Assembly (NCBI GenBank): GCA_020050685.1
Contig: JAGVKG010000064.1
Location: 62,001-126,000 of the forward strand
DNA length: 64,000 nucleotides
Source: Candidatus Obscuribacterales bacterium
Lineage (GTDB): Bacteria > Cyanobacteriota > Vampirovibrionia > Obscuribacterales > Obscuribacteraceae
Direction of reading: 5' to 3'
The position numbers and the translations under genes are program-made. A model generated the notes under the pieces. It worked only from the letters and a program-made list of their open reading frames with translations. It did no database searches and had not been told where the DNA came from. How positions within the stretch are numbered: the stretch's first letter is position 1; the number at the start of each line of letters is the position of its first letter. Positions 1 through 64,000 of the stretch are shown one piece after another.

Positions 1-65
1 TTGTCAAAAACAATTGCTCGACAAGAGGTGGTACCCGCATCAATGCTCAAGATATAACGTCGCAT
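1..65 (-). CDS. glpK: FGGY-family carbohydrate kinase (glycerol kinase-like), N-terminus only
   Basis: Read on the minus strand from the ATG at 65, the sequence gives MRRYILSIDAGTTSCRAIVF and then D before the window edge. This is the first beta-strand and phosphate-binding loop (DxGTTS.R.IVFD) of FGGY kinases, and it matches glycerol kinase best (family knowledge). Only 21 codons are present, so substrate specificity cannot be judged; other FGGY kinases start in the same way. No strong Shine-Dalgarno is visible. The gene runs divergently from the tRNA-Leu gene. Confidence 0.75.
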   Translation of the reverse strand, partial: MRRYILSIDAGTTSCRAIVFD

Positions 66-150
66 GGTTTTTAGCTCGCAATAAGTATTCAGAAACTAGA
101 TCTTAGCACCCGGCAAAAATCCGCTTGGCATCTATGCCTTACTGACGGAC

Positions 151-179
151 TTCACGCCCTAGGCAAAGTGTTGTAGAAT
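151..179 (+). promoter_or_regulatory. Predicted sigma70 promoter of tRNA-Leu
   Basis: A TTCACG box at 151-156 and a TAGAAT box at 174-179 are 17 bases apart. The predicted start is near 186, about 10 bases before the mature tRNA. Assigned from consensus and position only. Confidence 0.5.
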
Positions 180-195
180 GTTATCCGCTTTACTT

Positions 196-281
196 GCCGA
201 AGTGGCGAAATGGCAGACGCAGTTGACTCAAAATCAACCGGGATCAAACCCGTGTCGGTTCGACTCCGACCTTCGGCACCA
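196..281 (+). tRNA. tRNA-Leu (CAA anticodon)
   Basis: The acceptor arms GCCGAAG (196-202) and CTTCGGC (271-277) pair perfectly. They are followed by discriminator A278 and an encoded CCA (279-281). The anticodon stem GTTGA/TCAAC encloses the loop CTCAAAA, giving anticodon CAA, which reads UUG. The T-arm holds GGTTCGACTCC and there is a long class II variable arm, as expected for tRNA-Leu. UUG decoding is relevant here because UUG is also a frequent start codon in this window. Confidence 0.95.
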
Positions 282-366
282 CTATATAAATTGAATCTCG
301 CGAGCGGTCATTCCACCTGATTATGTCCAAAGGGAATGACGTTTGGTTGATGGCTGGGAAATTGTT

Positions 367-1266
367 ATGAATAAAACTTGGCCGACAATTGAGTTTGATG
401 TTGATACCGAGCATGAAGACCTCGCCAGTTGGTTGATGGTGCATGCTGGTGCGCTTGGTTGCGAAGTCAGACCAGGTGATCAAGCTTCAGCGAAGCAGAT
501 AGTCATAGTGGCAACCTTTGATGGTGCGCAACTGGGCGAGTCGGATCTGAATCGCATCAGAGCGTCGTTTGAAGAATATGGATTAGCAAGCTGTCTCAAT
601 TCTTTGCGCGTTAAATCCATTGCGGAAGAAGATTGGTTGGCTAAGTGGAAAGAAGGTTTTGAGCCATTTGCAGTTGGCGAGCAATTCATGATTGTTCCTT
701 CTTGGTGCAAGGATAGATTGAATGAAGCGAAAGGAGACATCAATAAAGATCGCCATGCAATAGTGATTGAACCGGGCATGGCATTTGGCACCGGATTGCA
801 TGCCACCACGCAATTTTGTTTGTGCGCATTGGAAGAACATTTGCAGGGAAAAGATTTGTTGGATGTCGGCACCGGCAGTGGCATTCTGGCAATTGCTGCC
901 AAACTAATTCGTCCCGATTTGAATATCATTGCTTTTGATACTGACGAACAAGCAATAAAACTGGCAGCAATTAATTGCAAGCTGAGTGGTTTGGAAAGCG
1001 ACGCAATTGAATTGCTTTGTGGCACGAGCGATATCATCCAAGGCAATACCTTTGATGTGATTTGTTCCAACATGACTTGCGAGGATATTCTTGCCTTGTT
1101 GCCCGAATATGTAAGACTCTCCAAGCCGGGCACAAAAATCCCCTGTGCCGGCATCTTATTAGAGAAGCGCGATCTGTTTAAGCAAGGATTGTCCGGATTT
1201 CCCTTTTCTGTGATCGAAGAGAGGGTAAATGGCATGTGGGTCGGTATCGTTTTGCAGCGAGATTAG
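367..1266 (+). CDS. prmA: Ribosomal protein L11 methyltransferase
   Basis: SAM-dependent methyltransferase expected to trimethylate ribosomal protein L11. The diagnostic PrmA motif PGMAFGTGLHATTQ lies just before the SAM-binding loop LDVGTGSGILAIAA, and a CSNMTCEDIL stretch stands at the position of the active-site NxxxxxL motif. From the ATG at 367 the protein has 299 residues, the usual PrmA size. The frame is open to a TTG at 343, but the ATG at 367 is preceded by GGGA at a reasonable distance and begins with a typical N-terminus, so it is preferred. It follows tRNA-Leu closely on the same strand. Confidence 0.93.
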   Translation: MNKTWPTIEFDVDTEHEDLASWLMVHAGALGCEVRPGDQASAKQIVIVATFDGAQLGESDLNRIRASFEEYGLASCLNSLRVKSIAEEDWLAKWKEGFEPFAVGEQFMIVPSWCKDRLNEAKGDINKDRHAIVIEPGMAFGTGLHATTQFCLCALEEHLQGKDLLDVGTGSGILAIAAKLIRPDLNIIAFDTDEQAIKLAAINCKLSGLESDAIELLCGTSDIIQGNTFDVICSNMTCEDILALLPEYVRLSKPGTKIPCAGILLEKRDLFKQGLSGFPFSVIEERVNGMWVGIVLQRD

Positions 1267-1461
1267 TTGGGTGCTGGAACCTTGCCGGGCGGCAAATTCT
1301 GATAAACAATCTATAAAATCTTTCGAAAGCTAAAATTTCCAAGATTCGGGAACACTATTCAGTTACCTACGGTCTGTGTTTATAGGTTGCGTGAGCGTCC
1401 TACTAGACAAATGAAAGAACAAGGTTCGACGGAACCGCCTCCGGCTGGGCCTTTTAGGGAC

Positions 1462-1470
1462 TGTTATAAT
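1462..1470 (+). promoter_or_regulatory. Extended -10 promoter element upstream of tmRNA
   Basis: TGTTATAAT fits the extended -10 consensus TGnTATAAT exactly, with TATAAT at 1465-1470. There is no good -35 box at 16-18 bases. Transcription would start near 1477, about 100 bases before the mature tmRNA end, so the leader including the palindrome at 1530-1547 would be processed away. Confidence 0.45.
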
Positions 1471-1523
1471 GTTGTCTGTAAGGGGCTCGCGCAGCCGCCA
1501 ATTTGCACCCTGAAAATTGAATT

Positions 1524-1550
1524 TGTAGGGATGAGGCATGCCTCATCCGC
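1524..1550. repeat. REP-like palindrome, TGTAGGG family
   Basis: A TGTAGGG start is followed by the perfect palindrome GATGAGGCATGCCTCATC (1530-1547). The same TGTAGGG start and hairpin layout recur twice at 31033-31130, so this looks like one copy of a dispersed repeat. Here it lies inside the predicted tmRNA leader. Confidence 0.5.
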
Positions 1551-1578
1551 CTTAAGGACTTAGTTCCCACAAACACAT

Positions 1579-1958
1579 GGGGGCGTTTAGATTCGACAGG
1601 GATGTCGGGTTATAAGTTGCAGGTCGAGGTCGCTTGGCACCTCGTAAAACACTGAGCAAAACTTAGACGCAAACAATGTCGTCAAATTCCCAACCCAGGC
1701 CAAATTGGCCTTGGTTGCCTAATTTAATTAGGTAACGGGAAACCTGATAGTAGCTTGGCTACCCGCCGCTATTAGGTAAACCATGGTGGCTGCTACCAGG
1801 TAAAGCTAGCGATTAATAACCTGGTTTAAGACTTAATCGCGATCCCGGGCGGTCGTTCAGTCCACTGCCAGCGGTTCTGGCGGAAACCTGAACTAAACTT
1901 GTAGTAGCTTATCTCTCAGCTTCTTTGGACGCGAGTGCGATTCTCGCCGCCTCCACCA
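1579..1958 (+). ncRNA. ssrA: tmRNA (SsrA), one-piece
   Basis: The 5' end GGGGGCG (1579-1585) pairs with CGCCTCC (1948-1954), followed by A1955 and an encoded CCA (1956-1958), forming the tRNA-like domain. The 5' part has the typical TTTAGATTCGACAGGGAT segment and the 3' part the T-arm GCGAGTGCGATTCTCGC. The tag frame starts at GCA 1669 and ends at TAA 1720-1722, encoding ANNVVKFPTQAKLALVA. The hydrophobic -LVA end is what ClpXP-type proteases recognise, and the ANNVVKF start resembles cyanobacterial tags. T-rich sequence follows the CCA. About 380 nt, the normal size for an unpermuted gene. Confidence 0.96.
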
Positions 1959-2111
1959 TTTTTTATTTTTAGTGACTTCAAAGTATCATCAGGTGCAGAC
2001 TCCGATTGGATGGCATACTGGTCCAGCTGGTGTTGTCCACAATAGTGTGCACAGTCTGATTGAAGTTTTCGATACGGTTATGCACCCAGTCAAGAAGTCC
2101 AGGTCTTTGAG

Positions 2112-3515
2112 TTAGTATTTGGTTCTAACTAATGTTCCGTAGCCTCCATAGCATTGGAAGCCACTAGAGTTCTTGTGTGGATTTAATTGACCGGTCATGG
2201 ATTTCCGTTCGAAGGTTTTACCGCAGTTGGGGCAACGGTAAACATAAGTTGGCCCATAACTTCCTGAACTCCGCTTTGTCCGTTTGGTTGTACGCTCCGA
2301 GCGAGGCCGTGCAGTCGATTCCGCGACTGGTACTGGGCCGGTCGCCGTTAACTCAATCACATAACGTGGCGAGAAGCTTTGTGAGGTCACCGATGCGCCT
2401 TGTATGCGATCCAGTCTATAGGAGCGGGGTTCGCCATCCTCGCTTCGAATAGCATGGAGTAAATAGTTACCATCTGCTGTGCGCCGCAGCGAATATGGTT
2501 CAATGCGTCTTGTTCTGTTCTCGTAGACAAGATCGACGCAGAGATAGTTCGCAGCAGCGAACCGAATCGTTTCAAGTGCCGGACGAGTTCGTATTGGAAT
2601 AGACATTGGGAGAGTACGGCTGTAAATGGGTACCTCCTGTAAGTCCGGCCTTATGATTATTCGTTGAGGAGCTTCCGCGCCAGTGTGTATCCAACTAAAT
2701 ATCTCCGGTAGGGCATTCCAGAAATCGAGTGCCGGTGGAAGCACAGGCAACTGGTGCCCGAGCATGGCTGCCCACTTTGCTTCAAGGTCAGTGTGGTGTG
2801 ATACCAATGTCTCAAACGTTGGCAGACCGATTGATTTGAATTCGCATTTCTGCTTGAGTACATTGCGTAGGACGCCGGCAGAAGGACGTGCGTCGGTGTG
2901 TCTATATAAGTTGACGACGTCATAAAGATCCCTAGGTCTAGTTCGTTCTCCGAGTGCCCTCACCTTTTCGGCAAACGCTTCCTCATACGCATAGCAATTG
3001 GCCCAGATGCCCTCTGCTGGCACATCTGAATAAGGATGAAACACTGGGCGCCTCGCAGAAGGCAATACAATTATCTCGTCAGCCGTCAAATCGAGTTTGA
3101 TTTTTGGCCAACCGCCGGTGCTTGGTGACACCGGCCCCCGATAGCCAATCTTGCCTTGGCATGATGGTTTGCCACGAGGATTGTTGTAAAAGTCTATAGA
3201 TATCTGATCTGGTGGCAAATTCAAGCCTGACTGATCAGCGACCCATCTGACGACCTCGGAGAGCTGCGTTTTCAGAAATTCCTGGTCAATGTGACTTGCT
3301 TCCCGAAGAGTAAAATCCAAGTCTTCTGAGAATCGGTATGTTTCGAAGTAGCACTTCTTTAAACAGGTTCCACCTTTGAACACCCAAGAATTGGCAAGGA
3401 CTGGATTAGCATTGATACCACTAAGTATCCAACCGAGGACATAGTCTTTCTCGACGACGTTTGGCAGCAGCGACAAAGTCGATGCTGCCTCTAAGATTTC
3501 TCGCTTATCGATCAT
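2112..3515 (-). CDS. AbiEii-type nucleotidyltransferase toxin with WYL domain and C-terminal zinc motif
   Basis: 467 residues. The N-terminal half is an AbiEii/AbiGii nucleotidyltransferase: KGGTCL at 47-52, the catalytic SEDLD at 63-67, a third acidic strand KIKLDLT at 138-144, and the family segment EKVRALGERTRPRDLYDV at 183-200. AbiEii proteins are toxin halves of type IV toxin-antitoxin and abortive infection systems that modify nucleotides or tRNA (family knowledge). Residues 312-385 look like a WYL domain (VDLVYENRTRRIEPYSL, then NYLLHAIRSEDGEPRSYRLD). A basic linker at 400-418 leads to C428-x2-C431-x15-H447-x7-C455, a likely zinc site. Plain AbiEii proteins are near 300 residues, so this is an extended fusion. 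Translation overlaps the antitoxin gene by 11 bases. Confidence 0.85.
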   Translation of the reverse strand: MIDKREILEAASTLSLLPNVVEKDYVLGWILSGINANPVLANSWVFKGGTCLKKCYFETYRFSEDLDFTLREASHIDQEFLKTQLSEVVRWVADQSGLNLPPDQISIDFYNNPRGKPSCQGKIGYRGPVSPSTGGWPKIKLDLTADEIIVLPSARRPVFHPYSDVPAEGIWANCYAYEEAFAEKVRALGERTRPRDLYDVVNLYRHTDARPSAGVLRNVLKQKCEFKSIGLPTFETLVSHHTDLEAKWAAMLGHQLPVLPPALDFWNALPEIFSWIHTGAEAPQRIIIRPDLQEVPIYSRTLPMSIPIRTRPALETIRFAAANYLCVDLVYENRTRRIEPYSLRRTADGNYLLHAIRSEDGEPRSYRLDRIQGASVTSQSFSPRYVIELTATGPVPVAESTARPRSERTTKRTKRSSGSYGPTYVYRCPNCGKTFERKSMTGQLNPHKNSSGFQCYGGYGTLVRTKY

Positions 3516-4305
3516 GCGCAGGCACCCACAATCGCCACGAAGTTGCTAATTTGTTGCAGGACAATGTTGGATCCAGTCGAGCATATCCCTGCGTGAGATT
3601 GTTGCGGCAAGCCGCCGACAACTCATCATCGCTCAGGTGTTTTTCCGCCAAGTATCCTAGACGTTTGAAGATCGCGCCATTGCCATATTGTTTCGCATAA
3701 TCGATTAACAAGGTACGTTGTGCATTTTCGCTTGCCAGATATGTGGCAATGCACTCTATGACTTGATCAATTCCACCGCCTGTGTCCGGACTCGCGAGCA
3801 TGTCGATCAATGTTCGCGCAGGATCCGAAATCATCACGCGGGTTGATCCGCGCCAGATTGTTTTAAGTCCAAAAAAACGTTTTTCAGTCGAATGTCGCAA
3901 GCTAAAAATAACGCCTTGTGCTGCATGCTTTTGAGGCGCTCGTTGCGTAGTGAAGACTAAGACCTCATTGAACAATTGCTCAGTCAGATCCCAGTGATGC
4001 GCTGCCGTCCAGCCTCCGATATAGGATTTTCCGAACAACGATGGAACGAGGGTCCACGGATCTTCCACCACTTGTTGGCTGGTGGCAAGGTCTAGCGGTA
4101 CCGGAACATATAGTCCGGGTCCAATGCGACGCATCCACCCTTGTGCTCGCCAGCGCGACAAGAGTTTTGCCGCCTGGTGCCGATCGACTCCCAATGTTTC
4201 TGCGGCTAAATCGATAGTTATTACATCTCGACTCGCACGAAGCACAGCGGCAAGTCTTGCTCGGGACGGAGGTAGTGATAAGAATGAGTCGTTCTCTTTA
4301 TGCAT
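3505..4305 (-). CDS. AbiEi-type antitoxin and transcriptional regulator
   Basis: 266 residues. Residues 25-75 form a winged helix (ITIDLAAETLGVDRHQAAKLLSRWRAQGW, then a wing with RIGPGLYVPVP), the N-terminal DNA-binding domain of AbiEi antitoxins. The rest matches the AbiEi C-terminal layout, with GGWTAAHHWDLTEQLF and a following DPARTLIDML segment. In known AbiE systems AbiEi counteracts the nucleotidyltransferase and represses its own promoter by binding inverted repeats. The neighbour order antitoxin then toxin with an 11-base overlap fits this. Start ATG at 4305; no strong Shine-Dalgarno is seen. Confidence 0.83.
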   Translation of the reverse strand: MHKENDSFLSLPPSRARLAAVLRASRDVITIDLAAETLGVDRHQAAKLLSRWRAQGWMRRIGPGLYVPVPLDLATSQQVVEDPWTLVPSLFGKSYIGGWTAAHHWDLTEQLFNEVLVFTTQRAPQKHAAQGVIFSLRHSTEKRFFGLKTIWRGSTRVMISDPARTLIDMLASPDTGGGIDQVIECIATYLASENAQRTLLIDYAKQYGNGAIFKRLGYLAEKHLSDDELSAACRNNLTQGYARLDPTLSCNKLATSWRLWVPAHDR

Positions 4306-4340
4306 GGGCTATATATTACTGCACAAAATTCGCAATAGTA

Positions 4341-4413
4341 GGGAATTTCTAGTAATATTATATAGTAATTGACTATACTATTCTGCTCGAAATTCTCATT
4401 TATTGGGAATTTT
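4341..4413. promoter_or_regulatory. Predicted AbiE promoter and operator repeats
   Basis: On the minus strand a TATAAT -10 box lies at 4362-4357. GGGAATTTC (4341-4349) is inverted at GAAATTCTC (4389-4397) and repeated directly at GGGAATTTT (4405-4413). AbiEi antitoxins bind inverted repeats around their own promoter, so these are candidate operators. The -35 box is weak. Inferred from sequence only. Confidence 0.4.
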
Positions 4414-4463
4414 ATGTACAATCGTATAGTCGGTTCAAAAATCAGCCATATTTGGGGGCAAGC

Positions 4464-6548
4464 TTACTCTGGCATTGAAAGCAGAGTTTTGTTTGCCCAG
4501 CGTGCAGGGGTGGTAAAGACGGTCCAGGCACCACGCCAGACGTGGTCCTCATCTTCAGTCACCTTTTGCCATGTTGATGAGTCGCAGTAAATGGCGGGAA
4601 TTATTTTGTAGAGCCCGCTTGCGCGTGGATCACAGTATTGAACGTTGGCCTTGTGCATACCGTTTGGTAGTTGTTTGATATTCTTGAGCGCAACGGAAAA
4701 GCTCTTCATGCCGCTGGCTGTGCTGTGCAATGTCATGTTTATGTTTTGCCCGGGCGCAAGGTCTGCTTCTGATTGTTTTTGTTCAAGCTTGTCCAGTAAA
4801 AGTTCGCCGTCAAATTCTGTTACTTCTAGCGACGTGCCAACAAAAATTGACTTGCCATCAGCAGCGTGCAGTGAAAGCGGTATTCGTCTTGTGACATTGT
4901 GGGCTCGTTTATTGAATGGGCGTTCAACGGCGGAGAGTACTGCCGAGAGTACGATGTTAGTACTGTAGAGAAGCCAGAACATATTTAAAACTATTGATTC
5001 TTGATCGGAAAGATTCGCTTGCATCAGCCGGATGATGCCGACAATTAAGGATGCGCAGAAAATGCTTAATATAAATAGATTCGGCCAAGCTAAAGCAAAG
5101 TCAAACGAATGTGCCTCACGCCGACAGCCTTTTGGTGTTACATGAAACTTACCGGACGATGGATTGATTAGAGTAAACATGGCAGTGAGTGCCAAGATTG
5201 GTACAAGAGTTGCATCGTAAATGTCGGACCAAAATGAGTGTCTGAACTTGTAGAAGATGTAACTGTTGGCAATGTAGGAAAGAAATAAGTAGGGCAGGCC
5301 CATCATGAAGTAATTCAGGAAGGACGTATTGAGAGGATGTACGTCGAAGAGGAGAAATGCGCAGGGTGCCACATAAAAGATCAATCTTGGTATGGCGTAG
5401 AAATAGTGGCAGAGACCATGGAAATAGCAGAAGCGCTGGCCGAAACTCAGTCCCGGATAAGTGAGCGGATTGAGCAATCGCAAAAGTTGGATTGAGCCTC
5501 GTGCCCAGCGTGTTTGCTGAATGACATAGCCAGAAAAACTTTCTGGTGCTAAGCCGGAAATCAGTGGCTGAGTGTAGAAGATTGATTTGTATCCCAAGCC
5601 ATGGATCTTGATGGAGGTTTCACAATCTTCAGTGACAGTTTTAGTTCCCATACCGCCAACTTCCAGCAAGGCCGAGCGGCGGATGATACCAGCCGAGCCG
5701 CAAAAGAATGAAGCGTTCCAATGATGTTTGCCTACCTGGACAACTTGGTAGAACAATTGTTGTTCACTGGGTAAGACATTGTCCATATAGAGGTTTTTTT
5801 CAATTGGACCGGCATTGATAAATCGATGAGGTGTCTGGACTATGGCAAGTTTTGGATCTTTGAAATAGTGAATCGTCCTTTTCAAAAATGAGGACACAGG
5901 TACATGATCGGCATCCAGAAAGAGAATTAACTCACCTTCTGTTTGAGTCAAGGCATTATTTATGTTGCCGGCTTTAGCATGAGTGTTGTCTTTGCGAGCT
6001 ATATACTCACAGCCTACGTCGTTGGCTAACTGCTCAACTTCTTGTCTGCGACCATCATCCAGTATGTATACCTTTTTGTTGGGATACTTAATGGCGACCG
6101 CTGCTGCTGCTGTGCGGCGCAGAATGTCCAAATTCTCATCATATGTAGTAATGAAAACATCAACTGATGGACAAAAGTTCGGATCATCGGTGATTTTGTC
6201 GTGGCTTCGATCTAAGTTCCAAGTCTCCAGGTAAAATCCGATAGTCATCAGGATCGAATACAGCTCTGCAGCAAACAGTGAAATACTCATCATGCCATTT
6301 TGCAGATTTTGAAAATCGAGCGAAAAGCAGACACGCCAGGTGACGTACCGCAAAGCACAAGCAGTAGCCAGAAGCATAAGAGCCTTGCGCCGTCTATCTT
6401 GCCCTTTGATTCGACCGAGAAAAATTGCCGCGATAATTAAAGGCAGCGCGAGCATTGCTTGGGCAGTCATGCTCAAAGCAAGGGTGCCGGACCAGACGTA
6501 AACGAGTGCGGCAAGCAGCAAGGCTGATAATTTAAACCAATGGCCCAT
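4464..6548 (-). CDS. bcsA: Cellulose synthase-type processive glycosyltransferase
   Basis: 694 residues from the ATG at 6548, chosen because AGGGGTG lies at the right distance on the minus strand; the frame is open to 6575. Membrane protein of the GT2 BcsA family that polymerises UDP-glucose while exporting the glucan. Four N-terminal membrane helices precede the catalytic domain with the first Asp in VFITTYDEN, the DxD-type LDADHV, TED in VTEDCETS and the product-gating QQTRWARGS. More helices follow, then a C-terminal PilZ-like region starting RAHNVTRRIPL. The usual PilZ second motif D/NxSxxG appears as GTSLEVTEFDG, so c-di-GMP binding is uncertain. No bcsB or other cellulose genes are adjacent. 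Confidence 0.88.
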   Translation of the reverse strand: MGHWFKLSALLLAALVYVWSGTLALSMTAQAMLALPLIIAAIFLGRIKGQDRRRKALMLLATACALRYVTWRVCFSLDFQNLQNGMMSISLFAAELYSILMTIGFYLETWNLDRSHDKITDDPNFCPSVDVFITTYDENLDILRRTAAAAVAIKYPNKKVYILDDGRRQEVEQLANDVGCEYIARKDNTHAKAGNINNALTQTEGELILFLDADHVPVSSFLKRTIHYFKDPKLAIVQTPHRFINAGPIEKNLYMDNVLPSEQQLFYQVVQVGKHHWNASFFCGSAGIIRRSALLEVGGMGTKTVTEDCETSIKIHGLGYKSIFYTQPLISGLAPESFSGYVIQQTRWARGSIQLLRLLNPLTYPGLSFGQRFCYFHGLCHYFYAIPRLIFYVAPCAFLLFDVHPLNTSFLNYFMMGLPYLFLSYIANSYIFYKFRHSFWSDIYDATLVPILALTAMFTLINPSSGKFHVTPKGCRREAHSFDFALAWPNLFILSIFCASLIVGIIRLMQANLSDQESIVLNMFWLLYSTNIVLSAVLSAVERPFNKRAHNVTRRIPLSLHAADGKSIFVGTSLEVTEFDGELLLDKLEQKQSEADLAPGQNINMTLHSTASGMKSFSVALKNIKQLPNGMHKANVQYCDPRASGLYKIIPAIYCDSSTWQKVTEDEDHVWRGAWTVFTTPARWANKTLLSMPE

Positions 6549-6696
6549 ATTTTCACCCCTAAGTTTATTGATCATTCTCTGTTTGATGTGAATTGAACGT
6601 GAACATCAAGAAATATTCATAAGAGTAACTGGTCTCTGGTCTTTGCGTGTTCGAGAACAGCGCTGCCGGCAGTAACGATGCTGGTAGCGAGAAGGC

Positions 6697-6731
6697 TTGA
6701 CAGCCCTGGTTAAAATAGCTATTATAGCTAT
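6697..6731 (+). promoter_or_regulatory. Antitoxin promoter with overlapping palindromic operator
   Basis: A TTGACA box (6697-6702) and TATTAT box (6720-6725) are exactly 17 bases apart. The perfect inverted repeat ATAGCTA-TTA-TAGCTAT (6715-6731) covers the -10 box and ends one base before the ATG at 6732. The predicted transcription start falls on or next to that A, so the mRNA would be leaderless. The position suits autorepression by the Phd-family antitoxin. Confidence 0.7.
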
Positions 6732-7028
6732 ATGAAAAAGGCCTCAATATCCGAAACAAAAAACAATCTCAGTGCACTATTGGACTTGGTGCGCAATGGC
6801 GAGACGATAATTATTACGGACCGGAATCATTCAATTGCTCGGATTGAGCCAATTTCGCGAACGGGAAAATCGGATGACGAGTCGAGGTTGGCTCGACTCG
6901 AGCGCGCTGGTATTTTGAAGCGGGCGAAAAAGACTTCTACAAGACCACTGGATTTTTCCCCCATCAAAACTCAGAAAAAGACGAGCGTTCTCAAAGCTTT
7001 GCTTGCTGAACGAGAGGAGTCTCGTTGA
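6732..7028 (+). CDS. Phd/YefM-family antitoxin
   Basis: 98 residues. The N-terminal fold KKASISETKNNLSALLDLVRNGETIIITDRN.. IARIEP is the Phd/YefM DNA-binding and dimerisation domain. The charged C-terminal part (RLARLERAGILKRAKK to KALLAEREESR) is the expected flexible toxin-binding tail. It precedes and overlaps a PIN toxin gene by four bases. No Shine-Dalgarno can exist in the predicted leaderless transcript. Likely represses its own operon through the palindrome abutting the start codon. Confidence 0.9.
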   Translation: MKKASISETKNNLSALLDLVRNGETIIITDRNHSIARIEPISRTGKSDDESRLARLERAGILKRAKKTSTRPLDFSPIKTQKKTSVLKALLAEREESR

Positions 7029-7453
7029 AGTATTGGGACAGTTCTGCAATTGTGCCACTGCTCGTGACAGAAGCGGTATCAACTTCTCTCATGAGGCTAT
7101 ACAAAAGCGACCCAATCATTTTGGCGTGGTGGGGCACGAAAGTTGAGTGTACGTCCGCGCTTTGTCGTCTCGAGAGGCAGAAAGATTTGACTGCCGCAGA
7201 GACGTCCAATGCCATTAAATTGCTCAACTCCTTATCGGATGAATGGCATTCGATTGAACCTACAGATAATCTTCGCGAATTATCTATTCGCCTTCTGCGC
7301 GTTCATAATTTAGCAGCAGCTGATTCGCTGCAACTCGCCGCGGCTATTATTGCTAAGGAGACACATGTTGGAAAGATGGAATTTGTTTGCCAGGATGAGC
7401 GCCTTGTTCAGGCTGCCAGCAAAGAAGGACTGAACGTTGTTGTACAAACTTAG
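7025..7453 (+). CDS. PIN-domain ribonuclease toxin (VapC-like)
   Basis: 142 residues. PIN-domain acidic residues are visible: D5 in YWDSSAIV, E in KVECTSAL, D in AADSLQLAAA and D in CQDERL. These coordinate metal for RNA cleavage in VapC toxins (family knowledge). The start is TTG at 7025, supported by GAGAGGAG a few bases upstream, and it shares TTGA with the antitoxin stop, so translation is probably coupled. The RNA target cannot be read from the sequence. Confidence 0.9.
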   Translation: MKYWDSSAIVPLLVTEAVSTSLMRLYKSDPIILAWWGTKVECTSALCRLERQKDLTAAETSNAIKLLNSLSDEWHSIEPTDNLRELSIRLLRVHNLAAADSLQLAAAIIAKETHVGKMEFVCQDERLVQAASKEGLNVVVQT

Positions 7454-7537
7454 TATTTGGCAATGTTGGTTCACAAAGTGATTTGTGAAGCGAGTCGCGT
7501 GGAATAGCAGCTACGACACTGGAAGCAGGACATGCTC

Positions 7538-8701
7538 ATGAAAAAAGATTTGGCTATTCCGGCATGTTTGTTGTTGGCATTGGTAGTCATCATTGGGGCA
7601 TTGCAACCTTCTACTCTGCTAGCTCAGACAACTTCGTTCAAGTCTGATAGCGCAAAAGAAGACGGTTTGAAAGTCACAAAGTTTGAAACTCCCTACGGCA
7701 ATTTGGTTGTAAATTTACCGGATGATATGGCGGACACTGATACCATATCTGGTTCCGTAGTGGCTGAGCCTCTGGGAAACACGGAAGAGGAGAGGAATAG
7801 CAACGCTGATACCTTGGAGGGGTTTGTCGTAGATGTCGCCCCTAAGAAGTCTCCGGAAAAGAAAGTTAGCTGCAAGCCAAGTTCCGGATATGCGCCATTT
7901 TCTATTTTAATTCCAAATCTTTGTGGCGCAGTTGATCTCGTTGTCTACCGAAGAGTACAAGGTGAAATACAGAAGACACAGCCAGTCGCGACATGTGCTG
8001 TCACTTGCTTGCCTAAGCCGCCTGTGTTGCACCTGCCACCAGATAAGGCGATATTGCCTGGCAAGGGCACCTGTGGAAAACCTATGGTAATCAAAGGAAA
8101 GTGCGATGGAAAATTCGGAAACAGTGCGGTGTATGTTGGTAAGAAATCTTGTCGCATGCTTGCTGAGTCCCCACGGCAACAGGTAGCGCAGAGCCCAAAG
8201 GACTTAACCGGAAAACTGACAATTGAGAGTGTTGAAGGAAATAGACGAATAGTCGGAATATTTGAAAATCTGCCGATTGCGGATAGCATGCAGAGTCCAC
8301 CAGCTAGTGTTGCTAAAAAGATCGAGGATACGCAGTACATGACTATGCGCACTCCCGCAGCACAGCCGGTTGGTAGGAGTATTGATTTGTCAGGCAATTG
8401 GACAATAATCGCAAAAAACAATTATGGAGCCCAGACTGTGTCGGCTAGATTAACCCAGAATGGCAATCAGGTTACCTGGCGGACTTCCGGTGAAAATTGG
8501 AGCGTGGATTATCGGGGAACATTATCCGGATACGCGCTTGATACCACTCAGAACGATGGTAATGGAAAGTTTACTGGACACGGCGTCTTGACCTACGATG
8601 AAGGTGCAGACACTTTATCCGGCACCCTGAATTTTGTTTTCCCGAGTGGATCGCCACAAGGTGTCACCACAGACTTGGTCATGCATAGAGACTCTCGCTA
8701 A
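7538..8701 (+). CDS. Secreted protein of unknown function
   Basis: 387 residues from the ATG at 7538, preferred over the ATG at 7532 because AGGA lies 7 bases before it. A signal peptide (KKDLAIP, a long hydrophobic core, then LLAQ) predicts export. The middle contains eight cysteines clustered in about 95 residues (KVSCKPS to KKSCRML), suggesting disulfides in a periplasmic or extracellular protein. The last 110 residues (LSGNWTIIAKNNYG.., LSGTLNFVFPSG) look like an all-beta, lipocalin-like sheet rich in T and G. No family recognised. It opens a run of secreted genes on the plus strand. Confidence 0.75.
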   Translation: MKKDLAIPACLLLALVVIIGALQPSTLLAQTTSFKSDSAKEDGLKVTKFETPYGNLVVNLPDDMADTDTISGSVVAEPLGNTEEERNSNADTLEGFVVDVAPKKSPEKKVSCKPSSGYAPFSILIPNLCGAVDLVVYRRVQGEIQKTQPVATCAVTCLPKPPVLHLPPDKAILPGKGTCGKPMVIKGKCDGKFGNSAVYVGKKSCRMLAESPRQQVAQSPKDLTGKLTIESVEGNRRIVGIFENLPIADSMQSPPASVAKKIEDTQYMTMRTPAAQPVGRSIDLSGNWTIIAKNNYGAQTVSARLTQNGNQVTWRTSGENWSVDYRGTLSGYALDTTQNDGNGKFTGHGVLTYDEGADTLSGTLNFVFPSGSPQGVTTDLVMHRDSR

Positions 8702-8783
8702 ATTTGTAAAGCAATGAACTCGAGATAATTATTCAAATCTGTCATACAATTGAGATTGGATAATTGAATCTAACTTTGCATGA

Positions 8784-9551
8784 ATGGTTGTAACTATGAT
8801 TTTCAGATGTTTGCTTGGATTTATCCTATCTCTAGTGATTTGTCAGGTCTCGTTGGCATTGTCTTTGGAGGGATCTGTCGAACATTCGGAGCAGCTCAAG
8901 GCTGCGCCACAGTTGTTGAAGCCAGGTATTAAATTCGATGAAGCGATGCTGGGTGCTGATTATGAAGAGTCAAGTTGGCGGCGTATTCCCAAAGGACTAG
9001 CGGGAACCTGGCACCGCGAAACAAAGGTGTGGACTAAGTTTGAGGATTATGTTGATAATCGCTCGGCAAATGTACACGTGGAAAAGCAATCGCGATCGAC
9101 TTTTACCCGTGGATATCAGGTGGATAAAAATGGTGATGTTTGGGATTGCCCGTCTGTGCGTCCAAAGATCAAAACGGAAGCAGCAGATTTGATCATCTAC
9201 GGGCAGGTTACTGATCGAGAAGTGTTAGCACTCAGTCAAGATTCAATGACTGTACGAGGCAGACACACGGAAGTTCAGGTGAGTAAGAATACGGAAAAAA
9301 TCCGCAATGTCATTCAAGTAGAAGCAATCACCAAACTTGTAGCTGAAAGTCCTGAAGTGGTGCATGCAACGAGTTCATCAAAAATATTTTCGGCAAGCGG
9401 CAGTCCTTTGCAATTGGAAGAATCCTATGCAGATGAATCCCGCGTCGAACCGTTTAAGCCAATTGATAATCTCGATGGTGTTGATTTGAGAAATTCGTTT
9501 ATCAGTTTTCTAAAAACCAATGGACTGAACCAACTAATTCCCCTGCAGTAG
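8784..9551 (+). CDS. Secreted protein of unknown function
   Basis: 255 residues. The N-terminus has a signal peptide ending near VSLALS. The mature part begins with a charged stretch and contains GLAGTWHRETKVWTKFEDYV and a Thr/Val-rich beta-type segment around residues 80-190 (TDREVLALSQDSMTVRGRHTEVQVS). Two in-frame ATGs (8784 and 8796) are possible; neither has a clear Shine-Dalgarno. It lies 82 bases after the previous secreted protein on the same strand. I recognise no domain; the GTW motif might mark a beta-barrel start as in the neighbour. Confidence 0.7.
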   Translation: MVVTMIFRCLLGFILSLVICQVSLALSLEGSVEHSEQLKAAPQLLKPGIKFDEAMLGADYEESSWRRIPKGLAGTWHRETKVWTKFEDYVDNRSANVHVEKQSRSTFTRGYQVDKNGDVWDCPSVRPKIKTEAADLIIYGQVTDREVLALSQDSMTVRGRHTEVQVSKNTEKIRNVIQVEAITKLVAESPEVVHATSSSKIFSASGSPLQLEESYADESRVEPFKPIDNLDGVDLRNSFISFLKTNGLNQLIPLQ

Positions 9552-9680
9552 AGGGACCCAGAGAGGATCTTATCTTTACATTTCCAGAAGCCTGTTAGAG
9601 GCAGCTGTGATACTGGGAATATAAGGGTGACGGGTTGGGTATTTTAGAGTACATGAGCGTTTAATCGTAGGGGGACCTTC

Positions 9681-12626
9681 ATGTTCGCCAGGGAAAAGGG
9701 GTATGGGGCTTGCAAGAGAAGCCTTATCACTCTGCTTTGCCTGAGCCTATTGATTCCAAAGGCATTTTGTCAGGGAGTCCCAGGTGGTGGTGGGGGGGGC
9801 GCAGGATCAACTGTTGCAACAACCAGCACCCGGGTGGCAACACCCGTTATACCCGATACGCCTATAATTCATTTTAGTCCGGTCATTTTACCGACTGATT
9901 CGACGCCATCTCGGCTGGATGGGAGAAGGGCGCGCCAGGCTCCAGTGGTTAGGCGTGTTGATATCAGCAAGGTTTCTTCCGACCCGGAAATTGTTTTTAC
10001 CGGACGTTGGGAGTACTTAGGTGAATTGATAGCGTCTGCTGCGGGTGGTGCCAGCAACAAAGTATTTTGCCAGCCACCGAGCCAAGCTCCACCAAAGACA
10101 AGTCCACCGAGTCCACCCAAGCAGTTGCCGCCACCTAAGAGTGAGCCACCAAGGACGGAGCTGCCTCCGGGTGTGAATCCGTCGCCGCCACCAAAGAAAG
10201 AATTACCGCCGGTACCACCACGCGTGAATCCGCCGTGTCCGCCAAAGACGAACCCGCCAAAGAAAGAGTTACCGCCGGTGCCACCACGCGTGAATCCACC
10301 GTGTCCACCAAAGACGACACCGCCAAAGAAAGAGTTACCGCCGGTGCCACCACGCGTGAATCCACCGTGTCCACCAAAGACGATACCGCCAAAGAAAGAA
10401 TTGCCGCCGGTACCACCACGCGTGAATCCGCCGTGTCCGCCGAAAACGACACCGCCAAAGAAAGAATTGCCGCCACGCGTGAATCCGCCGTGTCCGCCAA
10501 AGACGATACCGCCAAAGAAAGAATTGCCGCCGGTGCCACCACGCGTGAACCCACCGTGTCCACCAAAGACGACACCGCCAAAGAAAGAATTGCCGCCGGT
10601 GCCACCACGCGTGAACCCACCGTGTCCACCAAAGACGACACCGCCAAAGAAAGAATTACCGCCGGTGCCGCCACGCGTGAATCCGCCGTGTCCGCCAAAG
10701 ACGATACCGCCAAAGAAAGAATTGCCGCCGGTGCCACCACGCGTGACTCCACCGTGTCCACCAAAGAAAGAGTTACCGCCGGTACCACCACGCGTGAATC
10801 CACCGTGTCCGCCAAAGACGACACCACCAAAGAAAGAATTGCCGCCGGTACCGCCACGCGTGACTCCGTCGCCGCCACCAAAGAATGAATTACCGCCGGT
10901 ACCACCACGCGTGAATCCGCCGTGTCCACCAAAGACGACACCGCCAAAGAAGGAGTTACCGCCGGTGCCACCACGCGTGAACCCACCGTGTCCGCCAAAG
11001 ACGACACCGCCAAAGAAAGACTTACCGCCGGTACCACCACGCGTGAATCCACCGTGTCCACCAAAGACGACACCGCCAAAGAAAGAGTTACCGCCGGTAC
11101 CACCACGCGTGAATCCGTCGCCGCCACCAAAGACTAATCCCCCATGTCCGCCCAAGGTGAGCCCGCCGTGTCCACCAAAGCAGTTGCCACCATCACCACC
11201 AAAGCAATTGCCACCATCGCCGCCCAAGCAGTTGCCACTATCACCACCAAAGCAGTTGCCACCATCGCCGCCCAAGCAGTTGCCACCGTTGTTGCCTGCG
11301 TCAACTCTTCCTCCTCCTGCTAACCAGCCCAAGCATGTTGCCGGTGGCACAAATATTGATGCCACTTTGCGCGGTGGTTTGTCTATGCACACGCCTTGGG
11401 AAAGATTTCCTCGGGAGAGCCATTGCTGCCTAAGTACGGAAGCACTATTACCAGACGAAGATGGATTGTTGGAGTTCACCAAAGACTGTCAGTGTTTTTC
11501 TGGAAGGCTGCGTCCATCGGAACGAATGATTCTGGTTGGCTCGGTAGGCACAAAGGCTTATCTTCGTAAGACCAATAATGTCAATTTGCAATTCGGACGC
11601 CTGTTTATTTGCAACGCCTCTGCAGTATCCAATTCCCTATTTGTGGAATGTGGTGAATTTGTAGTTGTGGTCCCTCAGGGGTGTTCCGGTATTGCGGAGG
11701 CTGACGGCTCAGGATCTTTGCGCTTTGTCTTTCTGGCATCGACATCGGGGCAGGCCGTGCACTCATACAAGAAGGTCGATGGCAAGCTAACATTGTTGAA
11801 CACAGCAAACGCGGGTCAATACTTCTCAGTATCTAGTAGTGAACGAAAGACCTTGTGGAATAATCAGGTTGGTGTTGAAACTGCGAGCCTGGTGACCGAT
11901 GGTCATGCTATTGCGGAAGGAATTGTTTCGCCTGCTGCGTTTTTGCAAAACGATCCGTTACTCACTTGTCGTGCATTCAATAATGATATTGCTCTGTTGC
12001 AATTCAAGGAAATGCTCGCACATGCTAGACCTCAGCGAGGATACATTTCTACCCGAAACGTAAATGCCTCCGCCTCAGTGGAGTTGGGATCGGCGATTAT
12101 GCCATCATTGAACGCTGCATTTTCAGTCGAGCGGCAAGCGCAAGCCTATGATCTCCACCTCAATCAAGGAGCGTTGCTTGTGAATGCAATGGGCATGCCT
12201 GTAGTCGTGGAAAATACTCTATCTGAATGTCGAAGCATGGTCCATATAAAGCAAGGGGCTTTGGCTATGGTAGCGCTTAGGGGGAATCGGTTGGTTGTGT
12301 TGAACTTGTATGATAGAGTGCCGGGATCGTGTACGATTTATAGTAACCAAATGAATGGTGGCAAAAGCAACTCAGTTCAAATTAGTCTTGGGCAGATGGC
12401 CGAATTCTCATGTCTGCCGCTCGATCCGCAAAACAGCATACAAATTGGCTACAAAACGCTTGTGAACACAACGATTGAACCAGATCTCCGATTGTGTGTA
12501 AGTATGTATGAGTTCGTGGCAGCGTGCAGAAGATTCAACCTTAGGGCCGCATTGCCACCATTGGACTTAGATCGGGTGGTCAAGGCACAAGCTTCCTTAA
12601 TTCTTGCGTCCGAATCAATGGATTGA
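9681..12626 (+). CDS. Secreted proline-rich repeat protein with C-terminal beta-rich domain
   Basis: 981 residues. A signal peptide (CKRSLITLLCLSLLIPKAFC) is followed by a Gly-rich linker and then about 400 residues of Pro/Lys repeats. The main unit is 22 residues (ELPPVPPRVNPPCPPKTTPP plus KK), present about 15 times with a few shortened copies, then five copies of QLPPSPPK. Most units hold one cysteine, so the tract could form interchain disulfides or span the wall. From about residue 555 on the protein is a beta-rich globular part with two similar sections (LFICNAS.. VVVPQGCSGIAEA and LLVNAMGMPVVVEN..) that faintly resembles FecR-type sensors; this match is weak. Start ATG 9681 is preceded by AGGGGGA. 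Confidence 0.8.
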   Translation: MFAREKGYGACKRSLITLLCLSLLIPKAFCQGVPGGGGGGAGSTVATTSTRVATPVIPDTPIIHFSPVILPTDSTPSRLDGRRARQAPVVRRVDISKVSSDPEIVFTGRWEYLGELIASAAGGASNKVFCQPPSQAPPKTSPPSPPKQLPPPKSEPPRTELPPGVNPSPPPKKELPPVPPRVNPPCPPKTNPPKKELPPVPPRVNPPCPPKTTPPKKELPPVPPRVNPPCPPKTIPPKKELPPVPPRVNPPCPPKTTPPKKELPPRVNPPCPPKTIPPKKELPPVPPRVNPPCPPKTTPPKKELPPVPPRVNPPCPPKTTPPKKELPPVPPRVNPPCPPKTIPPKKELPPVPPRVTPPCPPKKELPPVPPRVNPPCPPKTTPPKKELPPVPPRVTPSPPPKNELPPVPPRVNPPCPPKTTPPKKELPPVPPRVNPPCPPKTTPPKKDLPPVPPRVNPPCPPKTTPPKKELPPVPPRVNPSPPPKTNPPCPPKVSPPCPPKQLPPSPPKQLPPSPPKQLPLSPPKQLPPSPPKQLPPLLPASTLPPPANQPKHVAGGTNIDATLRGGLSMHTPWERFPRESHCCLSTEALLPDEDGLLEFTKDCQCFSGRLRPSERMILVGSVGTKAYLRKTNNVNLQFGRLFICNASAVSNSLFVECGEFVVVVPQGCSGIAEADGSGSLRFVFLASTSGQAVHSYKKVDGKLTLLNTANAGQYFSVSSSERKTLWNNQVGVETASLVTDGHAIAEGIVSPAAFLQNDPLLTCRAFNNDIALLQFKEMLAHARPQRGYISTRNVNASASVELGSAIMPSLNAAFSVERQAQAYDLHLNQGALLVNAMGMPVVVENTLSECRSMVHIKQGALAMVALRGNRLVVLNLYDRVPGSCTIYSNQMNGGKSNSVQISLGQMAEFSCLPLDPQNSIQIGYKTLVNTTIEPDLRLCVSMYEFVAACRRFNLRAALPPLDLDRVVKAQASLILASESMD
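10189..11115 (+). repeat. 66-bp tandem repeat tract in the proline-rich gene
   Basis: About 15 units, mostly 66 bp (three are shortened), each built on ccgccGGTRCCACCACGCGTGAA. Because 66 is a multiple of three, the unit keeps one reading frame and also leaves other frames open on both strands. Unit lengths and third-position variants differ, so the tract has been homogenised and reshuffled by recombination or slippage. Confidence 0.9.
11170..11290 (+). repeat. 24-bp tandem repeat (QLPPSPPK) x5
   Basis: Five near-identical 24-base units encode QLPPSPPK, with one copy changed to QLPLSPPK and the last one diverging. They close the proline-rich tract and are distinct from the preceding 66-bp units. 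Confidence 0.85.
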
Positions 12627-12704
12627 ACGACTTGATTCTCGTGCAGGAAGCAAATAATTCAGGTCGACATTTCAACTGACTATTGATCTGACAGGAAACC
12701 TTAC

Positions 12705-13898
12705 CTATAGTAAAGCAGTTCCGTCTGGCTCAAGCGGCAGCTCGACGGTAAATGAAGTGCCTTCGCCGGCTTTGCTTTTAAGAGATATTTTGCCACCGTG
12801 TGCTTCCACGAGCATGCGGCAGAGATAGAGCCCAAGTCCACTTGAACCCAAAGCTTGTGGTGTCACGGGTCTGGAATTAGTAAAGGCATCGATTAGTTCT
12901 TGAGAAATCCCAGGACCCTCATCGGCAATGCGCACGACTAAGGATGACCGCCCGTTTGTGATGGATATTTTTACGGACTGACCGGACTCGCTAGCATTGA
13001 TAGCATTTTGAACAAGGTTGTGAAAAACCTGTTGTATAGCAGAGCGTACGGTCATCACCTTCGGCAGATCTTCGTTGGCTCTAAGTGAGAGCAAAATATT
13101 TCGTTTGACTGCTACAGCTTGATTCAATTGCAGTACTGCATTTATCACTTCTTGAAGATCGACTTTCTCGTGCTTTAAAGTTGTTGAATGCAAGGTGGTG
13201 CGTTGAAGTTCCAAAAGCGTATTGGCAATTTCCAAATATCTGAAATTGGCAAATCGCAACCGAGCCAATAATTCCACATCTTCAGCGCTCAATTTGTCGG
13301 AAAATTCTTGAGCGAGCATTTCTAGGAACATACTTTCGGAGGCTAGATGATTTTTCAGATCGTGCGTGATTAAGGCAGAAAGCGCATCGCGTTGCTGTTG
13401 CACACGCTTGCTTTGCGTTATGTCTTGAAAGGTTGTAACAACACCCAAAAGATCGTTCTTCTCATTAATTACAGGCGATGCGGTTGACCGAATCCATAAA
13501 CCTTCCGGACCAAGGTCATCCCCAACAATTAGCCCCTCGACTTGCGCCGTTCTTTTTTCGTTCAGGGCAATGGAATATGGTTCCTGTTCTCTGGGCAGGA
13601 CTGTCTTTCCATCATTCTTAAGGAATTGGTACTTTTGCGAAAGTTCCGGACGGGTTAGCTCTCGTATATTTGAACGTGCCATCTGCAAAGCCCGTTTATT
13701 GGCCAGCACGATCTTCTCGTTTTTATCAACGACGATTAAACCATCTGCAATTGAATCGAGAATCGTGATTAACAGCTTGGCATGATCCTCTAGCGAACCT
13801 TTCTCGGCTGCAAGTCTTTCAATATAAGTTTTAGTGAGGAACTCTATTTCTTCGCGAACCTTAAATAGTTCCTCGATGGGTGGTGACGTATCGCTCAC
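12705..13898 (-). CDS. Soluble PAS-domain sensor histidine kinase
   Basis: 397 residues. A short N-terminal helix leads to a PAS domain (about 42-165; ILDSIADGLIVVDKNEKIVLAN.., ending VTTFQDIT). The dimerisation helix carries the phospho-acceptor His179 in ITHDLKNHLASE. The ATPase domain has an N box NLVQNAINAS, a G1 box DEGPGIS and a G2 box GSSGLGLYLC. There are no membrane segments, so the signal is probably cytosolic. No response regulator gene is adjacent, making it an orphan kinase; the partner must be elsewhere. It lies 94 bases downstream of the SLH lipoprotein gene in the same direction. Confidence 0.9.
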   Translation of the reverse strand: MSDTSPPIEELFKVREEIEFLTKTYIERLAAEKGSLEDHAKLLITILDSIADGLIVVDKNEKIVLANKRALQMARSNIRELTRPELSQKYQFLKNDGKTVLPREQEPYSIALNEKRTAQVEGLIVGDDLGPEGLWIRSTASPVINEKNDLLGVVTTFQDITQSKRVQQQRDALSALITHDLKNHLASESMFLEMLAQEFSDKLSAEDVELLARLRFANFRYLEIANTLLELQRTTLHSTTLKHEKVDLQEVINAVLQLNQAVAVKRNILLSLRANEDLPKVMTVRSAIQQVFHNLVQNAINASESGQSVKISITNGRSSLVVRIADEGPGISQELIDAFTNSRPVTPQALGSSGLGLYLCRMLVEAHGGKISLKSKAGEGTSFTVELPLEPDGTALL

Positions 13899-13992
13899 TG
13901 TTCGGCCCTGTGAAATGGGATGATAAATTGTTGCCTGGGTTGGTCTAAAGCAATTATACTCTTCCCTTTATTCACATCAGCTGAGGTAAATT

Positions 13993-14985
13993 CTAACCCT
14001 GGCGGTTCTTAACAATATTGGCAGCCGTGTGGCCCCAATGACCGAATTGGCCCATTTGCCAGAGTGTGCCGGCGGCTTCACATCTTGTGACTGCGGATTT
14101 TGGGTGAAAGGTGCCGACTTTGCCGAATGCACGTTGGATGTTTGAGCCATAAGGGCCGGAAACATAATAGTCTTGGTGAATGTAACCGGTAAAGCGCTCG
14201 TCGATGTTTTTGCTGTCGCTAAACTTCCAAACAAAAGCCATTTGTCCACGATAAGGTTCAAAGGTCTTGCCGCAATCAACACCAACTTTGATGCCTATCA
14301 TTTCTTCGCGGGTAATAGGTTGATCGGCTCTGAACGTACCGTCTTCATAACCAACGGAATAACCGGCATTGGCTAAGGCTTGCGCGTATTTATAGCAAGG
14401 ATGATTGGCTTTAAGATCCTTGAAGAAAGGATCTGCACTTGGTGCAAAATGAATTTGTTTATCGGTCGGCATGATCGAATTGTATGCCTTGGTTAGCCAG
14501 ATCACATACTCGCCTCTGGTGATCTTTTGGTCTGGTTTGAAATCCGGTCCTGCGCCATCGAAAATGCCAATTTGTGAAAGCTCTTGAATCATTGGCTTTT
14601 GGGCACAATCCTGAAGGTCTTGAAATGAAGGATGGGCAATTGGTGCAGATGCGATTGCGGAAGATCCAATTGCTGACGGCTGAATGTTTTCGATTGCCTG
14701 ATTTTGTGGGATGTTGTCGGATGTACCGTAAAGTGAACTTATCTTTGGCTCGGGCGGTGCCTTGGTTGAATCAATCATTTTTGTCAGAATGGTTTTCACG
14801 ACTTCCGAAGAATTTGCCTTCGAGCGCAGCGCTTCATTTTCTTCTTCCAGTTGTGCCACTTTTGTTTTTAGCGAATTTATCTCGGCAATGTCCTTTGGAT
14901 CATGCGCAGATCCGCAGCCAGACAAAAGCATGCTGCAAGCAATGACGACAATTCCCACTTTCATAAATGATAAAGCGTTGTTCAT
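13993..14985 (-). CDS. SLH-domain lipoprotein
   Basis: 330 residues. The N-terminus ends in a lipobox (MLLSGC), so it should be lipidated after cleavage. A coiled-coil segment follows (INSLKTKVAQLEEENEALRS, about 35-60). Three S-layer homology repeats occupy about 120-320: FQDLQDC..ITRGEYVIWL, FKDLKAN..ITREEMIGIK and the less regular VSGPYGSN..VTRCEAAGTLW. SLH domains bind wall polymers, and in cyanobacteria-like diderms they tether the envelope to peptidoglycan (family knowledge). Conserved cysteine pairs in the SLH units are unusual and may form disulfides. Start ATG 14985 with AAGG upstream; the next in-frame ATG at 14964 is also possible. Confidence 0.88.
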   Translation of the reverse strand: MNNALSFMKVGIVVIACSMLLSGCGSAHDPKDIAEINSLKTKVAQLEEENEALRSKANSSEVVKTILTKMIDSTKAPPEPKISSLYGTSDNIPQNQAIENIQPSAIGSSAIASAPIAHPSFQDLQDCAQKPMIQELSQIGIFDGAGPDFKPDQKITRGEYVIWLTKAYNSIMPTDKQIHFAPSADPFFKDLKANHPCYKYAQALANAGYSVGYEDGTFRADQPITREEMIGIKVGVDCGKTFEPYRGQMAFVWKFSDSKNIDERFTGYIHQDYYVSGPYGSNIQRAFGKVGTFHPKSAVTRCEAAGTLWQMGQFGHWGHTAANIVKNRQG

Positions 14986-15036
14986 GTTCGTATACCCTTA
15001 TACAGGTAGTCCCAGCCGGTAAGTTGTACGTAGTAA

Positions 15037-15069
15037 GTGGCGATTCTCTAAAAGAGACCCCCTCGCCAC
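15037..15069. repeat. Hairpin between the SLH and 'LE..FG' genes
   Basis: GTGGCGA (15037-15043) and TCGCCAC (15063-15069) pair perfectly, with an inner CTCT-AAAA-GAGA stem. It is either the end of the upstream minus-strand gene or a leader hairpin of the SLH gene; no U-tract follows. Confidence 0.5.
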
Positions 15070-15118
15070 CATAACCGTAACAAACAGGATTCCAACAAGG
15101 CGATTGGAAATTAGCCGG

Positions 15119-16366
15119 CTATATGCCAAACCCGCCGCCGAGCATGCTGCCACCTTCTTCCAAAGCCGGAACTATCATGCGTCCCAAACTGCGCAATATC
15201 GGGTGCCCGTTATTGTTTGTCTGCTGTTGCTGCGATTGTTGTGTTTGCGTACCGGTTGGCTGTGATGTGTTTGCGGGCACCGAGCTTAAATTGCTATTAG
15301 CTGAACAAGCAAATGCCGGTTGGGGAAATACGGAATTATTCAATTGATTGATGCGCGCGGAAATTGGCGTAAAAGTATTGATTGGCTGTTTAGGAAACAC
15401 GGCTTTGTCCAAGCGTTTCAAGCGTTTGGGAATTGGTTCGCTGTTGTAAATTTTGCCGAAGATGCGCTGTTCTAGCAAACTAAGTTGCGTTTGAATTGAT
15501 GGCGGCGCTGGCTGCCAGGCAACCGGCGGACCGGATGAATTACTGAACTGACCTTGAGGCATTTGCCGTTGGAGCAATGCTTGCGGCGCGAATTGGTAAG
15601 GTGCTCTCGGGAAATTTTGCGCACGCATAGATTGACTTAAATATGGTTGATTTACATATGGACGAGATGCAAATTGTTGATTTTGATACGGCTCAGCAAC
15701 ATACGAGCCATTCGGATCTGGTGGCGGTGTAACATTCCCACCGCTGAGATCTTGCGCTAGCTCCGGTGTTGCTACGCCAGCTCGCTGCGCATATTTTTTC
15801 AGCCTGTCGGTTCGGTCTGCAAGATCTTGACTGTTCGACGTTCTACCAAAAGCGCGTTGCTCCAAGCGACTCAATCTAGTGGCAACTGGATCTTGCACAT
15901 ACGTGGTGCCCAATAGTTCGCGCTCAAGTTGATTAATTGCCGGATACTCTTCGCTTGCCGGTACATAATCGGTGGCTGTTGCATTGTCGTCTTGATCTTG
16001 TTGTTGAGTATATTGTTGATCTGGTTGTTGGCCAGGTTGTTGACCAGAATCGCCTTGCGCTAAATTGCTTTGCCCATCAGCTTGTCCGCCATCATCACCC
16101 AGATTAGGGATGACGGTGAGAAGATGAGAGAGTCGCTCGTCATTTGGACCCGATTCGGTTTGACCACAAACGGCTTGTTCAATTCTTGAAAGTCGTATTT
16201 CGGTAGAGTCGTTAGGAAACTCTCTTTGAAATACCTTCATTTCAATTTGATTCAAATCGTCACCAATTTCCTGATTGCCGAGATCGGCAAAAGCAAATTG
16301 TTGATGGGCGCTGATTAGGCTGGCCGCTATGATGACTGCGCGTAATGATAAGTTGGATTTCGTCAC
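15119..16366 (-). CDS. Secreted protein with repeated 'LE..FG..Y...P...RL.RLE' motif
   Basis: 415 residues from the GTG at 16366, chosen because GAGGAAG lies 6 bases upstream and it starts a clean signal peptide (TKSNLSLRAVIIAASLISAH to FAFA). The frame stays open to 16468 without support. Three or more degenerate motifs occur: LNQIEMKVFQREFPNDSTEIRLSRIEQAVCG, INQLERELLG.. RLSRLEQRAFG, and LSLLEQRIFG.. RLKRLDKAVFP. They probably form short amphipathic helix pairs. Gln-, Asn- and Pro-rich linkers separate them. I believe this motif is common in Obscuribacterales-type genomes but know no function. It ends in a Gly-rich GGSMLGGGFGI tail. Confidence 0.75.
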   Translation of the reverse strand: MTKSNLSLRAVIIAASLISAHQQFAFADLGNQEIGDDLNQIEMKVFQREFPNDSTEIRLSRIEQAVCGQTESGPNDERLSHLLTVIPNLGDDGGQADGQSNLAQGDSGQQPGQQPDQQYTQQQDQDDNATATDYVPASEEYPAINQLERELLGTTYVQDPVATRLSRLEQRAFGRTSNSQDLADRTDRLKKYAQRAGVATPELAQDLSGGNVTPPPDPNGSYVAEPYQNQQFASRPYVNQPYLSQSMRAQNFPRAPYQFAPQALLQRQMPQGQFSNSSGPPVAWQPAPPSIQTQLSLLEQRIFGKIYNSEPIPKRLKRLDKAVFPKQPINTFTPISARINQLNNSVFPQPAFACSANSNLSSVPANTSQPTGTQTQQSQQQQTNNNGHPILRSLGRMIVPALEEGGSMLGGGFGI

Positions 16367-16995
16367 TATTTGCTTCCTCACTTGTGCCATATGAGTATAC
16401 GCGGATCGAGCTTTGCATCTATATATACGTACGTCCAGGTTAAAAGTTCTTGGCAGCCCTTCTCGCATGGCACATTCAAAAAATTCGTATCGGTATATTC
16501 CCTACCTATATATATGTATGATTTTGGAATTGATCACGCTTCAGGGTGATCAATTCCAAATAGTCAGACAATTGTGTTGGTTGTTACGAATGAGATTAAA
16601 AATGCTTGGCAACGCCACACGTCTCTTGATAATGGTGATAATGTAAAAACTATAGCTGGGGCGCTTGTGTATATGTTGAGTTCAGATCTTCTGCGGACAT
16701 TTGTGAGCAGCAAGATCTCGGAAACTTTGCGTTGGCAGGGCGTTGGATATTCATTCGATATATGAATGTCTAACAATACGCACAGGGGAGCGGAAGCGGT
16801 GGATATCTAAGCGAAGTGCTGTGTGTAAGCGGCATTCGTACGTGTTTGTGAAGCTTAGTAAAAATTGATCAAGAATTTATCGGTATATGCCACCATTCTG
16901 TTGTCATTTCCTATAACTTCTACTGCTAACGTGTGTTTTATTGGGAAACCAGTAGTTTTTTTTGGACGCGAACGCACTTTCAATAGGTGAAATAA
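16367..16995. other. 629-bp divergent intergenic region before the giant gene
   Basis: No convincing gene. It contains alternating TA-rich stretches (16420-16520), the long perfect hairpin at 16523-16560, a small ATTCAT/ATGAAT hairpin near 16750, and a 63-codon open frame (16574-16765) that I do not trust. It must hold the promoters of both flanking genes, but no clear -35/-10 pair could be fixed. Confidence 0.5.
16523..16560. repeat. Perfect 15-bp inverted repeat with 8-base loop
   Basis: TTTGGAATTGATCAC (16523-16537) is exactly complementary to GTGATCAATTCCAAA (16546-16560) around the loop GCTTCAGG. It lies between divergent genes and is not followed by a T-run on either strand, so an operator or attachment-like site is as likely as a terminator. 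Confidence 0.85.
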
Positions 16996-19900
16996 ATGAA
17001 GAGACTGAAAGCACTAGGCGTAGTATTAGCAATTCAAATGCTGATACCAGCTCAGATGATGATGGCGTGGACGCCAAATAATCGCGGTGCGGAGGGTGTT
17101 TCGCCTGGAAGTGCAGAGTCTAACTTAGCCGGACAAGCGGGCCAAACGGTCCCGCTCAACTTAGACTTGGCTTCAACTGAGGCGAGTGTGGCAGCATCAC
17201 TTGTAAACTCGGTGAACGTCAATGTTGGCGGAGCGATGAAAACAATTAACCCTGGTGATCTCGTGACACCGGCGGAATTCGTTGCAGCTTATCAAGTGAT
17301 GAGTGGTGGGGCGCAGCGTTTGCACTTGGGTGCAGATGGAAATGCCGTAGCTGGTCGCATGTCCTTGACAGGACTTGGACAAATTGGCGACTTGGTAGTT
17401 CCCGCATCAGTAAGAGTTTTACAAGACTTTAGTTCATCTCAGCTCGTGAACTTGGCCGGTAATTTGACGAACGCTGGAAAGTTCGTAGCGTTCTCAAATA
17501 TGCCGCAAGTAAATACAGGTGAGTTGAGCGCAAACAATATAACGAATAGCGGAACGGTTGCCTCTTACTTGGCAAGCTTCACAATGAGTGCGCTTGGCAA
17601 TTTGGTAAACACAGGTACAGTAACAGGTACTGGCAACTTGACGATGTCAGCCGGCGGAACCTTGACCAACACAGGTTTAGTATCAGCAGGCGGCGATTTG
17701 AATATGTTGACAGCCAACGTTGTGAACAGCGGCTTGTTGCAATCGTTAAATGGCAATATCAATTTAAATACAGTCACAGCTTCCAACATCATGGTGAACA
17801 ACATTGGTGGAACCTTTGAAGCTTTGAAGGGCGCAATAAATGTCAGAGATTTGGCATCGACAGATTTGAAAGACCTGACGATGGTCGGCGGCAATTATCT
17901 ATCGAAAGAATTGAATTTGAATTCTTGTGGTGGCACGGTTGAGTTGAGAGCTGATGATTTGACTGGTGTGTTGAACATCAAGGCTGCCGTTGCCCACACA
18001 TTTTCATCAACAGATACATTGACACTTGGCAATTTGGATCTGACCGGTGACCCAACGTTTTACAACTTGGGCAATATCAACATTAATGGATTGGTTAGTG
18101 TAGGTGAAGACTTGGCGATTGTCGCTGAAGGTAATGTGACAGCCACGTCTGCGACAGCGAAATTGGTCGCTAATGATGGATCTAATGGTGCTCAGATATT
18201 GGTATTGGCTGGTGTGGATATAGATACGACAAATTGCCCGTCGTGTGTAATGACGCTTGAACCAGGATTTGCAGCGCCGGAACCATTTGAAGTTGCTTCC
18301 GGCGAAAGCATAGATGTAGATTTGGCAGGAGGAACAGGCGGTAACATCAATTTCACCGCCAGCACGGAAGCAGTAGTAATTGATGCATCAGCGGTAGCCG
18401 CCGATTCCAGCGGTGGTCTAGTAATTTTGGGAGCGCATCAGGTAGCAGGAACTGGTGGACAAGTATTGTTGCCTGGAACCGGATCTGTCAATGCCAATGC
18501 AATCGGAACAGGTACAAACGGAGAAGTAAGAATATTTGCTGGAGCAAATTCCGGAACGGGAATAAGCCTTGGTTCGGTTAGTGCTACGGGGGGATCCGGT
18601 GGTGGTGGAACGATAGAAATTGCCACAGCACAGCCGGTGACAAGTGACTCTAATCCTTTGACACTAAATGACCTTGGTCAAATAACCAGTGGTAACGATG
18701 TGGAAGCTGGTGCACTTACGAATTCAAATATAGTTAGGGCGGGAGGCACAATAACGCCAGGCAGTAATTTACTGCTCGACTCGGGTGCAGGAGCAATTGG
18801 TAGCGCCGGATCAAGAATTACGTTCAATGCGCCGGGTGTTACGCTTGTCAACACGGCGGGTAATGTATTCCTCAATAGCATTGGTACTGATGTAACCTTG
18901 GTCTCATCGACTGGAGCAAGCTTCCAGATGATTTCATCCGGAGACATTAATGTTAATGGCAGTCTCACGGCAAGTAATGTATTGACGTTGCAAACATTGG
19001 CGGGATCCAATGGCGATATTAGCTTTAACGCTGATGCATCTGGTGCAAATGGAATAAGCATCACCACGGATGGAACAGGTGACGCATATTTTGGTGGTGG
19101 GATTACTGTTTCTACAACCAATAGCCCAATTACTGTAGTTGCAAATGATTTTGAACTTGCCGCAAGCGATTTCTTGGACGCCGGAACTGGCACCGTAACC
19201 TTAAGACCAAATGGAAATAAGAGCATTTCCGTTGGTGGTGCTGGTGGCACGTTTGTGATTTCGCAAGCCGAGTTGAATAACATTACGGCAAGCAATTTGG
19301 TAATTGGCAGCACGGCAAACAGTGGTAACGTGACCATAGCCGGTAATGTGGATGTATCTGCGCTCTACAATCTAACGGTCAACAATTTAGGAAATTACGT
19401 CGGCACCGGATTTACGCTTACAACGGGTAGCAACGATCTAACTGTAAATGCAGCTAACATCAACACAGGAGAGATTGATGGCAGCGCCGGCGGTGGGACA
19501 GTAGTTTTTAACGCCAATGGCGATATAAATGTAGATGCTTTTGTGAACGCAGGACTCGGAGGCACGCTCACCTTAACGACAGTTTCCGGAAGCAATGGCA
19601 ACATTACATTTAATGGCTTTGCTGCAGGACAAGACGTTACCGTGTCGGCTGATGGCTCGGGTGATATTTCCAGAAATAGCGGCACAATTATCGCAACAAA
19701 TGCGCTGACGCTAACATCAGGCAGTGGAGATATTGGACCATCCGGTAGTGATTTGGACACTGATACAGCAACACTTTTCGCCAACACGACAGGCAATGTG
19801 AACATTGACAACACTGGTGGCGGTTTGAACTTGGGGGCATCTACTGGAGCAGCGTTCAGAGTTTCTGCAAATGGTGGCATAGATCTGGTGGACACGCTGA

Positions 19901-22900
19901 CAGCGACATCGAGTGTGGAATTGTCGACGCAAGCGGGTTCAAATGGATCGATTGATTTCGCTGGGAATATAAATGCAGTTGGTGGCAGCGTTACATTGAG
20001 TGCTGATGGCACAGGCTCGATTACAAGAACAAGCGGCACGATTTCGACTAGTACATTAGATATGACAGCCGGCGGTGTGATTGGCTCTATGGGTAGCAAT
20101 ATCCTTACGAGCGCGACGACGCTTACAGCCAATACATCGGGCGGTGATGTATTTGTTACGGGATCAAGCCCAATTGCACTTGGAATGTCTTCTGCGAACA
20201 ACTTCAATTTGACGACAACTGGTGCAATAACTGTCACAGCACCAGTGACGGCAGGATTGGATTTGAATCTGACTGGTGCTGGTATCACCACACAGGTCGG
20301 GGCTAATCTCGATGGCAACAATGTGACATTGATGACGACATCGAACGGTGCCATTACTTTGAATGATGACATCAATGCTGGTACGGCGATCACGCTCAAT
20401 GCCAGTGGTTCGGGAACGATTGATCAAAATGCCGGCAGTTTGAATACGCTGGATTTGTCCTTGATTTCCGGCAGCGCAAACATCACCGGTATTAATACAA
20501 ATGCAGTCACTTTGGATGCAAGCACAACAGGAGATGTCGATCTAACAACATCAGGACCAACCACACTGTTGGCCTCCACGGGAAATAACTTCACATTGGC
20601 CGCAGCCGGCAACTTGACTGTTAATGGATTGTTGAATGCAACTGGGGATGTGGATCTTTCGACAACCGCATCAAATGGCAGCTTGCAACTCAATGCCAAC
20701 GTAAATGGCGACAACATTGCCTTGACGGCAATTGGCTCGGGCAACATTGCTCAAGCCAATACTGGATTGTTGTTGAACACGCCAGGTGCTTTGGATATGA
20801 CATCAGGAACAGGAAATATTGGCACGGCTTTGGTGCCAATTCAAACCAACGCTTCTGCAATTACTGCTTCTACCAGTGCACCAGGATCGGTCTGGATCAA
20901 CTCTCAAAATACAAACCCGATAGACATCGGACCAATGTCCGGTTTTGATTTGGTATTTGATGGTGCCGGCACGATTAATGTGGTTGGTGCTCTTTCATTC
21001 ACAAACACAGTTGATATTGCCAATACAGCCGGTGATATCGCAATTGGTGCAGATATCGGTTTGAATGGCGTAACGGCCAGTGTAATGCTGGACGCGTTTG
21101 ACAATATCACGCGTAATTCTGGTACTGTTTATGGTAATGGCGTGACCTTGACGGCCGGCACAGGCTCAATTGGCGCCAATGTTATTGGCGAACGTGTTCT
21201 AGTGGAATCAAGTGCTTTTGGTCTGACGATCACGGCAAATAGTGGCAGTGCCTACGTAGACGAAGAAACTGGAGCGATCCTTAACGCATCATCTGTCAGT
21301 GCAGCTGGTGATTTGTTCTTGAGAAACCTGGGTTCGGGCCAAGACATAATGGTAGATGGATTGGTAACCGGTGGACAAATCCACATCAGTACATTTGGTG
21401 GCGCTGGATCATTCATTGATTTGGATGCAGATATTACGGCTACCAACGAAATTCAATTAGATGCTGGTGAAAACATTACCCGCACTTCAGGCACCCTGAC
21501 TGCGCCGGATGTGACGCTAATTGCCCAGACGGGTGATATTGGTGGCATAGGTAACGAGGTTGTTGTTGATGCTGGTTTTGCAGTCGGTAAAGGTCTAGCA
21601 ATTACTGCCACCACTGGCAGTGCATATGTTTATGAAACGGATGGCTTGAATCTTAAAGGATCCTCGGCCGACGGTAATTTGTTTGTTACCCAACAGGCTG
21701 CTGGTGAATTCAATGTCACAGGTGATGTGTCGGCTGATGATGTTCAGTTGACCATGTTTAACAATGGCGGAACTAACAATTTGGTATTGAGCGGTAACGT
21801 GACTGGCGATACCAACGTTATTTTGACAGCTGACGACGGAATCACCAGAACTGGTGCCTTTACCGTGACTTCAGCCAACCTGGATTTGACTGCAACCAAT
21901 GGTTCAATCGGAACTGCCGGAATGAGAATTCTCACAGCCGGTAACCCAGATGCTGATCTGACATTGAGTACTGTCAACAATGCTTACATTGAGCACACCA
22001 ATGGCGCCGGTGGTGAACTTTTCATTCAACCTGTGGTTATAGCTGGGGATTTGTTTATTTCAACGTTGAATGCCGGCAATATGACTGTTGATGGCACGTT
22101 GTTTGGCAACGATATTCGCTTGACCACATTTGCAACTGGCGGCGGAACTATTGATCTCGATGGTAGCCTTAACGGTGCAACACAAGTGGTTCTCTCTGCA
22201 GACGGTTCGATCACGAGAAGCTCCGGTACGATTACAACTGGTTTGTTGGATGCAACCGCGACAACGGGCAACATTGGTGCAAACGTTGCTGGCGAGCGTC
22301 TGGTCACAGCACTCGGCACATTGCCTGGACAAGGCTTGACGGTAAGTGCGCCAGCAGGCAGCGCTTATGTTGAGGAATCTGATGGTATTCGTATCAATGC
22401 ATCGACCACATTGAATGACTTCTTCGTTTCGACAACTGGTGCTGTTGGCACCATTGATGTAGTTGGTGTGATTCAGAGTGGTGATGTTCAATTCACCACA
22501 TTTGCAACTGGCGGTGGAAATATCAACCTTGACGCAAACGTAACTGGAAATTCCCAAGTTGTTTTGACTGCAGATAATTCAATCAACCGGACGTCTGGAA
22601 CAGTAACTGGAGGAGTTGTCAGTTTGACAGCTACAACGGGAGATGTAGGTGACTTTGGTGGTGGTGAGATACGTACTAATGCTGGACATGCCATGGGTGA
22701 AGGACTTGATGTTCATGCGCCTAACGGTAATGCTTATATTTTTGAGTTGAACAGTGTGCGTATTAACGCATCTAATGTACTCACCAATTTCTATCTCGAC
22801 ACGCAGACAGCTGGTGCAGTAACTATCACGGTGGTCGGAGCTGTGACTGGCAGTGACATTCGTTTCAATAACTCTATTGGTGCAAATATCAATCTGCTTA

Positions 22901-25900
22901 ACTCCATAACTGGGGGCAATATACTCGTTCTCAATGCTGGTGGCTCAATCACAAATACCGTGGGAGCTACCTCGCTCTTATCTGCAGATTTAGTTCAATT
23001 GATTGCAGAACAAAGCATTGGTGCCAATGTTGCAGGCGAAGAGATATACACAAATGCCGCTGCCACTGCTGGTAATGGTTTGGAGATGAGAGCAGTCAAT
23101 GGCAGTATGTATATCAAGGAAGCGGATTCGGTAAGAATTCGCCTAGCGGAAAATACTAGCTTTGATTCAGATGTACATGTTGATGTAATCGGCGCGGGCG
23201 GCACCATGACTCTCGATAATGCTGCAGACCGTGTTTTCGGTGGTGCAATTAGACTGACCACAATTGATGGACCTGGTGGAGATATTCTCCTTGGTTCCGG
23301 AACCGGCAATGTCAATGGCGCGACTAGCGTGTTCATGCATGCAGGTTTCAACCTTGATGACACGGCAGGTGGCAGCATAGTTGCTCCATCAATTGACTTG
23401 GAAGCTGCAGTAGATATCGGTTCCGGTGCGTTCCGCATTCTCACTAATGCTGGAGCTGGGGTTGGAGAGGGACTGAGCGTATCTGCTGGTAATGGCAGCG
23501 CCTGGATACTTGAGTCGGATGCTGTAAATGTCAAAGCGTCTGTAGTGAACGGTACTAACGGACAATTCTTGCTCGATCAAAATGCTGCCGGTAACTTGAA
23601 TGTTGTTGGTGCGGTGGATGGCCATGATATTCAATTCACAACCTTTACCGGTGGTGGCAGCGATATCAACCTTGATGCAAGCATTACTGTTACAGTCGCT
23701 GGTGCATTGATCGACTTGACCGCTGATGGCTCAATAACCAGAAGCGCAGGTACGCTTACTTCTGCGGAAGATGTGATGCTTACCGCTACGACGGGAAGCA
23801 TTGGTACGGGAGCCAATCATATATCGGTGGATGCTGATGCTGCTGTCGGCAATGGAATTACTGCAACAGCTGACGACAATGTGTTTATTGATTCAACTGG
23901 CAATGCACGTTTCCAAACCTCTGTGGCAACCACTGGGCAATTCCTTGCAACAGCTGATGGAAGTTTGACGGCTGAAGGAACGATCACGGCCGGAACAACG
24001 GTAGACTTGTCGACCAATAGTGGTTCCGATGGTGCTATTACTTTGGATGAGAGTGTACTGGGCGGTGGCACCGTAACAATTAGTGCTGACGGTACTGGCA
24101 ATTTCACCTTAGCCGCTGCTAAGAGCGTAACTTCCGGCGGCAATCCAATTAATATCTTCGCCAACGATGTAATTTTCGGTGGAGTTGGTTCTGCAATCGA
24201 TGCTTTGGGTAGCCAGGTGACGCTCAGTCCCAACGGCGATGGAAAGAGCATTGAAGTTGCTGGAGCCGGTGGTGCTACTTTCAATGTTTCATCTGCCGAA
24301 TTGGCTAATATCCGAGCCGGCATTCTGCAAATTGGCGATACCGATTTTGATGGCGGATTCACCGTTGCTGGCGGCATTGACGTAACTGGTGCCGGACCAT
24401 TCGGTGTTTACAACTTGCAATTCTATAATGGTGGTAATTACACGGCAGTCGGGCAAAGCATATTGACGGGAATATGGACTTTAGATGTAACTGCCCTAGG
24501 CACTGTTAACACAGGCACAGTCACTGGTACAACCGGAAATATTCTCATCACTGCAGGCGATACGCTCACTGTCAGTGGAGACCTGTTCTCTGGTGGTGGT
24601 TCAGTTCTTCAGCTCATCACCAACGATAACAATGGTGCAATTGCCTTGGACGCCAACGTTACTGCCGGTTTAATTGCAACTATTACTGCCGACGGCTCCG
24701 GAGATATTTCGCAGACGGCCACAAAGAGCGTTACGGCACCAACTTTGAATATTTCTTCCGGTAGTGGCGTGATTGGTTCCAATCAATCGATTGACTTTAC
24801 TTCGGATTTCTTCCAGGCAAACAGTTCGGGAGATGTGAACCTCAATAGCATCGGAACGACGTTGTTGCAGTTCGATGGTGTTTCCTCTGGTGCTAACTTC
24901 ACATTGACGACTGCTGGAGACGTGCAAACATCCGGTGAAAATATCACTGCCACTGACGAGCTGACGATTACGACAACAGCTAACAATGGTTACATTGTCT
25001 TCACGGGCGCGTCCGGTACTATATCCGGTACCAACGGTGTGTTCCTAACAACCGACGGAACAGGTCTTATGGGTGTTGGTGATGGACTGACAGTTTCATC
25101 GACAGCAGGTCCGATCGTGATTACGGCGAATAATGTTGACCTGCAGCCTACTGGATTTGTGAATGCTGGCAATGGCCAAGTTACATTGAGACCAAATGGT
25201 GTTAAGAGCATCGAAGTTGCTGGAGCTGGCGCTGCCACCTTCAACTTGTCTACAGCAGAGATGGCAAACATTACTGCCGGAACATTGCAAGTTGGTACGA
25301 CGACGCAAGCTGGCGGATTCACGGTTGCAGGAGGCATTGACGTCTCCGGAGCTGGTCCGGCTGGTGTGTATAATCTCGTGTTCGAGAACGGCGGTTCATA
25401 CACTGGTACTGGATTTACGATTACGCTTGGCAGCAAGGATCTGACGGTCACCGCTCTTGGTACGGCAAACACCGGTACGGTCACATCAAGCGCAGGTGGT
25501 GACATTACCTTCACCGCAGGCGGATTGCTGACAGTCGATGGAGATCTAACTACCACTGGTGCCGGTGTAACCAGCTTGTCCACAAGCTTGGGCAGTGGTG
25601 CATCGATTGCTCTGGATAACAATGTTGGTGGCGGAGCAATCACTAATGTTGATGCAGACGGCGCAGGCAATATCACTCAAGCCGCAAGCAAATTGGTTTC
25701 CGGTACATCTGTCAATTTGACTTCAGGCAGTGGAGACATTGGCGGAGTTGGTACGGAAATTCAAACGCAAGCTACTAACCTGACAGTCAATACCTTTATG
25801 TTGGGTGAGGCTTATGTCAACAATGCCGCAAGTGGAATCAATCTGGGATTGTCCAACGGTAATACTTTGGTAGTTACGGCTGGTGGAACCATTACAACGA

Positions 25901-28900
25901 CTGCGCTGGTAAGTGGCGATTTCATCACTCTAGAAGCAAACTCTGGTTCCGGCGGTGGTATCACCCTCGGTGATGATGTTGACGGAAGCGACTCCGTTAC
26001 GTTAAATGCGGATGGCGCAGGCAACATAGATGGCAACGGCAACAATATATTGACTACAACGCTTGATATGAATTCCGGCAGCGGCAATATTGGAACTGCA
26101 CTTGATCCAATTTTGACTAATGCAGATTTCGTAACGACCAGCACAACTGGTGAAGTGCATGTGGTGATCACCGGCTCGACGCAAATCGGTCCGGCAGATG
26201 GCTCGGTATTGAGCTTCAGCGCAACCGATGGCATTACAACTGGTGGTGCAATTGTTGCTACCGATACGTTGACAATCAAGACAACGGCAAATGATGGCAG
26301 CATTACAATCTCCAACGATGCATCCGGCGTAAATGGTGTGACAATTCAGACAAACGGTACAGGAAACTTCACCGTCGATTCAGCAGCAACTGTTTCTTCT
26401 AGCGCTGCCGATGTTTCGATTGAAGCAAACGATGTTGATTTGAGCGCTGGTTTTGTAACAGCAGGTAACACGGTCACTCTGTTCCCGAACGGCACTAAGT
26501 CGATTACGGTGGGTTCGGCTGGCGGTACATTCAATGTTCTGCAAGCAGATTTGAACGTGATTACTGCTACTACATTGGAAATCGGCAAGCTTACGGTTGG
26601 TGGCAATTTGACGATTGGTGGCGCTGTGAGTATTTCTGCCCTGACCTATGATATGCACTTGCACAATGGTGGCAACTACATTGGTACTGGTCAGACGATC
26701 ACAACTGGCGTACGCGATCTACATGTTGAAGCTGTAGGCACAATCAATACAGGTTCTGTGACAGCAACAAGCGGAGAGATCTTCTTCGAATCGCTTGGTA
26801 CATTGACACTTGATGGCAATGCGACAACAACCGGAGCCGCAACTCTGCAAACAACAGTAGCAAGCAATGCTGATGTAGCACTAGGTGCAAATCTTGGTGG
26901 TGGCACAACGACCACAATCAATGTTCATGGAACTGGCAACATTACAAGAACTGCTGGTAGCTTAAATGGCGCAACAGTTTCTCTTGATGCAGAAGATGGA
27001 AACATTGGTGGAGTCTTGGTCGCGAATCGCATCAATACTCAAGCCGATCAACTCTTGCTTGACAGCGAAGGCGGAAATGTATTTGTCATTAACACCGGCG
27101 ATGTAGTCATCGGATCAGGTAGTGCTGGCGATGGTAAGACATTCAGTGTTGAAGCACAAAGCGGTATTGATATTCAAGCTAACATCGCTGCTCAAGGACT
27201 AGGCGATGTAATCGGATTGATCTCGTTGAAGGCTAGTGGTTCAGACGACATCACAAATACCGGTGGCAATACTCTCACTGCTGATGCAGTTGAGCTGGAG
27301 ACCGTCAACGGTGATATCGGTGGGTTCTTTACACCAATCCTGACCGATACTGATAGTCTGAAGCTGACATCAACAGCGGGCGGTGCGTTTGTTATCAACG
27401 ATGGTTCGCTGACTCTCCAAGCATCCACAATTGGTGGCGATCTCTTCTTGATCACAGCTGGTGGTGGCATCACAACCGGCGGTGATATCAATGCAGCCAA
27501 CCTCTTCTTTGATGGCACTTCTTTGGTTAATGCCAATACGATTACCGCAACTGGTGGTGGCACATTTGAAATGATCAGTGCAACTAATTTGACAGTTAGT
27601 GGCGGTGGCACCATAACTGCTACGGGCGGCGTGACAATGTCGGCTATCGATAACACTCTGTCATTTACCGGTAATCAAACCTTCAATGGCAACACGACCC
27701 TGAATGCAACGGACGAAGATGGATTGGTTTCGGTTGATGCTGGTATCAGTGTTAATAGCAATGATGATTTGACTATCAGTGCTTGCATGATCAGCAATCC
27801 ACCTCCAGGCTTCACCGCCGATGGTGCTTTGATCTTCAACTTTACTTGCGCACCAGGTGGTGGCACTATTGCCAACTCTGATGGTGACGTAATTCTGCCA
27901 AGCAACCTCGTGATACTGGGCAGCTCGGTAGCCATAATTGCTTCCGGCAACGTGATTTCTGAGGGTGCAACCTTAATCAATCTCTCAAGTACGACTGCTC
28001 AAGGTGGAAACTTGAATATCGTGGCTGGATTTGATTTCCTCCCGGCAACAGTCGGACAGGTTACCGATACAACTACGACATTTACGCTTGGTTCAGCATC
28101 TGCTACCGGCGGATCGGTCTTCCTCGGTGGAGTGAATATTCAAACTAATTCCACATCAGCTGGATTTGCCGGCGGCAGCGTGACAATAATTGCCCATGCA
28201 GGAACTGAGAGCAGAGGCGAGATTGAAGTTGGTAGCGTAAATGCCAGTGCCGTCGGTAATCCCGGTGGTACGGTGTTAATGATCGGACAAGGTGGCGTGG
28301 AAGTTGGTGGAGACATCAATACGGTTGGCTCACAAGGCGGCAGCGTTACCATCGTAGGAGCTGAACCGGAAATTTCTGGTGGATCGGTTGAATTCAATAA
28401 CGGCATTCGTAGTGGTACCGGCATGTTTACATCACCAGGACCAGTATCTGGTGTAAACGCTGGTGTCTTTGTAGATGGTGACATCGATGCAACCGGGTTG
28501 CAGGGCAATGGCGGTACTGTCGTAGTGGCAGGTGATATTGCACTCTTTGTCGATGGCTCAATTACAGCCAATGGTGGCACTGCCGGTGGTCATGGCGGCA
28601 ATGTCGAATTTGGCACCATAAATGGACGGTTAACCGTATCGGGTGGTATCTCAGCGCTGGGTGGTTCAAACAACACAGCACTGGCAGCCGGTAATGGTGG
28701 AGTCCTCTTTATTGATGTTCCGGCATTCGCAACCATAGGCGGAAACGTCCTGCTCTCAGGCGGTAACAATACGTCCACAGGCAATGCTGGTGTGGGTGGC
28801 GACTTCCTGGCGATAACTGAACTGAATACGCTGGGAATTACACCGCGCGTCTTTAGAATCGGCACAATTGTGATTGGTGGATTTGCCGATCTGCAAGGTG

Positions 28901-31005
28901 GAGATTCAACAGGTGGCAATGGGGGAGCCGGTGGTGACTTGATTGTTGATGCCGGTGCTTTCAGAGTCGTTGCTGATAATGGCGGAGTCAGTATCAATAC
29001 GTCAGCTGGTACTGGCGGTACACCAGGCGCAAATGGTTTTGTGGACATCAACACATATTCCTTGCAGCAATTGCCAATTAATTTCATGCTCACGTCGCTC
29101 AATCTTTCTGAGATTGCATTGGCTGGCGGCATGTTCAATGTAGGCGACGGTACGGTAAATGGTACAGCCGGAACAATTGTAAGCGGTGGCGATTCAGCTA
29201 CTGCTGGTAATGCCGGTCGTATCATCAACACCAATCCGTTCTCGCTCGGTAATATCGAAATCGATGTAACTGGTCCGTCCAACTACACGATTAACTTGGG
29301 TGGAACGCCGACTGTATTTAGTGTTGATGCTGGTGTTGGTACACCAAGAACGATGGTGACACCAGGTGAAGCGCTTGCTTTGTATCAAGTGTCGAGAGAC
29401 AGCAATGCAAATGCTCAGACAATTGGTTTGGAAAGAAAGGGTAAAGTAACGGACAAGAATCCGGTTACCGGCCTCTCGCCAAGCGTAATTACAATCAACT
29501 CTCAAGAATTGCCAGCGCAATTCACATCCTTTGTTGTGAATACACAAGCAAACAGACCGGGCCTGACGATTAATATGCAGGGAGCATCGTCAGTCATCAA
29601 TGTGGCAAATCCAGGAGCTGGAGGAGCGACGAATTGGTTCTACATCAATGGTGACTTGATATTCACGACTGCCGATTCGACTGTAGAGATGAATATCGGC
29701 AGCAATATCTTCAACATGAGCAAAGACGGATCGTTTACTCAGAACGGCACATCGTCCCTAGCTATCTTTACGGGCGACCACAAGACATGGACTGCGCAGG
29801 GAACGATGACCTCCGGTACCTTTGTGTTTGACGGCTCAAGCCATATGACATTCGACATGGGTACAACAGGCACTTTGAATGGAACCGGCGCAGGAAGCAC
29901 AGTCAACTTCCTGGCTGGCGGCAACATGCAGGTAAAAGGTGGTCTGAAGACCAACGCCCTGGTCGGCACTTCACTAGGTGATCTGTCCGCAAACGGCACA
30001 TTAGCCTGGACGGCAAGCGGAGACCTCGTGATTGCTGATGGAGCACTTCTGGAGACTGCTGGTCTCATGACTATCCAGCCGTCGCAAACCGGTGCGGATG
30101 TGATCTTCGGTGATGGTGCAATGGCAGCCTCTGGTGCTGGTATCACTGTCAAAGCAACCGACATAACTACTGGTGATGACGTGACCATGATCGCCGGTGG
30201 TGGAGATCTCTTCATTACATCAAGTGCCAACAATGGTGATGTGACAATCGGCTTTGGTAATACCTTGGTCGGTGGTACGTTGAGTGGCTTGGCACCACCG
30301 CCGCCGACAATCTTGACCAATGCAGACATTGTTGCCTTCGGTGGCGTCTTCATTAATGCCTGGAAGCAGAACGGTGTATTGACGATCAACTCGTCACTAG
30401 CCAATCCGACAACGATCACATCGAACGGCAGAGATGTCAGTTTGATAGGCGGTAAGACTCCGACCCTGACATTTGGAGATAGCATGACTGTCCAAGCAAA
30501 TGGCGGTAACGTGATCCTTGTAGGTGGTGCAACGGTAACCGGTGGATCTGGAAATACCTTCATCGCAACTGCAATCGGTAATCTGAACGCGTTTACTGGT
30601 GGTGGAGTTGAGATTGGTGCAGGCGAGACAACAAGCAAGAACTTGGTGAACACGCTGAAGAACCGACCATTGACATTCACGACAGTGCCAAACCCGCTGC
30701 CAGCAATTGGCACCTTCAATTTGGTACCGCCTGTACCAACACGTGGTGTGTTGCGAGCAGATATCAAGGCCCCAGGCGTAATCAATATCGGTACCGGTGT
30801 GAACCCGGCAACGCTTGAGATTAATGGTGGTGTGATCATATTTGATGGCAACAAACAAAATCTGACAATTGTTGGACCAACAATCCAAGTGAATGCGCCA
30901 GTTTCATTTACGAATGAATCGCAATCACAAGGAGAGTTGATGGTAGATACCGGTGATGATTGTGATCAAGACATCGAAGATGGAACGGTAAGTATTCTTC
31001 CGTAG
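16996..31005 (+). CDS. Giant beta-helical secreted adhesin-like protein
   Basis: 4669 residues in one uninterrupted frame. AGGTGA lies 5 bases before the ATG. The signal peptide runs to about residue 24 (VLAIQMLIPAQMMMA). Early repeats such as NTGTVTGTGNLTMSAGGTL are typical of right-handed beta-helices of the filamentous haemagglutinin type. Two larger module families are visible: about seven tandem copies of a 120-125 residue module at residues 1389-2267 (GSIG.., GSAYVxExD, FTTFATGGG, TADGSITRSSGT), and four copies of a 110-residue module beginning KSIxVxGAGG near residues 739, 2415, 2735 and 3165. The protein is Gly/Thr/Asn/Ser-rich, almost cysteine-free, and ends in an acidic tail (DTGDDCDQDIEDG). 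No TPS export domain, autotransporter barrel, LPXTG or PEP-CTERM signal is recognised, and no TpsB partner is in the window. Confidence 0.88.
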   Translation: MKRLKALGVVLAIQMLIPAQMMMAWTPNNRGAEGVSPGSAESNLAGQAGQTVPLNLDLASTEASVAASLVNSVNVNVGGAMKTINPGDLVTPAEFVAAYQVMSGGAQRLHLGADGNAVAGRMSLTGLGQIGDLVVPASVRVLQDFSSSQLVNLAGNLTNAGKFVAFSNMPQVNTGELSANNITNSGTVASYLASFTMSALGNLVNTGTVTGTGNLTMSAGGTLTNTGLVSAGGDLNMLTANVVNSGLLQSLNGNINLNTVTASNIMVNNIGGTFEALKGAINVRDLASTDLKDLTMVGGNYLSKELNLNSCGGTVELRADDLTGVLNIKAAVAHTFSSTDTLTLGNLDLTGDPTFYNLGNININGLVSVGEDLAIVAEGNVTATSATAKLVANDGSNGAQILVLAGVDIDTTNCPSCVMTLEPGFAAPEPFEVASGESIDVDLAGGTGGNINFTASTEAVVIDASAVAADSSGGLVILGAHQVAGTGGQVLLPGTGSVNANAIGTGTNGEVRIFAGANSGTGISLGSVSATGGSGGGGTIEIATAQPVTSDSNPLTLNDLGQITSGNDVEAGALTNSNIVRAGGTITPGSNLLLDSGAGAIGSAGSRITFNAPGVTLVNTAGNVFLNSIGTDVTLVSSTGASFQMISSGDINVNGSLTASNVLTLQTLAGSNGDISFNADASGANGISITTDGTGDAYFGGGITVSTTNSPITVVANDFELAASDFLDAGTGTVTLRPNGNKSISVGGAGGTFVISQAELNNITASNLVIGSTANSGNVTIAGNVDVSALYNLTVNNLGNYVGTGFTLTTGSNDLTVNAANINTGEIDGSAGGGTVVFNANGDINVDAFVNAGLGGTLTLTTVSGSNGNITFNGFAAGQDVTVSADGSGDISRNSGTIIATNALTLTSGSGDIGPSGSDLDTDTATLFANTTGNVNIDNTGGGLNLGASTGAAFRVSANGGIDLVDTLTATSSVELSTQAGSNGSIDFAGNINAVGGSVTLSADGTGSITRTSGTISTSTLDMTAGGVIGSMGSNILTSATTLTANTSGGDVFVTGSSPIALGMSSANNFNLTTTGAITVTAPVTAGLDLNLTGAGITTQVGANLDGNNVTLMTTSNGAITLNDDINAGTAITLNASGSGTIDQNAGSLNTLDLSLISGSANITGINTNAVTLDASTTGDVDLTTSGPTTLLASTGNNFTLAAAGNLTVNGLLNATGDVDLSTTASNGSLQLNANVNGDNIALTAIGSGNIAQANTGLLLNTPGALDMTSGTGNIGTALVPIQTNASAITASTSAPGSVWINSQNTNPIDIGPMSGFDLVFDGAGTINVVGALSFTNTVDIANTAGDIAIGADIGLNGVTASVMLDAFDNITRNSGTVYGNGVTLTAGTGSIGANVIGERVLVESSAFGLTITANSGSAYVDEETGAILNASSVSAAGDLFLRNLGSGQDIMVDGLVTGGQIHISTFGGAGSFIDLDADITATNEIQLDAGENITRTSGTLTAPDVTLIAQTGDIGGIGNEVVVDAGFAVGKGLAITATTGSAYVYETDGLNLKGSSADGNLFVTQQAAGEFNVTGDVSADDVQLTMFNNGGTNNLVLSGNVTGDTNVILTADDGITRTGAFTVTSANLDLTATNGSIGTAGMRILTAGNPDADLTLSTVNNAYIEHTNGAGGELFIQPVVIAGDLFISTLNAGNMTVDGTLFGNDIRLTTFATGGGTIDLDGSLNGATQVVLSADGSITRSSGTITTGLLDATATTGNIGANVAGERLVTALGTLPGQGLTVSAPAGSAYVEESDGIRINASTTLNDFFVSTTGAVGTIDVVGVIQSGDVQFTTFATGGGNINLDANVTGNSQVVLTADNSINRTSGTVTGGVVSLTATTGDVGDFGGGEIRTNAGHAMGEGLDVHAPNGNAYIFELNSVRINASNVLTNFYLDTQTAGAVTITVVGAVTGSDIRFNNSIGANINLLNSITGGNILVLNAGGSITNTVGATSLLSADLVQLIAEQSIGANVAGEEIYTNAAATAGNGLEMRAVNGSMYIKEADSVRIRLAENTSFDSDVHVDVIGAGGTMTLDNAADRVFGGAIRLTTIDGPGGDILLGSGTGNVNGATSVFMHAGFNLDDTAGGSIVAPSIDLEAAVDIGSGAFRILTNAGAGVGEGLSVSAGNGSAWILESDAVNVKASVVNGTNGQFLLDQNAAGNLNVVGAVDGHDIQFTTFTGGGSDINLDASITVTVAGALIDLTADGSITRSAGTLTSAEDVMLTATTGSIGTGANHISVDADAAVGNGITATADDNVFIDSTGNARFQTSVATTGQFLATADGSLTAEGTITAGTTVDLSTNSGSDGAITLDESVLGGGTVTISADGTGNFTLAAAKSVTSGGNPINIFANDVIFGGVGSAIDALGSQVTLSPNGDGKSIEVAGAGGATFNVSSAELANIRAGILQIGDTDFDGGFTVAGGIDVTGAGPFGVYNLQFYNGGNYTAVGQSILTGIWTLDVTALGTVNTGTVTGTTGNILITAGDTLTVSGDLFSGGGSVLQLITNDNNGAIALDANVTAGLIATITADGSGDISQTATKSVTAPTLNISSGSGVIGSNQSIDFTSDFFQANSSGDVNLNSIGTTLLQFDGVSSGANFTLTTAGDVQTSGENITATDELTITTTANNGYIVFTGASGTISGTNGVFLTTDGTGLMGVGDGLTVSSTAGPIVITANNVDLQPTGFVNAGNGQVTLRPNGVKSIEVAGAGAATFNLSTAEMANITAGTLQVGTTTQAGGFTVAGGIDVSGAGPAGVYNLVFENGGSYTGTGFTITLGSKDLTVTALGTANTGTVTSSAGGDITFTAGGLLTVDGDLTTTGAGVTSLSTSLGSGASIALDNNVGGGAITNVDADGAGNITQAASKLVSGTSVNLTSGSGDIGGVGTEIQTQATNLTVNTFMLGEAYVNNAASGINLGLSNGNTLVVTAGGTITTTALVSGDFITLEANSGSGGGITLGDDVDGSDSVTLNADGAGNIDGNGNNILTTTLDMNSGSGNIGTALDPILTNADFVTTSTTGEVHVVITGSTQIGPADGSVLSFSATDGITTGGAIVATDTLTIKTTANDGSITISNDASGVNGVTIQTNGTGNFTVDSAATVSSSAADVSIEANDVDLSAGFVTAGNTVTLFPNGTKSITVGSAGGTFNVLQADLNVITATTLEIGKLTVGGNLTIGGAVSISALTYDMHLHNGGNYIGTGQTITTGVRDLHVEAVGTINTGSVTATSGEIFFESLGTLTLDGNATTTGAATLQTTVASNADVALGANLGGGTTTTINVHGTGNITRTAGSLNGATVSLDAEDGNIGGVLVANRINTQADQLLLDSEGGNVFVINTGDVVIGSGSAGDGKTFSVEAQSGIDIQANIAAQGLGDVIGLISLKASGSDDITNTGGNTLTADAVELETVNGDIGGFFTPILTDTDSLKLTSTAGGAFVINDGSLTLQASTIGGDLFLITAGGGITTGGDINAANLFFDGTSLVNANTITATGGGTFEMISATNLTVSGGGTITATGGVTMSAIDNTLSFTGNQTFNGNTTLNATDEDGLVSVDAGISVNSNDDLTISACMISNPPPGFTADGALIFNFTCAPGGGTIANSDGDVILPSNLVILGSSVAIIASGNVISEGATLINLSSTTAQGGNLNIVAGFDFLPATVGQVTDTTTTFTLGSASATGGSVFLGGVNIQTNSTSAGFAGGSVTIIAHAGTESRGEIEVGSVNASAVGNPGGTVLMIGQGGVEVGGDINTVGSQGGSVTIVGAEPEISGGSVEFNNGIRSGTGMFTSPGPVSGVNAGVFVDGDIDATGLQGNGGTVVVAGDIALFVDGSITANGGTAGGHGGNVEFGTINGRLTVSGGISALGGSNNTALAAGNGGVLFIDVPAFATIGGNVLLSGGNNTSTGNAGVGGDFLAITELNTLGITPRVFRIGTIVIGGFADLQGGDSTGGNGGAGGDLIVDAGAFRVVADNGGVSINTSAGTGGTPGANGFVDINTYSLQQLPINFMLTSLNLSEIALAGGMFNVGDGTVNGTAGTIVSGGDSATAGNAGRIINTNPFSLGNIEIDVTGPSNYTINLGGTPTVFSVDAGVGTPRTMVTPGEALALYQVSRDSNANAQTIGLERKGKVTDKNPVTGLSPSVITINSQELPAQFTSFVVNTQANRPGLTINMQGASSVINVANPGAGGATNWFYINGDLIFTTADSTVEMNIGSNIFNMSKDGSFTQNGTSSLAIFTGDHKTWTAQGTMTSGTFVFDGSSHMTFDMGTTGTLNGTGAGSTVNFLAGGNMQVKGGLKTNALVGTSLGDLSANGTLAWTASGDLVIADGALLETAGLMTIQPSQTGADVIFGDGAMAASGAGITVKATDITTGDDVTMIAGGGDLFITSSANNGDVTIGFGNTLVGGTLSGLAPPPPTILTNADIVAFGGVFINAWKQNGVLTINSSLANPTTITSNGRDVSLIGGKTPTLTFGDSMTVQANGGNVILVGGATVTGGSGNTFIATAIGNLNAFTGGGVEIGAGETTSKNLVNTLKNRPLTFTTVPNPLPAIGTFNLVPPVPTRGVLRADIKAPGVINIGTGVNPATLEINGGVIIFDGNKQNLTIVGPTIQVNAPVSFTNESQSQGELMVDTGDDCDQDIEDGTVSILP
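21163..23797 (+). repeat. Seven tandem ~370-bp modules within the giant gene
   Basis: Each module starts G(S/D/N)IG, contains a GSAYV.E.D segment, then a DVQFTTF..GGG segment and closes with LTADGSITR.SGT. Spacing is 119-130 codons. Copies are well diverged at the DNA level, so the duplications are old. Confidence 0.75.
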
Positions 31006-31032
31006 GAATTGGTGCACCTGTGCATTCATTTC

Positions 31033-31130
31033 TGTAGGGGCGGGGTTTCCCCGCCCCTATCGCGTACGGCGGTGCACGTGTTTGCGAAATTGATCGTTCC
31101 CGTTGTGGGCGCGGAGACCGCGCCCCTACA
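31033..31130. mobile_element. 98-bp MITE-like / paired REP element
   Basis: Perfect 10-bp terminal inverted repeats TGTAGGGGCG (31033-31042) and CGCCCCTACA (31121-31130). Each end is itself a hairpin: TAGGGGCGGGG-TTT-CCCCGCCCCTA (31035-31059) and GGGCGCGG-AGA-CCGCGCCC (31107-31125 core). GGTGCACSTGT occurs once before each hairpin (31012 and 31070), suggesting a tandem duplication. A single relative lies at 1524-1550. It encodes no protein. Confidence 0.65.
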
Positions 31131-31264
31131 AATGTTTGCAATGCCCAGATAAATTTTGCGATTTCGTTTGAACTTTTTGCCAGCTCGAGCGTCTTTAGTA
31201 TTAGAAGAGCTTATATGCACCAAGCTCTTGAAATGGGGTATGATTTTGGCACGAGGAAAGACAA

Positions 31265-31627
31265 ATGAGTGATGAAGAGCTAACGAAAGTGTGGTCGGCG
31301 GAGCTTCAATCTGTCGCCAAATTTTTACACGGAGCCATGCAAGAAGGCTTTGCACAGCTTAATGCACGCATGGACAGGCTTGAGCAGCGTATGGACAAGC
31401 TCGAGCAACGCATGGACGGACTTGAGCAACGCATGGATAAACTTGAACAACGTACGGACAAGCTTGAGGTGGAAGTGCGCTTGGTTGTCAAAGAGTTGCG
31501 CGGCTTTCGGCATGATACCAGGGGACAATTCCATGAAATGCGCATGACACTATTTCGCATCGACAATCGCGTGTCCGATCATGAAGAGAAATTCTTTATG
31601 ATGGAGTCGCAACATCTAGCTGGATAA
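31265..31627 (+). CDS. Small coiled-coil heptad-repeat protein
   Basis: 120 residues. GAGGAAAG precedes the ATG. Residues 34-72 are five nearly perfect heptads of the type M-D-K-L-E-Q-R, encoded by 21-bp DNA repeats, followed by a longer charged helix to the C-terminus. This predicts a parallel coiled-coil oligomer. No signal peptide or membrane segment, so cytoplasmic. No family function recognised; similar coiled-coil proteins are frequent in cyanobacteria. It ends just 7 bases before the earliest start of the permease gene and may be co-transcribed with it. Confidence 0.7.
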   Translation: MSDEELTKVWSAELQSVAKFLHGAMQEGFAQLNARMDRLEQRMDKLEQRMDGLEQRMDKLEQRTDKLEVEVRLVVKELRGFRHDTRGQFHEMRMTLFRIDNRVSDHEEKFFMMESQHLAG

Positions 31628-31634
31628 AGATAGT

Positions 31635-32663
31635 TTGGTCAGTCAGTATATGTCGAGTGGTCGAGACCGATTTGTCTATTTGCATTTCGCAATTTTAGTT
31701 GGCGTGCTTATTTTTGCCTTTGTCCTAAATCTCTGTTTGGGTGAAGTAACACTCAATCCTCTTCAGGCAATCAATTCTTTGTTTGCACCATCACAAAACA
31801 TGCCATCGGGATTGGCTGAAGTTATTTGGCAAATTCGTTTGCCGCGTCTTTTGCTTGCAATGGTTGTTGGCGCAGGACTTTCCATGTCTGGATATTTGCT
31901 ACAAGCGCTTTCGCGCAACTATCTTGCTGATCCATATTTGACTGGTGTATCGAGCGGTGCGGGTCTGTCTGTTGCTTGTGCAATCTTACTCGGAGTTGAT
32001 TTTACATTTGTGCCACTGGCTGCTTTTATCGGCGGCTTGATAGTCAGCATGATAGTTGCAGTCATGGCACGCGGCCCTCAAGGACTGTCGGTGACAAGAC
32101 TGCTCTTAGCGGGTGTGGCGATTTCTGCCATTTGCGGAAGTTTAATTACCTTGATTCTCGTTGCCTCTGGTAATCCAACCCAAGCTCAGGGAATTTTCTT
32201 TTGGTTGGCTGGTGGCATCGCCGGGCGAGGATGGAATGAACTTATTTGCGCCGCAAGCTATATTTTCATCGGCTTAACCGCAGCATTTTTTCTAAGCAAG
32301 CCTTTGCGCGTGATGTCTTTAGGTGCACAACCGGCACAAACACTCGGTTTGAATGTGCATGTCATGCAATGGTCAGTTCTCGCGCTAGCTGTACTTGCTT
32401 GCGGCGCTGCAGTATCGGTATCCGGACTGGTTGGATTTGTCGGACTAATCGCACCATATATTGCCAGACAACTTTACAGTCGCGACGAACGACTGCAGCT
32501 CGTGGCCTGTGTTTTGATTGGCAGTTCACTTGTCTTGTTGTCTGATTTGGTGGCGCGTATGTTTGGACAAGGGCAAGAACTGCCGTTAGGAACATTGCTT
32601 GCCATTGTTGGTGCACCATTTTTTCTCTGGCTGGTAGTCAAACAAAAGAGCGAGGGATTGTAA
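31635..32663 (+). CDS. FecCD/BtuC-family metal-chelate ABC transporter permease
   Basis: 342 residues, about nine to ten membrane helices. Family motifs: IRLPRLLLAMVVGAGLSMSGYLLQALSRN, LADPYLTGVSSGAGL and, near the end, GLVGFVGLIAPYIAR with a final GQGQELPLGTLLAIVGAPFFLWLV. Such permeases import siderophores, haem or vitamin B12 through the inner membrane. The start could be TTG 31635 or ATG 31650; neither has a clear Shine-Dalgarno. It forms an operon with the ATPase gene, one base apart. No substrate-binding protein or TonB receptor is nearby, so the cargo is unknown. Confidence 0.9.
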   Translation: MVSQYMSSGRDRFVYLHFAILVGVLIFAFVLNLCLGEVTLNPLQAINSLFAPSQNMPSGLAEVIWQIRLPRLLLAMVVGAGLSMSGYLLQALSRNYLADPYLTGVSSGAGLSVACAILLGVDFTFVPLAAFIGGLIVSMIVAVMARGPQGLSVTRLLLAGVAISAICGSLITLILVASGNPTQAQGIFFWLAGGIAGRGWNELICAASYIFIGLTAAFFLSKPLRVMSLGAQPAQTLGLNVHVMQWSVLALAVLACGAAVSVSGLVGFVGLIAPYIARQLYSRDERLQLVACVLIGSSLVLLSDLVARMFGQGQELPLGTLLAIVGAPFFLWLVVKQKSEGL

Positions 32664-32664
32664 T

Positions 32665-33474
32665 ATGCCTCAAGTGATTCAAAGAATGATTTTGAATGTC
32701 ACGGGATTGGCAGTTGGTTGGCATGGAAAGGCTGCGGCAGAAGGAATTGATTTTTCCTTGGAACAAGGTAAGACTTTAGTCATCGCCGGACCAAATGGTG
32801 CCGGCAAATCTACATTGTTAAAAGTATTAGCTCGCCTGAATTGTCCAATTGCTGGTGAAGTGTTACTTGGTGGCAAAACAATTTGGCAATATAGTGCAAA
32901 GGAATTTGCTTGTAAGGTTGCATATCTTCCCCAAGAACTCGAGCTTGGTCAGGATTTAACAGTTGAAGAATTGGTGGCGCTTGGACGAAACCCACATCAA
33001 AACTGGTGGTCGTGGCATATGTCGGACGCGGACAAACAAGCGGTGCGCAAGGCACTGGAAAAAACAAATGCTTGGCAGTTTCGTCATAAATATCTTTCCA
33101 GTCTTTCCGGTGGTGAAAGGCAAAGAGCAAGAATTGCTTTGGCACTAGCACAAGAACCACAATTCATGCTCTTGGATGAACCAACTCTCAACTTGGATTT
33201 TCGTCATCAAATTGAATTGATTGACATTTTGAAAGATCTAAAGTCGCAGGGCATCGGCATCTTGACCGTTCTGCATGATTTGAATTTGATGGCCCGCTTG
33301 GCTGATCAAATATTGCTTTTGGGAACTTCTGATGAAAAGCCAAGTCGCGTGATTTCTTATGGCGCACCATCTGTGGTGCTAGAGTCAACCACATTGAGGA
33401 ATGCCTATCAAGTCGGCGTTTCGATAGTCACCGATCCAAATAGTGGACAAAATATTTACGTTCCGACTCTTTAA
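32665..33474 (+). CDS. FecE/BtuD-family ABC transporter ATP-binding protein
   Basis: 269 residues. Walker A GPNGAGKST, a Q-loop in YLPQELELGQ, signature LSGGERQRARIALA, Walker B FMLLDEPT and the H-loop in VLHDLNLMARLAD are all intact. The subgroup with HDLN and a C-terminal YGAPSVVLESTTLRNAYQVGV extension is the metal-chelate importer ATPase. It starts one base after the permease stop and is followed by a perfect terminator, so this two-gene unit ends here. Confidence 0.92.
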   Translation: MPQVIQRMILNVTGLAVGWHGKAAAEGIDFSLEQGKTLVIAGPNGAGKSTLLKVLARLNCPIAGEVLLGGKTIWQYSAKEFACKVAYLPQELELGQDLTVEELVALGRNPHQNWWSWHMSDADKQAVRKALEKTNAWQFRHKYLSSLSGGERQRARIALALAQEPQFMLLDEPTLNLDFRHQIELIDILKDLKSQGIGILTVLHDLNLMARLADQILLLGTSDEKPSRVISYGAPSVVLESTTLRNAYQVGVSIVTDPNSGQNIYVPTL

Positions 33475-33482
33475 TAGTAACT

Positions 33483-33510
33483 AAAAGGGTACCTGTTAAG
33501 GTACCCTTTT
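33483..33510. terminator. Bidirectional rho-independent terminator
   Basis: AAAAGGGTACC (33483-33493) and GGTACCCTTTT (33500-33510) form a perfect 11-bp stem with a 6-base loop TGTTAA. The A-run and T-run flank the stem, so it can work in both directions between the convergent transporter ATPase and glycine-rich genes. Confidence 0.92.
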
Positions 33511-33543
33511 GACAGCGTCGTACCACGCTATGTCTTGATTACT

Positions 33544-35793
33544 TTATCCGCGTCCGCGGCGAGCCCGGAATCCGCCACCACCACCACCTGGTGCGAAGTT
33601 TTGCACGATGCGACCGGCGCGGAATCCACCGCCGCCGCCTCCACCACCGGGATTGAAGTTGGGAGCTACGCGACCGATGCGTTGGCGCCATCCGCCACCG
33701 CCAAGGTTACCCATAAAGTTTTGTGGAGCGTGAGCACGGAAGCCACCACCTGGGTTAAAGTTCTGAGCCATGTTTCCGACGCGTTGGCGCCATCCGCCAC
33801 CACCGAGGTTGCCCATGAAGTTTTGCGGAGCATGAGCACGGAAGCCGCCACCTTGGAAATTATTTGCGAGATTGTCTAGGCCGCGTCCCATGCGTTGACG
33901 CCATCCACCACCACCCATGAGATTTTCCATTCCATTATGCGGAGCACGAGCTGCCCAGGCATTACCCATAAGATTTTCCATGCCACGTGGTCCACGTGCT
34001 TGCCAGCCACCACCGAGATTCATTTCGTTTTGGCGGCCACGTAAGTGCCAACCACCGAGCGCTCCTAATGCAGCTCCAGCAGCCGGTCCAGCAAAAGGTG
34101 CAACACCGAAGTTACCGTTTCCAGGTTGGGCAAATCCAATTGGAGGCTGTTGGCCGTTGTGATTGTTCCAGGAGTGATTCCACCATCTACCGCCACCACC
34201 GCCAGCTCCAGGGGGAGCCAAGGGGCGGGAGCCGCCGTTGAAGCCGTCGCCTGGTTGTGCAATTGGTTGAATTGTAATTGGCGGTCTGCCACCATTATTC
34301 CAATTACCATTGCCGTTATTCCAGCCGCCACGATTCCAATTGCCATTACCAGGATATGAATTGTTGTAGTTATTCACAACTTGGCTGAAACCGGGTTGTT
34401 GTGGTTGGTAGTTGTTGTAACCACCACCCCAAGGATTGCCGTAGCCGCCACCATAGCCGCCGTAACCGCCACCCCAAGGATTGCCGTAGCCGCCGTAGCC
34501 GCCATAGCCACCGTAACCACTACCCCAACCGCCATAGCCACCGTAACCACCACCCCAACCGCCATAGCCGCCATAGCCACCATAGCCACCGTAGCCACCG
34601 TAGCCGCCACCCCAGCCATTATTCCAACTATTACCCCAACCGCCATAGCGATCATCGCTTTTAGCGGCCCAGATAATCGAACCAACAAGGTTGCCTATTG
34701 GACTGCCACCGAACATGCCGCCATAAAATGGATTGCCGTACATGCCCATGCCGTAGCCACCCATGCCATAGCCGCCGAGGCCGTACATGCCACCGTAGCC
34801 GCCAAGTCCGCCGTAGCCGCCATAACCACCCATGCCGAGATAAGGATTGGTGTACATATTGGCGTACATGCCTGTGGGCATGCCATTCCAATAACGACCG
34901 CCATAAGCACCACCGAAGCCACCACCGTAATATGGGTTGCCGTAGCCGCCCATGCCGAAACCACCAAGCCCACCCATGCCGTAACCGTCGAGTCCGGACA
35001 TGGACATCCAAGGGCTACCCCACCCGCCATAACCGCCGCGACCCCAGCCATAGCCGCCACGACCCCAACCGCCATAGCCACCACCCCAGAAATTGTCTGC
35101 TGTTGCAGCCATGATAATGGGCGGTGCGGCAAGAATTGCTTCACCAGCAAGACCACCAAGAACTCTACCCAGTCCACCTAAAACACTGCCGTGTTTTTCT
35201 GGTACACCATAAGAGCCGTCATATCCTGGCTGCTGATACGAGCCAGGATAGCCATTATAAGCACCAGGATACGCACCAGGTTGCTGTACAGTTTGTTGTT
35301 GCAATTGATCTATCGGTACGCGGACTTTGATGTTCTCTGTGTAATGTCCATTTGGATCTTTTGTATTTGCTTCGTCATGAATGATCAATTTGATCTTGCC
35401 GTCTGGCCCTTGGGCCATTGGCACAGAGAGTTGACCGTTTTGCAGGGATTCTACCGGCACTCTTACGGTCACTCTATCCATATTGTTTTGCACAGGCATT
35501 GCTGATTGACCAGGCATTGGCAGCCGGTCGTTGACGTTTACCTTTATATGTTGATTGTTATCTTGAAAAATTTGTTGAGGGATTCGCATCACCAAACGAT
35601 CACTGCCATTGCCCAGGCTTTGCACAATCGGAGTGGTGCTAACGGATCTATCAGAAACTGATCCGGCTGAAGCATATCCGGGAGGAATTGCCGCACCTCT
35701 ATATTGATTGAGCGAATCGCCTTGTGATTTTTGCGTTGTCCGATCGTTAGGACTCGGTTGCTCGCGTAAGAATTCACTAAAAGATGCTGACAT
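33544..35793 (-). CDS. Glycine/tyrosine-rich low-complexity protein
   Basis: 749 residues; TAGGGA precedes the ATG at 35793. Residues 1-190 contain three related segments (DRLVMRIPQQIFQDNNQHIKV, DRVTVRVPVESLQNGQLSVP, ENIKVRVPIDQLQQQ). A hydrophobic patch (GEAILAAPPIIMAATADN) leads to about 260 residues of GGYGG and GYGGWG repeats with scattered Met, Asn and Pro. The C-terminus is basic with repeats of the type GGGWRQR.G..A.NF.PGGGFRAHAPQNFMG and ends in RARRGRG. No signal peptide is seen. Composition resembles RGG/FG-type or silk-like disordered proteins that self-associate, but that is inference. It is convergent with the transporter operon. Confidence 0.75.
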   Translation of the reverse strand: MSASFSEFLREQPSPNDRTTQKSQGDSLNQYRGAAIPPGYASAGSVSDRSVSTTPIVQSLGNGSDRLVMRIPQQIFQDNNQHIKVNVNDRLPMPGQSAMPVQNNMDRVTVRVPVESLQNGQLSVPMAQGPDGKIKLIIHDEANTKDPNGHYTENIKVRVPIDQLQQQTVQQPGAYPGAYNGYPGSYQQPGYDGSYGVPEKHGSVLGGLGRVLGGLAGEAILAAPPIIMAATADNFWGGGYGGWGRGGYGWGRGGYGGWGSPWMSMSGLDGYGMGGLGGFGMGGYGNPYYGGGFGGAYGGRYWNGMPTGMYANMYTNPYLGMGGYGGYGGLGGYGGMYGLGGYGMGGYGMGMYGNPFYGGMFGGSPIGNLVGSIIWAAKSDDRYGGWGNSWNNGWGGGYGGYGGYGGYGGYGGWGGGYGGYGGWGSGYGGYGGYGGYGNPWGGGYGGYGGGYGNPWGGGYNNYQPQQPGFSQVVNNYNNSYPGNGNWNRGGWNNGNGNWNNGGRPPITIQPIAQPGDGFNGGSRPLAPPGAGGGGGRWWNHSWNNHNGQQPPIGFAQPGNGNFGVAPFAGPAAGAALGALGGWHLRGRQNEMNLGGGWQARGPRGMENLMGNAWAARAPHNGMENLMGGGGWRQRMGRGLDNLANNFQGGGFRAHAPQNFMGNLGGGGWRQRVGNMAQNFNPGGGFRAHAPQNFMGNLGGGGWRQRIGRVAPNFNPGGGGGGGGFRAGRIVQNFAPGGGGGGFRARRGRG

Positions 35794-36048
35794 GGTTATT
35801 TCCCTACTAGCTGATGGCGCCTGCTATAACTTCCGTATATTCAATTGCAGAATGGGGTGTTTGACAATGGGATTTTCCCCACGCAGTTGCTCATGTTTAA
35901 GCAAGCCAAAGGCCCGCGGTAATTTTTGCCGAGCCGGGCAATGTCAGTTTGGCTTCAATAGATAAAGCACAAGATAGAGCAAAAATCTATCTGGCAGCTC
36001 GTTTAGCAGCTTGCCGGATTGAAGTTTAGTTGGACAAACTCAATTGAA

Positions 36049-36558
36049 TTAGTGAGAAAAAATCATCGGCGCTATACGTGGGAGAAATACGAAAAGTCCA
36101 ACGATAAGCGAAACGGTGGAAGCACAAAGCACAGCAGCAGCGGCCGTGTCTTTGGCATAACGCGCGGAGTGGTGCCACTCCCCACCAGCCGACAAATTCA
36201 CTAAATGCTCTAAAGATGTATTTAAAAACTCTGTGGTTAAGACAAGTCCGATGGCAAAGCTCAAGGCTATCCAACTTGTCGTATCGATATTGAAGTAAAG
36301 CCCCCCAGCAATTACGGCAATTGCGGCAAGAAAATGAATGCGTACATTGCGTTCTTCTTTTAGACCGACCCATATGCCGTGGAAGGCATGATAAAACGAT
36401 TCAATCATTGTCAGCGCTCGTCCAGTCTTTTGCTGCCAGTCCCCAGGAATACTTATAGGAGGAATAATCACAGGCTTCCGAACATCTTTGGCTAGAGTTC
36501 GTTCAAGTACTTGATGATTCATTTGTTCCGTCGGGGCTGAAATAGTTTGATTCTCCAA
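36049..36558 (-). CDS. dgkA: Diacylglycerol / undecaprenol kinase
   Basis: 169 residues, with the DgkA family signature in EFLNTSLEHLVNL..HHSARYAKDTAAAAVL and three membrane helices. It phosphorylates diacylglycerol or undecaprenol at the inner membrane. The frame starts at TTG 36558; an in-frame ATG at 36522 gives a shorter, more usual protein and is a good alternative, as neither has a clear ribosome site. The N-terminal 50 residues before the first conserved ESFYHAFHGI are longer than in typical DgkA. It lies downstream of ybeY, as in many bacteria. Confidence 0.88.
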   Translation of the reverse strand: MENQTISAPTEQMNHQVLERTLAKDVRKPVIIPPISIPGDWQQKTGRALTMIESFYHAFHGIWVGLKEERNVRIHFLAAIAVIAGGLYFNIDTTSWIALSFAIGLVLTTEFLNTSLEHLVNLSAGGEWHHSARYAKDTAAAAVLCASTVSLIVGLFVFLPRIAPMIFSH

Positions 36559-36724
36559 ATGGGCAAATTCGATTTTGATCTTTGACTTTGCTTGGTCGAG
36601 CCTTCTTACCTAGTGGAGAGTGCCCGATTTGGCAAAGACGATAACATGCTTCATTCCGGGCAAGCAAGAGCAATTTGCTGAAGATGGCGCCAAACGTTGC
36701 TTGTCCGTCATGACTAATCATGCT

Positions 36725-37288
36725 TCATCTTGTGATGGCGCAGGCATCTAGGATCTGTTTTTGCCGGCCAAACATTTCCTTTTCCTCTTGCTTGGTCTCG
36801 TGATCAAAGCCTAGAAGGTGCAGGAAGCCGTGGACGACGAGAAATGCCATTTCCCGGTTAAATGAATGTCCGTATTCCTTTGCCTGTGCTTCTGCCTTCT
36901 CAACCGAAATGATGATTTCGCCAAATTCCCAGGCAATGCCTGGCTCCGGGGGCACAAGGCCCATGGGAAAGGAAAGTACGTCTGTGGCTGCGTTTTTGCC
37001 GCGCCACTGGGCGTTAAGCTCTTTGATTTGGCGATTTGAGACCAGGCTTAAGCTGAGTACGCCGCGTGACTCCAATTCTTTTAATGCCTTTAGGGTCAGG
37101 TGCTTAGGTTTTTTCTTTCTGAGATTGGCAAGCGTAGCCAGAGCTAGTTCTTGACTTGCATGCTTGAGCCAGGACTTATTTATCGTCCGGCTGCGCTGTC
37201 TGGAGGAAATTTCAATTGTAAAAGTCAATGCCAAAATCTCGATTGTCAAGAAGTTTCGCTTGCCTAAGGCAGCCAGCCATGTTAGCAT
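36725..37288 (-). CDS. ybeY: Endoribonuclease YbeY (rRNA maturation)
   Basis: 187 residues. The zinc-binding signature HGFLHLLGFDH is intact, and ATDVLSFPMG and GEIIISVEKA are the other conserved YbeY blocks. It acts in 16S rRNA 3' end maturation and ribosome quality control. The true start is uncertain: ATG 37288 has no Shine-Dalgarno, and the family-like N-terminus TFTIEISSRQRS begins about 20 residues later, possibly from a TTG. It runs divergently from the rimP operon and upstream of dgkA. Confidence 0.92.
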   Translation of the reverse strand: MLTWLAALGKRNFLTIEILALTFTIEISSRQRSRTINKSWLKHASQELALATLANLRKKKPKHLTLKALKELESRGVLSLSLVSNRQIKELNAQWRGKNAATDVLSFPMGLVPPEPGIAWEFGEIIISVEKAEAQAKEYGHSFNREMAFLVVHGFLHLLGFDHETKQEEKEMFGRQKQILDACAITR

Positions 37289-37312
37289 ATCAAGTTATAG
37301 GAAAGCTCTTAT

Positions 37313-37337
37313 CGTAGACTAGGTAAATTAGTCTACG
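37313..37337. promoter_or_regulatory. Perfect inverted repeat in the rimP/ybeY divergent region
   Basis: CGTAGACTA (37313-37321) and TAGTCTACG (37329-37337) pair perfectly around the 7-base loop GGTAAAT. It stands about 75 bases before rimP and 25 bases before ybeY. It could be an operator or a leader hairpin for either operon; no T-run follows. Confidence 0.6.
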
Positions 37338-37413
37338 GCATTATGCTGTCTGGCGTCCGTCTGGCTTCCTGGGTTCTGGATGCCGGCAGTTCATCATTTA
37401 GAAGGTATTGGTA

Positions 37414-37974
37414 GTGTCGCTGCAAACAAAATTGGACAAGATAACAGAACTTGCCGATGGCATTGTTAGCGCCTTGGGCATGATTGTGCTTGAGGTGAAA
37501 TTCTCTCAGCACGGCCAGCGCCGTACAATAGAAGTTACGTTGCATCGTCCTCATGGGCAAGTTGCACTTGAGGATTGTGAGCAAGTTAGCCGCGAGTTGG
37601 AAAAGCAACTTGATGAAATGGAACCACCGTTGATTGACAATGCCTACATGCTGGAAGTACAAAGCCCTGGACTTTGCCGCGTTTTAAAAACGGAACGTGA
37701 TTTCCAGGTTTTTTCTGGCGAAATGCTGGAAATAAAATCGCGTCAGAAAGTTGATGGGCTGGGCGATTACTTCAAAGGCAAATTGGTTAGTTTTGGTGAC
37801 GGCAGGCTGACAATTGGCAATCCTGAACCGATTGTTGTTAATACCAAATCAAAATCAAAGCATAAACCAAAGGCAGGCGCGGAGACCCTAGAGACAAGCA
37901 TGCCGGCCCAAGTCGAACTGGCGCAAAGTGAGCTTTTACAAGCACGACTTTACGCTGCCGAATTATTTAAATAA
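37414..37974 (+). CDS. rimP: Ribosome maturation factor RimP
   Basis: 186 residues from the GTG at 37414, which has AGAAGG 8 bases upstream; a TTG at 37408 is too close to that site. RimP assists 30S assembly. The N-terminal domain holds GMIVLEVKFSQHGQRRTIEVTL and the middle ALEDCEQVSRELEKQLDE and AYMLEVQSPGLCRVLKTERDF, matching the family (EVSSPGLDRPL type motif). The C-terminal SH3-like part is followed by a 40-residue Lys/Glu-rich tail. First gene of the translation operon. Confidence 0.92.
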   Translation: MSLQTKLDKITELADGIVSALGMIVLEVKFSQHGQRRTIEVTLHRPHGQVALEDCEQVSRELEKQLDEMEPPLIDNAYMLEVQSPGLCRVLKTERDFQVFSGEMLEIKSRQKVDGLGDYFKGKLVSFGDGRLTIGNPEPIVVNTKSKSKHKPKAGAETLETSMPAQVELAQSELLQARLYAAELFK

Positions 37975-37994
37975 GTACAACTGGAGGAAAGACC

Positions 37995-39128
37995 TTGATC
38001 AAAATAGGCGATAAGTTGCTTGAAGCAGCCGAAGAACTGGAAAGAGAGCGAAATATTCCGCAGGAAGAATTCATCTCCTATGTTTGCGATGCGATTGTCG
38101 CTGCTTATAAGAAAAAGGTTCCTGACCACGATGTAGAAGGTGTAAGAGCAATCTTTGATCACGAAACTGGTGAAATTGGTATCTTCGCGCCAAAAGAAGT
38201 GGTGAAGAAAGTTTCCAATGAATATCACGAAATCGGCTTGGCTGAGGCGCGTGATTTGATTCCTGACGTTGATATTGGTGAAGTTCTGGAAATTGAAGTT
38301 ACGCCACACGACTTTTCTGAGTTTGGCCGCATTGCTGCACAAACTGCTAAGCAGTTGATTACGCAGCGTTTGCGGGAAGCAGAGAAGGAATTGATCAAGA
38401 AGGAATTCGAAGCCAGACATGGCACTTGCACGACTGGTCAAATTGAGCGTATCGAAGTAATTAGCAATACGCGCAACAATGTGATTGTCAATCTGGGACG
38501 TGTGGAAGGCTGCATGCCATCACGCGAACAATTGCCTGGTGAAACATATCGTGTTGGCAATCGCGTGCGTGTTTATGTTTTGGAACTGCGTGAAACAGGG
38601 CGTGTACCGCAAATTATTGTTTCGCAAGCGCATCCGGAATTAGTGCGTGAATTGTTTGAACTTTATGTGCCGGAAATTGAAGATGGCACAGTCGAGATCA
38701 AATCGATTGCCCGAGAAGCCGGCTATAGAACAAAGATTGCCGTGCACTCTGATGATGCAGATGTTGATCCGGTTGGTGCTTGTATCGGAACACGCGGTGT
38801 GCGTATTCAAAATGTGGTGGCGGAATTGCGCAATGAAAAAATTGACGTTATCCGCTTCTCGCAAGATCCAGTTGATTACATCTCCAATGCATTAAGTCCA
38901 GCACGAATTACAACAGTGGCGCTCTATGAAGATTCACCGGAAATGGGTGGCAAGCGTGCTGAAGTAATTGTGCCTGACGATCAATTGAGTTTGGCAATTG
39001 GCAGAGGCGGACAGAACGTTCGTCTAGCTGCGAAGTTGACGAGCTGGAAGATTGATATCAAGTCGGAAAGCCAAACCGGCGGTTCTTATAATAAGAGCGT
39101 TGGTAGTGGTGTTGGTTCCGAAGGTTAG
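37995..39128 (+). CDS. nusA: Transcription termination/antitermination factor NusA
   Basis: 377 residues. Start is TTG 37995 with GGAGGAAAG just upstream. The order is the N-terminal RNA polymerase-binding domain, an S1 domain (TTGQIERIEVISNTRNNVIVNL.. region) and two KH domains (VDPVGACIGTRGVRIQNV and LSLAIGRGGQNVRLAAKLT). It stops right after KH2 plus a short tail, so it lacks the acidic repeats of the proteobacterial protein, as in Gram-positive and cyanobacterial NusA. It lies 20 bases after rimP. Confidence 0.96.
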   Translation: MIKIGDKLLEAAEELERERNIPQEEFISYVCDAIVAAYKKKVPDHDVEGVRAIFDHETGEIGIFAPKEVVKKVSNEYHEIGLAEARDLIPDVDIGEVLEIEVTPHDFSEFGRIAAQTAKQLITQRLREAEKELIKKEFEARHGTCTTGQIERIEVISNTRNNVIVNLGRVEGCMPSREQLPGETYRVGNRVRVYVLELRETGRVPQIIVSQAHPELVRELFELYVPEIEDGTVEIKSIAREAGYRTKIAVHSDDADVDPVGACIGTRGVRIQNVVAELRNEKIDVIRFSQDPVDYISNALSPARITTVALYEDSPEMGGKRAEVIVPDDQLSLAIGRGGQNVRLAAKLTSWKIDIKSESQTGGSYNKSVGSGVGSEG

Positions 39129-39148
39129 CGATATGAGGTTACATTATC

Positions 39149-39613
39149 CTGGAAAGAAAAGCTCATGTTAAAACAGCCAAACACTTGCGTGTTTGTGTTG
39201 CTTGCCGCCAGTTCAAAGCGCGGCAGGAACTTGTTCGCTTAACTTGTGATCATGTAACTAGAAATGTATTAGTGAATTGTCAGGGAAGCATTTTTGCTTC
39301 TCCTGAGATGAGCGCTCTTTCTGCGTATGCAGGAGAGCTTCTAGCAAAAGGCTTGGCTGGCAAACCTTTTGGACGTTCGGCCTATGTTTGTTTTACCTTG
39401 GAATGCATAGGGCAACTTGCCAGTAAAAATCAGAAAAACCGCAATCAGAGTGGTCGCTTAATTGGCGCTCTTTCTGGTCGGTCGCGCAAGTCAAAAGGCG
39501 CTGCTAGTGGCGAAAGCCTCTCGCGGCGATGCTCGCTTGAGCCACAAATTATTGAGCAATTGTTGCACTTCTGTACAGATAGTGCTCAAACGTGCCAAAA
39601 TACACAAGGGTAG
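39149..39613 (+). CDS. ylxR: YlxR-family RNA-binding protein (DUF448)
   Basis: Small RNA-binding protein found between nusA and infB in many bacteria. The signature LRVCVACRQFKARQELVRL is followed by GRSAYVCFTLECIGQLA. The start is unclear. A TTG at 39185 would cut off the usual basic residues before R.C.ACR and has no ribosome site. A CTG at 39149 would add ERKAHVKTAKH and sits 9 bases from GAGGT at 39135-39139, so I use it. The C-terminal 60 residues are an unusual basic/Ser-rich extension. It overlaps nothing but ends just before the infB ribosome site. Confidence 0.8.
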   Translation: MERKAHVKTAKHLRVCVACRQFKARQELVRLTCDHVTRNVLVNCQGSIFASPEMSALSAYAGELLAKGLAGKPFGRSAYVCFTLECIGQLASKNQKNRNQSGRLIGALSGRSRKSKGAASGESLSRRCSLEPQIIEQLLHFCTDSAQTCQNTQG

Positions 39614-39624
39614 GAGGGTCTTCA

Positions 39625-42306
39625 ATGAACGACCGAGTCAGAATTTACGAACTTGCAAGGCAGATGAATCTTCCGAATCAGGATTTGATCAATGCTTTGC
39701 GCGAGCTCGGTTATGACGTTAAGAGCCATTCCAGCACTATTGAAGGGGCAACTGTTGGCCTTCTGATTGCTGCGTTAGGCAAGAAAAAATCTGGTGAAAA
39801 GCCAGCCGCGGCTCCCAAAGCAGCAAAAACACAAGCGAAGGCTCAAGTGCCACCGCCTCCGCCAGAGCCGGTTGTTGTGAAGCCACGCGTTCTTTCACGC
39901 CGTAAACCAGGCGCTGAGCCAATTGATACCGAACCGGTTCAAGAAGTTGCTCCACCGCCTCCTGCTGTTGTACCAGAAGAGAAGCCAGAAGAAGAAGCTC
40001 CATCACCGGCACCAACTCCAACAAGAGTTCCACTCTATCAAACGGTCGATTCGCCTATTGGTAAAGTGCAAAGAATTTCTCAATCAGCCGATAGACCAAG
40101 CTATCGTCCAGGTGAAAAGCCCGGTCAAAAGCCGGCTGATAAGCCAGGCGATAAGATTGCGGCTAAGGTGAGCCCGGATTCGACTCCGGAGACAAGCAAG
40201 GCTCAACCGGAAGTTATTGAAAGACCAAAATCATCAGAGTCCCCGGACAGATCGCAGCAAAAGATTGCTGCCAAGACTCAGCCAGAATCACCAGCTCAAG
40301 ATGGTCAGGATGATTCAGGCAAAACTAAAAAACCGGCTATTTTGGATCTGCCTTCGCAATCGATGCGACCAAATGCACCATCTGTGCCAATTCGTGTGGC
40401 GGCGCCATCAGTGCGAGCCACTCCACCAAGGCCGCCTAAACAACATAGATCTTCTGCACCGACGGAAAGACATCTTCACCAACAAAAGAAGGACGATAAG
40501 GCTCGTCAGGCTGCTGCCACAATCGAAAAGCCAAAAATTGTTGTTCTCAACCAAGCGCTTTCTGTTAAAGATCTGGCAGACAAGATGGCTGTTTCCGAGA
40601 CTGAAATTATCAAACGCTTGTTCATGAAGGGCTTCATGCGCACGGTCAACCAGCTGGTTGAACTAGAGTTGGCTCGCGACGTAGCAATTGAAATGGAATA
40701 CGAAGTACTGGAAGAAGAGTTCAGTACAGAAGAAGCCAAGGAAGAAAAGGTTCTTTCTGAAGAAGACAAGAAAGCCTTGGTCATTCGTCCGCCGGTTGTC
40801 ACCATTATGGGTCACGTTGACCACGGTAAGACAAGCTTGCTTGATGCGATTCGTCAAACCAAGTTCTTGTTGACAGATGCAGAAGCCGGTGGTATCACTC
40901 AACACATCGGCGCATATCACGTTGAAGTGCCAAGTGAAGATGGCAGCATGCGTCAGATTGTATTCTTAGATACACCTGGTCACGAAGCGTTTACAGCTAT
41001 GCGTGCACGTGGTGCTAAAGCAACAGACATTGCAATTTTGGTTGTTGCCGCTGATGATGGTGTGATGCCGCAAACAATTGAGGCTATCGATCACGCCAAA
41101 GCTGCTGGTGTGCCAATGATTGTGGCTGTGAATAAGGTGGATAAGGCGGAATCCGATCCGGATCGCGTGCTTTCACAGTTAATGGAACATGATTTGGTTC
41201 CCGACAAATATGGTGGCGATACAGTTACCGTAAGTGTTTCGGCTAAAAAGCGTACGGGTCTGGAAGAACTTCTGGAAATGATTCTTCTGGTTGCTGATAT
41301 GCAGGAGCTTAAAGCTAATCCTGATGCGCCAGCCTCTGGTGTGATCATTGAAGCAGAACTGTCTCGTGGTCGTGGTGCTGTTGCTACTGCCCTTGTGCAA
41401 AACGGTACTTTGCGCGAAGGCGATTACTTGGTGGCAGGCGGAGCGGCTGGCCGCGTAAGAGCATTGTTTGATGATCGTGGTGCCCGCGTGAAAGCGGCCG
41501 GACCATCAATGCCAGTGGAAGTGCTTGGTTTGGATGAAGTTCCTCAAGCCGGCGATAGATTTGAAGCGACAGAAGATATTCAAGCTGCTAAAACTATTGT
41601 TGAATCACGCCGCTTAATTGAACAAGAACGCCGTGGACACCGCGTCACACTGGAATCCTTGCACGATTTACTTGAGCAAGGCGAAGTGAAAGACTTAAAT
41701 GTGATTGTCAAAGCCGATGTGCAGGGAACGGCCGAAGCAATTGCCGAACAAGTACGCAAATTGACGAGCAAGGAAGTACAAGTTCGTGTCTTGCGCGTTT
41801 CTTCCGGTGATATTTCGGAAAACGATGTGAACTTGGCAGCATCATCAAATGCCATCATCATCGGCTTCAATGTTCAGCCAGATCAAAACGCCAACAAGGT
41901 AAGAGAATCGTCTGGTGTTGATATTCGTACCTACAACATCATTTATCAGATTACAGACGATCTGGAAATGGCTATCCAAGGTTTGATCAAGCCAATTCGA
42001 GAAGAGATCCAAATCGGTACGGCAGAAATCCGCCAGGTCTTCAAATTTGGCAAAGGTCTCTCAATTGCCGGTTGTATGGTCACCAGTGGCAAGATCACAC
42101 GTGGTGCAATTGTACGCGTCGAGCGTGGCGGACAAACCGTCTACGATGGCAAGCTCGATACGCTCAAGCGCTTCAAGGACGATGCCAAAGAAGTTGCCTC
42201 AGGCTTTGAATGCGGCATGAGCTTCGAAAAATTCAATGATTTTGCAGAAGGTGACACGGTCAAGGCATTCACGATTCAAGAAACTAAGCGTGAACCGACG
42301 CGCTAA
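39625..42306 (+). CDS. infB: Translation initiation factor IF-2
   Basis: 893 residues from the ATG at 39625, chosen because GGAGGG lies 6 bases upstream; the frame is open to 39592. The N-terminus has the IF-2N helix-turn motif ([33 protein letters not shown]), then about 270 residues of disordered Pro/Lys/Glu-rich linker, a second IF-2N segment near 310 ([25 protein letters not shown]), the G domain from about 390 ([31 protein letters not shown]), and the beta-barrel and C-terminal fMet-tRNA domains. GTPase that places initiator tRNA on the 30S subunit. Confidence 0.97.
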
Positions 42307-42347
42307 GTCGTTCTTTTCAATTCGTCGGATAATCGAACCTAAATATC

Positions 42348-42701
42348 ATGTCTACTCCCAGAGCACTTAGGGTTTCACAATCAGTCAAGCGAGAGCTTTC
42401 ACAAATGCTCGCGCGTGACTTAAAAGACGAACGCATATCTGGGTTGGTATCGGTAACGGATGTGGAAATGACGCCGGATTGCCGGTCAGCACGCGTTTAC
42501 ATTTCTGTATATGGAAGCGAAGAGCAAGCAAATAAAACCCTGGAAGCCTTGAAAGATCAAACAGGCTTTATTCGGGGCGAGATTTGCCGTCGGCTTTCAC
42601 TGAGATTTGCACCCGAGCTTGCCTTTCGTTTAGACAATTCGCTTGAGCGTGGTGCACGCGTATCAGAAATCATTTCCAAAATTTCTCGCGGAGAAATATA
42701 G
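42348..42701 (+). CDS. rbfA: Ribosome-binding factor A
   Basis: 117 residues, a KH-like 30S maturation and cold-adaptation factor. Family features: N-terminal RVSQSVKRELSQMLARDLKDERISGLVSVTDVEMTPDCRSARVYISV and the C-terminal LRFAPELAFRLDNSLERGARVSEII. Sits between infB and truB in the conserved order, 41 bases after infB. Confidence 0.95.
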   Translation: MSTPRALRVSQSVKRELSQMLARDLKDERISGLVSVTDVEMTPDCRSARVYISVYGSEEQANKTLEALKDQTGFIRGEICRRLSLRFAPELAFRLDNSLERGARVSEIISKISRGEI

Positions 42702-42707
42702 TGGCGA

Positions 42708-43655
42708 ATGGATCTCGCAGCGAAAGCAAGCCAAAACTTTTTTCTCAATATAAATAAACCACGCGGTAAAACCGCACATGATGTGGTTTATCAGGTCCGT
42801 AAGCTTCTAAAAATATCCCGGGTGGGTCATGGTGGCACCCTGGATCCAATGGCTGAAGGTGTGCTGCCAATTGCTGTCGGTAAATGTACGCGCCTAATTC
42901 GCTTTTTGGTTGGAACTAAAACTTATAAAGCCGGAATCTTGCTTGGTCAATCGACTACTACCGATGACATCGAGGGCAGGGTTCTCTCTCAATCGGATGT
43001 TTTACCGGATGAGCAAGCGATTCGCCAAGCCTTGAATTTATTTTCCGGCAAGCTTGAGCAATTGCCACCAGATTACTCTGCTGTTCACTATCAAGGCAAA
43101 CGTCTTTACCAATTGGCACGTGTTGGGCAAGTGCCAGAGGATATCAAGGCACGCTCTGTGGAAGTCTATAGTCTGGATGTGGTGGCATCGAAGCCACCGC
43201 ATTTGGAATTAGTGATTAGCTGCTCGGCTGGCACGTATATAAGATCTATTGCGCGCGATCTAGGAGCGAAGTTGGGTTGTGGTGGATGTCTGGAATCTTT
43301 AGTTAGGACTGCAGCCGGACCATTTGTGCTTGAAAGTTCTGTGACTCTGGAAGAACTGGCAAAGTTGATTGAAGACGGACAACTTGCTTCCGCCATGGTC
43401 AAACCAAGCACTGTTCTCGGCTTGCCCAATCTCGATATCAAAAAAGAATCCGTGCAGAAACTTGTCTTTGGTCAAACGATTCATCGAGAGGCAGATTCAG
43501 CGCATGCTGGCCAAAGTAATTCTCAGGATGGCGCGGACGCCGCATTCGATTTCGATTTCGTTTCCGTTAGTTATGGCGGCGACATCATTGCTGTTTGTCG
43601 TTCGACCGGGGAAGGCAATTTGCAGCCGGAGGTAGTAATGACCAATGGAGAGTAA
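42708..43655 (+). CDS. truB: tRNA pseudouridine(55) synthase TruB
   Basis: 315 residues. The catalytic Asp is in GHGGTLDPMAEGVLPIAVG, preceded by NKPRGKTAHDVV, and later PPDYSAVHYQGKRLYQLAR and GTYIRSIARDLG, all TruB signatures. It makes pseudouridine 55 in the T-loop of tRNAs. A C-terminal PUA-like region follows with a low-complexity insert (QSNSQDGADAAFDFDF). It starts 6 bases after rbfA and overlaps the next gene by 11 bases. Confidence 0.96.
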   Translation: MDLAAKASQNFFLNINKPRGKTAHDVVYQVRKLLKISRVGHGGTLDPMAEGVLPIAVGKCTRLIRFLVGTKTYKAGILLGQSTTTDDIEGRVLSQSDVLPDEQAIRQALNLFSGKLEQLPPDYSAVHYQGKRLYQLARVGQVPEDIKARSVEVYSLDVVASKPPHLELVISCSAGTYIRSIARDLGAKLGCGGCLESLVRTAAGPFVLESSVTLEELAKLIEDGQLASAMVKPSTVLGLPNLDIKKESVQKLVFGQTIHREADSAHAGQSNSQDGADAAFDFDFVSVSYGGDIIAVCRSTGEGNLQPEVVMTNGE

Positions 43656-44211
43656 GAGCGTCGATCGCGTTACACTTCTGAACATAACCATTTTTGTCGA
43701 AGCGTTTTTGCTTTTGGCTGCCACCATCTGGGCCCAAGTGGCTGAAATTTCTTTGCGTCCCCTGTTCTATCAGAATTGGAAAATCGTAGCGATTGGTGCG
43801 GCTGCCGGCGTACTGGTTGCCTTGTTGAGCTTGCTTCTGATGTGGTTGGGTAAACATCTGAGTTTCTTGGCTGAGCTAAGACAAATCAGCTTGGATCAAA
43901 TTGCGCCAATCTTTGCCGACTTGAGTTTTGTCGATGTTGTATTCATATCCGCTGTATCTGGATTTTGCGAAGAAGTTTTCTTCCGCGGGGCCGTGCAAGC
44001 CCAAATCGGCCTTCTACCTGCCGCCTGTGTCTTCGGCCTTTTCCACTGCCCGAGCCTAAAACACGCAAGCTACGGACTCTGGGCACTAGTCGCCGGCGCC
44101 TTCCTCGGACTCTTAGTCCAAATAACCGGATCATTATGGGCCCCGATAATCGCTCACTCCCTAAGCAACGCCATCTCGCTTCTATACTTGAGTCATAGAG
44201 CTAAATCATAA
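43645..44211 (+). CDS. CPBP-family intramembrane metalloprotease
   Basis: 188 residues with about five membrane helices. Family motifs: EEVFFRG (EExxxR), FGLFHCPS (FxxxH) and APIIAHSLSN (HxxxN). CPBP (Abi/CAAX-like) proteases cut within membranes; targets are unknown here. ATG 43645 overlaps the truB stop by 11 bases, so it is probably translated with the translation operon. It is followed by the repeat cluster, which may hold the operon end. Confidence 0.87.
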   Translation: MESKSVDRVTLLNITIFVEAFLLLAATIWAQVAEISLRPLFYQNWKIVAIGAAAGVLVALLSLLLMWLGKHLSFLAELRQISLDQIAPIFADLSFVDVVFISAVSGFCEEVFFRGAVQAQIGLLPAACVFGLFHCPSLKHASYGLWALVAGAFLGLLVQITGSLWAPIIAHSLSNAISLLYLSHRAKS

Positions 44212-44228
44212 GCGGAATTGTTGTAAAC

Positions 44229-44510
44229 GTTTCGTTTGGAGGCGCGCCGTAGGCGCCGGCGAAGACTCAGCGAGTGAGCGATTGCGGTGAGCATCCTTAT
44301 ATAAGCCCTCCGTCGCCTATCGGCTCCTCCGCGCGATAAGACGCTTCTCTCCGCATTGCTCCTCGCAATGCTGCGCTCCGCTGTATTTCGTACAGGATCA
44401 CGTTCGGAGCAGGCGCCGCAGGCCGGCGAAGACTCAGCGAGTGAACGATTGCGATGAGCAATCGTGAAACGAGCGGGACCACGTTCGGAGGAGGTGCCGT
44501 AGGCACCTCC
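44229..44510. repeat. Repeat cluster between CPBP protease and pilC
   Basis: The convergent gap 44212-44520 has no gene. A 39-base unit at 44255-44293 recurs at 44422-44460 with two mismatches. A second motif, GTTYGGAGnnGGYGCCGYAGGC, occurs near 44230, 44402 and 44483. Hairpins: GCATTGC-TCCTC-GCAATGC (44353-44371) and GGAGGTGCC-GTA-GGCACCTCC (44490-44510), the latter placed just after the pilC stop as a possible terminator. GC content is higher than in the flanking genes, typical of REP/BIME-like arrays. Confidence 0.75.
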
Positions 44511-44520
44511 GGAGAACTTA

Positions 44521-45789
44521 TTAATGTATCTTGTTGATAATCGTGAAGATTGGCAGGTACATACCAATAACCACAGAGCCGACGATGCCACCAATGCCGA
44601 TAACCATGATTGGCTCGAGCAAGGAAGTCAGTGCTTCCACTGAATTTTCTACTTCTACGTCATAAAAGTCAGCCACTTTGGAAAGCATATCGTCAAGACG
44701 ACCAGTTTCTTCGCCAATTGCCACCATTTGGGTAACCATGGGCGGAAAGAGATTATCTTTAGATAGCGGTTTGGAAATTGTTCCACCCTGTCGTACTTCA
44801 TTATGTACTACTTCGATGGATTTCATAATCACGGCATTGCCTGCAGTCTCTTTCACCACTTCCAATGCCGTTAGCATCGGTACGCCGGAGCGTACTAGGG
44901 TTCCAAAGGTGCGACTAAAGCGAGCAATAGCCACTCTTTTCAGGAGATCGCCGAATATAGGCAGCTTGAGGAAAAGTGAGTCAATTCTCAATCGTCCGCC
45001 ATCAGTTTTGTACCAATTCTTTAATCCCCAGAAGCAAGCGCCCAGTGCGACAACAAAAACGAGCATCCAAACCGAACGCACAAGTTCCGATAATTGAAGC
45101 AACATTTGGGTAAAGGCAGGCAGGTCAGCACCCATGTTGCTGAACATGTTTTTGAAAATCGGCAATATAAAGGTAAGCATACCCCACAAGACAAGAACCG
45201 CTACAAGCATGACAGCACAAGGATAGTACATACCAGCCTGTACCTTTTGTGTCAGTCTTGATCGGGCTTCCAAAAAATCAGCCAGACGAGCCAGCACTTC
45301 TTCGAGAATACCGCCAGCCTCACCAGCGCGCACCATGGCTACGTATAATCTATCGAACACATCGGGATGTCTGGATAAAGCATCGGATAAGGAAGTGCCG
45401 GACTCGACAGATCTGCGTACTGTGTCCAGCGTTGTTTTCATTTTCTTGTTTTCACACTGCTCGACCATGATAGCCAAGCCGCGCAAAATGGCCACGCCCG
45501 CCTTAACCATGGCCGCAAATTGCCTGGAAAACACGACCATGTCTTTCAGACCAACTTTTGGCTCAAGCAGTGATGATAGGGAAGCAAGATTTACGCTGGA
45601 GAATAATTGTTTAGCGCTATCGCTAACGGCGGCTTTCGTCGGTTGCCCGGGCTGAGCCTTGGTCTTGATTTCGACAATGTTCATACCGCGTGAGGCAAGA
45701 CGTGCACGCAAAGCTGCTTGCGACTCGGCTTGGGCGACAGCTTCTGTCACCCTTCCTCTCGTGTCCTTGACTTTATATAGGAATTCCAT
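44521..45789 (-). CDS. pilC: Type IV pilus inner-membrane platform protein PilC
   Basis: 422 residues. Two type II secretion F domains: FSRQFAAMVKAGVAILRGLAIM.. LSRHPDVFDRLYVAMVRAGEAGGILEEVL and IARFSRTFGTLVRSGVPMLTALEVV.. FPPMVTQMVAIGEETGRLDDML, each with membrane helices and a final one at the C-terminus (IVGSVVIGMYLPIF). PilC transmits ATPase motion to the growing pilus. It starts 7 bases after pilT on the same strand. Confidence 0.95.
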   Translation of the reverse strand: MEFLYKVKDTRGRVTEAVAQAESQAALRARLASRGMNIVEIKTKAQPGQPTKAAVSDSAKQLFSSVNLASLSSLLEPKVGLKDMVVFSRQFAAMVKAGVAILRGLAIMVEQCENKKMKTTLDTVRRSVESGTSLSDALSRHPDVFDRLYVAMVRAGEAGGILEEVLARLADFLEARSRLTQKVQAGMYYPCAVMLVAVLVLWGMLTFILPIFKNMFSNMGADLPAFTQMLLQLSELVRSVWMLVFVVALGACFWGLKNWYKTDGGRLRIDSLFLKLPIFGDLLKRVAIARFSRTFGTLVRSGVPMLTALEVVKETAGNAVIMKSIEVVHNEVRQGGTISKPLSKDNLFPPMVTQMVAIGEETGRLDDMLSKVADFYDVEVENSVEALTSLLEPIMVIGIGGIVGSVVIGMYLPIFTIINKIH

Positions 45790-45796
45790 TTCTTAC

Positions 45797-46918
45797 TTAT
45801 CTTCTATTGGGCATGGAAGAGGCATAAGCTGGTTGTGGGCCGACCATACGTTGAAAATCGTCTGGATGGCTGGTCTTGGACAAGGCCTCATCGACTGCGA
45901 CAACTCCTTGCTTGCATAGTTGTGCTAAGCAGGATTCGAGTGTTTGCATGCCTTGCTGACCACCCATTTGGATCGCGGAATAAATTTGTGCTGTTTTTGA
46001 TTCGCGAATTAAGTTGGCGATACCAGGAGTGTTAACCAGAACTTCCAGAGCTAGAACTCTACCCTTAGTCATATTGTTGCCACCTGCCGTTTCTTGCAGT
46101 CGCGGTAACAAGGTTTGACTGAGTACTGATACCAGGGAGTTGGAAAGCATAACGCGCACTTGCTCTTGTTGTTGAGGTGGGAAGACATCAACGATACGAT
46201 CAATTGTTTGAGCGGCAGAACTTGTGTGTAATGTTCCAAAGACAAGGTGACCGGTTTCTGCTGCAGTTAACGCAAGTTGAATGGTTTCCAAATCGCGCAA
46301 CTCACCAACCAGAATGACATCCGGATCTTCACGCAAGGCAGCCCGTAAGGCATTGCCGAAGGACTTGGTATCCGCACCAAGTTCGCGTTGTCCGACAACT
46401 GATTGTTTGTTGACGTGAATAAATTCAATTGGATCTTCAATGGTCAGAATATGCTCGGAGCGATTCTCATTGATCCAGTCGATCATAGAAGCAAGTGTAG
46501 TTGATTTACCGGAACCGGTTGGTCCGGTAACTAAAATCAAACCGCGTGGTTTGTGCACCAGTTCTTTGACGATTGGTGGCAAACCAAGATCTCCCATAGA
46601 GGGAATTCTGGAAGAAATCGTTCTAAAAGCCGCTGCATAGGAGCCACGATCGCGATAACAATTTATTCTCCACCGTCCTACGCCTTCAAGCCCATAGCTG
46701 CAATCAAGTTCCCAGGTCTGTTCAAGTTGCTTGCGTTGCTCGGATGTGAGGATAGAAAAAATCAAACGTTGAGTATCATCCTTGGTCAAGGCATCAACTT
46801 GGCTGCGCACCAGCTTACCAGCGATTCGTAAAATGGGTGGCTGTCCAACTTTGATGTGCAAATCGGAAGCACCGCGGTCGAATACCAGTTGAAGTATCTC
46901 TTGCATTTCTACACTCAT
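45797..46918 (-). CDS. pilT: Type IV pilus retraction ATPase PilT
   Basis: 373 residues. Walker A GPTGSGKSTT, Asp box EDPDVILVGEL, His box HLVFGTLHTSSA, and N-terminal ILQLVFDRGASDLHIKVGQPP. The C-terminal motif that is AIRNLIRE in classical PilT is GIANLIRESKTAQIYSAIQMG here, close to canonical. GGAGG lies about 10 bases before the ATG. It powers pilus disassembly and thus twitching and DNA uptake. It lies between the pilB genes and pilC. Confidence 0.96.
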   Translation of the reverse strand: MSVEMQEILQLVFDRGASDLHIKVGQPPILRIAGKLVRSQVDALTKDDTQRLIFSILTSEQRKQLEQTWELDCSYGLEGVGRWRINCYRDRGSYAAAFRTISSRIPSMGDLGLPPIVKELVHKPRGLILVTGPTGSGKSTTLASMIDWINENRSEHILTIEDPIEFIHVNKQSVVGQRELGADTKSFGNALRAALREDPDVILVGELRDLETIQLALTAAETGHLVFGTLHTSSAAQTIDRIVDVFPPQQQEQVRVMLSNSLVSVLSQTLLPRLQETAGGNNMTKGRVLALEVLVNTPGIANLIRESKTAQIYSAIQMGGQQGMQTLESCLAQLCKQGVVAVDEALSKTSHPDDFQRMVGPQPAYASSMPNRR

Positions 46919-47094
46919 TTGATTCGATCCTCCGGAGCAAAATGTCGTATAAACCTTGTATCAAGCGGGTTTTATTGCACGAACCAAGGGGCTCCTTTAC
47001 TTTCTTACCCATTTTTGGCAAGAACCTGCAAGACTTAAATTTATATTTGTTGAGAGACTTATATTAGTTCAGCTGTGGCTTGTGGCTCTCGGTT

Positions 47095-49176
47095 TTATTT
47101 CTTACCATTGCCATTGCTGTTGGTACCATTGCGCGAGCTCTGGCAATAGGGGCAAATCTGCCAAGAGCCTTGTACTTCTGCCTTGCAGGTTCGGCAATGC
47201 TTTTCTTGGCACACTTCTTCTTGCTTGAGCCCGCATTTCGGACAGGATGTCCAGTGTTCCTCCTGGAACGTGCCACAACGCGTGCAAGACTTCTTCAATT
47301 CATGAGTACAGAATGGGCACTTGAGGAAGTCGTCGCCAATCGGATTACGGCATTTCGGACAAAGCTTGTCTTCTCCGCCAGTATCAGACATAGTCACACG
47401 AATCACTTCGTCAATCGTGGTGGATCCTTTGCCAACCAGCTTCAGACTGTAGTCTTTCAGAGGCACCATGCCGGAGGCTTTTGCCGCAAAGCGGATCATG
47501 GCAGTGGTGGCACCAGACGAAATCAAATCGCGAATTTCGTCGTTGATGCGCATCACTTCATAACAACCGACTCTGCCTTTGTAGCCGGTATTTTGGCAAT
47601 TCTCACAGCCTTTGCCTTTGCGAAAAATCGGCCAACCTTTCTCATCGACCTTGAGCTGATAATATTTGATCCGCGCTTCTGCCGGCTTTTCTTCGGTACT
47701 GTCTAAAATACCAGCATATTCTAAGGTCTTGCGTTCCGGGCTGTAGTCTTCTGCGCATTCCGGACAGATTCTCCTGAGAAGACGTTGAGCGACGATACCA
47801 ATGGTGGCAGAGGCAATGAGAAATGGATCAACGTCCATTTCCGACAAGCGAGTAATCGCAGATGGTGCATCGTTAGTATGCAACGTGGTAAAGACAAGGT
47901 GACCAGTGAGGGCAGCTTCAACGGACACTTTGGCAGTTTCTTTGTCGCGCGTTTCACCGACCAGCATGATGTCCGGATCTTGGCGGAGAAAGGCGCGCAT
48001 GATGCGGGCAAAATCGACACCACGTTCCTTCTGTACTTGTGACTGGTTGATGCCTTGTAACTCGTATTCAATTGGGTCTTCAGCGGTTACGATGTTTACT
48101 TCGGGTTTATTCAGTTCGGCCAGCGCAGAATAAAGTGTTGTACTTTTCCCTGAACCAGTTGGTCCTGTAACGAATATGATTCCATAGGGCTTGTGGACCA
48201 TGTCCTTGAATGTTTCCAAGGCTTTATCGTCAGTAATTAGTTTGTCCAGACCAAGTAACGTATTGGATGAATCCAAAATACGCATGACGATGTTCTCTCC
48301 ATATTTGGCAGGCACCGTGGAGACACGAAAGTCAATTTCTTTTCCGGCAAACTTGACGCGGATGCGTCCATCTTGAGGTACACGACGCTCTGCAATGTCC
48401 AAATTGGCCATAACTTTGTATCGTGATATCAATGGCGCCACCAAGGCACGCGGCAGGCGCTTGTCTATCATCATGACGCCATCCAGGCGATAGCGCACAA
48501 TCAGTTCATCTTCTTGCGGTTGTATGTGAATATCGGAACATTTGCGTTTTATGGCACGGGCAATAATTTGATTGGCTAAAAAGATGACCGGAGCATCTTC
48601 CTGTGAAGTGGTCCGGTCAAGGTCAGCTACATCGGAATCGATGCTTGCGTCGATCATCACATCTAAATTGCTCAGATCGACATCATTATCCAAAAAGTTT
48701 TGCGTGAGCGTATCGTTTGTTTCGTTGCGAACTTCGTCACGTAAATTGTACACGCTTTCCATAAAGTGTTGGAAGTCGTCTTCCGTGCAAACCACAGGTC
48801 TGATTTGCAGGCCTTTCAATCTGTATTTCACATCATCCAAGGCAAGCAAATTATTGGGATTGACCATAGCAATGGTGATGCGGTTGCCTTGGCGTGAAAT
48901 CGGCACAATTTGGTGCTGGCGCATAATTACTTCTGGTAGAAGCGAAACCAAGTCGTCTTCGGCACAGGTTTTGGCAAGCGATATGTAAGGTACACCGTAT
49001 TGCAGCTCCAGGGCATTTTTTAAGTGGCTTTCGGTAGCCAGGCCCAAACGCGAAAGGATGAGCCCAATCGGCTCACCGGTCGTTTCTCTTTCTTTCAAGA
49101 CAAGCCTTAGCTCATCATCTGTGATGAGCCCGTTGTCTACTAAGAGTTCGCCTATACCTTTCTGTACAAGAGCCAT
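47095..49176 (-). CDS. pilB: PilB/GspE-type pilus assembly ATPase with triple zinc-ribbon tail (paralogue 1)
   Basis: 693 residues. N-terminal GspE-N domain (IGELLVDNGLITDDELRLVL), Walker A at 338-346 (GPTGSGKST), Asp box DPDIMLVGE at 400-408 and the four-Cys metal site C471/C474 with C524/C527. After the normal end near residue 600 there is an 93-residue tail with six CxxC pairs: 606/609, 620/623, 631/634, 645/648, 661/664 and 675/678, i.e. three predicted zinc ribbons, then a Asn/Gly end. Typical PilB is near 565 residues and lacks this tail. It drives pilus extension. A very similar gene follows upstream (49473-51542). Confidence 0.95.
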   Translation of the reverse strand: MALVQKGIGELLVDNGLITDDELRLVLKERETTGEPIGLILSRLGLATESHLKNALELQYGVPYISLAKTCAEDDLVSLLPEVIMRQHQIVPISRQGNRITIAMVNPNNLLALDDVKYRLKGLQIRPVVCTEDDFQHFMESVYNLRDEVRNETNDTLTQNFLDNDVDLSNLDVMIDASIDSDVADLDRTTSQEDAPVIFLANQIIARAIKRKCSDIHIQPQEDELIVRYRLDGVMMIDKRLPRALVAPLISRYKVMANLDIAERRVPQDGRIRVKFAGKEIDFRVSTVPAKYGENIVMRILDSSNTLLGLDKLITDDKALETFKDMVHKPYGIIFVTGPTGSGKSTTLYSALAELNKPEVNIVTAEDPIEYELQGINQSQVQKERGVDFARIMRAFLRQDPDIMLVGETRDKETAKVSVEAALTGHLVFTTLHTNDAPSAITRLSEMDVDPFLIASATIGIVAQRLLRRICPECAEDYSPERKTLEYAGILDSTEEKPAEARIKYYQLKVDEKGWPIFRKGKGCENCQNTGYKGRVGCYEVMRINDEIRDLISSGATTAMIRFAAKASGMVPLKDYSLKLVGKGSTTIDEVIRVTMSDTGGEDKLCPKCRNPIGDDFLKCPFCTHELKKSCTRCGTFQEEHWTSCPKCGLKQEEVCQEKHCRTCKAEVQGSWQICPYCQSSRNGTNSNGNGKK

Positions 49177-49275
49177 TTTGCCTGCCTGTGCCTATCGCGT
49201 ATCCTCCACGATCCCGTGTCTACTTGTAAGTAGTCTGACAATTTACCCGGCAGCCTGCCCGCCGGCTTACCTGCT

Positions 49276-49306
49276 AACTTATTTGCGTTCTTTATGCGCA
49301 AATAAG
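49276..49306. repeat. Perfect 11-bp inverted repeat between the two pilB genes
   Basis: ACTTATTTGCG (49276-49286) and CGCAAATAAGT (49296-49306) with loop TTCTTTATG. It lies in the 296-base gap, downstream of paralogue 2 and about 100 bases upstream of paralogue 1. It could end the first message or be an operator or leader hairpin of the second. Outside it the gap shows no gene. Confidence 0.7.
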
Positions 49307-49472
49307 TAACCAACTAATTGTGATTGTCTAACCATTACAAGAACTATTTGCTATCCCGAGGGGTTAATTGGGGGCTATTCTTGTCTCCTGTTAACCGATA
49401 AACCGCAACCCTACCGCTAAGTCCCACTATGTATGTGCCCGAGAATCGCTTAGATTAAACATTTAAATTTGG

Positions 49473-51542
49473 TCAGAAAGTGCTAGCCACACTATGCCCA
49501 TTACGGGAAGTTAAACAATATGGACATTCCTCCATGCCAGCGCTTAATTCGGCGTGGCAGCTGGCACAGGTGCCATCACCATTTCCCTCGTGCTCTCCCA
49601 GTCCACACTTAGGACAGGTAGACCAGCCTTCTTCCAGGAAGGCTGAGCAGCGGTTGCAGGTTTTCTTGAGTTCATGTTGGCAAAACGGGCATTTAAGGAA
49701 GTCGGCACCAATTGGATTGCGGCACATCGGACAGAGCTGGTCCTCGCCGGCTGTGTCAGAGAGGGTGACGCGAATCACCTCTTCGCAGGATGTTACGCCA
49801 TCGGCAACCAGTCTTAAGCTGTAGTCCTTGAGGGTGACCATGCCGACTTGCTTGGCAGCAAAGCGAATTGTCGAAGTGGTGCCCCCGGATGAGATGATCT
49901 CGCGAATTTCATCGGTCAGGCGCATTACTTCATAGACGCCGACGCGCCCTTTGTAACCGGTGTTTTGGCAGGTTTCGCAACCCTTTCCGCGTTTGAAGAC
50001 GGGGTTGCCCTCGGCATTGAGTTTGAGGCGGTAGAAGTTTATCGTCGATTCTGCCAGTTTTTCTTGTGTCTTCTCTTTTAGACCAAGAAATTCCAGCATG
50101 GTGTCATCAGGGACAAACTCTTCCGTACATTCTGCGCAAATGCGGCGGACTAGACGCTGAGCCAGACAGCCAATCGTGGCTGCAGCAATCAAATACGGAT
50201 CGACTTCCATTTCTACGAGGCGTGTCACCGCCGATGGTGCGTCGTTGGTGTGCAAAGATGTGAAGACAAGGTGACCTGTGAGAGCGGCTTCAATGGCGAT
50301 GTGTGCTGTTTCCTTGTCGCGGGTTTCACCAACTAGCATGATGTCCGGATCTTGGCGTAAGAATGAACGTAGGATGCGGGCAAAGTCCACACCTTTTTCA
50401 CGCAAGACCTGCACTTGAGTGATGCCCTTAAGGTCATACTCAATCGGATCTTCCACTGTGAGAATATTCACGTCTTGTGAATTGCGCTCTGACAGTGCTG
50501 AGTACAATGTAGTGGTCTTGCCGGATCCGGTTGGTCCGCAAACAAAAATAATGCCGTATGGTTTAGAGATCATGTCGCGAATTAAGTCGAGAGAAACTTG
50601 ATCGGTGATCAATTTTTCCAATGCCAAAGTATTGGCAGATTTATCCAAAAGGCGCATCACCACTTTTTCTCCGTGCTTAACCGGAATTGTGGAGACACGA
50701 AAGTCTACGTCTTTGCCCGAGAACCGCAAACGCATGCGTCCATCTTGAGGTACGCGACGTTCGGCAATGTCAAGATTGGACATAATCTTGTAGCGTGAAA
50801 TTAGTGGTGCCAAAATTTGTTTGGGCAATTGTCTGTCAATGAACAAAACGCCGTCCAGGCGATAACGCACGATTACGGATTTTTCGCGCGGCTCGACGTG
50901 GATATCCGAGCAACCGCGCTTGATTGCCCGAGCGAGAACCTGATTGGCTAACTGCACCATTGGCTCGTCTTGGGCTTGCTTGGCTAGCTCAACTTCGTTC
51001 CAGTCGTCTTTGGCTTCCGGAGATAATTCAACGGCAAAATTGAGGTCAATTTCGCCGTCCAAAATGCCCTGATAAGATTCACCAATTGTGGTTTGATTGC
51101 GTTCCTTTTCGGCATATATAGTTTCCATGAAATGCTGGAAGTCGTCTTCCGTGCAAACCATGGTCTTAATTTGAGCGCCCTTCAGACGATACTTGATGTC
51201 GTCCAGGGCAATTAAGTTATTGGGATTGACCATGGCAAGCGTGATGCGGCTGCCATCACGAGAAATGGGCACCACTTGGTGCTGGCGCATTACTACTTCC
51301 GGCAAAAGCGACATTAATTCCGGGTCTGCCTCTGTTTTTGCCAGAGAAACATAGCTCACCCCGTACTGCAGTTCCAGGGCGTTTTTAAAATGAGACTCTG
51401 TGGCCAGACCGAGTCGTGACAAAATCAGACTCATCGGCTCGCCTGTTTTTCTATGCTCGGACTGGACCAGACTCCATTCGTCGTCTGTAATCAGCCCGTT
51501 TTCCACGAGCAGTTCGCCAATTTCTTTTTTAACGAGCGCCAT
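49473..51542 (-). CDS. pilB: PilB/GspE-type pilus assembly ATPase with triple zinc-ribbon tail (paralogue 2)
   Basis: 689 residues, collinear with paralogue 1 and clearly a tandem duplicate (both start MALV.K.IGELLV.NGLITDDE). Walker A GPTGSGKTT, Asp box DPDIMLVGE and the four-Cys site (CAECTEEF, GKGCETCQNTGYKGRVG) are intact, so it should be an active ATPase. The tail repeats the three zinc ribbons (LCPMCRNPIG.. KCPFC, TCNRC.. TCPKC, TCASC.. ECPYC). The most divergent part is the linker at about 150-190. The ATG at 51542 has no good ribosome site. It is the first gene of the pilus block and divergent from the GT39 gene. Confidence 0.94.
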   Translation of the reverse strand: MALVKKEIGELLVENGLITDDEWSLVQSEHRKTGEPMSLILSRLGLATESHFKNALELQYGVSYVSLAKTEADPELMSLLPEVVMRQHQVVPISRDGSRITLAMVNPNNLIALDDIKYRLKGAQIKTMVCTEDDFQHFMETIYAEKERNQTTIGESYQGILDGEIDLNFAVELSPEAKDDWNEVELAKQAQDEPMVQLANQVLARAIKRGCSDIHVEPREKSVIVRYRLDGVLFIDRQLPKQILAPLISRYKIMSNLDIAERRVPQDGRMRLRFSGKDVDFRVSTIPVKHGEKVVMRLLDKSANTLALEKLITDQVSLDLIRDMISKPYGIIFVCGPTGSGKTTTLYSALSERNSQDVNILTVEDPIEYDLKGITQVQVLREKGVDFARILRSFLRQDPDIMLVGETRDKETAHIAIEAALTGHLVFTSLHTNDAPSAVTRLVEMEVDPYLIAAATIGCLAQRLVRRICAECTEEFVPDDTMLEFLGLKEKTQEKLAESTINFYRLKLNAEGNPVFKRGKGCETCQNTGYKGRVGVYEVMRLTDEIREIISSGGTTSTIRFAAKQVGMVTLKDYSLRLVADGVTSCEEVIRVTLSDTAGEDQLCPMCRNPIGADFLKCPFCQHELKKTCNRCSAFLEEGWSTCPKCGLGEHEGNGDGTCASCHAELSAGMEECPYCLTSRNGHSVASTF

Positions 51543-51668
51543 AAAATTTCAAAGCCGCACCAAAAGAGCCATTTCTACGCCAGCCACCTAATTTATGTTC
51601 CCTAGTGAACAATTTGTTAAACATTTACTGTGGTTTTAAGACAATAAAGTAATTAAAATAACCAAGCT

Positions 51669-53309
51669 TTGAAAGTTGCTGAAATTAAATACCTGCTTTT
51701 AATTTGTTTGCTTGCCCTGGGGCTGCGCCTGGCGGGCTTAAACTTCGACAGCCTTTGGTTGGACGAGGCTTATCAGACAATGTCTGATACTTATGGTCAA
51801 AGTTTACCGGACTTTACCAACCCGAACGCCCCGGCCTTCCTTTTCCGCTTCGAAAAACCTCAGCCGGTCGGCCAGCTTTTAGCTAACTTTAGAAAGGTAG
51901 ATCCGCTTTGTCCGCCTCTTTATCCGGTGCTGCTCAATTCTTGGATTGGTCTGGTAGGCGCTCCGGCCACATTTTTCGGCGACTTTCCGATTCGCCTGCT
52001 TTCAGTTTTGTTTTCGCTCGCTTCGATTCTGGCCAGCTATTTTTTCTGCCGGCAATTTCTGGGCTTGCGGGTGGCAGTTTTGGCCTCACTCTTTCAGGCA
52101 GTTTCGCCTTTTGACATTTACTATGCGCAAGAAGCAAGAATGTACAGTCTAATGGTACTGAGTGCTTGCCTTTCGGCAGGCAGTTTTTGGGCGATTATTG
52201 CCAAATTTACTCAAATTCAAAGAATCGTCGGCAAGAGCACGGTGACAGAACTCGCTTTTTATTGGTTGCTGTATGTGCTATCAAGCTGGGCATTGATAAA
52301 TACCCACTATACGGGCTTGTTTCTTATCTCTTTCCAAATGATTTATGGACTCTCGATAATTGCCATCAGGCGTGATTGGAAACTGCTTTTGGTCTTTGTT
52401 GCGGCAGGGATTTCCGTCTTGCTTTTGTGGTTGCCTTGGCTAAATATGTTTTTTCAGGCCTCGGCTGCCCGCAAGCAATCATTTTATGTCGCCAGGCAAT
52501 TTAGTCTTGCGTGGCCCTTTTGGGCATTGTTCATTAGAATTCCCTTGAATTGGCTTGCTTTTTTGGCAGGAAAAAAGGTCTTTGGTTTTGCTTGTCCATT
52601 ATATGTGACAAGTGCAGTCTCACTTGTCTTGGCATTTCTGGCCGCCTTCAAGCTGCGGATTCTGCCCAAGAAGGTGTTTAGCCACATGCAAGCGGCAGAA
52701 AAATCTGACGGGAAAAGTTTGCTTGGCAAGAATCAATTTAGGGCTACGACATTTTTATGGTTGTGGGCCGCGGTGCCAGCTCTCGTTCTTTGGCTGATTG
52801 ATGTGGTTGAAGGGCACCGAGTCATAGAGATGGCTCGCTATGTAATATATACTGCACCAGCAATTTATATGATTGCGGGTTATGGTATTGCCAGCCTATT
52901 ATCTTATTCGCGTCTGGTGCCTTGCTTTTTGGCATTGCACTGCTTTTTTGCTTTGGTAAACAATGCCTGGTCGCATCAAGTCTTTCAACGTGAACCCTGG
53001 AAGCAAATGGCTCAAGCTGTGGAGGCGAACTGTCAGGCCGATGATGTGATATTTGTCAGCCAGTACTACGACATTGTCTGCCTGGATCGTTATTTGACAA
53101 AACCGTTTGTCCAAATTGGTATCAGTCCGGCAATGGGCAAAGCACATATTGCTTCTTTAGTATCAAAGTACAAACGCTTCTTTCTGCTCACCGCACAAGA
53201 AGGCGAAGAGGCAAGTCAAATGGTGCCACCGACATTTCGGGAAGTTGAATCTAAGACCGTGCACTTGAAACACGGGCTTAGTTTGCGGCTTTATCAGGCA
53301 AGCCCCTAA
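51669..53309 (+). CDS. GT39-family membrane glycosyltransferase
   Basis: 546 residues, about ten membrane helices. GT-C fold features: the acidic pair D32-E33 in LWLDEAYQT at the start of the first periplasmic loop, and YYAQEARMYSL in the second, as in ArnT/PMT/RgtB-like enzymes. These transfer sugars from polyprenyl-phosphate donors to lipids, glycans or proteins on the outer face of the membrane. A C-terminal soluble part (REPWKQMAQAVEANCQADDVIFVSQYYD) is typical of the family. Start TTG 51669; no ATG is near. No partner genes adjoin, so the acceptor is unknown. Confidence 0.82.
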   Translation: MKVAEIKYLLLICLLALGLRLAGLNFDSLWLDEAYQTMSDTYGQSLPDFTNPNAPAFLFRFEKPQPVGQLLANFRKVDPLCPPLYPVLLNSWIGLVGAPATFFGDFPIRLLSVLFSLASILASYFFCRQFLGLRVAVLASLFQAVSPFDIYYAQEARMYSLMVLSACLSAGSFWAIIAKFTQIQRIVGKSTVTELAFYWLLYVLSSWALINTHYTGLFLISFQMIYGLSIIAIRRDWKLLLVFVAAGISVLLLWLPWLNMFFQASAARKQSFYVARQFSLAWPFWALFIRIPLNWLAFLAGKKVFGFACPLYVTSAVSLVLAFLAAFKLRILPKKVFSHMQAAEKSDGKSLLGKNQFRATTFLWLWAAVPALVLWLIDVVEGHRVIEMARYVIYTAPAIYMIAGYGIASLLSYSRLVPCFLALHCFFALVNNAWSHQVFQREPWKQMAQAVEANCQADDVIFVSQYYDIVCLDRYLTKPFVQIGISPAMGKAHIASLVSKYKRFFLLTAQEGEEASQMVPPTFREVESKTVHLKHGLSLRLYQASP

Positions 53310-53347
53310 TCTTGATCTGTCCATCAGCCTGCAATCAGCTGGAAAGT

Positions 53348-54382
53348 CTAGGCTACGGTTGCTACTTCCTGATGTTGAGTGCCGTTAGAAATATGGCAAT
53401 TTGAACCAATGACGCAATCTTTGAGATTGGCCTTTCCTTCAATTTTGCTGTCGGACCAAATTACCGAGTTCTCAATTACGGCACCTTCGGAAACCAGGCA
53501 ATTGTCGCCAATGATTACTTTGCCTTTGATGCGAACGCCAGGCAAAATGCGACTGCCCTTTCCGAGCATCAACAAACCATCAATTTGACAATTGTCGGCA
53601 ATTTGCGAACCTTCTCCCAACCACAAAGTGCCGCCATTGGTATCACGCTTGGTGCCTGGTAAATCAACTTTGATTTTGCCATCCAAAGCATCAAAATTGG
53701 ATTGGCGATATTGTTTGATAGTGCCGACATCAGACCAATAACTGCCAATTGTATAGCCAAGCACCGGTAATGACTGGCTAACTAATTTTGGAAAAAGCTG
53801 TCTGCCGAAACCATATTCACCTTGTTCGGGAATGTGGTGAAAAATTTCCGGTTCAAATATATAAATTCCGGTAGATGCTAGATCGGAAAGGGCTTCTTCT
53901 TGTTTCGGTTTTTCTTGAAAGCCGACAATGAAGCCTTCTTTGTTCGTGATCGCTACACCAAATTGACTGACGTCATCGACGTGCTTCAAGGCGATGGTGG
54001 CAAGAGCACGCTTTGCCTTGTGAGCAGCAACAATTTCGGAAAGATTGGCGTCCGTGAGCAAATCTCCCATGAGAACAATGAAAGTACCGTCAGCAAGAAA
54101 GTCTCGGCAGGCGCGCACGCCACCAGCGTCACCGGAGAGTTTTTCTTCGACCAGCAAGCGCAGGTTGATACCAAATTTAGTACCATCACCGCAATATTCA
54201 ATCAGCTTGTCTGGCAAGTGGTGTAAGTTGGCAGCAACATCGGTAATACCATGCTTAATGAGCAAGTGCAGAATGTGCTCTATAACCGGTCGATTGGCAA
54301 CCGGAACTAGCGGCTTGGGAATCTGAGACGTTAGGGGATCAAGGCGCGATCCGACTCCTGCTGCGAGCACCATTGCTTTCAT
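53348..54382 (-). CDS. NDP-sugar pyrophosphorylase with left-handed beta-helix
   Basis: 344 residues. The nucleotidyltransferase signature MKAMVLAAGVGSRLDPLTSQIPKPLVPVANRPVIEH starts the protein; LMGDLLTD gives the metal-binding Asp. From about residue 245 hexapeptide repeats (GKGSRILPGVRIKGKVIIGDNCLVSEGAVIEN) form a left-handed beta-helix. It makes an NDP-sugar, most likely GDP-mannose or a dTDP/UDP-glucose analogue; the exact sugar cannot be read. It follows argH by 32 bases on the same strand. Confidence 0.85.
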   Translation of the reverse strand: MKAMVLAAGVGSRLDPLTSQIPKPLVPVANRPVIEHILHLLIKHGITDVAANLHHLPDKLIEYCGDGTKFGINLRLLVEEKLSGDAGGVRACRDFLADGTFIVLMGDLLTDANLSEIVAAHKAKRALATIALKHVDDVSQFGVAITNKEGFIVGFQEKPKQEEALSDLASTGIYIFEPEIFHHIPEQGEYGFGRQLFPKLVSQSLPVLGYTIGSYWSDVGTIKQYRQSNFDALDGKIKVDLPGTKRDTNGGTLWLGEGSQIADNCQIDGLLMLGKGSRILPGVRIKGKVIIGDNCLVSEGAVIENSVIWSDSKIEGKANLKDCVIGSNCHISNGTQHQEVATVA

Positions 54383-54414
54383 TTATATGATTCCTCTTGA
54401 AGTTGTGGACAAAA

Positions 54415-55938
54415 TTATTGGCCGGCTCTGGCCTTATGCACTGTATCTTTAAAGCGGCTGGTGGAAAATATTTTGCTTACTTGAATCATGTCGGCGTCAA
54501 GCGATTCTTTGGCACGCTCAATGGCTTGGCTTACCTGCATAGAGGCTGTGCCACCATAAGATGTTCGTGAACTGACGGACTCTTCCACCGTAACGTGCTG
54601 GAAGATATCGACATCGAATGCGGGAGAAAAATATTGCCACTCGTTAATTGCTAAGTCAGGCAAATTTTTATTCCGTTCTTTGCAGTACAAAATAAGTTGC
54701 TCGACGACTCTTGCTGCTTGCTCTTGTGTTAGCCCTTTGGCGACGAGAAAATCCACAGCCAAACTAGAGGCTGTCAAATCAGCAGAGGCTGCTTGCCGCA
54801 TGCGTGTCGCATCAATTTCAATTGCTGGCAATAGTTGAATGGCCAGTTCCAGCAAGAATTTCAACTTCTCGACGATATCCAGAAGTCCAGGCAAGCACTC
54901 TTGTAAATCTTGACTAAAGCCCATTGGTAAGGCTTTCAGTTGGATGAGAAATTCAGCTAAACGTCCGGATAAAGCAGCTGGTCTAGCCCGCAGAATCTCA
55001 ATTAATTCCGGATTGCGTTTTTGTGGCATGCTCAAACTCTTGAAAGAAAATGCCTTTCTCAGCTTGATAAAACCAAACTCTTGCGTTTGCCATAAAAGCA
55101 AATCCTCGGCAATTTGCGAAAGATGCTGGCCGGTTAAGGCAGCAAATGCAGCAAACTCAATTAAATAATCTCGGTCAGAAACCGCATCCAGACTGTTTTC
55201 CATTACTTCGTCAAAGCCAAGCAACTGTGCTACTAGATTGCGATCGATAGGAAAGTTGGTGCCGCCCAAGGCGCCAGCTCCTAAAGGTAACATGTTCACT
55301 CGTTTGTACAAATCAAACAAACGGTCGCTGTCACGACGGAAGCGCAATTCATGCGCCAACCACCAGTGAGAAAGCAAAATTGGGCAAGCTGGTTGAAGGT
55401 GTGTGTAGCCGGGCATCACCGTTTCCAGATCACGTTCGGCAAAAGAAATAAACGTTTCGCGCAAGCTGCCTATTTTGCTAAATATTTCGGCAATTGCATC
55501 GCGCAACCAAAGTCTTACGTCGGTGGCAATTTGATCGTTGCGCGATTTAGCAATACGAACAGAACTGGCCAGCTCGCCCAGTTCTTCTCTCAGCGCGCGC
55601 TCAAGACCGGCATGAATATCTATGTCTTGGGCATTAAGCGCAAATTTGCCTTTGGCTAAATCATCTTGAATCTTTTCTAGGCCATGCAAAAGTTGTTTGG
55701 TTTCTTCGGAACTAAGAATGCCAGTTTGGCCAAGCATTTGTATGTGTGCTTTTGAACTTTGAATATCATGGTAAAGCAGCACTTGCTCGATTTTTGGATT
55801 CTGCCAAAATCTGCCCACGGGCTCCGAAAGAGAAAAATCACTCTGCGGAGGCTCCTGTTTGACAGGTGGGTTTTGCAAGGGCTCTTGCTGCTCCTGCTCT
55901 TGATTTTGATCAGCTCGATTTTTAGATTGTGGGCTCAT
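54415..55938 (-). CDS. argH: Argininosuccinate lyase
   Basis: 507 residues. Last step of arginine biosynthesis (argininosuccinate to arginine plus fumarate). Family blocks: AKSRNDQIATDVRLWLRD, GYTHLQPACPILLSHW, GAGALGGTNFPIDR, the mobile-loop signature SLSMPQKRNPE and TSYGGTASMQV near the end. The loop is normally GSSxMPQKKNPD; the Ser three places before Met, which I align with the catalytic one, is kept, while the second Ser and the following residue are swapped. A 45-residue Gln/Pro/Glu-rich N-terminal extension is unusual. Start ATG 55938. Probably co-transcribed with the pyrophosphorylase. Confidence 0.93.
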   Translation of the reverse strand: MSPQSKNRADQNQEQEQQEPLQNPPVKQEPPQSDFSLSEPVGRFWQNPKIEQVLLYHDIQSSKAHIQMLGQTGILSSEETKQLLHGLEKIQDDLAKGKFALNAQDIDIHAGLERALREELGELASSVRIAKSRNDQIATDVRLWLRDAIAEIFSKIGSLRETFISFAERDLETVMPGYTHLQPACPILLSHWWLAHELRFRRDSDRLFDLYKRVNMLPLGAGALGGTNFPIDRNLVAQLLGFDEVMENSLDAVSDRDYLIEFAAFAALTGQHLSQIAEDLLLWQTQEFGFIKLRKAFSFKSLSMPQKRNPELIEILRARPAALSGRLAEFLIQLKALPMGFSQDLQECLPGLLDIVEKLKFLLELAIQLLPAIEIDATRMRQAASADLTASSLAVDFLVAKGLTQEQAARVVEQLILYCKERNKNLPDLAINEWQYFSPAFDVDIFQHVTVEESVSSRTSYGGTASMQVSQAIERAKESLDADMIQVSKIFSTSRFKDTVHKARAGQ

Positions 55939-56250
55939 AATTACTCTCTAAACCTGCTTACTATTTTAGGCTGATGCACTAAGGCATAAATGAAATACAA
56001 ATGCGCCTGACCTTGCTTCTAGCCTAGCAGGTTTAAGATTAATACCTTTCAATTGAGAGGAGCTTGCGTCGGCTCATGCCATTTTATCCGAGAGAGCCCC
56101 TATTTTTAGTGCTTTTGCCAGTTGGCATCCCAACCTTGGGACTTGAAATTTTTCTTGAGATTATTGGTAACTAAAAGTTCATGTCAAGGTTTGAGGCTAT
56201 AATTTGACTCTGGTCATGGGATGTGGCAGGCAGTTGTCTGGGTTTTAAGT
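55939..56250. other. 312-bp divergent intergenic region argH/dapF
   Basis: No gene seen. A TATAAT box at 56198-56203 may be the dapF promoter -10 (no good -35), and AATTGAGAGGAG near 56053 resembles a ribosome site but is followed by no useful frame. No long inverted repeat. Confidence 0.4.
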
Positions 56251-57231
56251 ATGGTCGTCAATCAACAAACAAGAGCCGATTTGCCGTTTGCCAAAATGCA
56301 GGCGCTTGGCAATGATTTTGTGGTTGTCGAGGCTTCAGAACTAGAAAGGCTTGCCCAGCGCTTTCCGCCTCTGGGTTTTTTGCAAGAAATTGCCACAAGT
56401 TCGGACGGGCCTGGTAAAAACCTGGGTCTGAGCCAAATTGCTCGCATTCTCTGCGATCGCCACTTTGGCGTTGGTGCGGATGGCTTAATTGTGGTTTGCC
56501 CACCGACAAATTCTGAAAGTCTCTTGGCTTGGCGGTTTTTCAACGCCGATGGTTCTCAATCGTCCATGTGCGGCAACGGGCTCAGGTGCCTGGCACGCTT
56601 TGCCCAACTGCAAGGTAAGACCAAAGAAAAGTGCTTTTCCATCGAAACAGAAGTTGGCGCAGTCGCTCTTGAGCTTAAAGACGACGAGCAAATATCGTGT
56701 GATTTGAATCAGCCTATCTTAGCGAGCAATAAAATCCCGGTTGCCGGTAATCAGCGTGAGCCAGTGGTGAAAGAAAAACTTAGTGTTCAGGACAAAGAAT
56801 TTGTCATCAGTTGTGTGAGCATGGGCAATCCACATTGTGTGGTATTTGAGCCGAATATTTTGGCCGATGATTTTGTCAATTATGCTCAAGCAATTCAAGC
56901 GCATGACTTCTTTCCCGAGGGTGTGAATGTCGAATTTGTGCAAGTGCTTCCTACATTGGCAGAAGACGAGACAAGCCATGTAAAGGTATTCGTTTGTGAA
57001 CGTGGTTGTGGTCCGACCTTGGCTTGTGCATCCGGTGCAGCAGCGGTTTTAGTTGCTGGCGTTTTGGAAGGGCGATTGCAAAGAAAGACGAAAGTAGAAA
57101 TGCCTGGTGGCACACTTGAAGTTAATTGGTCAGCTGATGATAATCATGTACGAATAACCGGACCAGCCAGTCGAATTTATAATGGTGTCTTTGATTTAGG
57201 CGAACTTTTGGCGGAGGCTAAGAAGAATTGA
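56251..57231 (+). CDS. dapF: Diaminopimelate epimerase
   Basis: 326 residues from the ATG at 56251 (an ATG at 56221 is in frame but gives an odd N-terminus). Converts LL- to meso-diaminopimelate for peptidoglycan and lysine. Both catalytic cysteines are present: C107 in SSMCGNGLRCLARF and C259 in GCGPTLACASGAAAVL. The N-terminal FAKMQALGNDFVVV is typical. An insert of about 30 residues (ERLAQRFPPLGFLQEIATSS.. ) follows the first strand and makes it longer than the usual 275. It overlaps ftsQ by TTGA. Confidence 0.94.
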   Translation: MVVNQQTRADLPFAKMQALGNDFVVVEASELERLAQRFPPLGFLQEIATSSDGPGKNLGLSQIARILCDRHFGVGADGLIVVCPPTNSESLLAWRFFNADGSQSSMCGNGLRCLARFAQLQGKTKEKCFSIETEVGAVALELKDDEQISCDLNQPILASNKIPVAGNQREPVVKEKLSVQDKEFVISCVSMGNPHCVVFEPNILADDFVNYAQAIQAHDFFPEGVNVEFVQVLPTLAEDETSHVKVFVCERGCGPTLACASGAAAVLVAGVLEGRLQRKTKVEMPGGTLEVNWSADDNHVRITGPASRIYNGVFDLGELLAEAKKN

Positions 57232-58232
57232 AAGCAGCCAATGCAAAAGGTACAATTCGCGCCGAAGAAAGACAAGGACGGATAAAGGGCAGGCGAGAAA
57301 AACGCAAGTTGGCTCGCCAAGCTAGGCTCCGCCGTCAAATTTTGCGCTATTTCTTGCTTTGTGTTTTTCTCATTGCTGGCGTCAGTGTTTTTACCTATTT
57401 ACCTTGGCGAATCACAGATCTCGAGCGCGATATAGCAGTTGAAGGCAATCAGGTTGTTTCCGCTGAGCAAGTCAGAGGTGCATTAGCTAATTGCATTGAT
57501 AAGCCTTTATGGAAGTTGTCACCACAAGCGATGGCCTCTCAAGTTCAGTCGCTTGAAGCAGTTAAATACGCTTTTGTGCGTCGCTATTTATTTCCCTTGC
57601 CAAAAATTTCTGTTGTTGTGCTTGAAGAATTTCCTTGGGCAAGTCTGGCGCAAAATCCCGATTCGGCAAATCAATTTGTGATGAGCGAATCCGGCAGACT
57701 GATTCCCATTGATCAATTTCCAGCCGTCATTCAACCAAAGTTGAGAATATTTGGCGCAACTGAGGCTAATTTTGATGCCAAACAGGTGACGCAGTGGGCG
57801 ACATGGATTGGTTATATTGCCTCACAAACTGGACAACCAGTGGATTTTGTTGATTTGCGCAATGCCAATGATATTCGGGTCGGCGATGGTGACTTGTATT
57901 TGAAGTTAGGTAGTGCCGATTCCAGCCTGACTCGCCGGTTGAGCCGTTTGGCGTCGCTCATACCTTCTTTGGGAACGCTAAGAGAACGCTTGGTCTACAT
58001 TGATTTAGGATTGGATAACAATATCCCGCTCAAGGTGATGACTAACCAAGATTGGTCGCGCCGGAATCTGCTTTTGAGGCAGGCGGCGCTTAAAGACGAG
58101 GCAATGGACAAGAGCCAGGTAAATCCAAGTTCAAACCAAGCTGATGCCTCCCTGACCAATGCGGCTCCGGCAGATGCAGCCCCTGTCAGTCTGGCTAAAA
58201 AAATTCAAACAGCAAACACAGGCCTGCATTAA
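57228..58232 (+). CDS. ftsQ: Cell division protein FtsQ/DivIB-type
   Basis: 334 residues. A basic N-terminal tail (RQGRIKGRREKRKLARQARL) precedes one membrane helix (about 37-58), then a POTRA domain (about 65-135; ITDLERDIAVEGNQVVSAEQV.. ) and the FtsQ beta domain. A Ser/Ala-rich tail ends it. FtsQ links early and late divisome parts. TTG start at 57228 lies within the dapF stop (TTGA), so the two are translationally coupled. No ftsA, ftsZ or mur gene is adjacent, which is unusual for ftsQ. Confidence 0.83.
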   Translation: MKAANAKGTIRAEERQGRIKGRREKRKLARQARLRRQILRYFLLCVFLIAGVSVFTYLPWRITDLERDIAVEGNQVVSAEQVRGALANCIDKPLWKLSPQAMASQVQSLEAVKYAFVRRYLFPLPKISVVVLEEFPWASLAQNPDSANQFVMSESGRLIPIDQFPAVIQPKLRIFGATEANFDAKQVTQWATWIGYIASQTGQPVDFVDLRNANDIRVGDGDLYLKLGSADSSLTRRLSRLASLIPSLGTLRERLVYIDLGLDNNIPLKVMTNQDWSRRNLLLRQAALKDEAMDKSQVNPSSNQADASLTNAAPADAAPVSLAKKIQTANTGLH

Positions 58233-58340
58233 GCTGTCGCGTGAGTATTTGTATAAATTAGAGGCTTTTTCTAAAATTAAGGCAAATTTGGGCTGACACT
58301 GGGCACAAAGGAATTGTGGCGTCGCCGGAGTTAAGCTCAT

Positions 58341-60002
58341 ATGTTGCGTATCGGAAAAGATAAGTCTTCAAACTCAAATATTGTTTTGCCTGCAATCACA
58401 TCCATTCCCAACATGGATGATTTGAAGTTTCTTCTGTCAAAGGCACAAAAAAATTGGCGCATCTCGGCAGAGTTGCCGTTTCGGGTTAGCGAACATGGCT
58501 CGGCTTATGTTGCTGAAGTAAGATGTTCATCTGATGGAACACAAACATTTTGGTCACTTTATAAGCAGAATGATAATGAGTCACAAATGCTTTGGAATCA
58601 TCCCAGTCAGGATGTGTTTTTGATTTTCAACTTGATTCATTCCGAATGTATGTCAGAGGAAGGCTCAAGTCAGTTGCCACCGGATGCCGGCATCGTGGAC
58701 AAAGAAGCTTCGATTATGCGCAAGCGTGTGGGCGAAGACCAGGAGGGGGCCGATCAGGCAGGGTCTGATCAAGCAGGCTCAGCTGCTGCAGGACATTTGG
58801 CTGAAACAATCGGCAGGGTCGAAGGACGTGCTCAGCCTGAGATTGCTTTTGAAGGAGATATTGCTAATCAGCCATTGTCCAACGTTTTACAATCAATTGT
58901 TGAGAAGAAATTGACTGGACGTTTGTTGGTTTCGCAGACTGGTGACGGTGCCGAGGTTTATTTTAGCGAAGGACTGCCAGTGCACGCTACTTGCGGCCGG
59001 GCAATTGGCAATGGGGCTTTGGTTGAACTCTTGAGCTGGGAGCAAGGTAAATACGCATTTTACAATGGCGAAGAACCGGTACACCATACAATACAGAAGC
59101 CGCTTGAAGAAATGATGGCCGAAGGTGCAAACCTCTTAGAACAAGGACAGTATTTGCAAGAACGTAATATTTTGTCCAAATCCCGTTTAGTACGCAAACA
59201 AAATGATCTGTCCGAGGCGGCTGTGACAGAAGCCACCACAGGTGGTGCCAGCGTCAGCCCGACATTGCAGTGGAATCTTTACTTGACTATCAATGGCAAT
59301 TCGACGCTTGAGCAAATTTTGGATAACAATCCAATGTCGAAAGCGCAGTGGGTGCCAATCGTTTACAACTTGGTCCACTTTGGATTAGTTGATACTGCCG
59401 ATGTGCAGCCGGCAGCGCACGCAGCTCAAGTTGCAGTTAAACGTGTGCAAGCCGATAAGCAATCAATTGAAAGTGCCATTCAAGCATTGACTAATCCGGA
59501 AACGGAAATCTTCAGCTATGCCGCACTTTTGTATTTCTTGGAACAGGAGAGAATTCGTTTCGGGCGTGGTGGCATGTCCTATGCGCTTTTGATTTTCGAA
59601 GTTTGGTTGGAAGATGAGTCCTGCCCTGGAGGTTTGAGACAAGGTACGCAAGATGAGGCGAAAGAATTTTGCCAGCGCGTTAAACAAGCCAAGCGCGATC
59701 TTGATTTCTTGGCTCATGGACAAGACAGCGACTTGGCCCTGCTTTTGCCGCATGCGGATCGCCCAGGTGCCGAAACTGTGGCCGCGCGCTTATCAAACAA
59801 TTTGTGTACGTATCCTTTGTCAAACGGCAAGCGTGTGCACATATTTTGTGGTGTGGCCAATGTGCCGGAAGATGGCAGAAAGACAGAAGAAGTCTTGTTG
59901 AAAGCTAGAGAAGCAAAGGAAAGCGCTAAGGCAAGCCGTAAACCGGTCACCGGCACAGCAGACCTACTTCCCCCGGAAGAACAAAGTAATTGGACTCTCT
60001 AG
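58341..60002 (+). CDS. DUF4388 protein with degenerate GGDEF-like C-terminus
   Basis: 553 residues. Residues 165-255 (AFEGDIANQPLSNVLQSIVEKKLTGRLLV.. GDGAEVYFSEGLPVHATCG.. WEQGKYAFY) are a DUF4388 domain, common in two-component and gliding-related proteins. Residues about 275-380 resemble a helical winged segment (LTINGNSTLEQILDNNPMSKAQWVPIVYNLVHFGLVD). The end (about 395-530) has the layout of a GGDEF domain (ALLIFEVW.. DFLAHGQDSDLALLLPHADRPGAETVAARL) but the GGDEF signature is HGQDSD, so no cyclase activity is expected. Soluble. The stop TAG overlaps that of mazG. Confidence 0.8.
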   Translation: MLRIGKDKSSNSNIVLPAITSIPNMDDLKFLLSKAQKNWRISAELPFRVSEHGSAYVAEVRCSSDGTQTFWSLYKQNDNESQMLWNHPSQDVFLIFNLIHSECMSEEGSSQLPPDAGIVDKEASIMRKRVGEDQEGADQAGSDQAGSAAAGHLAETIGRVEGRAQPEIAFEGDIANQPLSNVLQSIVEKKLTGRLLVSQTGDGAEVYFSEGLPVHATCGRAIGNGALVELLSWEQGKYAFYNGEEPVHHTIQKPLEEMMAEGANLLEQGQYLQERNILSKSRLVRKQNDLSEAAVTEATTGGASVSPTLQWNLYLTINGNSTLEQILDNNPMSKAQWVPIVYNLVHFGLVDTADVQPAAHAAQVAVKRVQADKQSIESAIQALTNPETEIFSYAALLYFLEQERIRFGRGGMSYALLIFEVWLEDESCPGGLRQGTQDEAKEFCQRVKQAKRDLDFLAHGQDSDLALLLPHADRPGAETVAARLSNNLCTYPLSNGKRVHIFCGVANVPEDGRKTEEVLLKAREAKESAKASRKPVTGTADLLPPEEQSNWTL

Positions 60003-60781
60003 CCAACTTGAGTTTTAGCTTCGTCCCACAATACGCCCCACTCTTTTTTGCTTAGTTCTTTCAGGGGCACTTGAGCAATTTCTTCCATCTTGGCAAAGCG
60101 CATCTTGAATTTCTCAATCGCCAATAAAAGCGATTCTTCGGCATTGAGGCTTTCCCAGCGCGCTAGATTTACTAAGGTGAATAGAACATCACCGAGCTCA
60201 AGATCGATATCACGATTTTGATTGGATTTTTTGTCAATTGCGTCTCGCAATTCAATTAGTTCGCTATAAAGTTTGTCCCACACATCATCAACTGATTGCC
60301 ATTCAAATCCATAAGACACAGCCTTTTCTGAAACTTTTAGGGCCATGAGCAGTGCTGGTAATGCTTTGGGAATACCGGATAAGGCAGATTTGCCTTTGCC
60401 ACTGCTTTCCGATTTTTCTTTGTCTTTCAACTCTTCCCACTGTGTAACTACATCCTTAGCTGCATCAAGTTTGGCGTCGCCAAATACGTGTGGGTGGCGA
60501 TTGATCATCTTCGTGTTTATGGCTTCGGCAATGTCCTGAATATCGAACTCGTTGTTGTCTTTGGCAATTTGCGCATTGAGCAATATTTGCAAAAGCAAAT
60601 CACCCAATTCTTCTTTGAGTTTTTTTTGATCTTCTTCGTGGATTGCCTCAAGTACTTCGTAAGATTCTTCCAAAAGATAACGGGCAAGGCTTTGATGTGT
60701 TTGTTCTTTGTCCCAGGGGCAACCGTTGTCCGCCCGTAAGCGAGCGATAGTTTCAATGAATTGATCGATGGCTGTAGTCAT
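59999..60781 (-). CDS. mazG: Nucleoside triphosphate pyrophosphohydrolase MazG
   Basis: 260 residues from the ATG at 60781, the usual size; the frame is open further upstream but without family residues. The first MazG domain shows LRADNGCPWDKEQTHQSLARYLLEESYEVLEAI and EELGDLLLQILLNAQ; the second ELIELRDAI.. LELGDVLFTLVNLARW. It hydrolyses non-canonical or excess NTPs, including in the stringent response. It is convergent with the DUF4388 gene, the two stop codons sharing CTAG at 59999-60002. Confidence 0.95.
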   Translation of the reverse strand: MTTAIDQFIETIARLRADNGCPWDKEQTHQSLARYLLEESYEVLEAIHEEDQKKLKEELGDLLLQILLNAQIAKDNNEFDIQDIAEAINTKMINRHPHVFGDAKLDAAKDVVTQWEELKDKEKSESSGKGKSALSGIPKALPALLMALKVSEKAVSYGFEWQSVDDVWDKLYSELIELRDAIDKKSNQNRDIDLELGDVLFTLVNLARWESLNAEESLLLAIEKFKMRFAKMEEIAQVPLKELSKKEWGVLWDEAKTQVG

Positions 60782-60906
60782 GAGTGTTCTTCTCTGAGCA
60801 AAAATAGTTAACAAGAGAGCGTAGCATGTGCATGCAAAACGGACAATGTTGGCATTTATTGTTACACTGAGTGCAATGTTTGTAGATTTGAGGGAAGCAC
60901 GCGTTT

Positions 60907-62298
60907 GTGGAAATCTGTGTAATTGGTGCAGGATACGTTGGACTTGTGACATCAACTTGCCTTGCTTTTCTTGGCAACCGGGTGGTAGCCTGCGAGTCGA
61001 ATAAGGACAAATTGAAGCAATTGGAATCCGGCAAGGTTCCGTTTTACGAGCCGGGTTTGGAAGAACTAATGGGCAAGATGATTGCCTCTGGCTGCTTGAG
61101 TTTTGATTCTGATCTGGAGACGGCCATTAAGGCTGCTGATGTAATTTTTATCGCAGTCGGTACCCCGCCTACGCAGTCCGGAGAACCGGACATGTCGCAA
61201 GTCATGGCGGTGGCGCGGGGTATTGGTGCTGCTCTTGATGCGAAAAAGCCGCGCATCATTGTCAACAAATCAACTGTACCGGTTGGCTCTGGCAACTGGG
61301 TTGAGATGTTGGTCAACCAAGGTGTAGAAGCAATACAAATGGTGCCGGCTCGTTCTGCCCGCCAAGATTCACCACAGTTTTCCGTGGTCAGCAATCCGGA
61401 ATTTTTGCGCGAAGGCTCGGCAATTTTTGATACCTTGTATCCGGATCGCATTGTGGTTGGTTCTGGTGATGAACGGGCTGATGCTACGATGCGCGAGTTG
61501 TACAAACCAATTTTGATGCAATCTTTCCAGGCGCCTAGCGTTTCCCCTCGTCCGGATGGCATGGCGCAAGTGGCTTTTGTTTCTACCGATTTAGCCTCGG
61601 CAGAAATGATCAAATATTCGGCTAACGCTTTTTTGGCGATGAAGATTAGCTTTTCCAATGAAGTGGCTGGACTTTGCGAGAAAGTTGGTGCGGATGTGCG
61701 CCAGGTGATGAAAGGCATTGGTTTGGATGCTCGCATTGGCTCGCGTTTTCTCAATGCGGGTATTGGCTGGGGCGGCAGTTGTTTCAAAAAAGATGTGCAA
61801 GCCTTGATTGGTGTGGCTCGTGAATACAATTGTCCGACTTCTCTTCTGGAAGCGACCATCTCGGTAAACGAAAGACAACGATTGACAGTAATTACCAAAT
61901 TACAAGAAGAGTTGAAGATCCTCAAAGGGCGCACGATTGGTTTGATGGGACTTTCATTCAAACCAAATACGGATGACTTGCGTGATGCTGCCAGCATCAC
62001 AATTGCCAGTCACCTTATTAAAATGGGCGCACAAGTAAAAGCATATGATCCGGTGGCTGCATCCAACTGTTTTCATCAGCACCCTGAGTTGGATATAGTG
62101 TACTGCCATTCCCTCAAGGAATTGGCTAACCAAGCTGATGCGCTGATCTTGGTCACGGAATGGGACGACTTTTTGTCTTGTGACTGGCCGGACTTAGCCA
62201 AGTGCATGCGCAAACCAATTCTGATTGATGGCAGAAACTTCCTACCCGAGCAGGCGCTGACAGATGCAGGATTTATTTATCGAGGTATAGGGCATTGA
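60907..62298 (+). CDS. ugd: UDP-glucose 6-dehydrogenase
   Basis: 463 residues, start GTG 60907. NAD-binding GAGYVGLV at 7-14; catalytic Cys292 in [10 protein letters not shown]; other motifs [35 protein letters not shown] and [14 protein letters not shown]. It oxidises UDP-glucose to UDP-glucuronate, the substrate of the next gene. A 20-residue insert ([20 protein letters not shown] region) follows the STVPVG motif. Overlaps the downstream gene by TTGA. Confidence 0.96.
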
Positions 62299-63251
62299 AG
62301 ATAGTGATTACAGGTGGTGCCGGTTTTATCGGATCGCATTTGACTGATAGGCTGCTTTCTGAAGGTCACCATGTTTGTGTTCTGGACAATTTGGTCACTG
62401 GCAATTACGAGAATATTGAACATCAAAAGGGACATCCCAAATTTGAGTTTATTCACCACAATGTGTCCAATCACATCCATTTGCCTGGTGAGATTGATTG
62501 GGTGATTCATTTTGCCAGCCCGGCAAGTCCAATTGATTATTTGCAATTGTCCATTGAGACATTGAAAGTCAATTCGCTTGGCACGCATAATACTCTTGGA
62601 GTGGCTCGAGCTAAAAACGCCAAATACTTCCTGGCTTCCACTTCTGAAGTCTATGGCGATCCACTTGTGCATCCCCAACCGGAAACATATTGGGGCAATG
62701 TTAATCCTATTGGTCCACGCGGAGTCTATGATGAATCAAAACGGTTTGCCGAGGCTCTAACAATGGCTTACCATCACAAGCATGGTTTGGATTCGCGCAT
62801 TGTGCGCATCTTTAATTGCTATGGACCGCGCTTGCGCTTTAACGATGGTCGTGTGGTTTCCAATTTCATTGGGCAAGCTCTGACAAACAAGCCTCTTACC
62901 ATTTACGGTGATGGCAATCAAACTCGTAGCTTCCAGTATGTTGATGATCTGGTTGATGGCATAAGACGATTGATGGATTGCGATCATCATGAGCCCATGA
63001 ACATAGGCAATCCACATGAATTTACAGTTGGTGAATTGGCCAAACTGGTGATAGAAATGACTGGATCGAAGAGCGAAATTGTCTATAAGTCTTTGCCAGT
63101 TGATGATCCTAAACGCCGTTTGCCTGACATTGGTAAAGCCAAGTCCTTGCTTTCTTGGTCTCCTAAAGTGGACCTCAAATCCGGCCTGGAAAAAACGATT
63201 GCTTGGTACAAACAGCAATTAGCGGGAACGACTCTTAATTCGGTAGGTTAG
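62295..63251 (+). CDS. UDP-glucuronate decarboxylase (UDP-xylose synthase), SDR family
   Basis: 318 residues, start TTG 62295 inside the ugd stop. NAD-binding GGAGFIGSH at 7-15; catalytic Tyr-Lys pair YDESK at 145-149 with Ser in [25 protein letters not shown] and [10 protein letters not shown] are typical of the UXS group. Together with Ugd it gives UDP-glucose to UDP-glucuronate to UDP-xylose for surface glycans. Epimerase relatives share the fold, but the [13 protein letters not shown] segment and gene pairing favour UXS. Confidence 0.92.
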
Positions 63252-63270
63252 TTCAACTTCGTTTTGGAGA

Positions 63271-64000
63271 ATGACTTTGCCTGCTAGGTCACCAAAAATC
63301 TTTTGTCTTGCGGGAGTGATTACCGCGCTCGCTCTTTTGCCAGCCTTGGCCCAATCGCCGCCCATTCAAGCAAGCCAAGCCGTGCCGCCACAAGCCCCGC
63401 AAGCTGAGTCCTCATTGCCCCTCTCTCAAAGAGAAAGCGACCAAGCACCGCCTACTTGGCCGGACATGCAAGCAGTTAGTTCTGTCTTGCAAACCACTAC
63501 GCCAGAAGGTTGGGAAGTTGTTTCTCCTTTGGCGTCAGCGCCGCTGTCTGGATTTAGTCAACCAGTTTTGCCGCCAGGTTATTCAAGTAAGCAGTCAGGA
63601 CAAATTCGCCAAACATTTATTCCTGCCGTTGCTTATTTGTCTGATTGGGATATGAGGCAATTACTAAATGAATATCATCTGACCGATCTTGCCTCTGTTT
63701 CTTTTCAGCGTGGTCAACGACGAGTGGTTGTCTGCGTCTACAAATTTGTCGATCCTTATTCGGCTTATGGAGCCTATTCCCTATTGCGCAAGGGAGCCTC
63801 GACCGTGGTTGTCTGTGGCGATGCAACTTCAGAAGATGATCAAAGTATTTCTTTTTGGCAAGGCAGTTATCTTGTCTTGCTCTCAACTACGGCATCTTCT
63901 GATGACGAAGCTAAAGTAATGATGCGTGCTCTTTCAGACAAGATTTCTCGAGCGATTGTGCAGCATACACAGGCCAGGCAATTTACTTACCCTTTGCCGG
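63271..64000 (+). CDS. Secreted protein, truncated by the window edge
   Basis: Open for 243 codons to the end of the window. The start is ATG 63271 or the in-frame TTG 63277, which sits 6 bases from GGAGA. A signal peptide (KIFCLAGVITALALLPALAQ) precedes a Pro/Gln-rich linker. The mature part contains YKFVDPYSAYGAYSLLRKGAS.. FWQGSYLVLLSTTA, similar in pattern to DUF6599 proteins; this is a weak, memory-based suggestion. The gene follows the UDP-xylose pair closely, so may share its transcript. Confidence 0.72.
   Translation, partial: MTLPARSPKIFCLAGVITALALLPALAQSPPIQASQAVPPQAPQAESSLPLSQRESDQAPPTWPDMQAVSSVLQTTTPEGWEVVSPLASAPLSGFSQPVLPPGYSSKQSGQIRQTFIPAVAYLSDWDMRQLLNEYHLTDLASVSFQRGQRRVVVCVYKFVDPYSAYGAYSLLRKGASTVVVCGDATSEDDQSISFWQGSYLVLLSTTASSDDEAKVMMRALSDKISRAIVQHTQARQFTYPLP

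Follow-up and report, generated by a model that had tools for sequence, protein, structure and literature searches.

An AbiE-type antitoxin–toxin operon from an Obscuribacterales bacterium encoding a nucleotidyltransferase toxin with a WYL domain and a predicted zinc finger

The AbiE system of Streptococcus agalactiae (Dy et al. 2014, PMC3985639) is a bicistronic antitoxin–toxin operon with a winged HTH antitoxin and a toxin carrying nucleotidyltransferase motifs I–IV. These features are shared by the locus described here, which lies in a 64-kb window (the whole stretch of DNA that was analysed, 64,000 nucleotides from a Candidatus Obscuribacterales bacterium), whereas its toxin is about 160 residues longer and carries a WYL domain and a predicted zinc finger. 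The MenT3/TglT toxin of Mycobacterium tuberculosis is structurally alike in its nucleotidyltransferase domain, but has neither WYL domain nor zinc finger. The WYL fold is shared with DriD, PafBC, SiwR, CapW and BrxR and, in the case of PafB, so are four ssDNA-binding arginines; however, these proteins are transcription factors, whereas here the WYL domain sits on an enzyme and does not retain the WYL tyrosine. Pif1 helicases likewise carry a C-terminal WYL domain on an enzyme and provide a precedent for the tuning of catalysis by ssDNA (PMC9964779), although they are helicases rather than toxins and have no antitoxin. The AbiE system of M. huakuii (PMC8436566) was considered as a member of the same subfamily, but was set apart by its description, with a 221-aa AbiEi and a different toxin start.

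The preliminary description of this locus overstated the novelty of the fusion. The same pairing of WYL with DUF1814 (an ‘AbiGII-like nucleotidyltransferase’) is given in one clause, without analysis, in the 2014 list of Makarova et al. (PMC4012209), and it also lies within the PADLOC AbiEii model PDLC02317, which already detects this subfamily as AbiE, is named only AbiEii and stops before the zinc finger. In the main-text passages found of the 2014 study, the zinc finger, the AbiEi pairing and the ssDNA-type arginines are absent. Within the open-access literature (subscription journals were not covered), neither an experimental study of an AbiEii–WYL toxin nor a mention of a zinc finger on such a toxin was found. 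What is already on record is the domain pairing. The zinc finger and its conservation, together with the near-constant AbiEi partner and the arginines of the ssDNA type, seem not to have been described, as far as that literature goes.

The operon consists of a 266-aa ORF followed on the minus strand by a 467-aa ORF, with an overlap of 11 bp (Table 1). Both proteins are called AbiE by PADLOC, the 396 positions of PDLC02317 spanning toxin residues 1–396 (E = 3.8e-185). The 467-aa ORF is a single intact gene that runs from an AbiEii/DUF1814 nucleotidyltransferase through a WYL domain to a C-x2-C-x15-H-x7-C zinc site, as had been proposed from the sequence; the two ORFs are present, Pfam recognizes AbiEii and WYL, and the zinc spacing is exact. 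A frameshifted neighbour had been named beforehand as a finding that would undo this assignment; more broadly, the tail could stem from an error of annotation or assembly. Four relatives (L050, L062, L068 and L078) do have in-frame stops or frameshifts between the WYL domain and the zinc finger, but in 53 distinct loci a single frame runs through all three parts, and dN/dS is low over the WYL domain and, where measurable, over the finger. Between the locus in the window and L028, dN/dS is 0.093 for the nucleotidyltransferase and 0.048 for the WYL segment, both of which are under purifying selection; for the zinc finger the values are 0.10–0.37 in the four close pairs where they were computable. 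The in-frame recurrence together with dN/dS rules out an artefact, the probability of which we regard as negligible, and the same recurrence, with purifying selection, shows that the tail is more than a product of chance. The stops and frameshifts, also present in L056, reflect either decay or MAG errors, and a Phyllobacterium plasmid carries a decayed remnant of a WYL and zinc tail (L025:2672-3275).

Table 1. Coordinates of the operon and its features in the window
Feature	Position	Strand	Evidence
Three-part toxin gene (AbiEii nucleotidyltransferase + WYL + zinc finger), 467 aa	2112..3515	-	ORF, Pfam, PADLOC, alignment, AlphaFold2
AbiEii/DUF1814 nucleotidyltransferase domain, residues 30-265	2721..3428	-	Pfam AbiEii E 6.9e-34; Foldseek MenT3/TglT E 2.9e-7
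Motifs I/II, residues 47-68, KGG-x15-DLDF with R61, S63	3312..3377	-	Fits hG[G/S]x15DhD
Motif III region, residues 179-191 (E179, K184, R191)	2943..2981	-	Invariant in 42 homologues
Motif IV RDLYD, residues 195-199 (+DxxD)	2919..2933	-	D196, D199 invariant in 42 homologues
WYL domain, residues 308-383	2367..2594	-	Pfam WYL above cutoff; modelled fold matches DriD, PafBC, CapW, BrxR
R336, equivalent to PafB R181	2508..2510	-	Profile alignment; invariant
RSYRLDR, residues 364-370, RxxRxxR equivalent to PafB R208/R211/R214	2406..2426	-	Profile alignment; conservation
Disordered basic linker, residues 393-419	2259..2339	-	pLDDT <50; net charge about +5
C2HC-type zinc finger (predicted), residues 422-467	2115..2252	-	Ligands conserved; pLDDT 91-93; net charge +6
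AbiEi antitoxin gene (winged HTH + AbiEi C-terminal domain), 266 aa	3505..4305	-	Pfam AbiEi_4 E 7.4e-7; PADLOC AbiEi E 2.2e-112
Proximal operator-like palindrome AAATTC-N11-GAATTT	4326..4348	.	Same place in four relatives
Distal operator-like palindrome AAATTC-N11-GAATTT	4390..4412	.	Imperfect counterparts in L028, L067

Homologues were drawn from plasmids, genomes of the bacterium's own class, species genomes and viral contigs, with duplicates removed. By record titles the three-part loci represent about 12 phyla, many being MAGs whose individual assignments need care, and since contigs were scanned with a WYL-derived pattern, these counts give no tail-bearing fraction of AbiEii proteins. AbiEi is found directly upstream on the same strand in 49 of the 53 loci, mostly overlapping the toxin gene by a few bases; the four exceptions are L024, L090, L092 and L084, the last of which has only 251 bp of upstream sequence. 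Other AbiEii proteins with the three-part architecture of the preliminary description do therefore exist, and their pairing with AbiEi is near-constant. No match to the toxin was found in phage records or in Escherichia coli genomes. In a tree of the nucleotidyltransferase domain, the toxin of the window groups with those of other Melainabacteria/Obscuribacterales, next to Acidobacteriota, and loss of the finger is scattered, some apparent losses being contig ends or disrupted genes. Because some relatives keep AbiEi but lack the finger or the entire tail, the tail is not essential for every AbiE pair. A portable WYL–zinc module on other enzymes was considered and rejected: among 386 genomes of the phylum of the bacterium the module matched only AbiEii proteins, and among 67 genome-contig loci, contig-end fragments aside, only L093 and L094 encode other proteins (PafC-like regulators), the contig evidence being weak in that it derives from a single WYL-derived pattern.

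The nucleotidyltransferase motifs I–IV are intact and near-invariant among 42 aligned homologues, with K47, G48, G49, R61, S63 and D67 invariant and D65 kept in 41, and the K47-G48-G49-x15-D65-L-D67 arrangement agrees with the published hG[G/S]x15DhD motif (PMC3985639). An AlphaFold2 model built with 42 sequences has a pLDDT of 86.8, and the linker is its only disordered region. The best structural match of the modelled nucleotidyltransferase is MenT3/TglT (Foldseek, 13–14% identity), and its RFSEDLDF segment is aligned to RFSTDLDF of the solved chain 6y56_A, which we take to be MenT4. As motifs I–IV are kept, the fold matches MenT3/TglT and the motif aligns with that of 6y56_A, an active toxin is expected. 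MenT3/TglT extends tRNA acceptor stems (PMC10435456).

The WYL assignment of the preliminary description was upheld, although the extent of the fold, given there as residues 312–385, is corrected to about 308–383. The Pfam WYL profile scores 27.1 bits on residues 313–375, above its cutoff of 21.8 (E = 4.3e-6). Foldseek returned DriD, PafBC, CapW and BrxR whether the query was the full model or just the tail. Several DriD entries superimpose at 1.8–2.8 Å over some 80 residues (28% identity), and ssDNA-bound CapW and PafBC were also matched. The profile match above a curated cutoff and the predicted Sm-like fold are those of a WYL domain. In the sequence profile, R336, R364, R367 and R370 are aligned with R181, R208, R211 and R214 of PafB, and they are kept in 40, 39, 37 and 35, respectively, of the 40 proteins of the main, AbiEi-paired clade. 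Changes of these four residues in PafB, singly or grouped, abolish ssDNA binding (PMC11804915). The WYL-motif tyrosine Y196 and R204 of PafB are replaced by L352 and D360 in the profile alignment. The four arginines would thus place the domain with the ssDNA-binding WYL kind, whereas the residues at the Y196 and R204 positions would not. As judged from the alignment, the conserved arginines argue for binding of a single-stranded nucleic acid, which could be either a sensor ligand or the tRNA substrate.

Beyond the WYL domain, the predicted zinc ligands are C428, C431, H447 and C455, the first three invariant and the last cysteine kept in 41 of the 42 homologues. Four conserved predicted metal ligands in a module that is folded in the model suggest a zinc finger. 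The spacing given in the preliminary description is exact; its zinc-ribbon label did not hold and C2HC-type zinc finger is the better term, the C-terminus giving only sub-threshold zinc-ribbon or C2H2 matches in Pfam (Zn_ribbon_8/FmdB, 23.0 bits against 34.4) and NCBIfam FmdB also staying below its cutoff (18.9 against 31.3). By net charge the nucleotidyltransferase is acidic, and the linker and the finger are basic.

The antitoxin, with its winged HTH, is encoded directly upstream of the toxin as in AbiE, and its match to Pfam AbiEi_1 falls slightly under the cutoff of that family. Upstream of abiEi are two exact copies of a 23-bp palindrome, AAATTC-N11-GAATTT, which are its sole matches in the window, with a TATAAT-like element between them. 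With one mismatch allowed, 0.40 matches would be expected in the window by chance, and seven of 100 shuffles gave two matches anywhere in it. The two promoter palindromes look like putative AbiEi operators, candidate inverted repeats of the kind expected for AbiE autoregulation; the S. agalactiae abiE promoter likewise has inverted repeats in a pair (PMC3985639), although the operator sequence differs.

A clade sister to the main one (L023, L024, L090 and L092) has the same architecture without AbiEi, L023 also lacking the finger, and in L090 and L092 the residues K, V and D replace R364, R367 and R370. This clade bears on the idea that the tail is a docking site through which AbiEi recognizes or neutralizes this toxin subfamily. 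The loss of the WYL arginines where AbiEi is absent would fit such a site, as would the near-constant AbiEi pairing and the correlated divergence of toxin and antitoxin (r = 0.92 over 56 pairs, 0 of 999 permutations), for which common operon ancestry alone would suffice. However, the sister clade retains the WYL core and zinc finger, bare toxins have AbiEi partners that fall under the same profile and differ little in length, and classical AbiE was classed as a non-contact, type IV system after contact had been tested (PMC3985639), so that docking appears improbable. In three loci the gene after that of the toxin encodes a DUF3800 protein (L090:2964-3806, L092:4486-5247 and L103:5410-6156), which may be another partner or antitoxin of the AbiEii–WYL–zinc toxin. 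In the Streptomyces plasmid L023, a SMODS (CD-NTase) gene is located upstream of the AbiEii–WYL toxin gene (1529-2650 and 3001-4236) with a 350-bp gap. A cyclic-nucleotide ligand suggested by this gene was not relied on, as it concerns one locus with that gap, in which the RxxRxxR arginines are lacking.

In the window the 3′ end of the toxin gene faces the 3′ end of a tmRNA gene (1579-1958), as in L028 (5736-6122), and in both a PrmA-like gene lies beyond the tmRNA gene; the arrangement may be an ancestral neighbourhood or an insertion hot-spot. Elsewhere in the window (6732-7453), two overlapping small ORFs resemble, by eye, a Phd/VapB-type antitoxin and a PIN-domain VapC toxin, and adjoin a cellulose synthase-like gene (4464-6575).

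The reading we prefer, with a probability of about one half, is that AbiEi and the toxin form an autoregulated pair of the type IV kind, in which the nucleotidyltransferase would probably extend tRNA 3′ ends with nucleotides in the manner of MenT3 and so stop translation, and in which the Sm-like WYL domain with its conserved arginines, the basic linker and the zinc finger would form a tail for a single-stranded nucleic acid, most likely ssDNA, that arises when phages replicate or DNA is damaged. Binding of this ligand would switch or localize the toxin, adding a second layer of control beside AbiEi. What the analysis shows is the structure of the genes, their conservation and pairing, the predicted fold and the conserved residues of the catalytic and ssDNA-binding types; the tRNA target, the identity of the ligand, the allosteric control and the role in phage defence are what we infer here. 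The contrast drawn in the preliminary description with a model in which only AbiEi controls activity is dated, as induced autophosphorylation is what controls MenT toxins (PMC11375011). The points in favour are motifs I–IV, the MenT3/TglT fold, the WYL profile and fold, the arginines, the basic tail, the AbiEi pairing with its correlated divergence and the palindromes; against it are the absence of R204 and of the tyrosine Y196 that PafB requires, the AbiEi-paired relatives without the finger or the whole tail, and the binding of ssRNA by at least one related WYL protein (WYL1, PMC10693628).

The main alternative is a substrate-holding function: the WYL domain and zinc finger would grip tRNA or another RNA and play no part in sensing. 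Sm-like folds include Hfq (PMC11804915) as well as the ssRNA-binding WYL1, the tail is basic and on a flexible linker, and tRNA is the target of the MenT relatives (PMC10435456). However, bare AbiEii relatives paired with AbiEi manage without a tail, MenT1 modifies an isolated acceptor stem without any WYL or zinc tail (PMC10435456), the WYL proteins closest in structure bind ssDNA, and ssRNA neither activated PafBC (PMC11804915) nor was bound by SiwR (PMC10693628); we regard a purely substrate-holding tail as possible but doubtful. Within the preferred, ligand-controlled reading, ssDNA is favoured on two grounds: the closest folds, like the conserved arginines, are of the ssDNA kind, and the WYL domain of Pif1 tunes an enzyme, binding ssDNA and being needed for activity (PMC9964779). 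A more specific version, in which phage or damage ssDNA gates the toxin directly through the WYL domain and activates a tRNA-modifying nucleotidyltransferase, with AbiEi acting only as repressor and brake, is rather unlikely.

In conclusion, the window encodes an AbiE pair whose toxin belongs to a family with members in about a dozen phyla, which current tools file simply as AbiEii. A conserved WYL domain of the predicted ssDNA type, fused to the catalytic domain, offers a specific and testable candidate for the trigger by which phages would set off an AbiE-type toxin. If the sensor reading is true, WYL sensing would be extended beyond transcription factors and helicases to a toxin.
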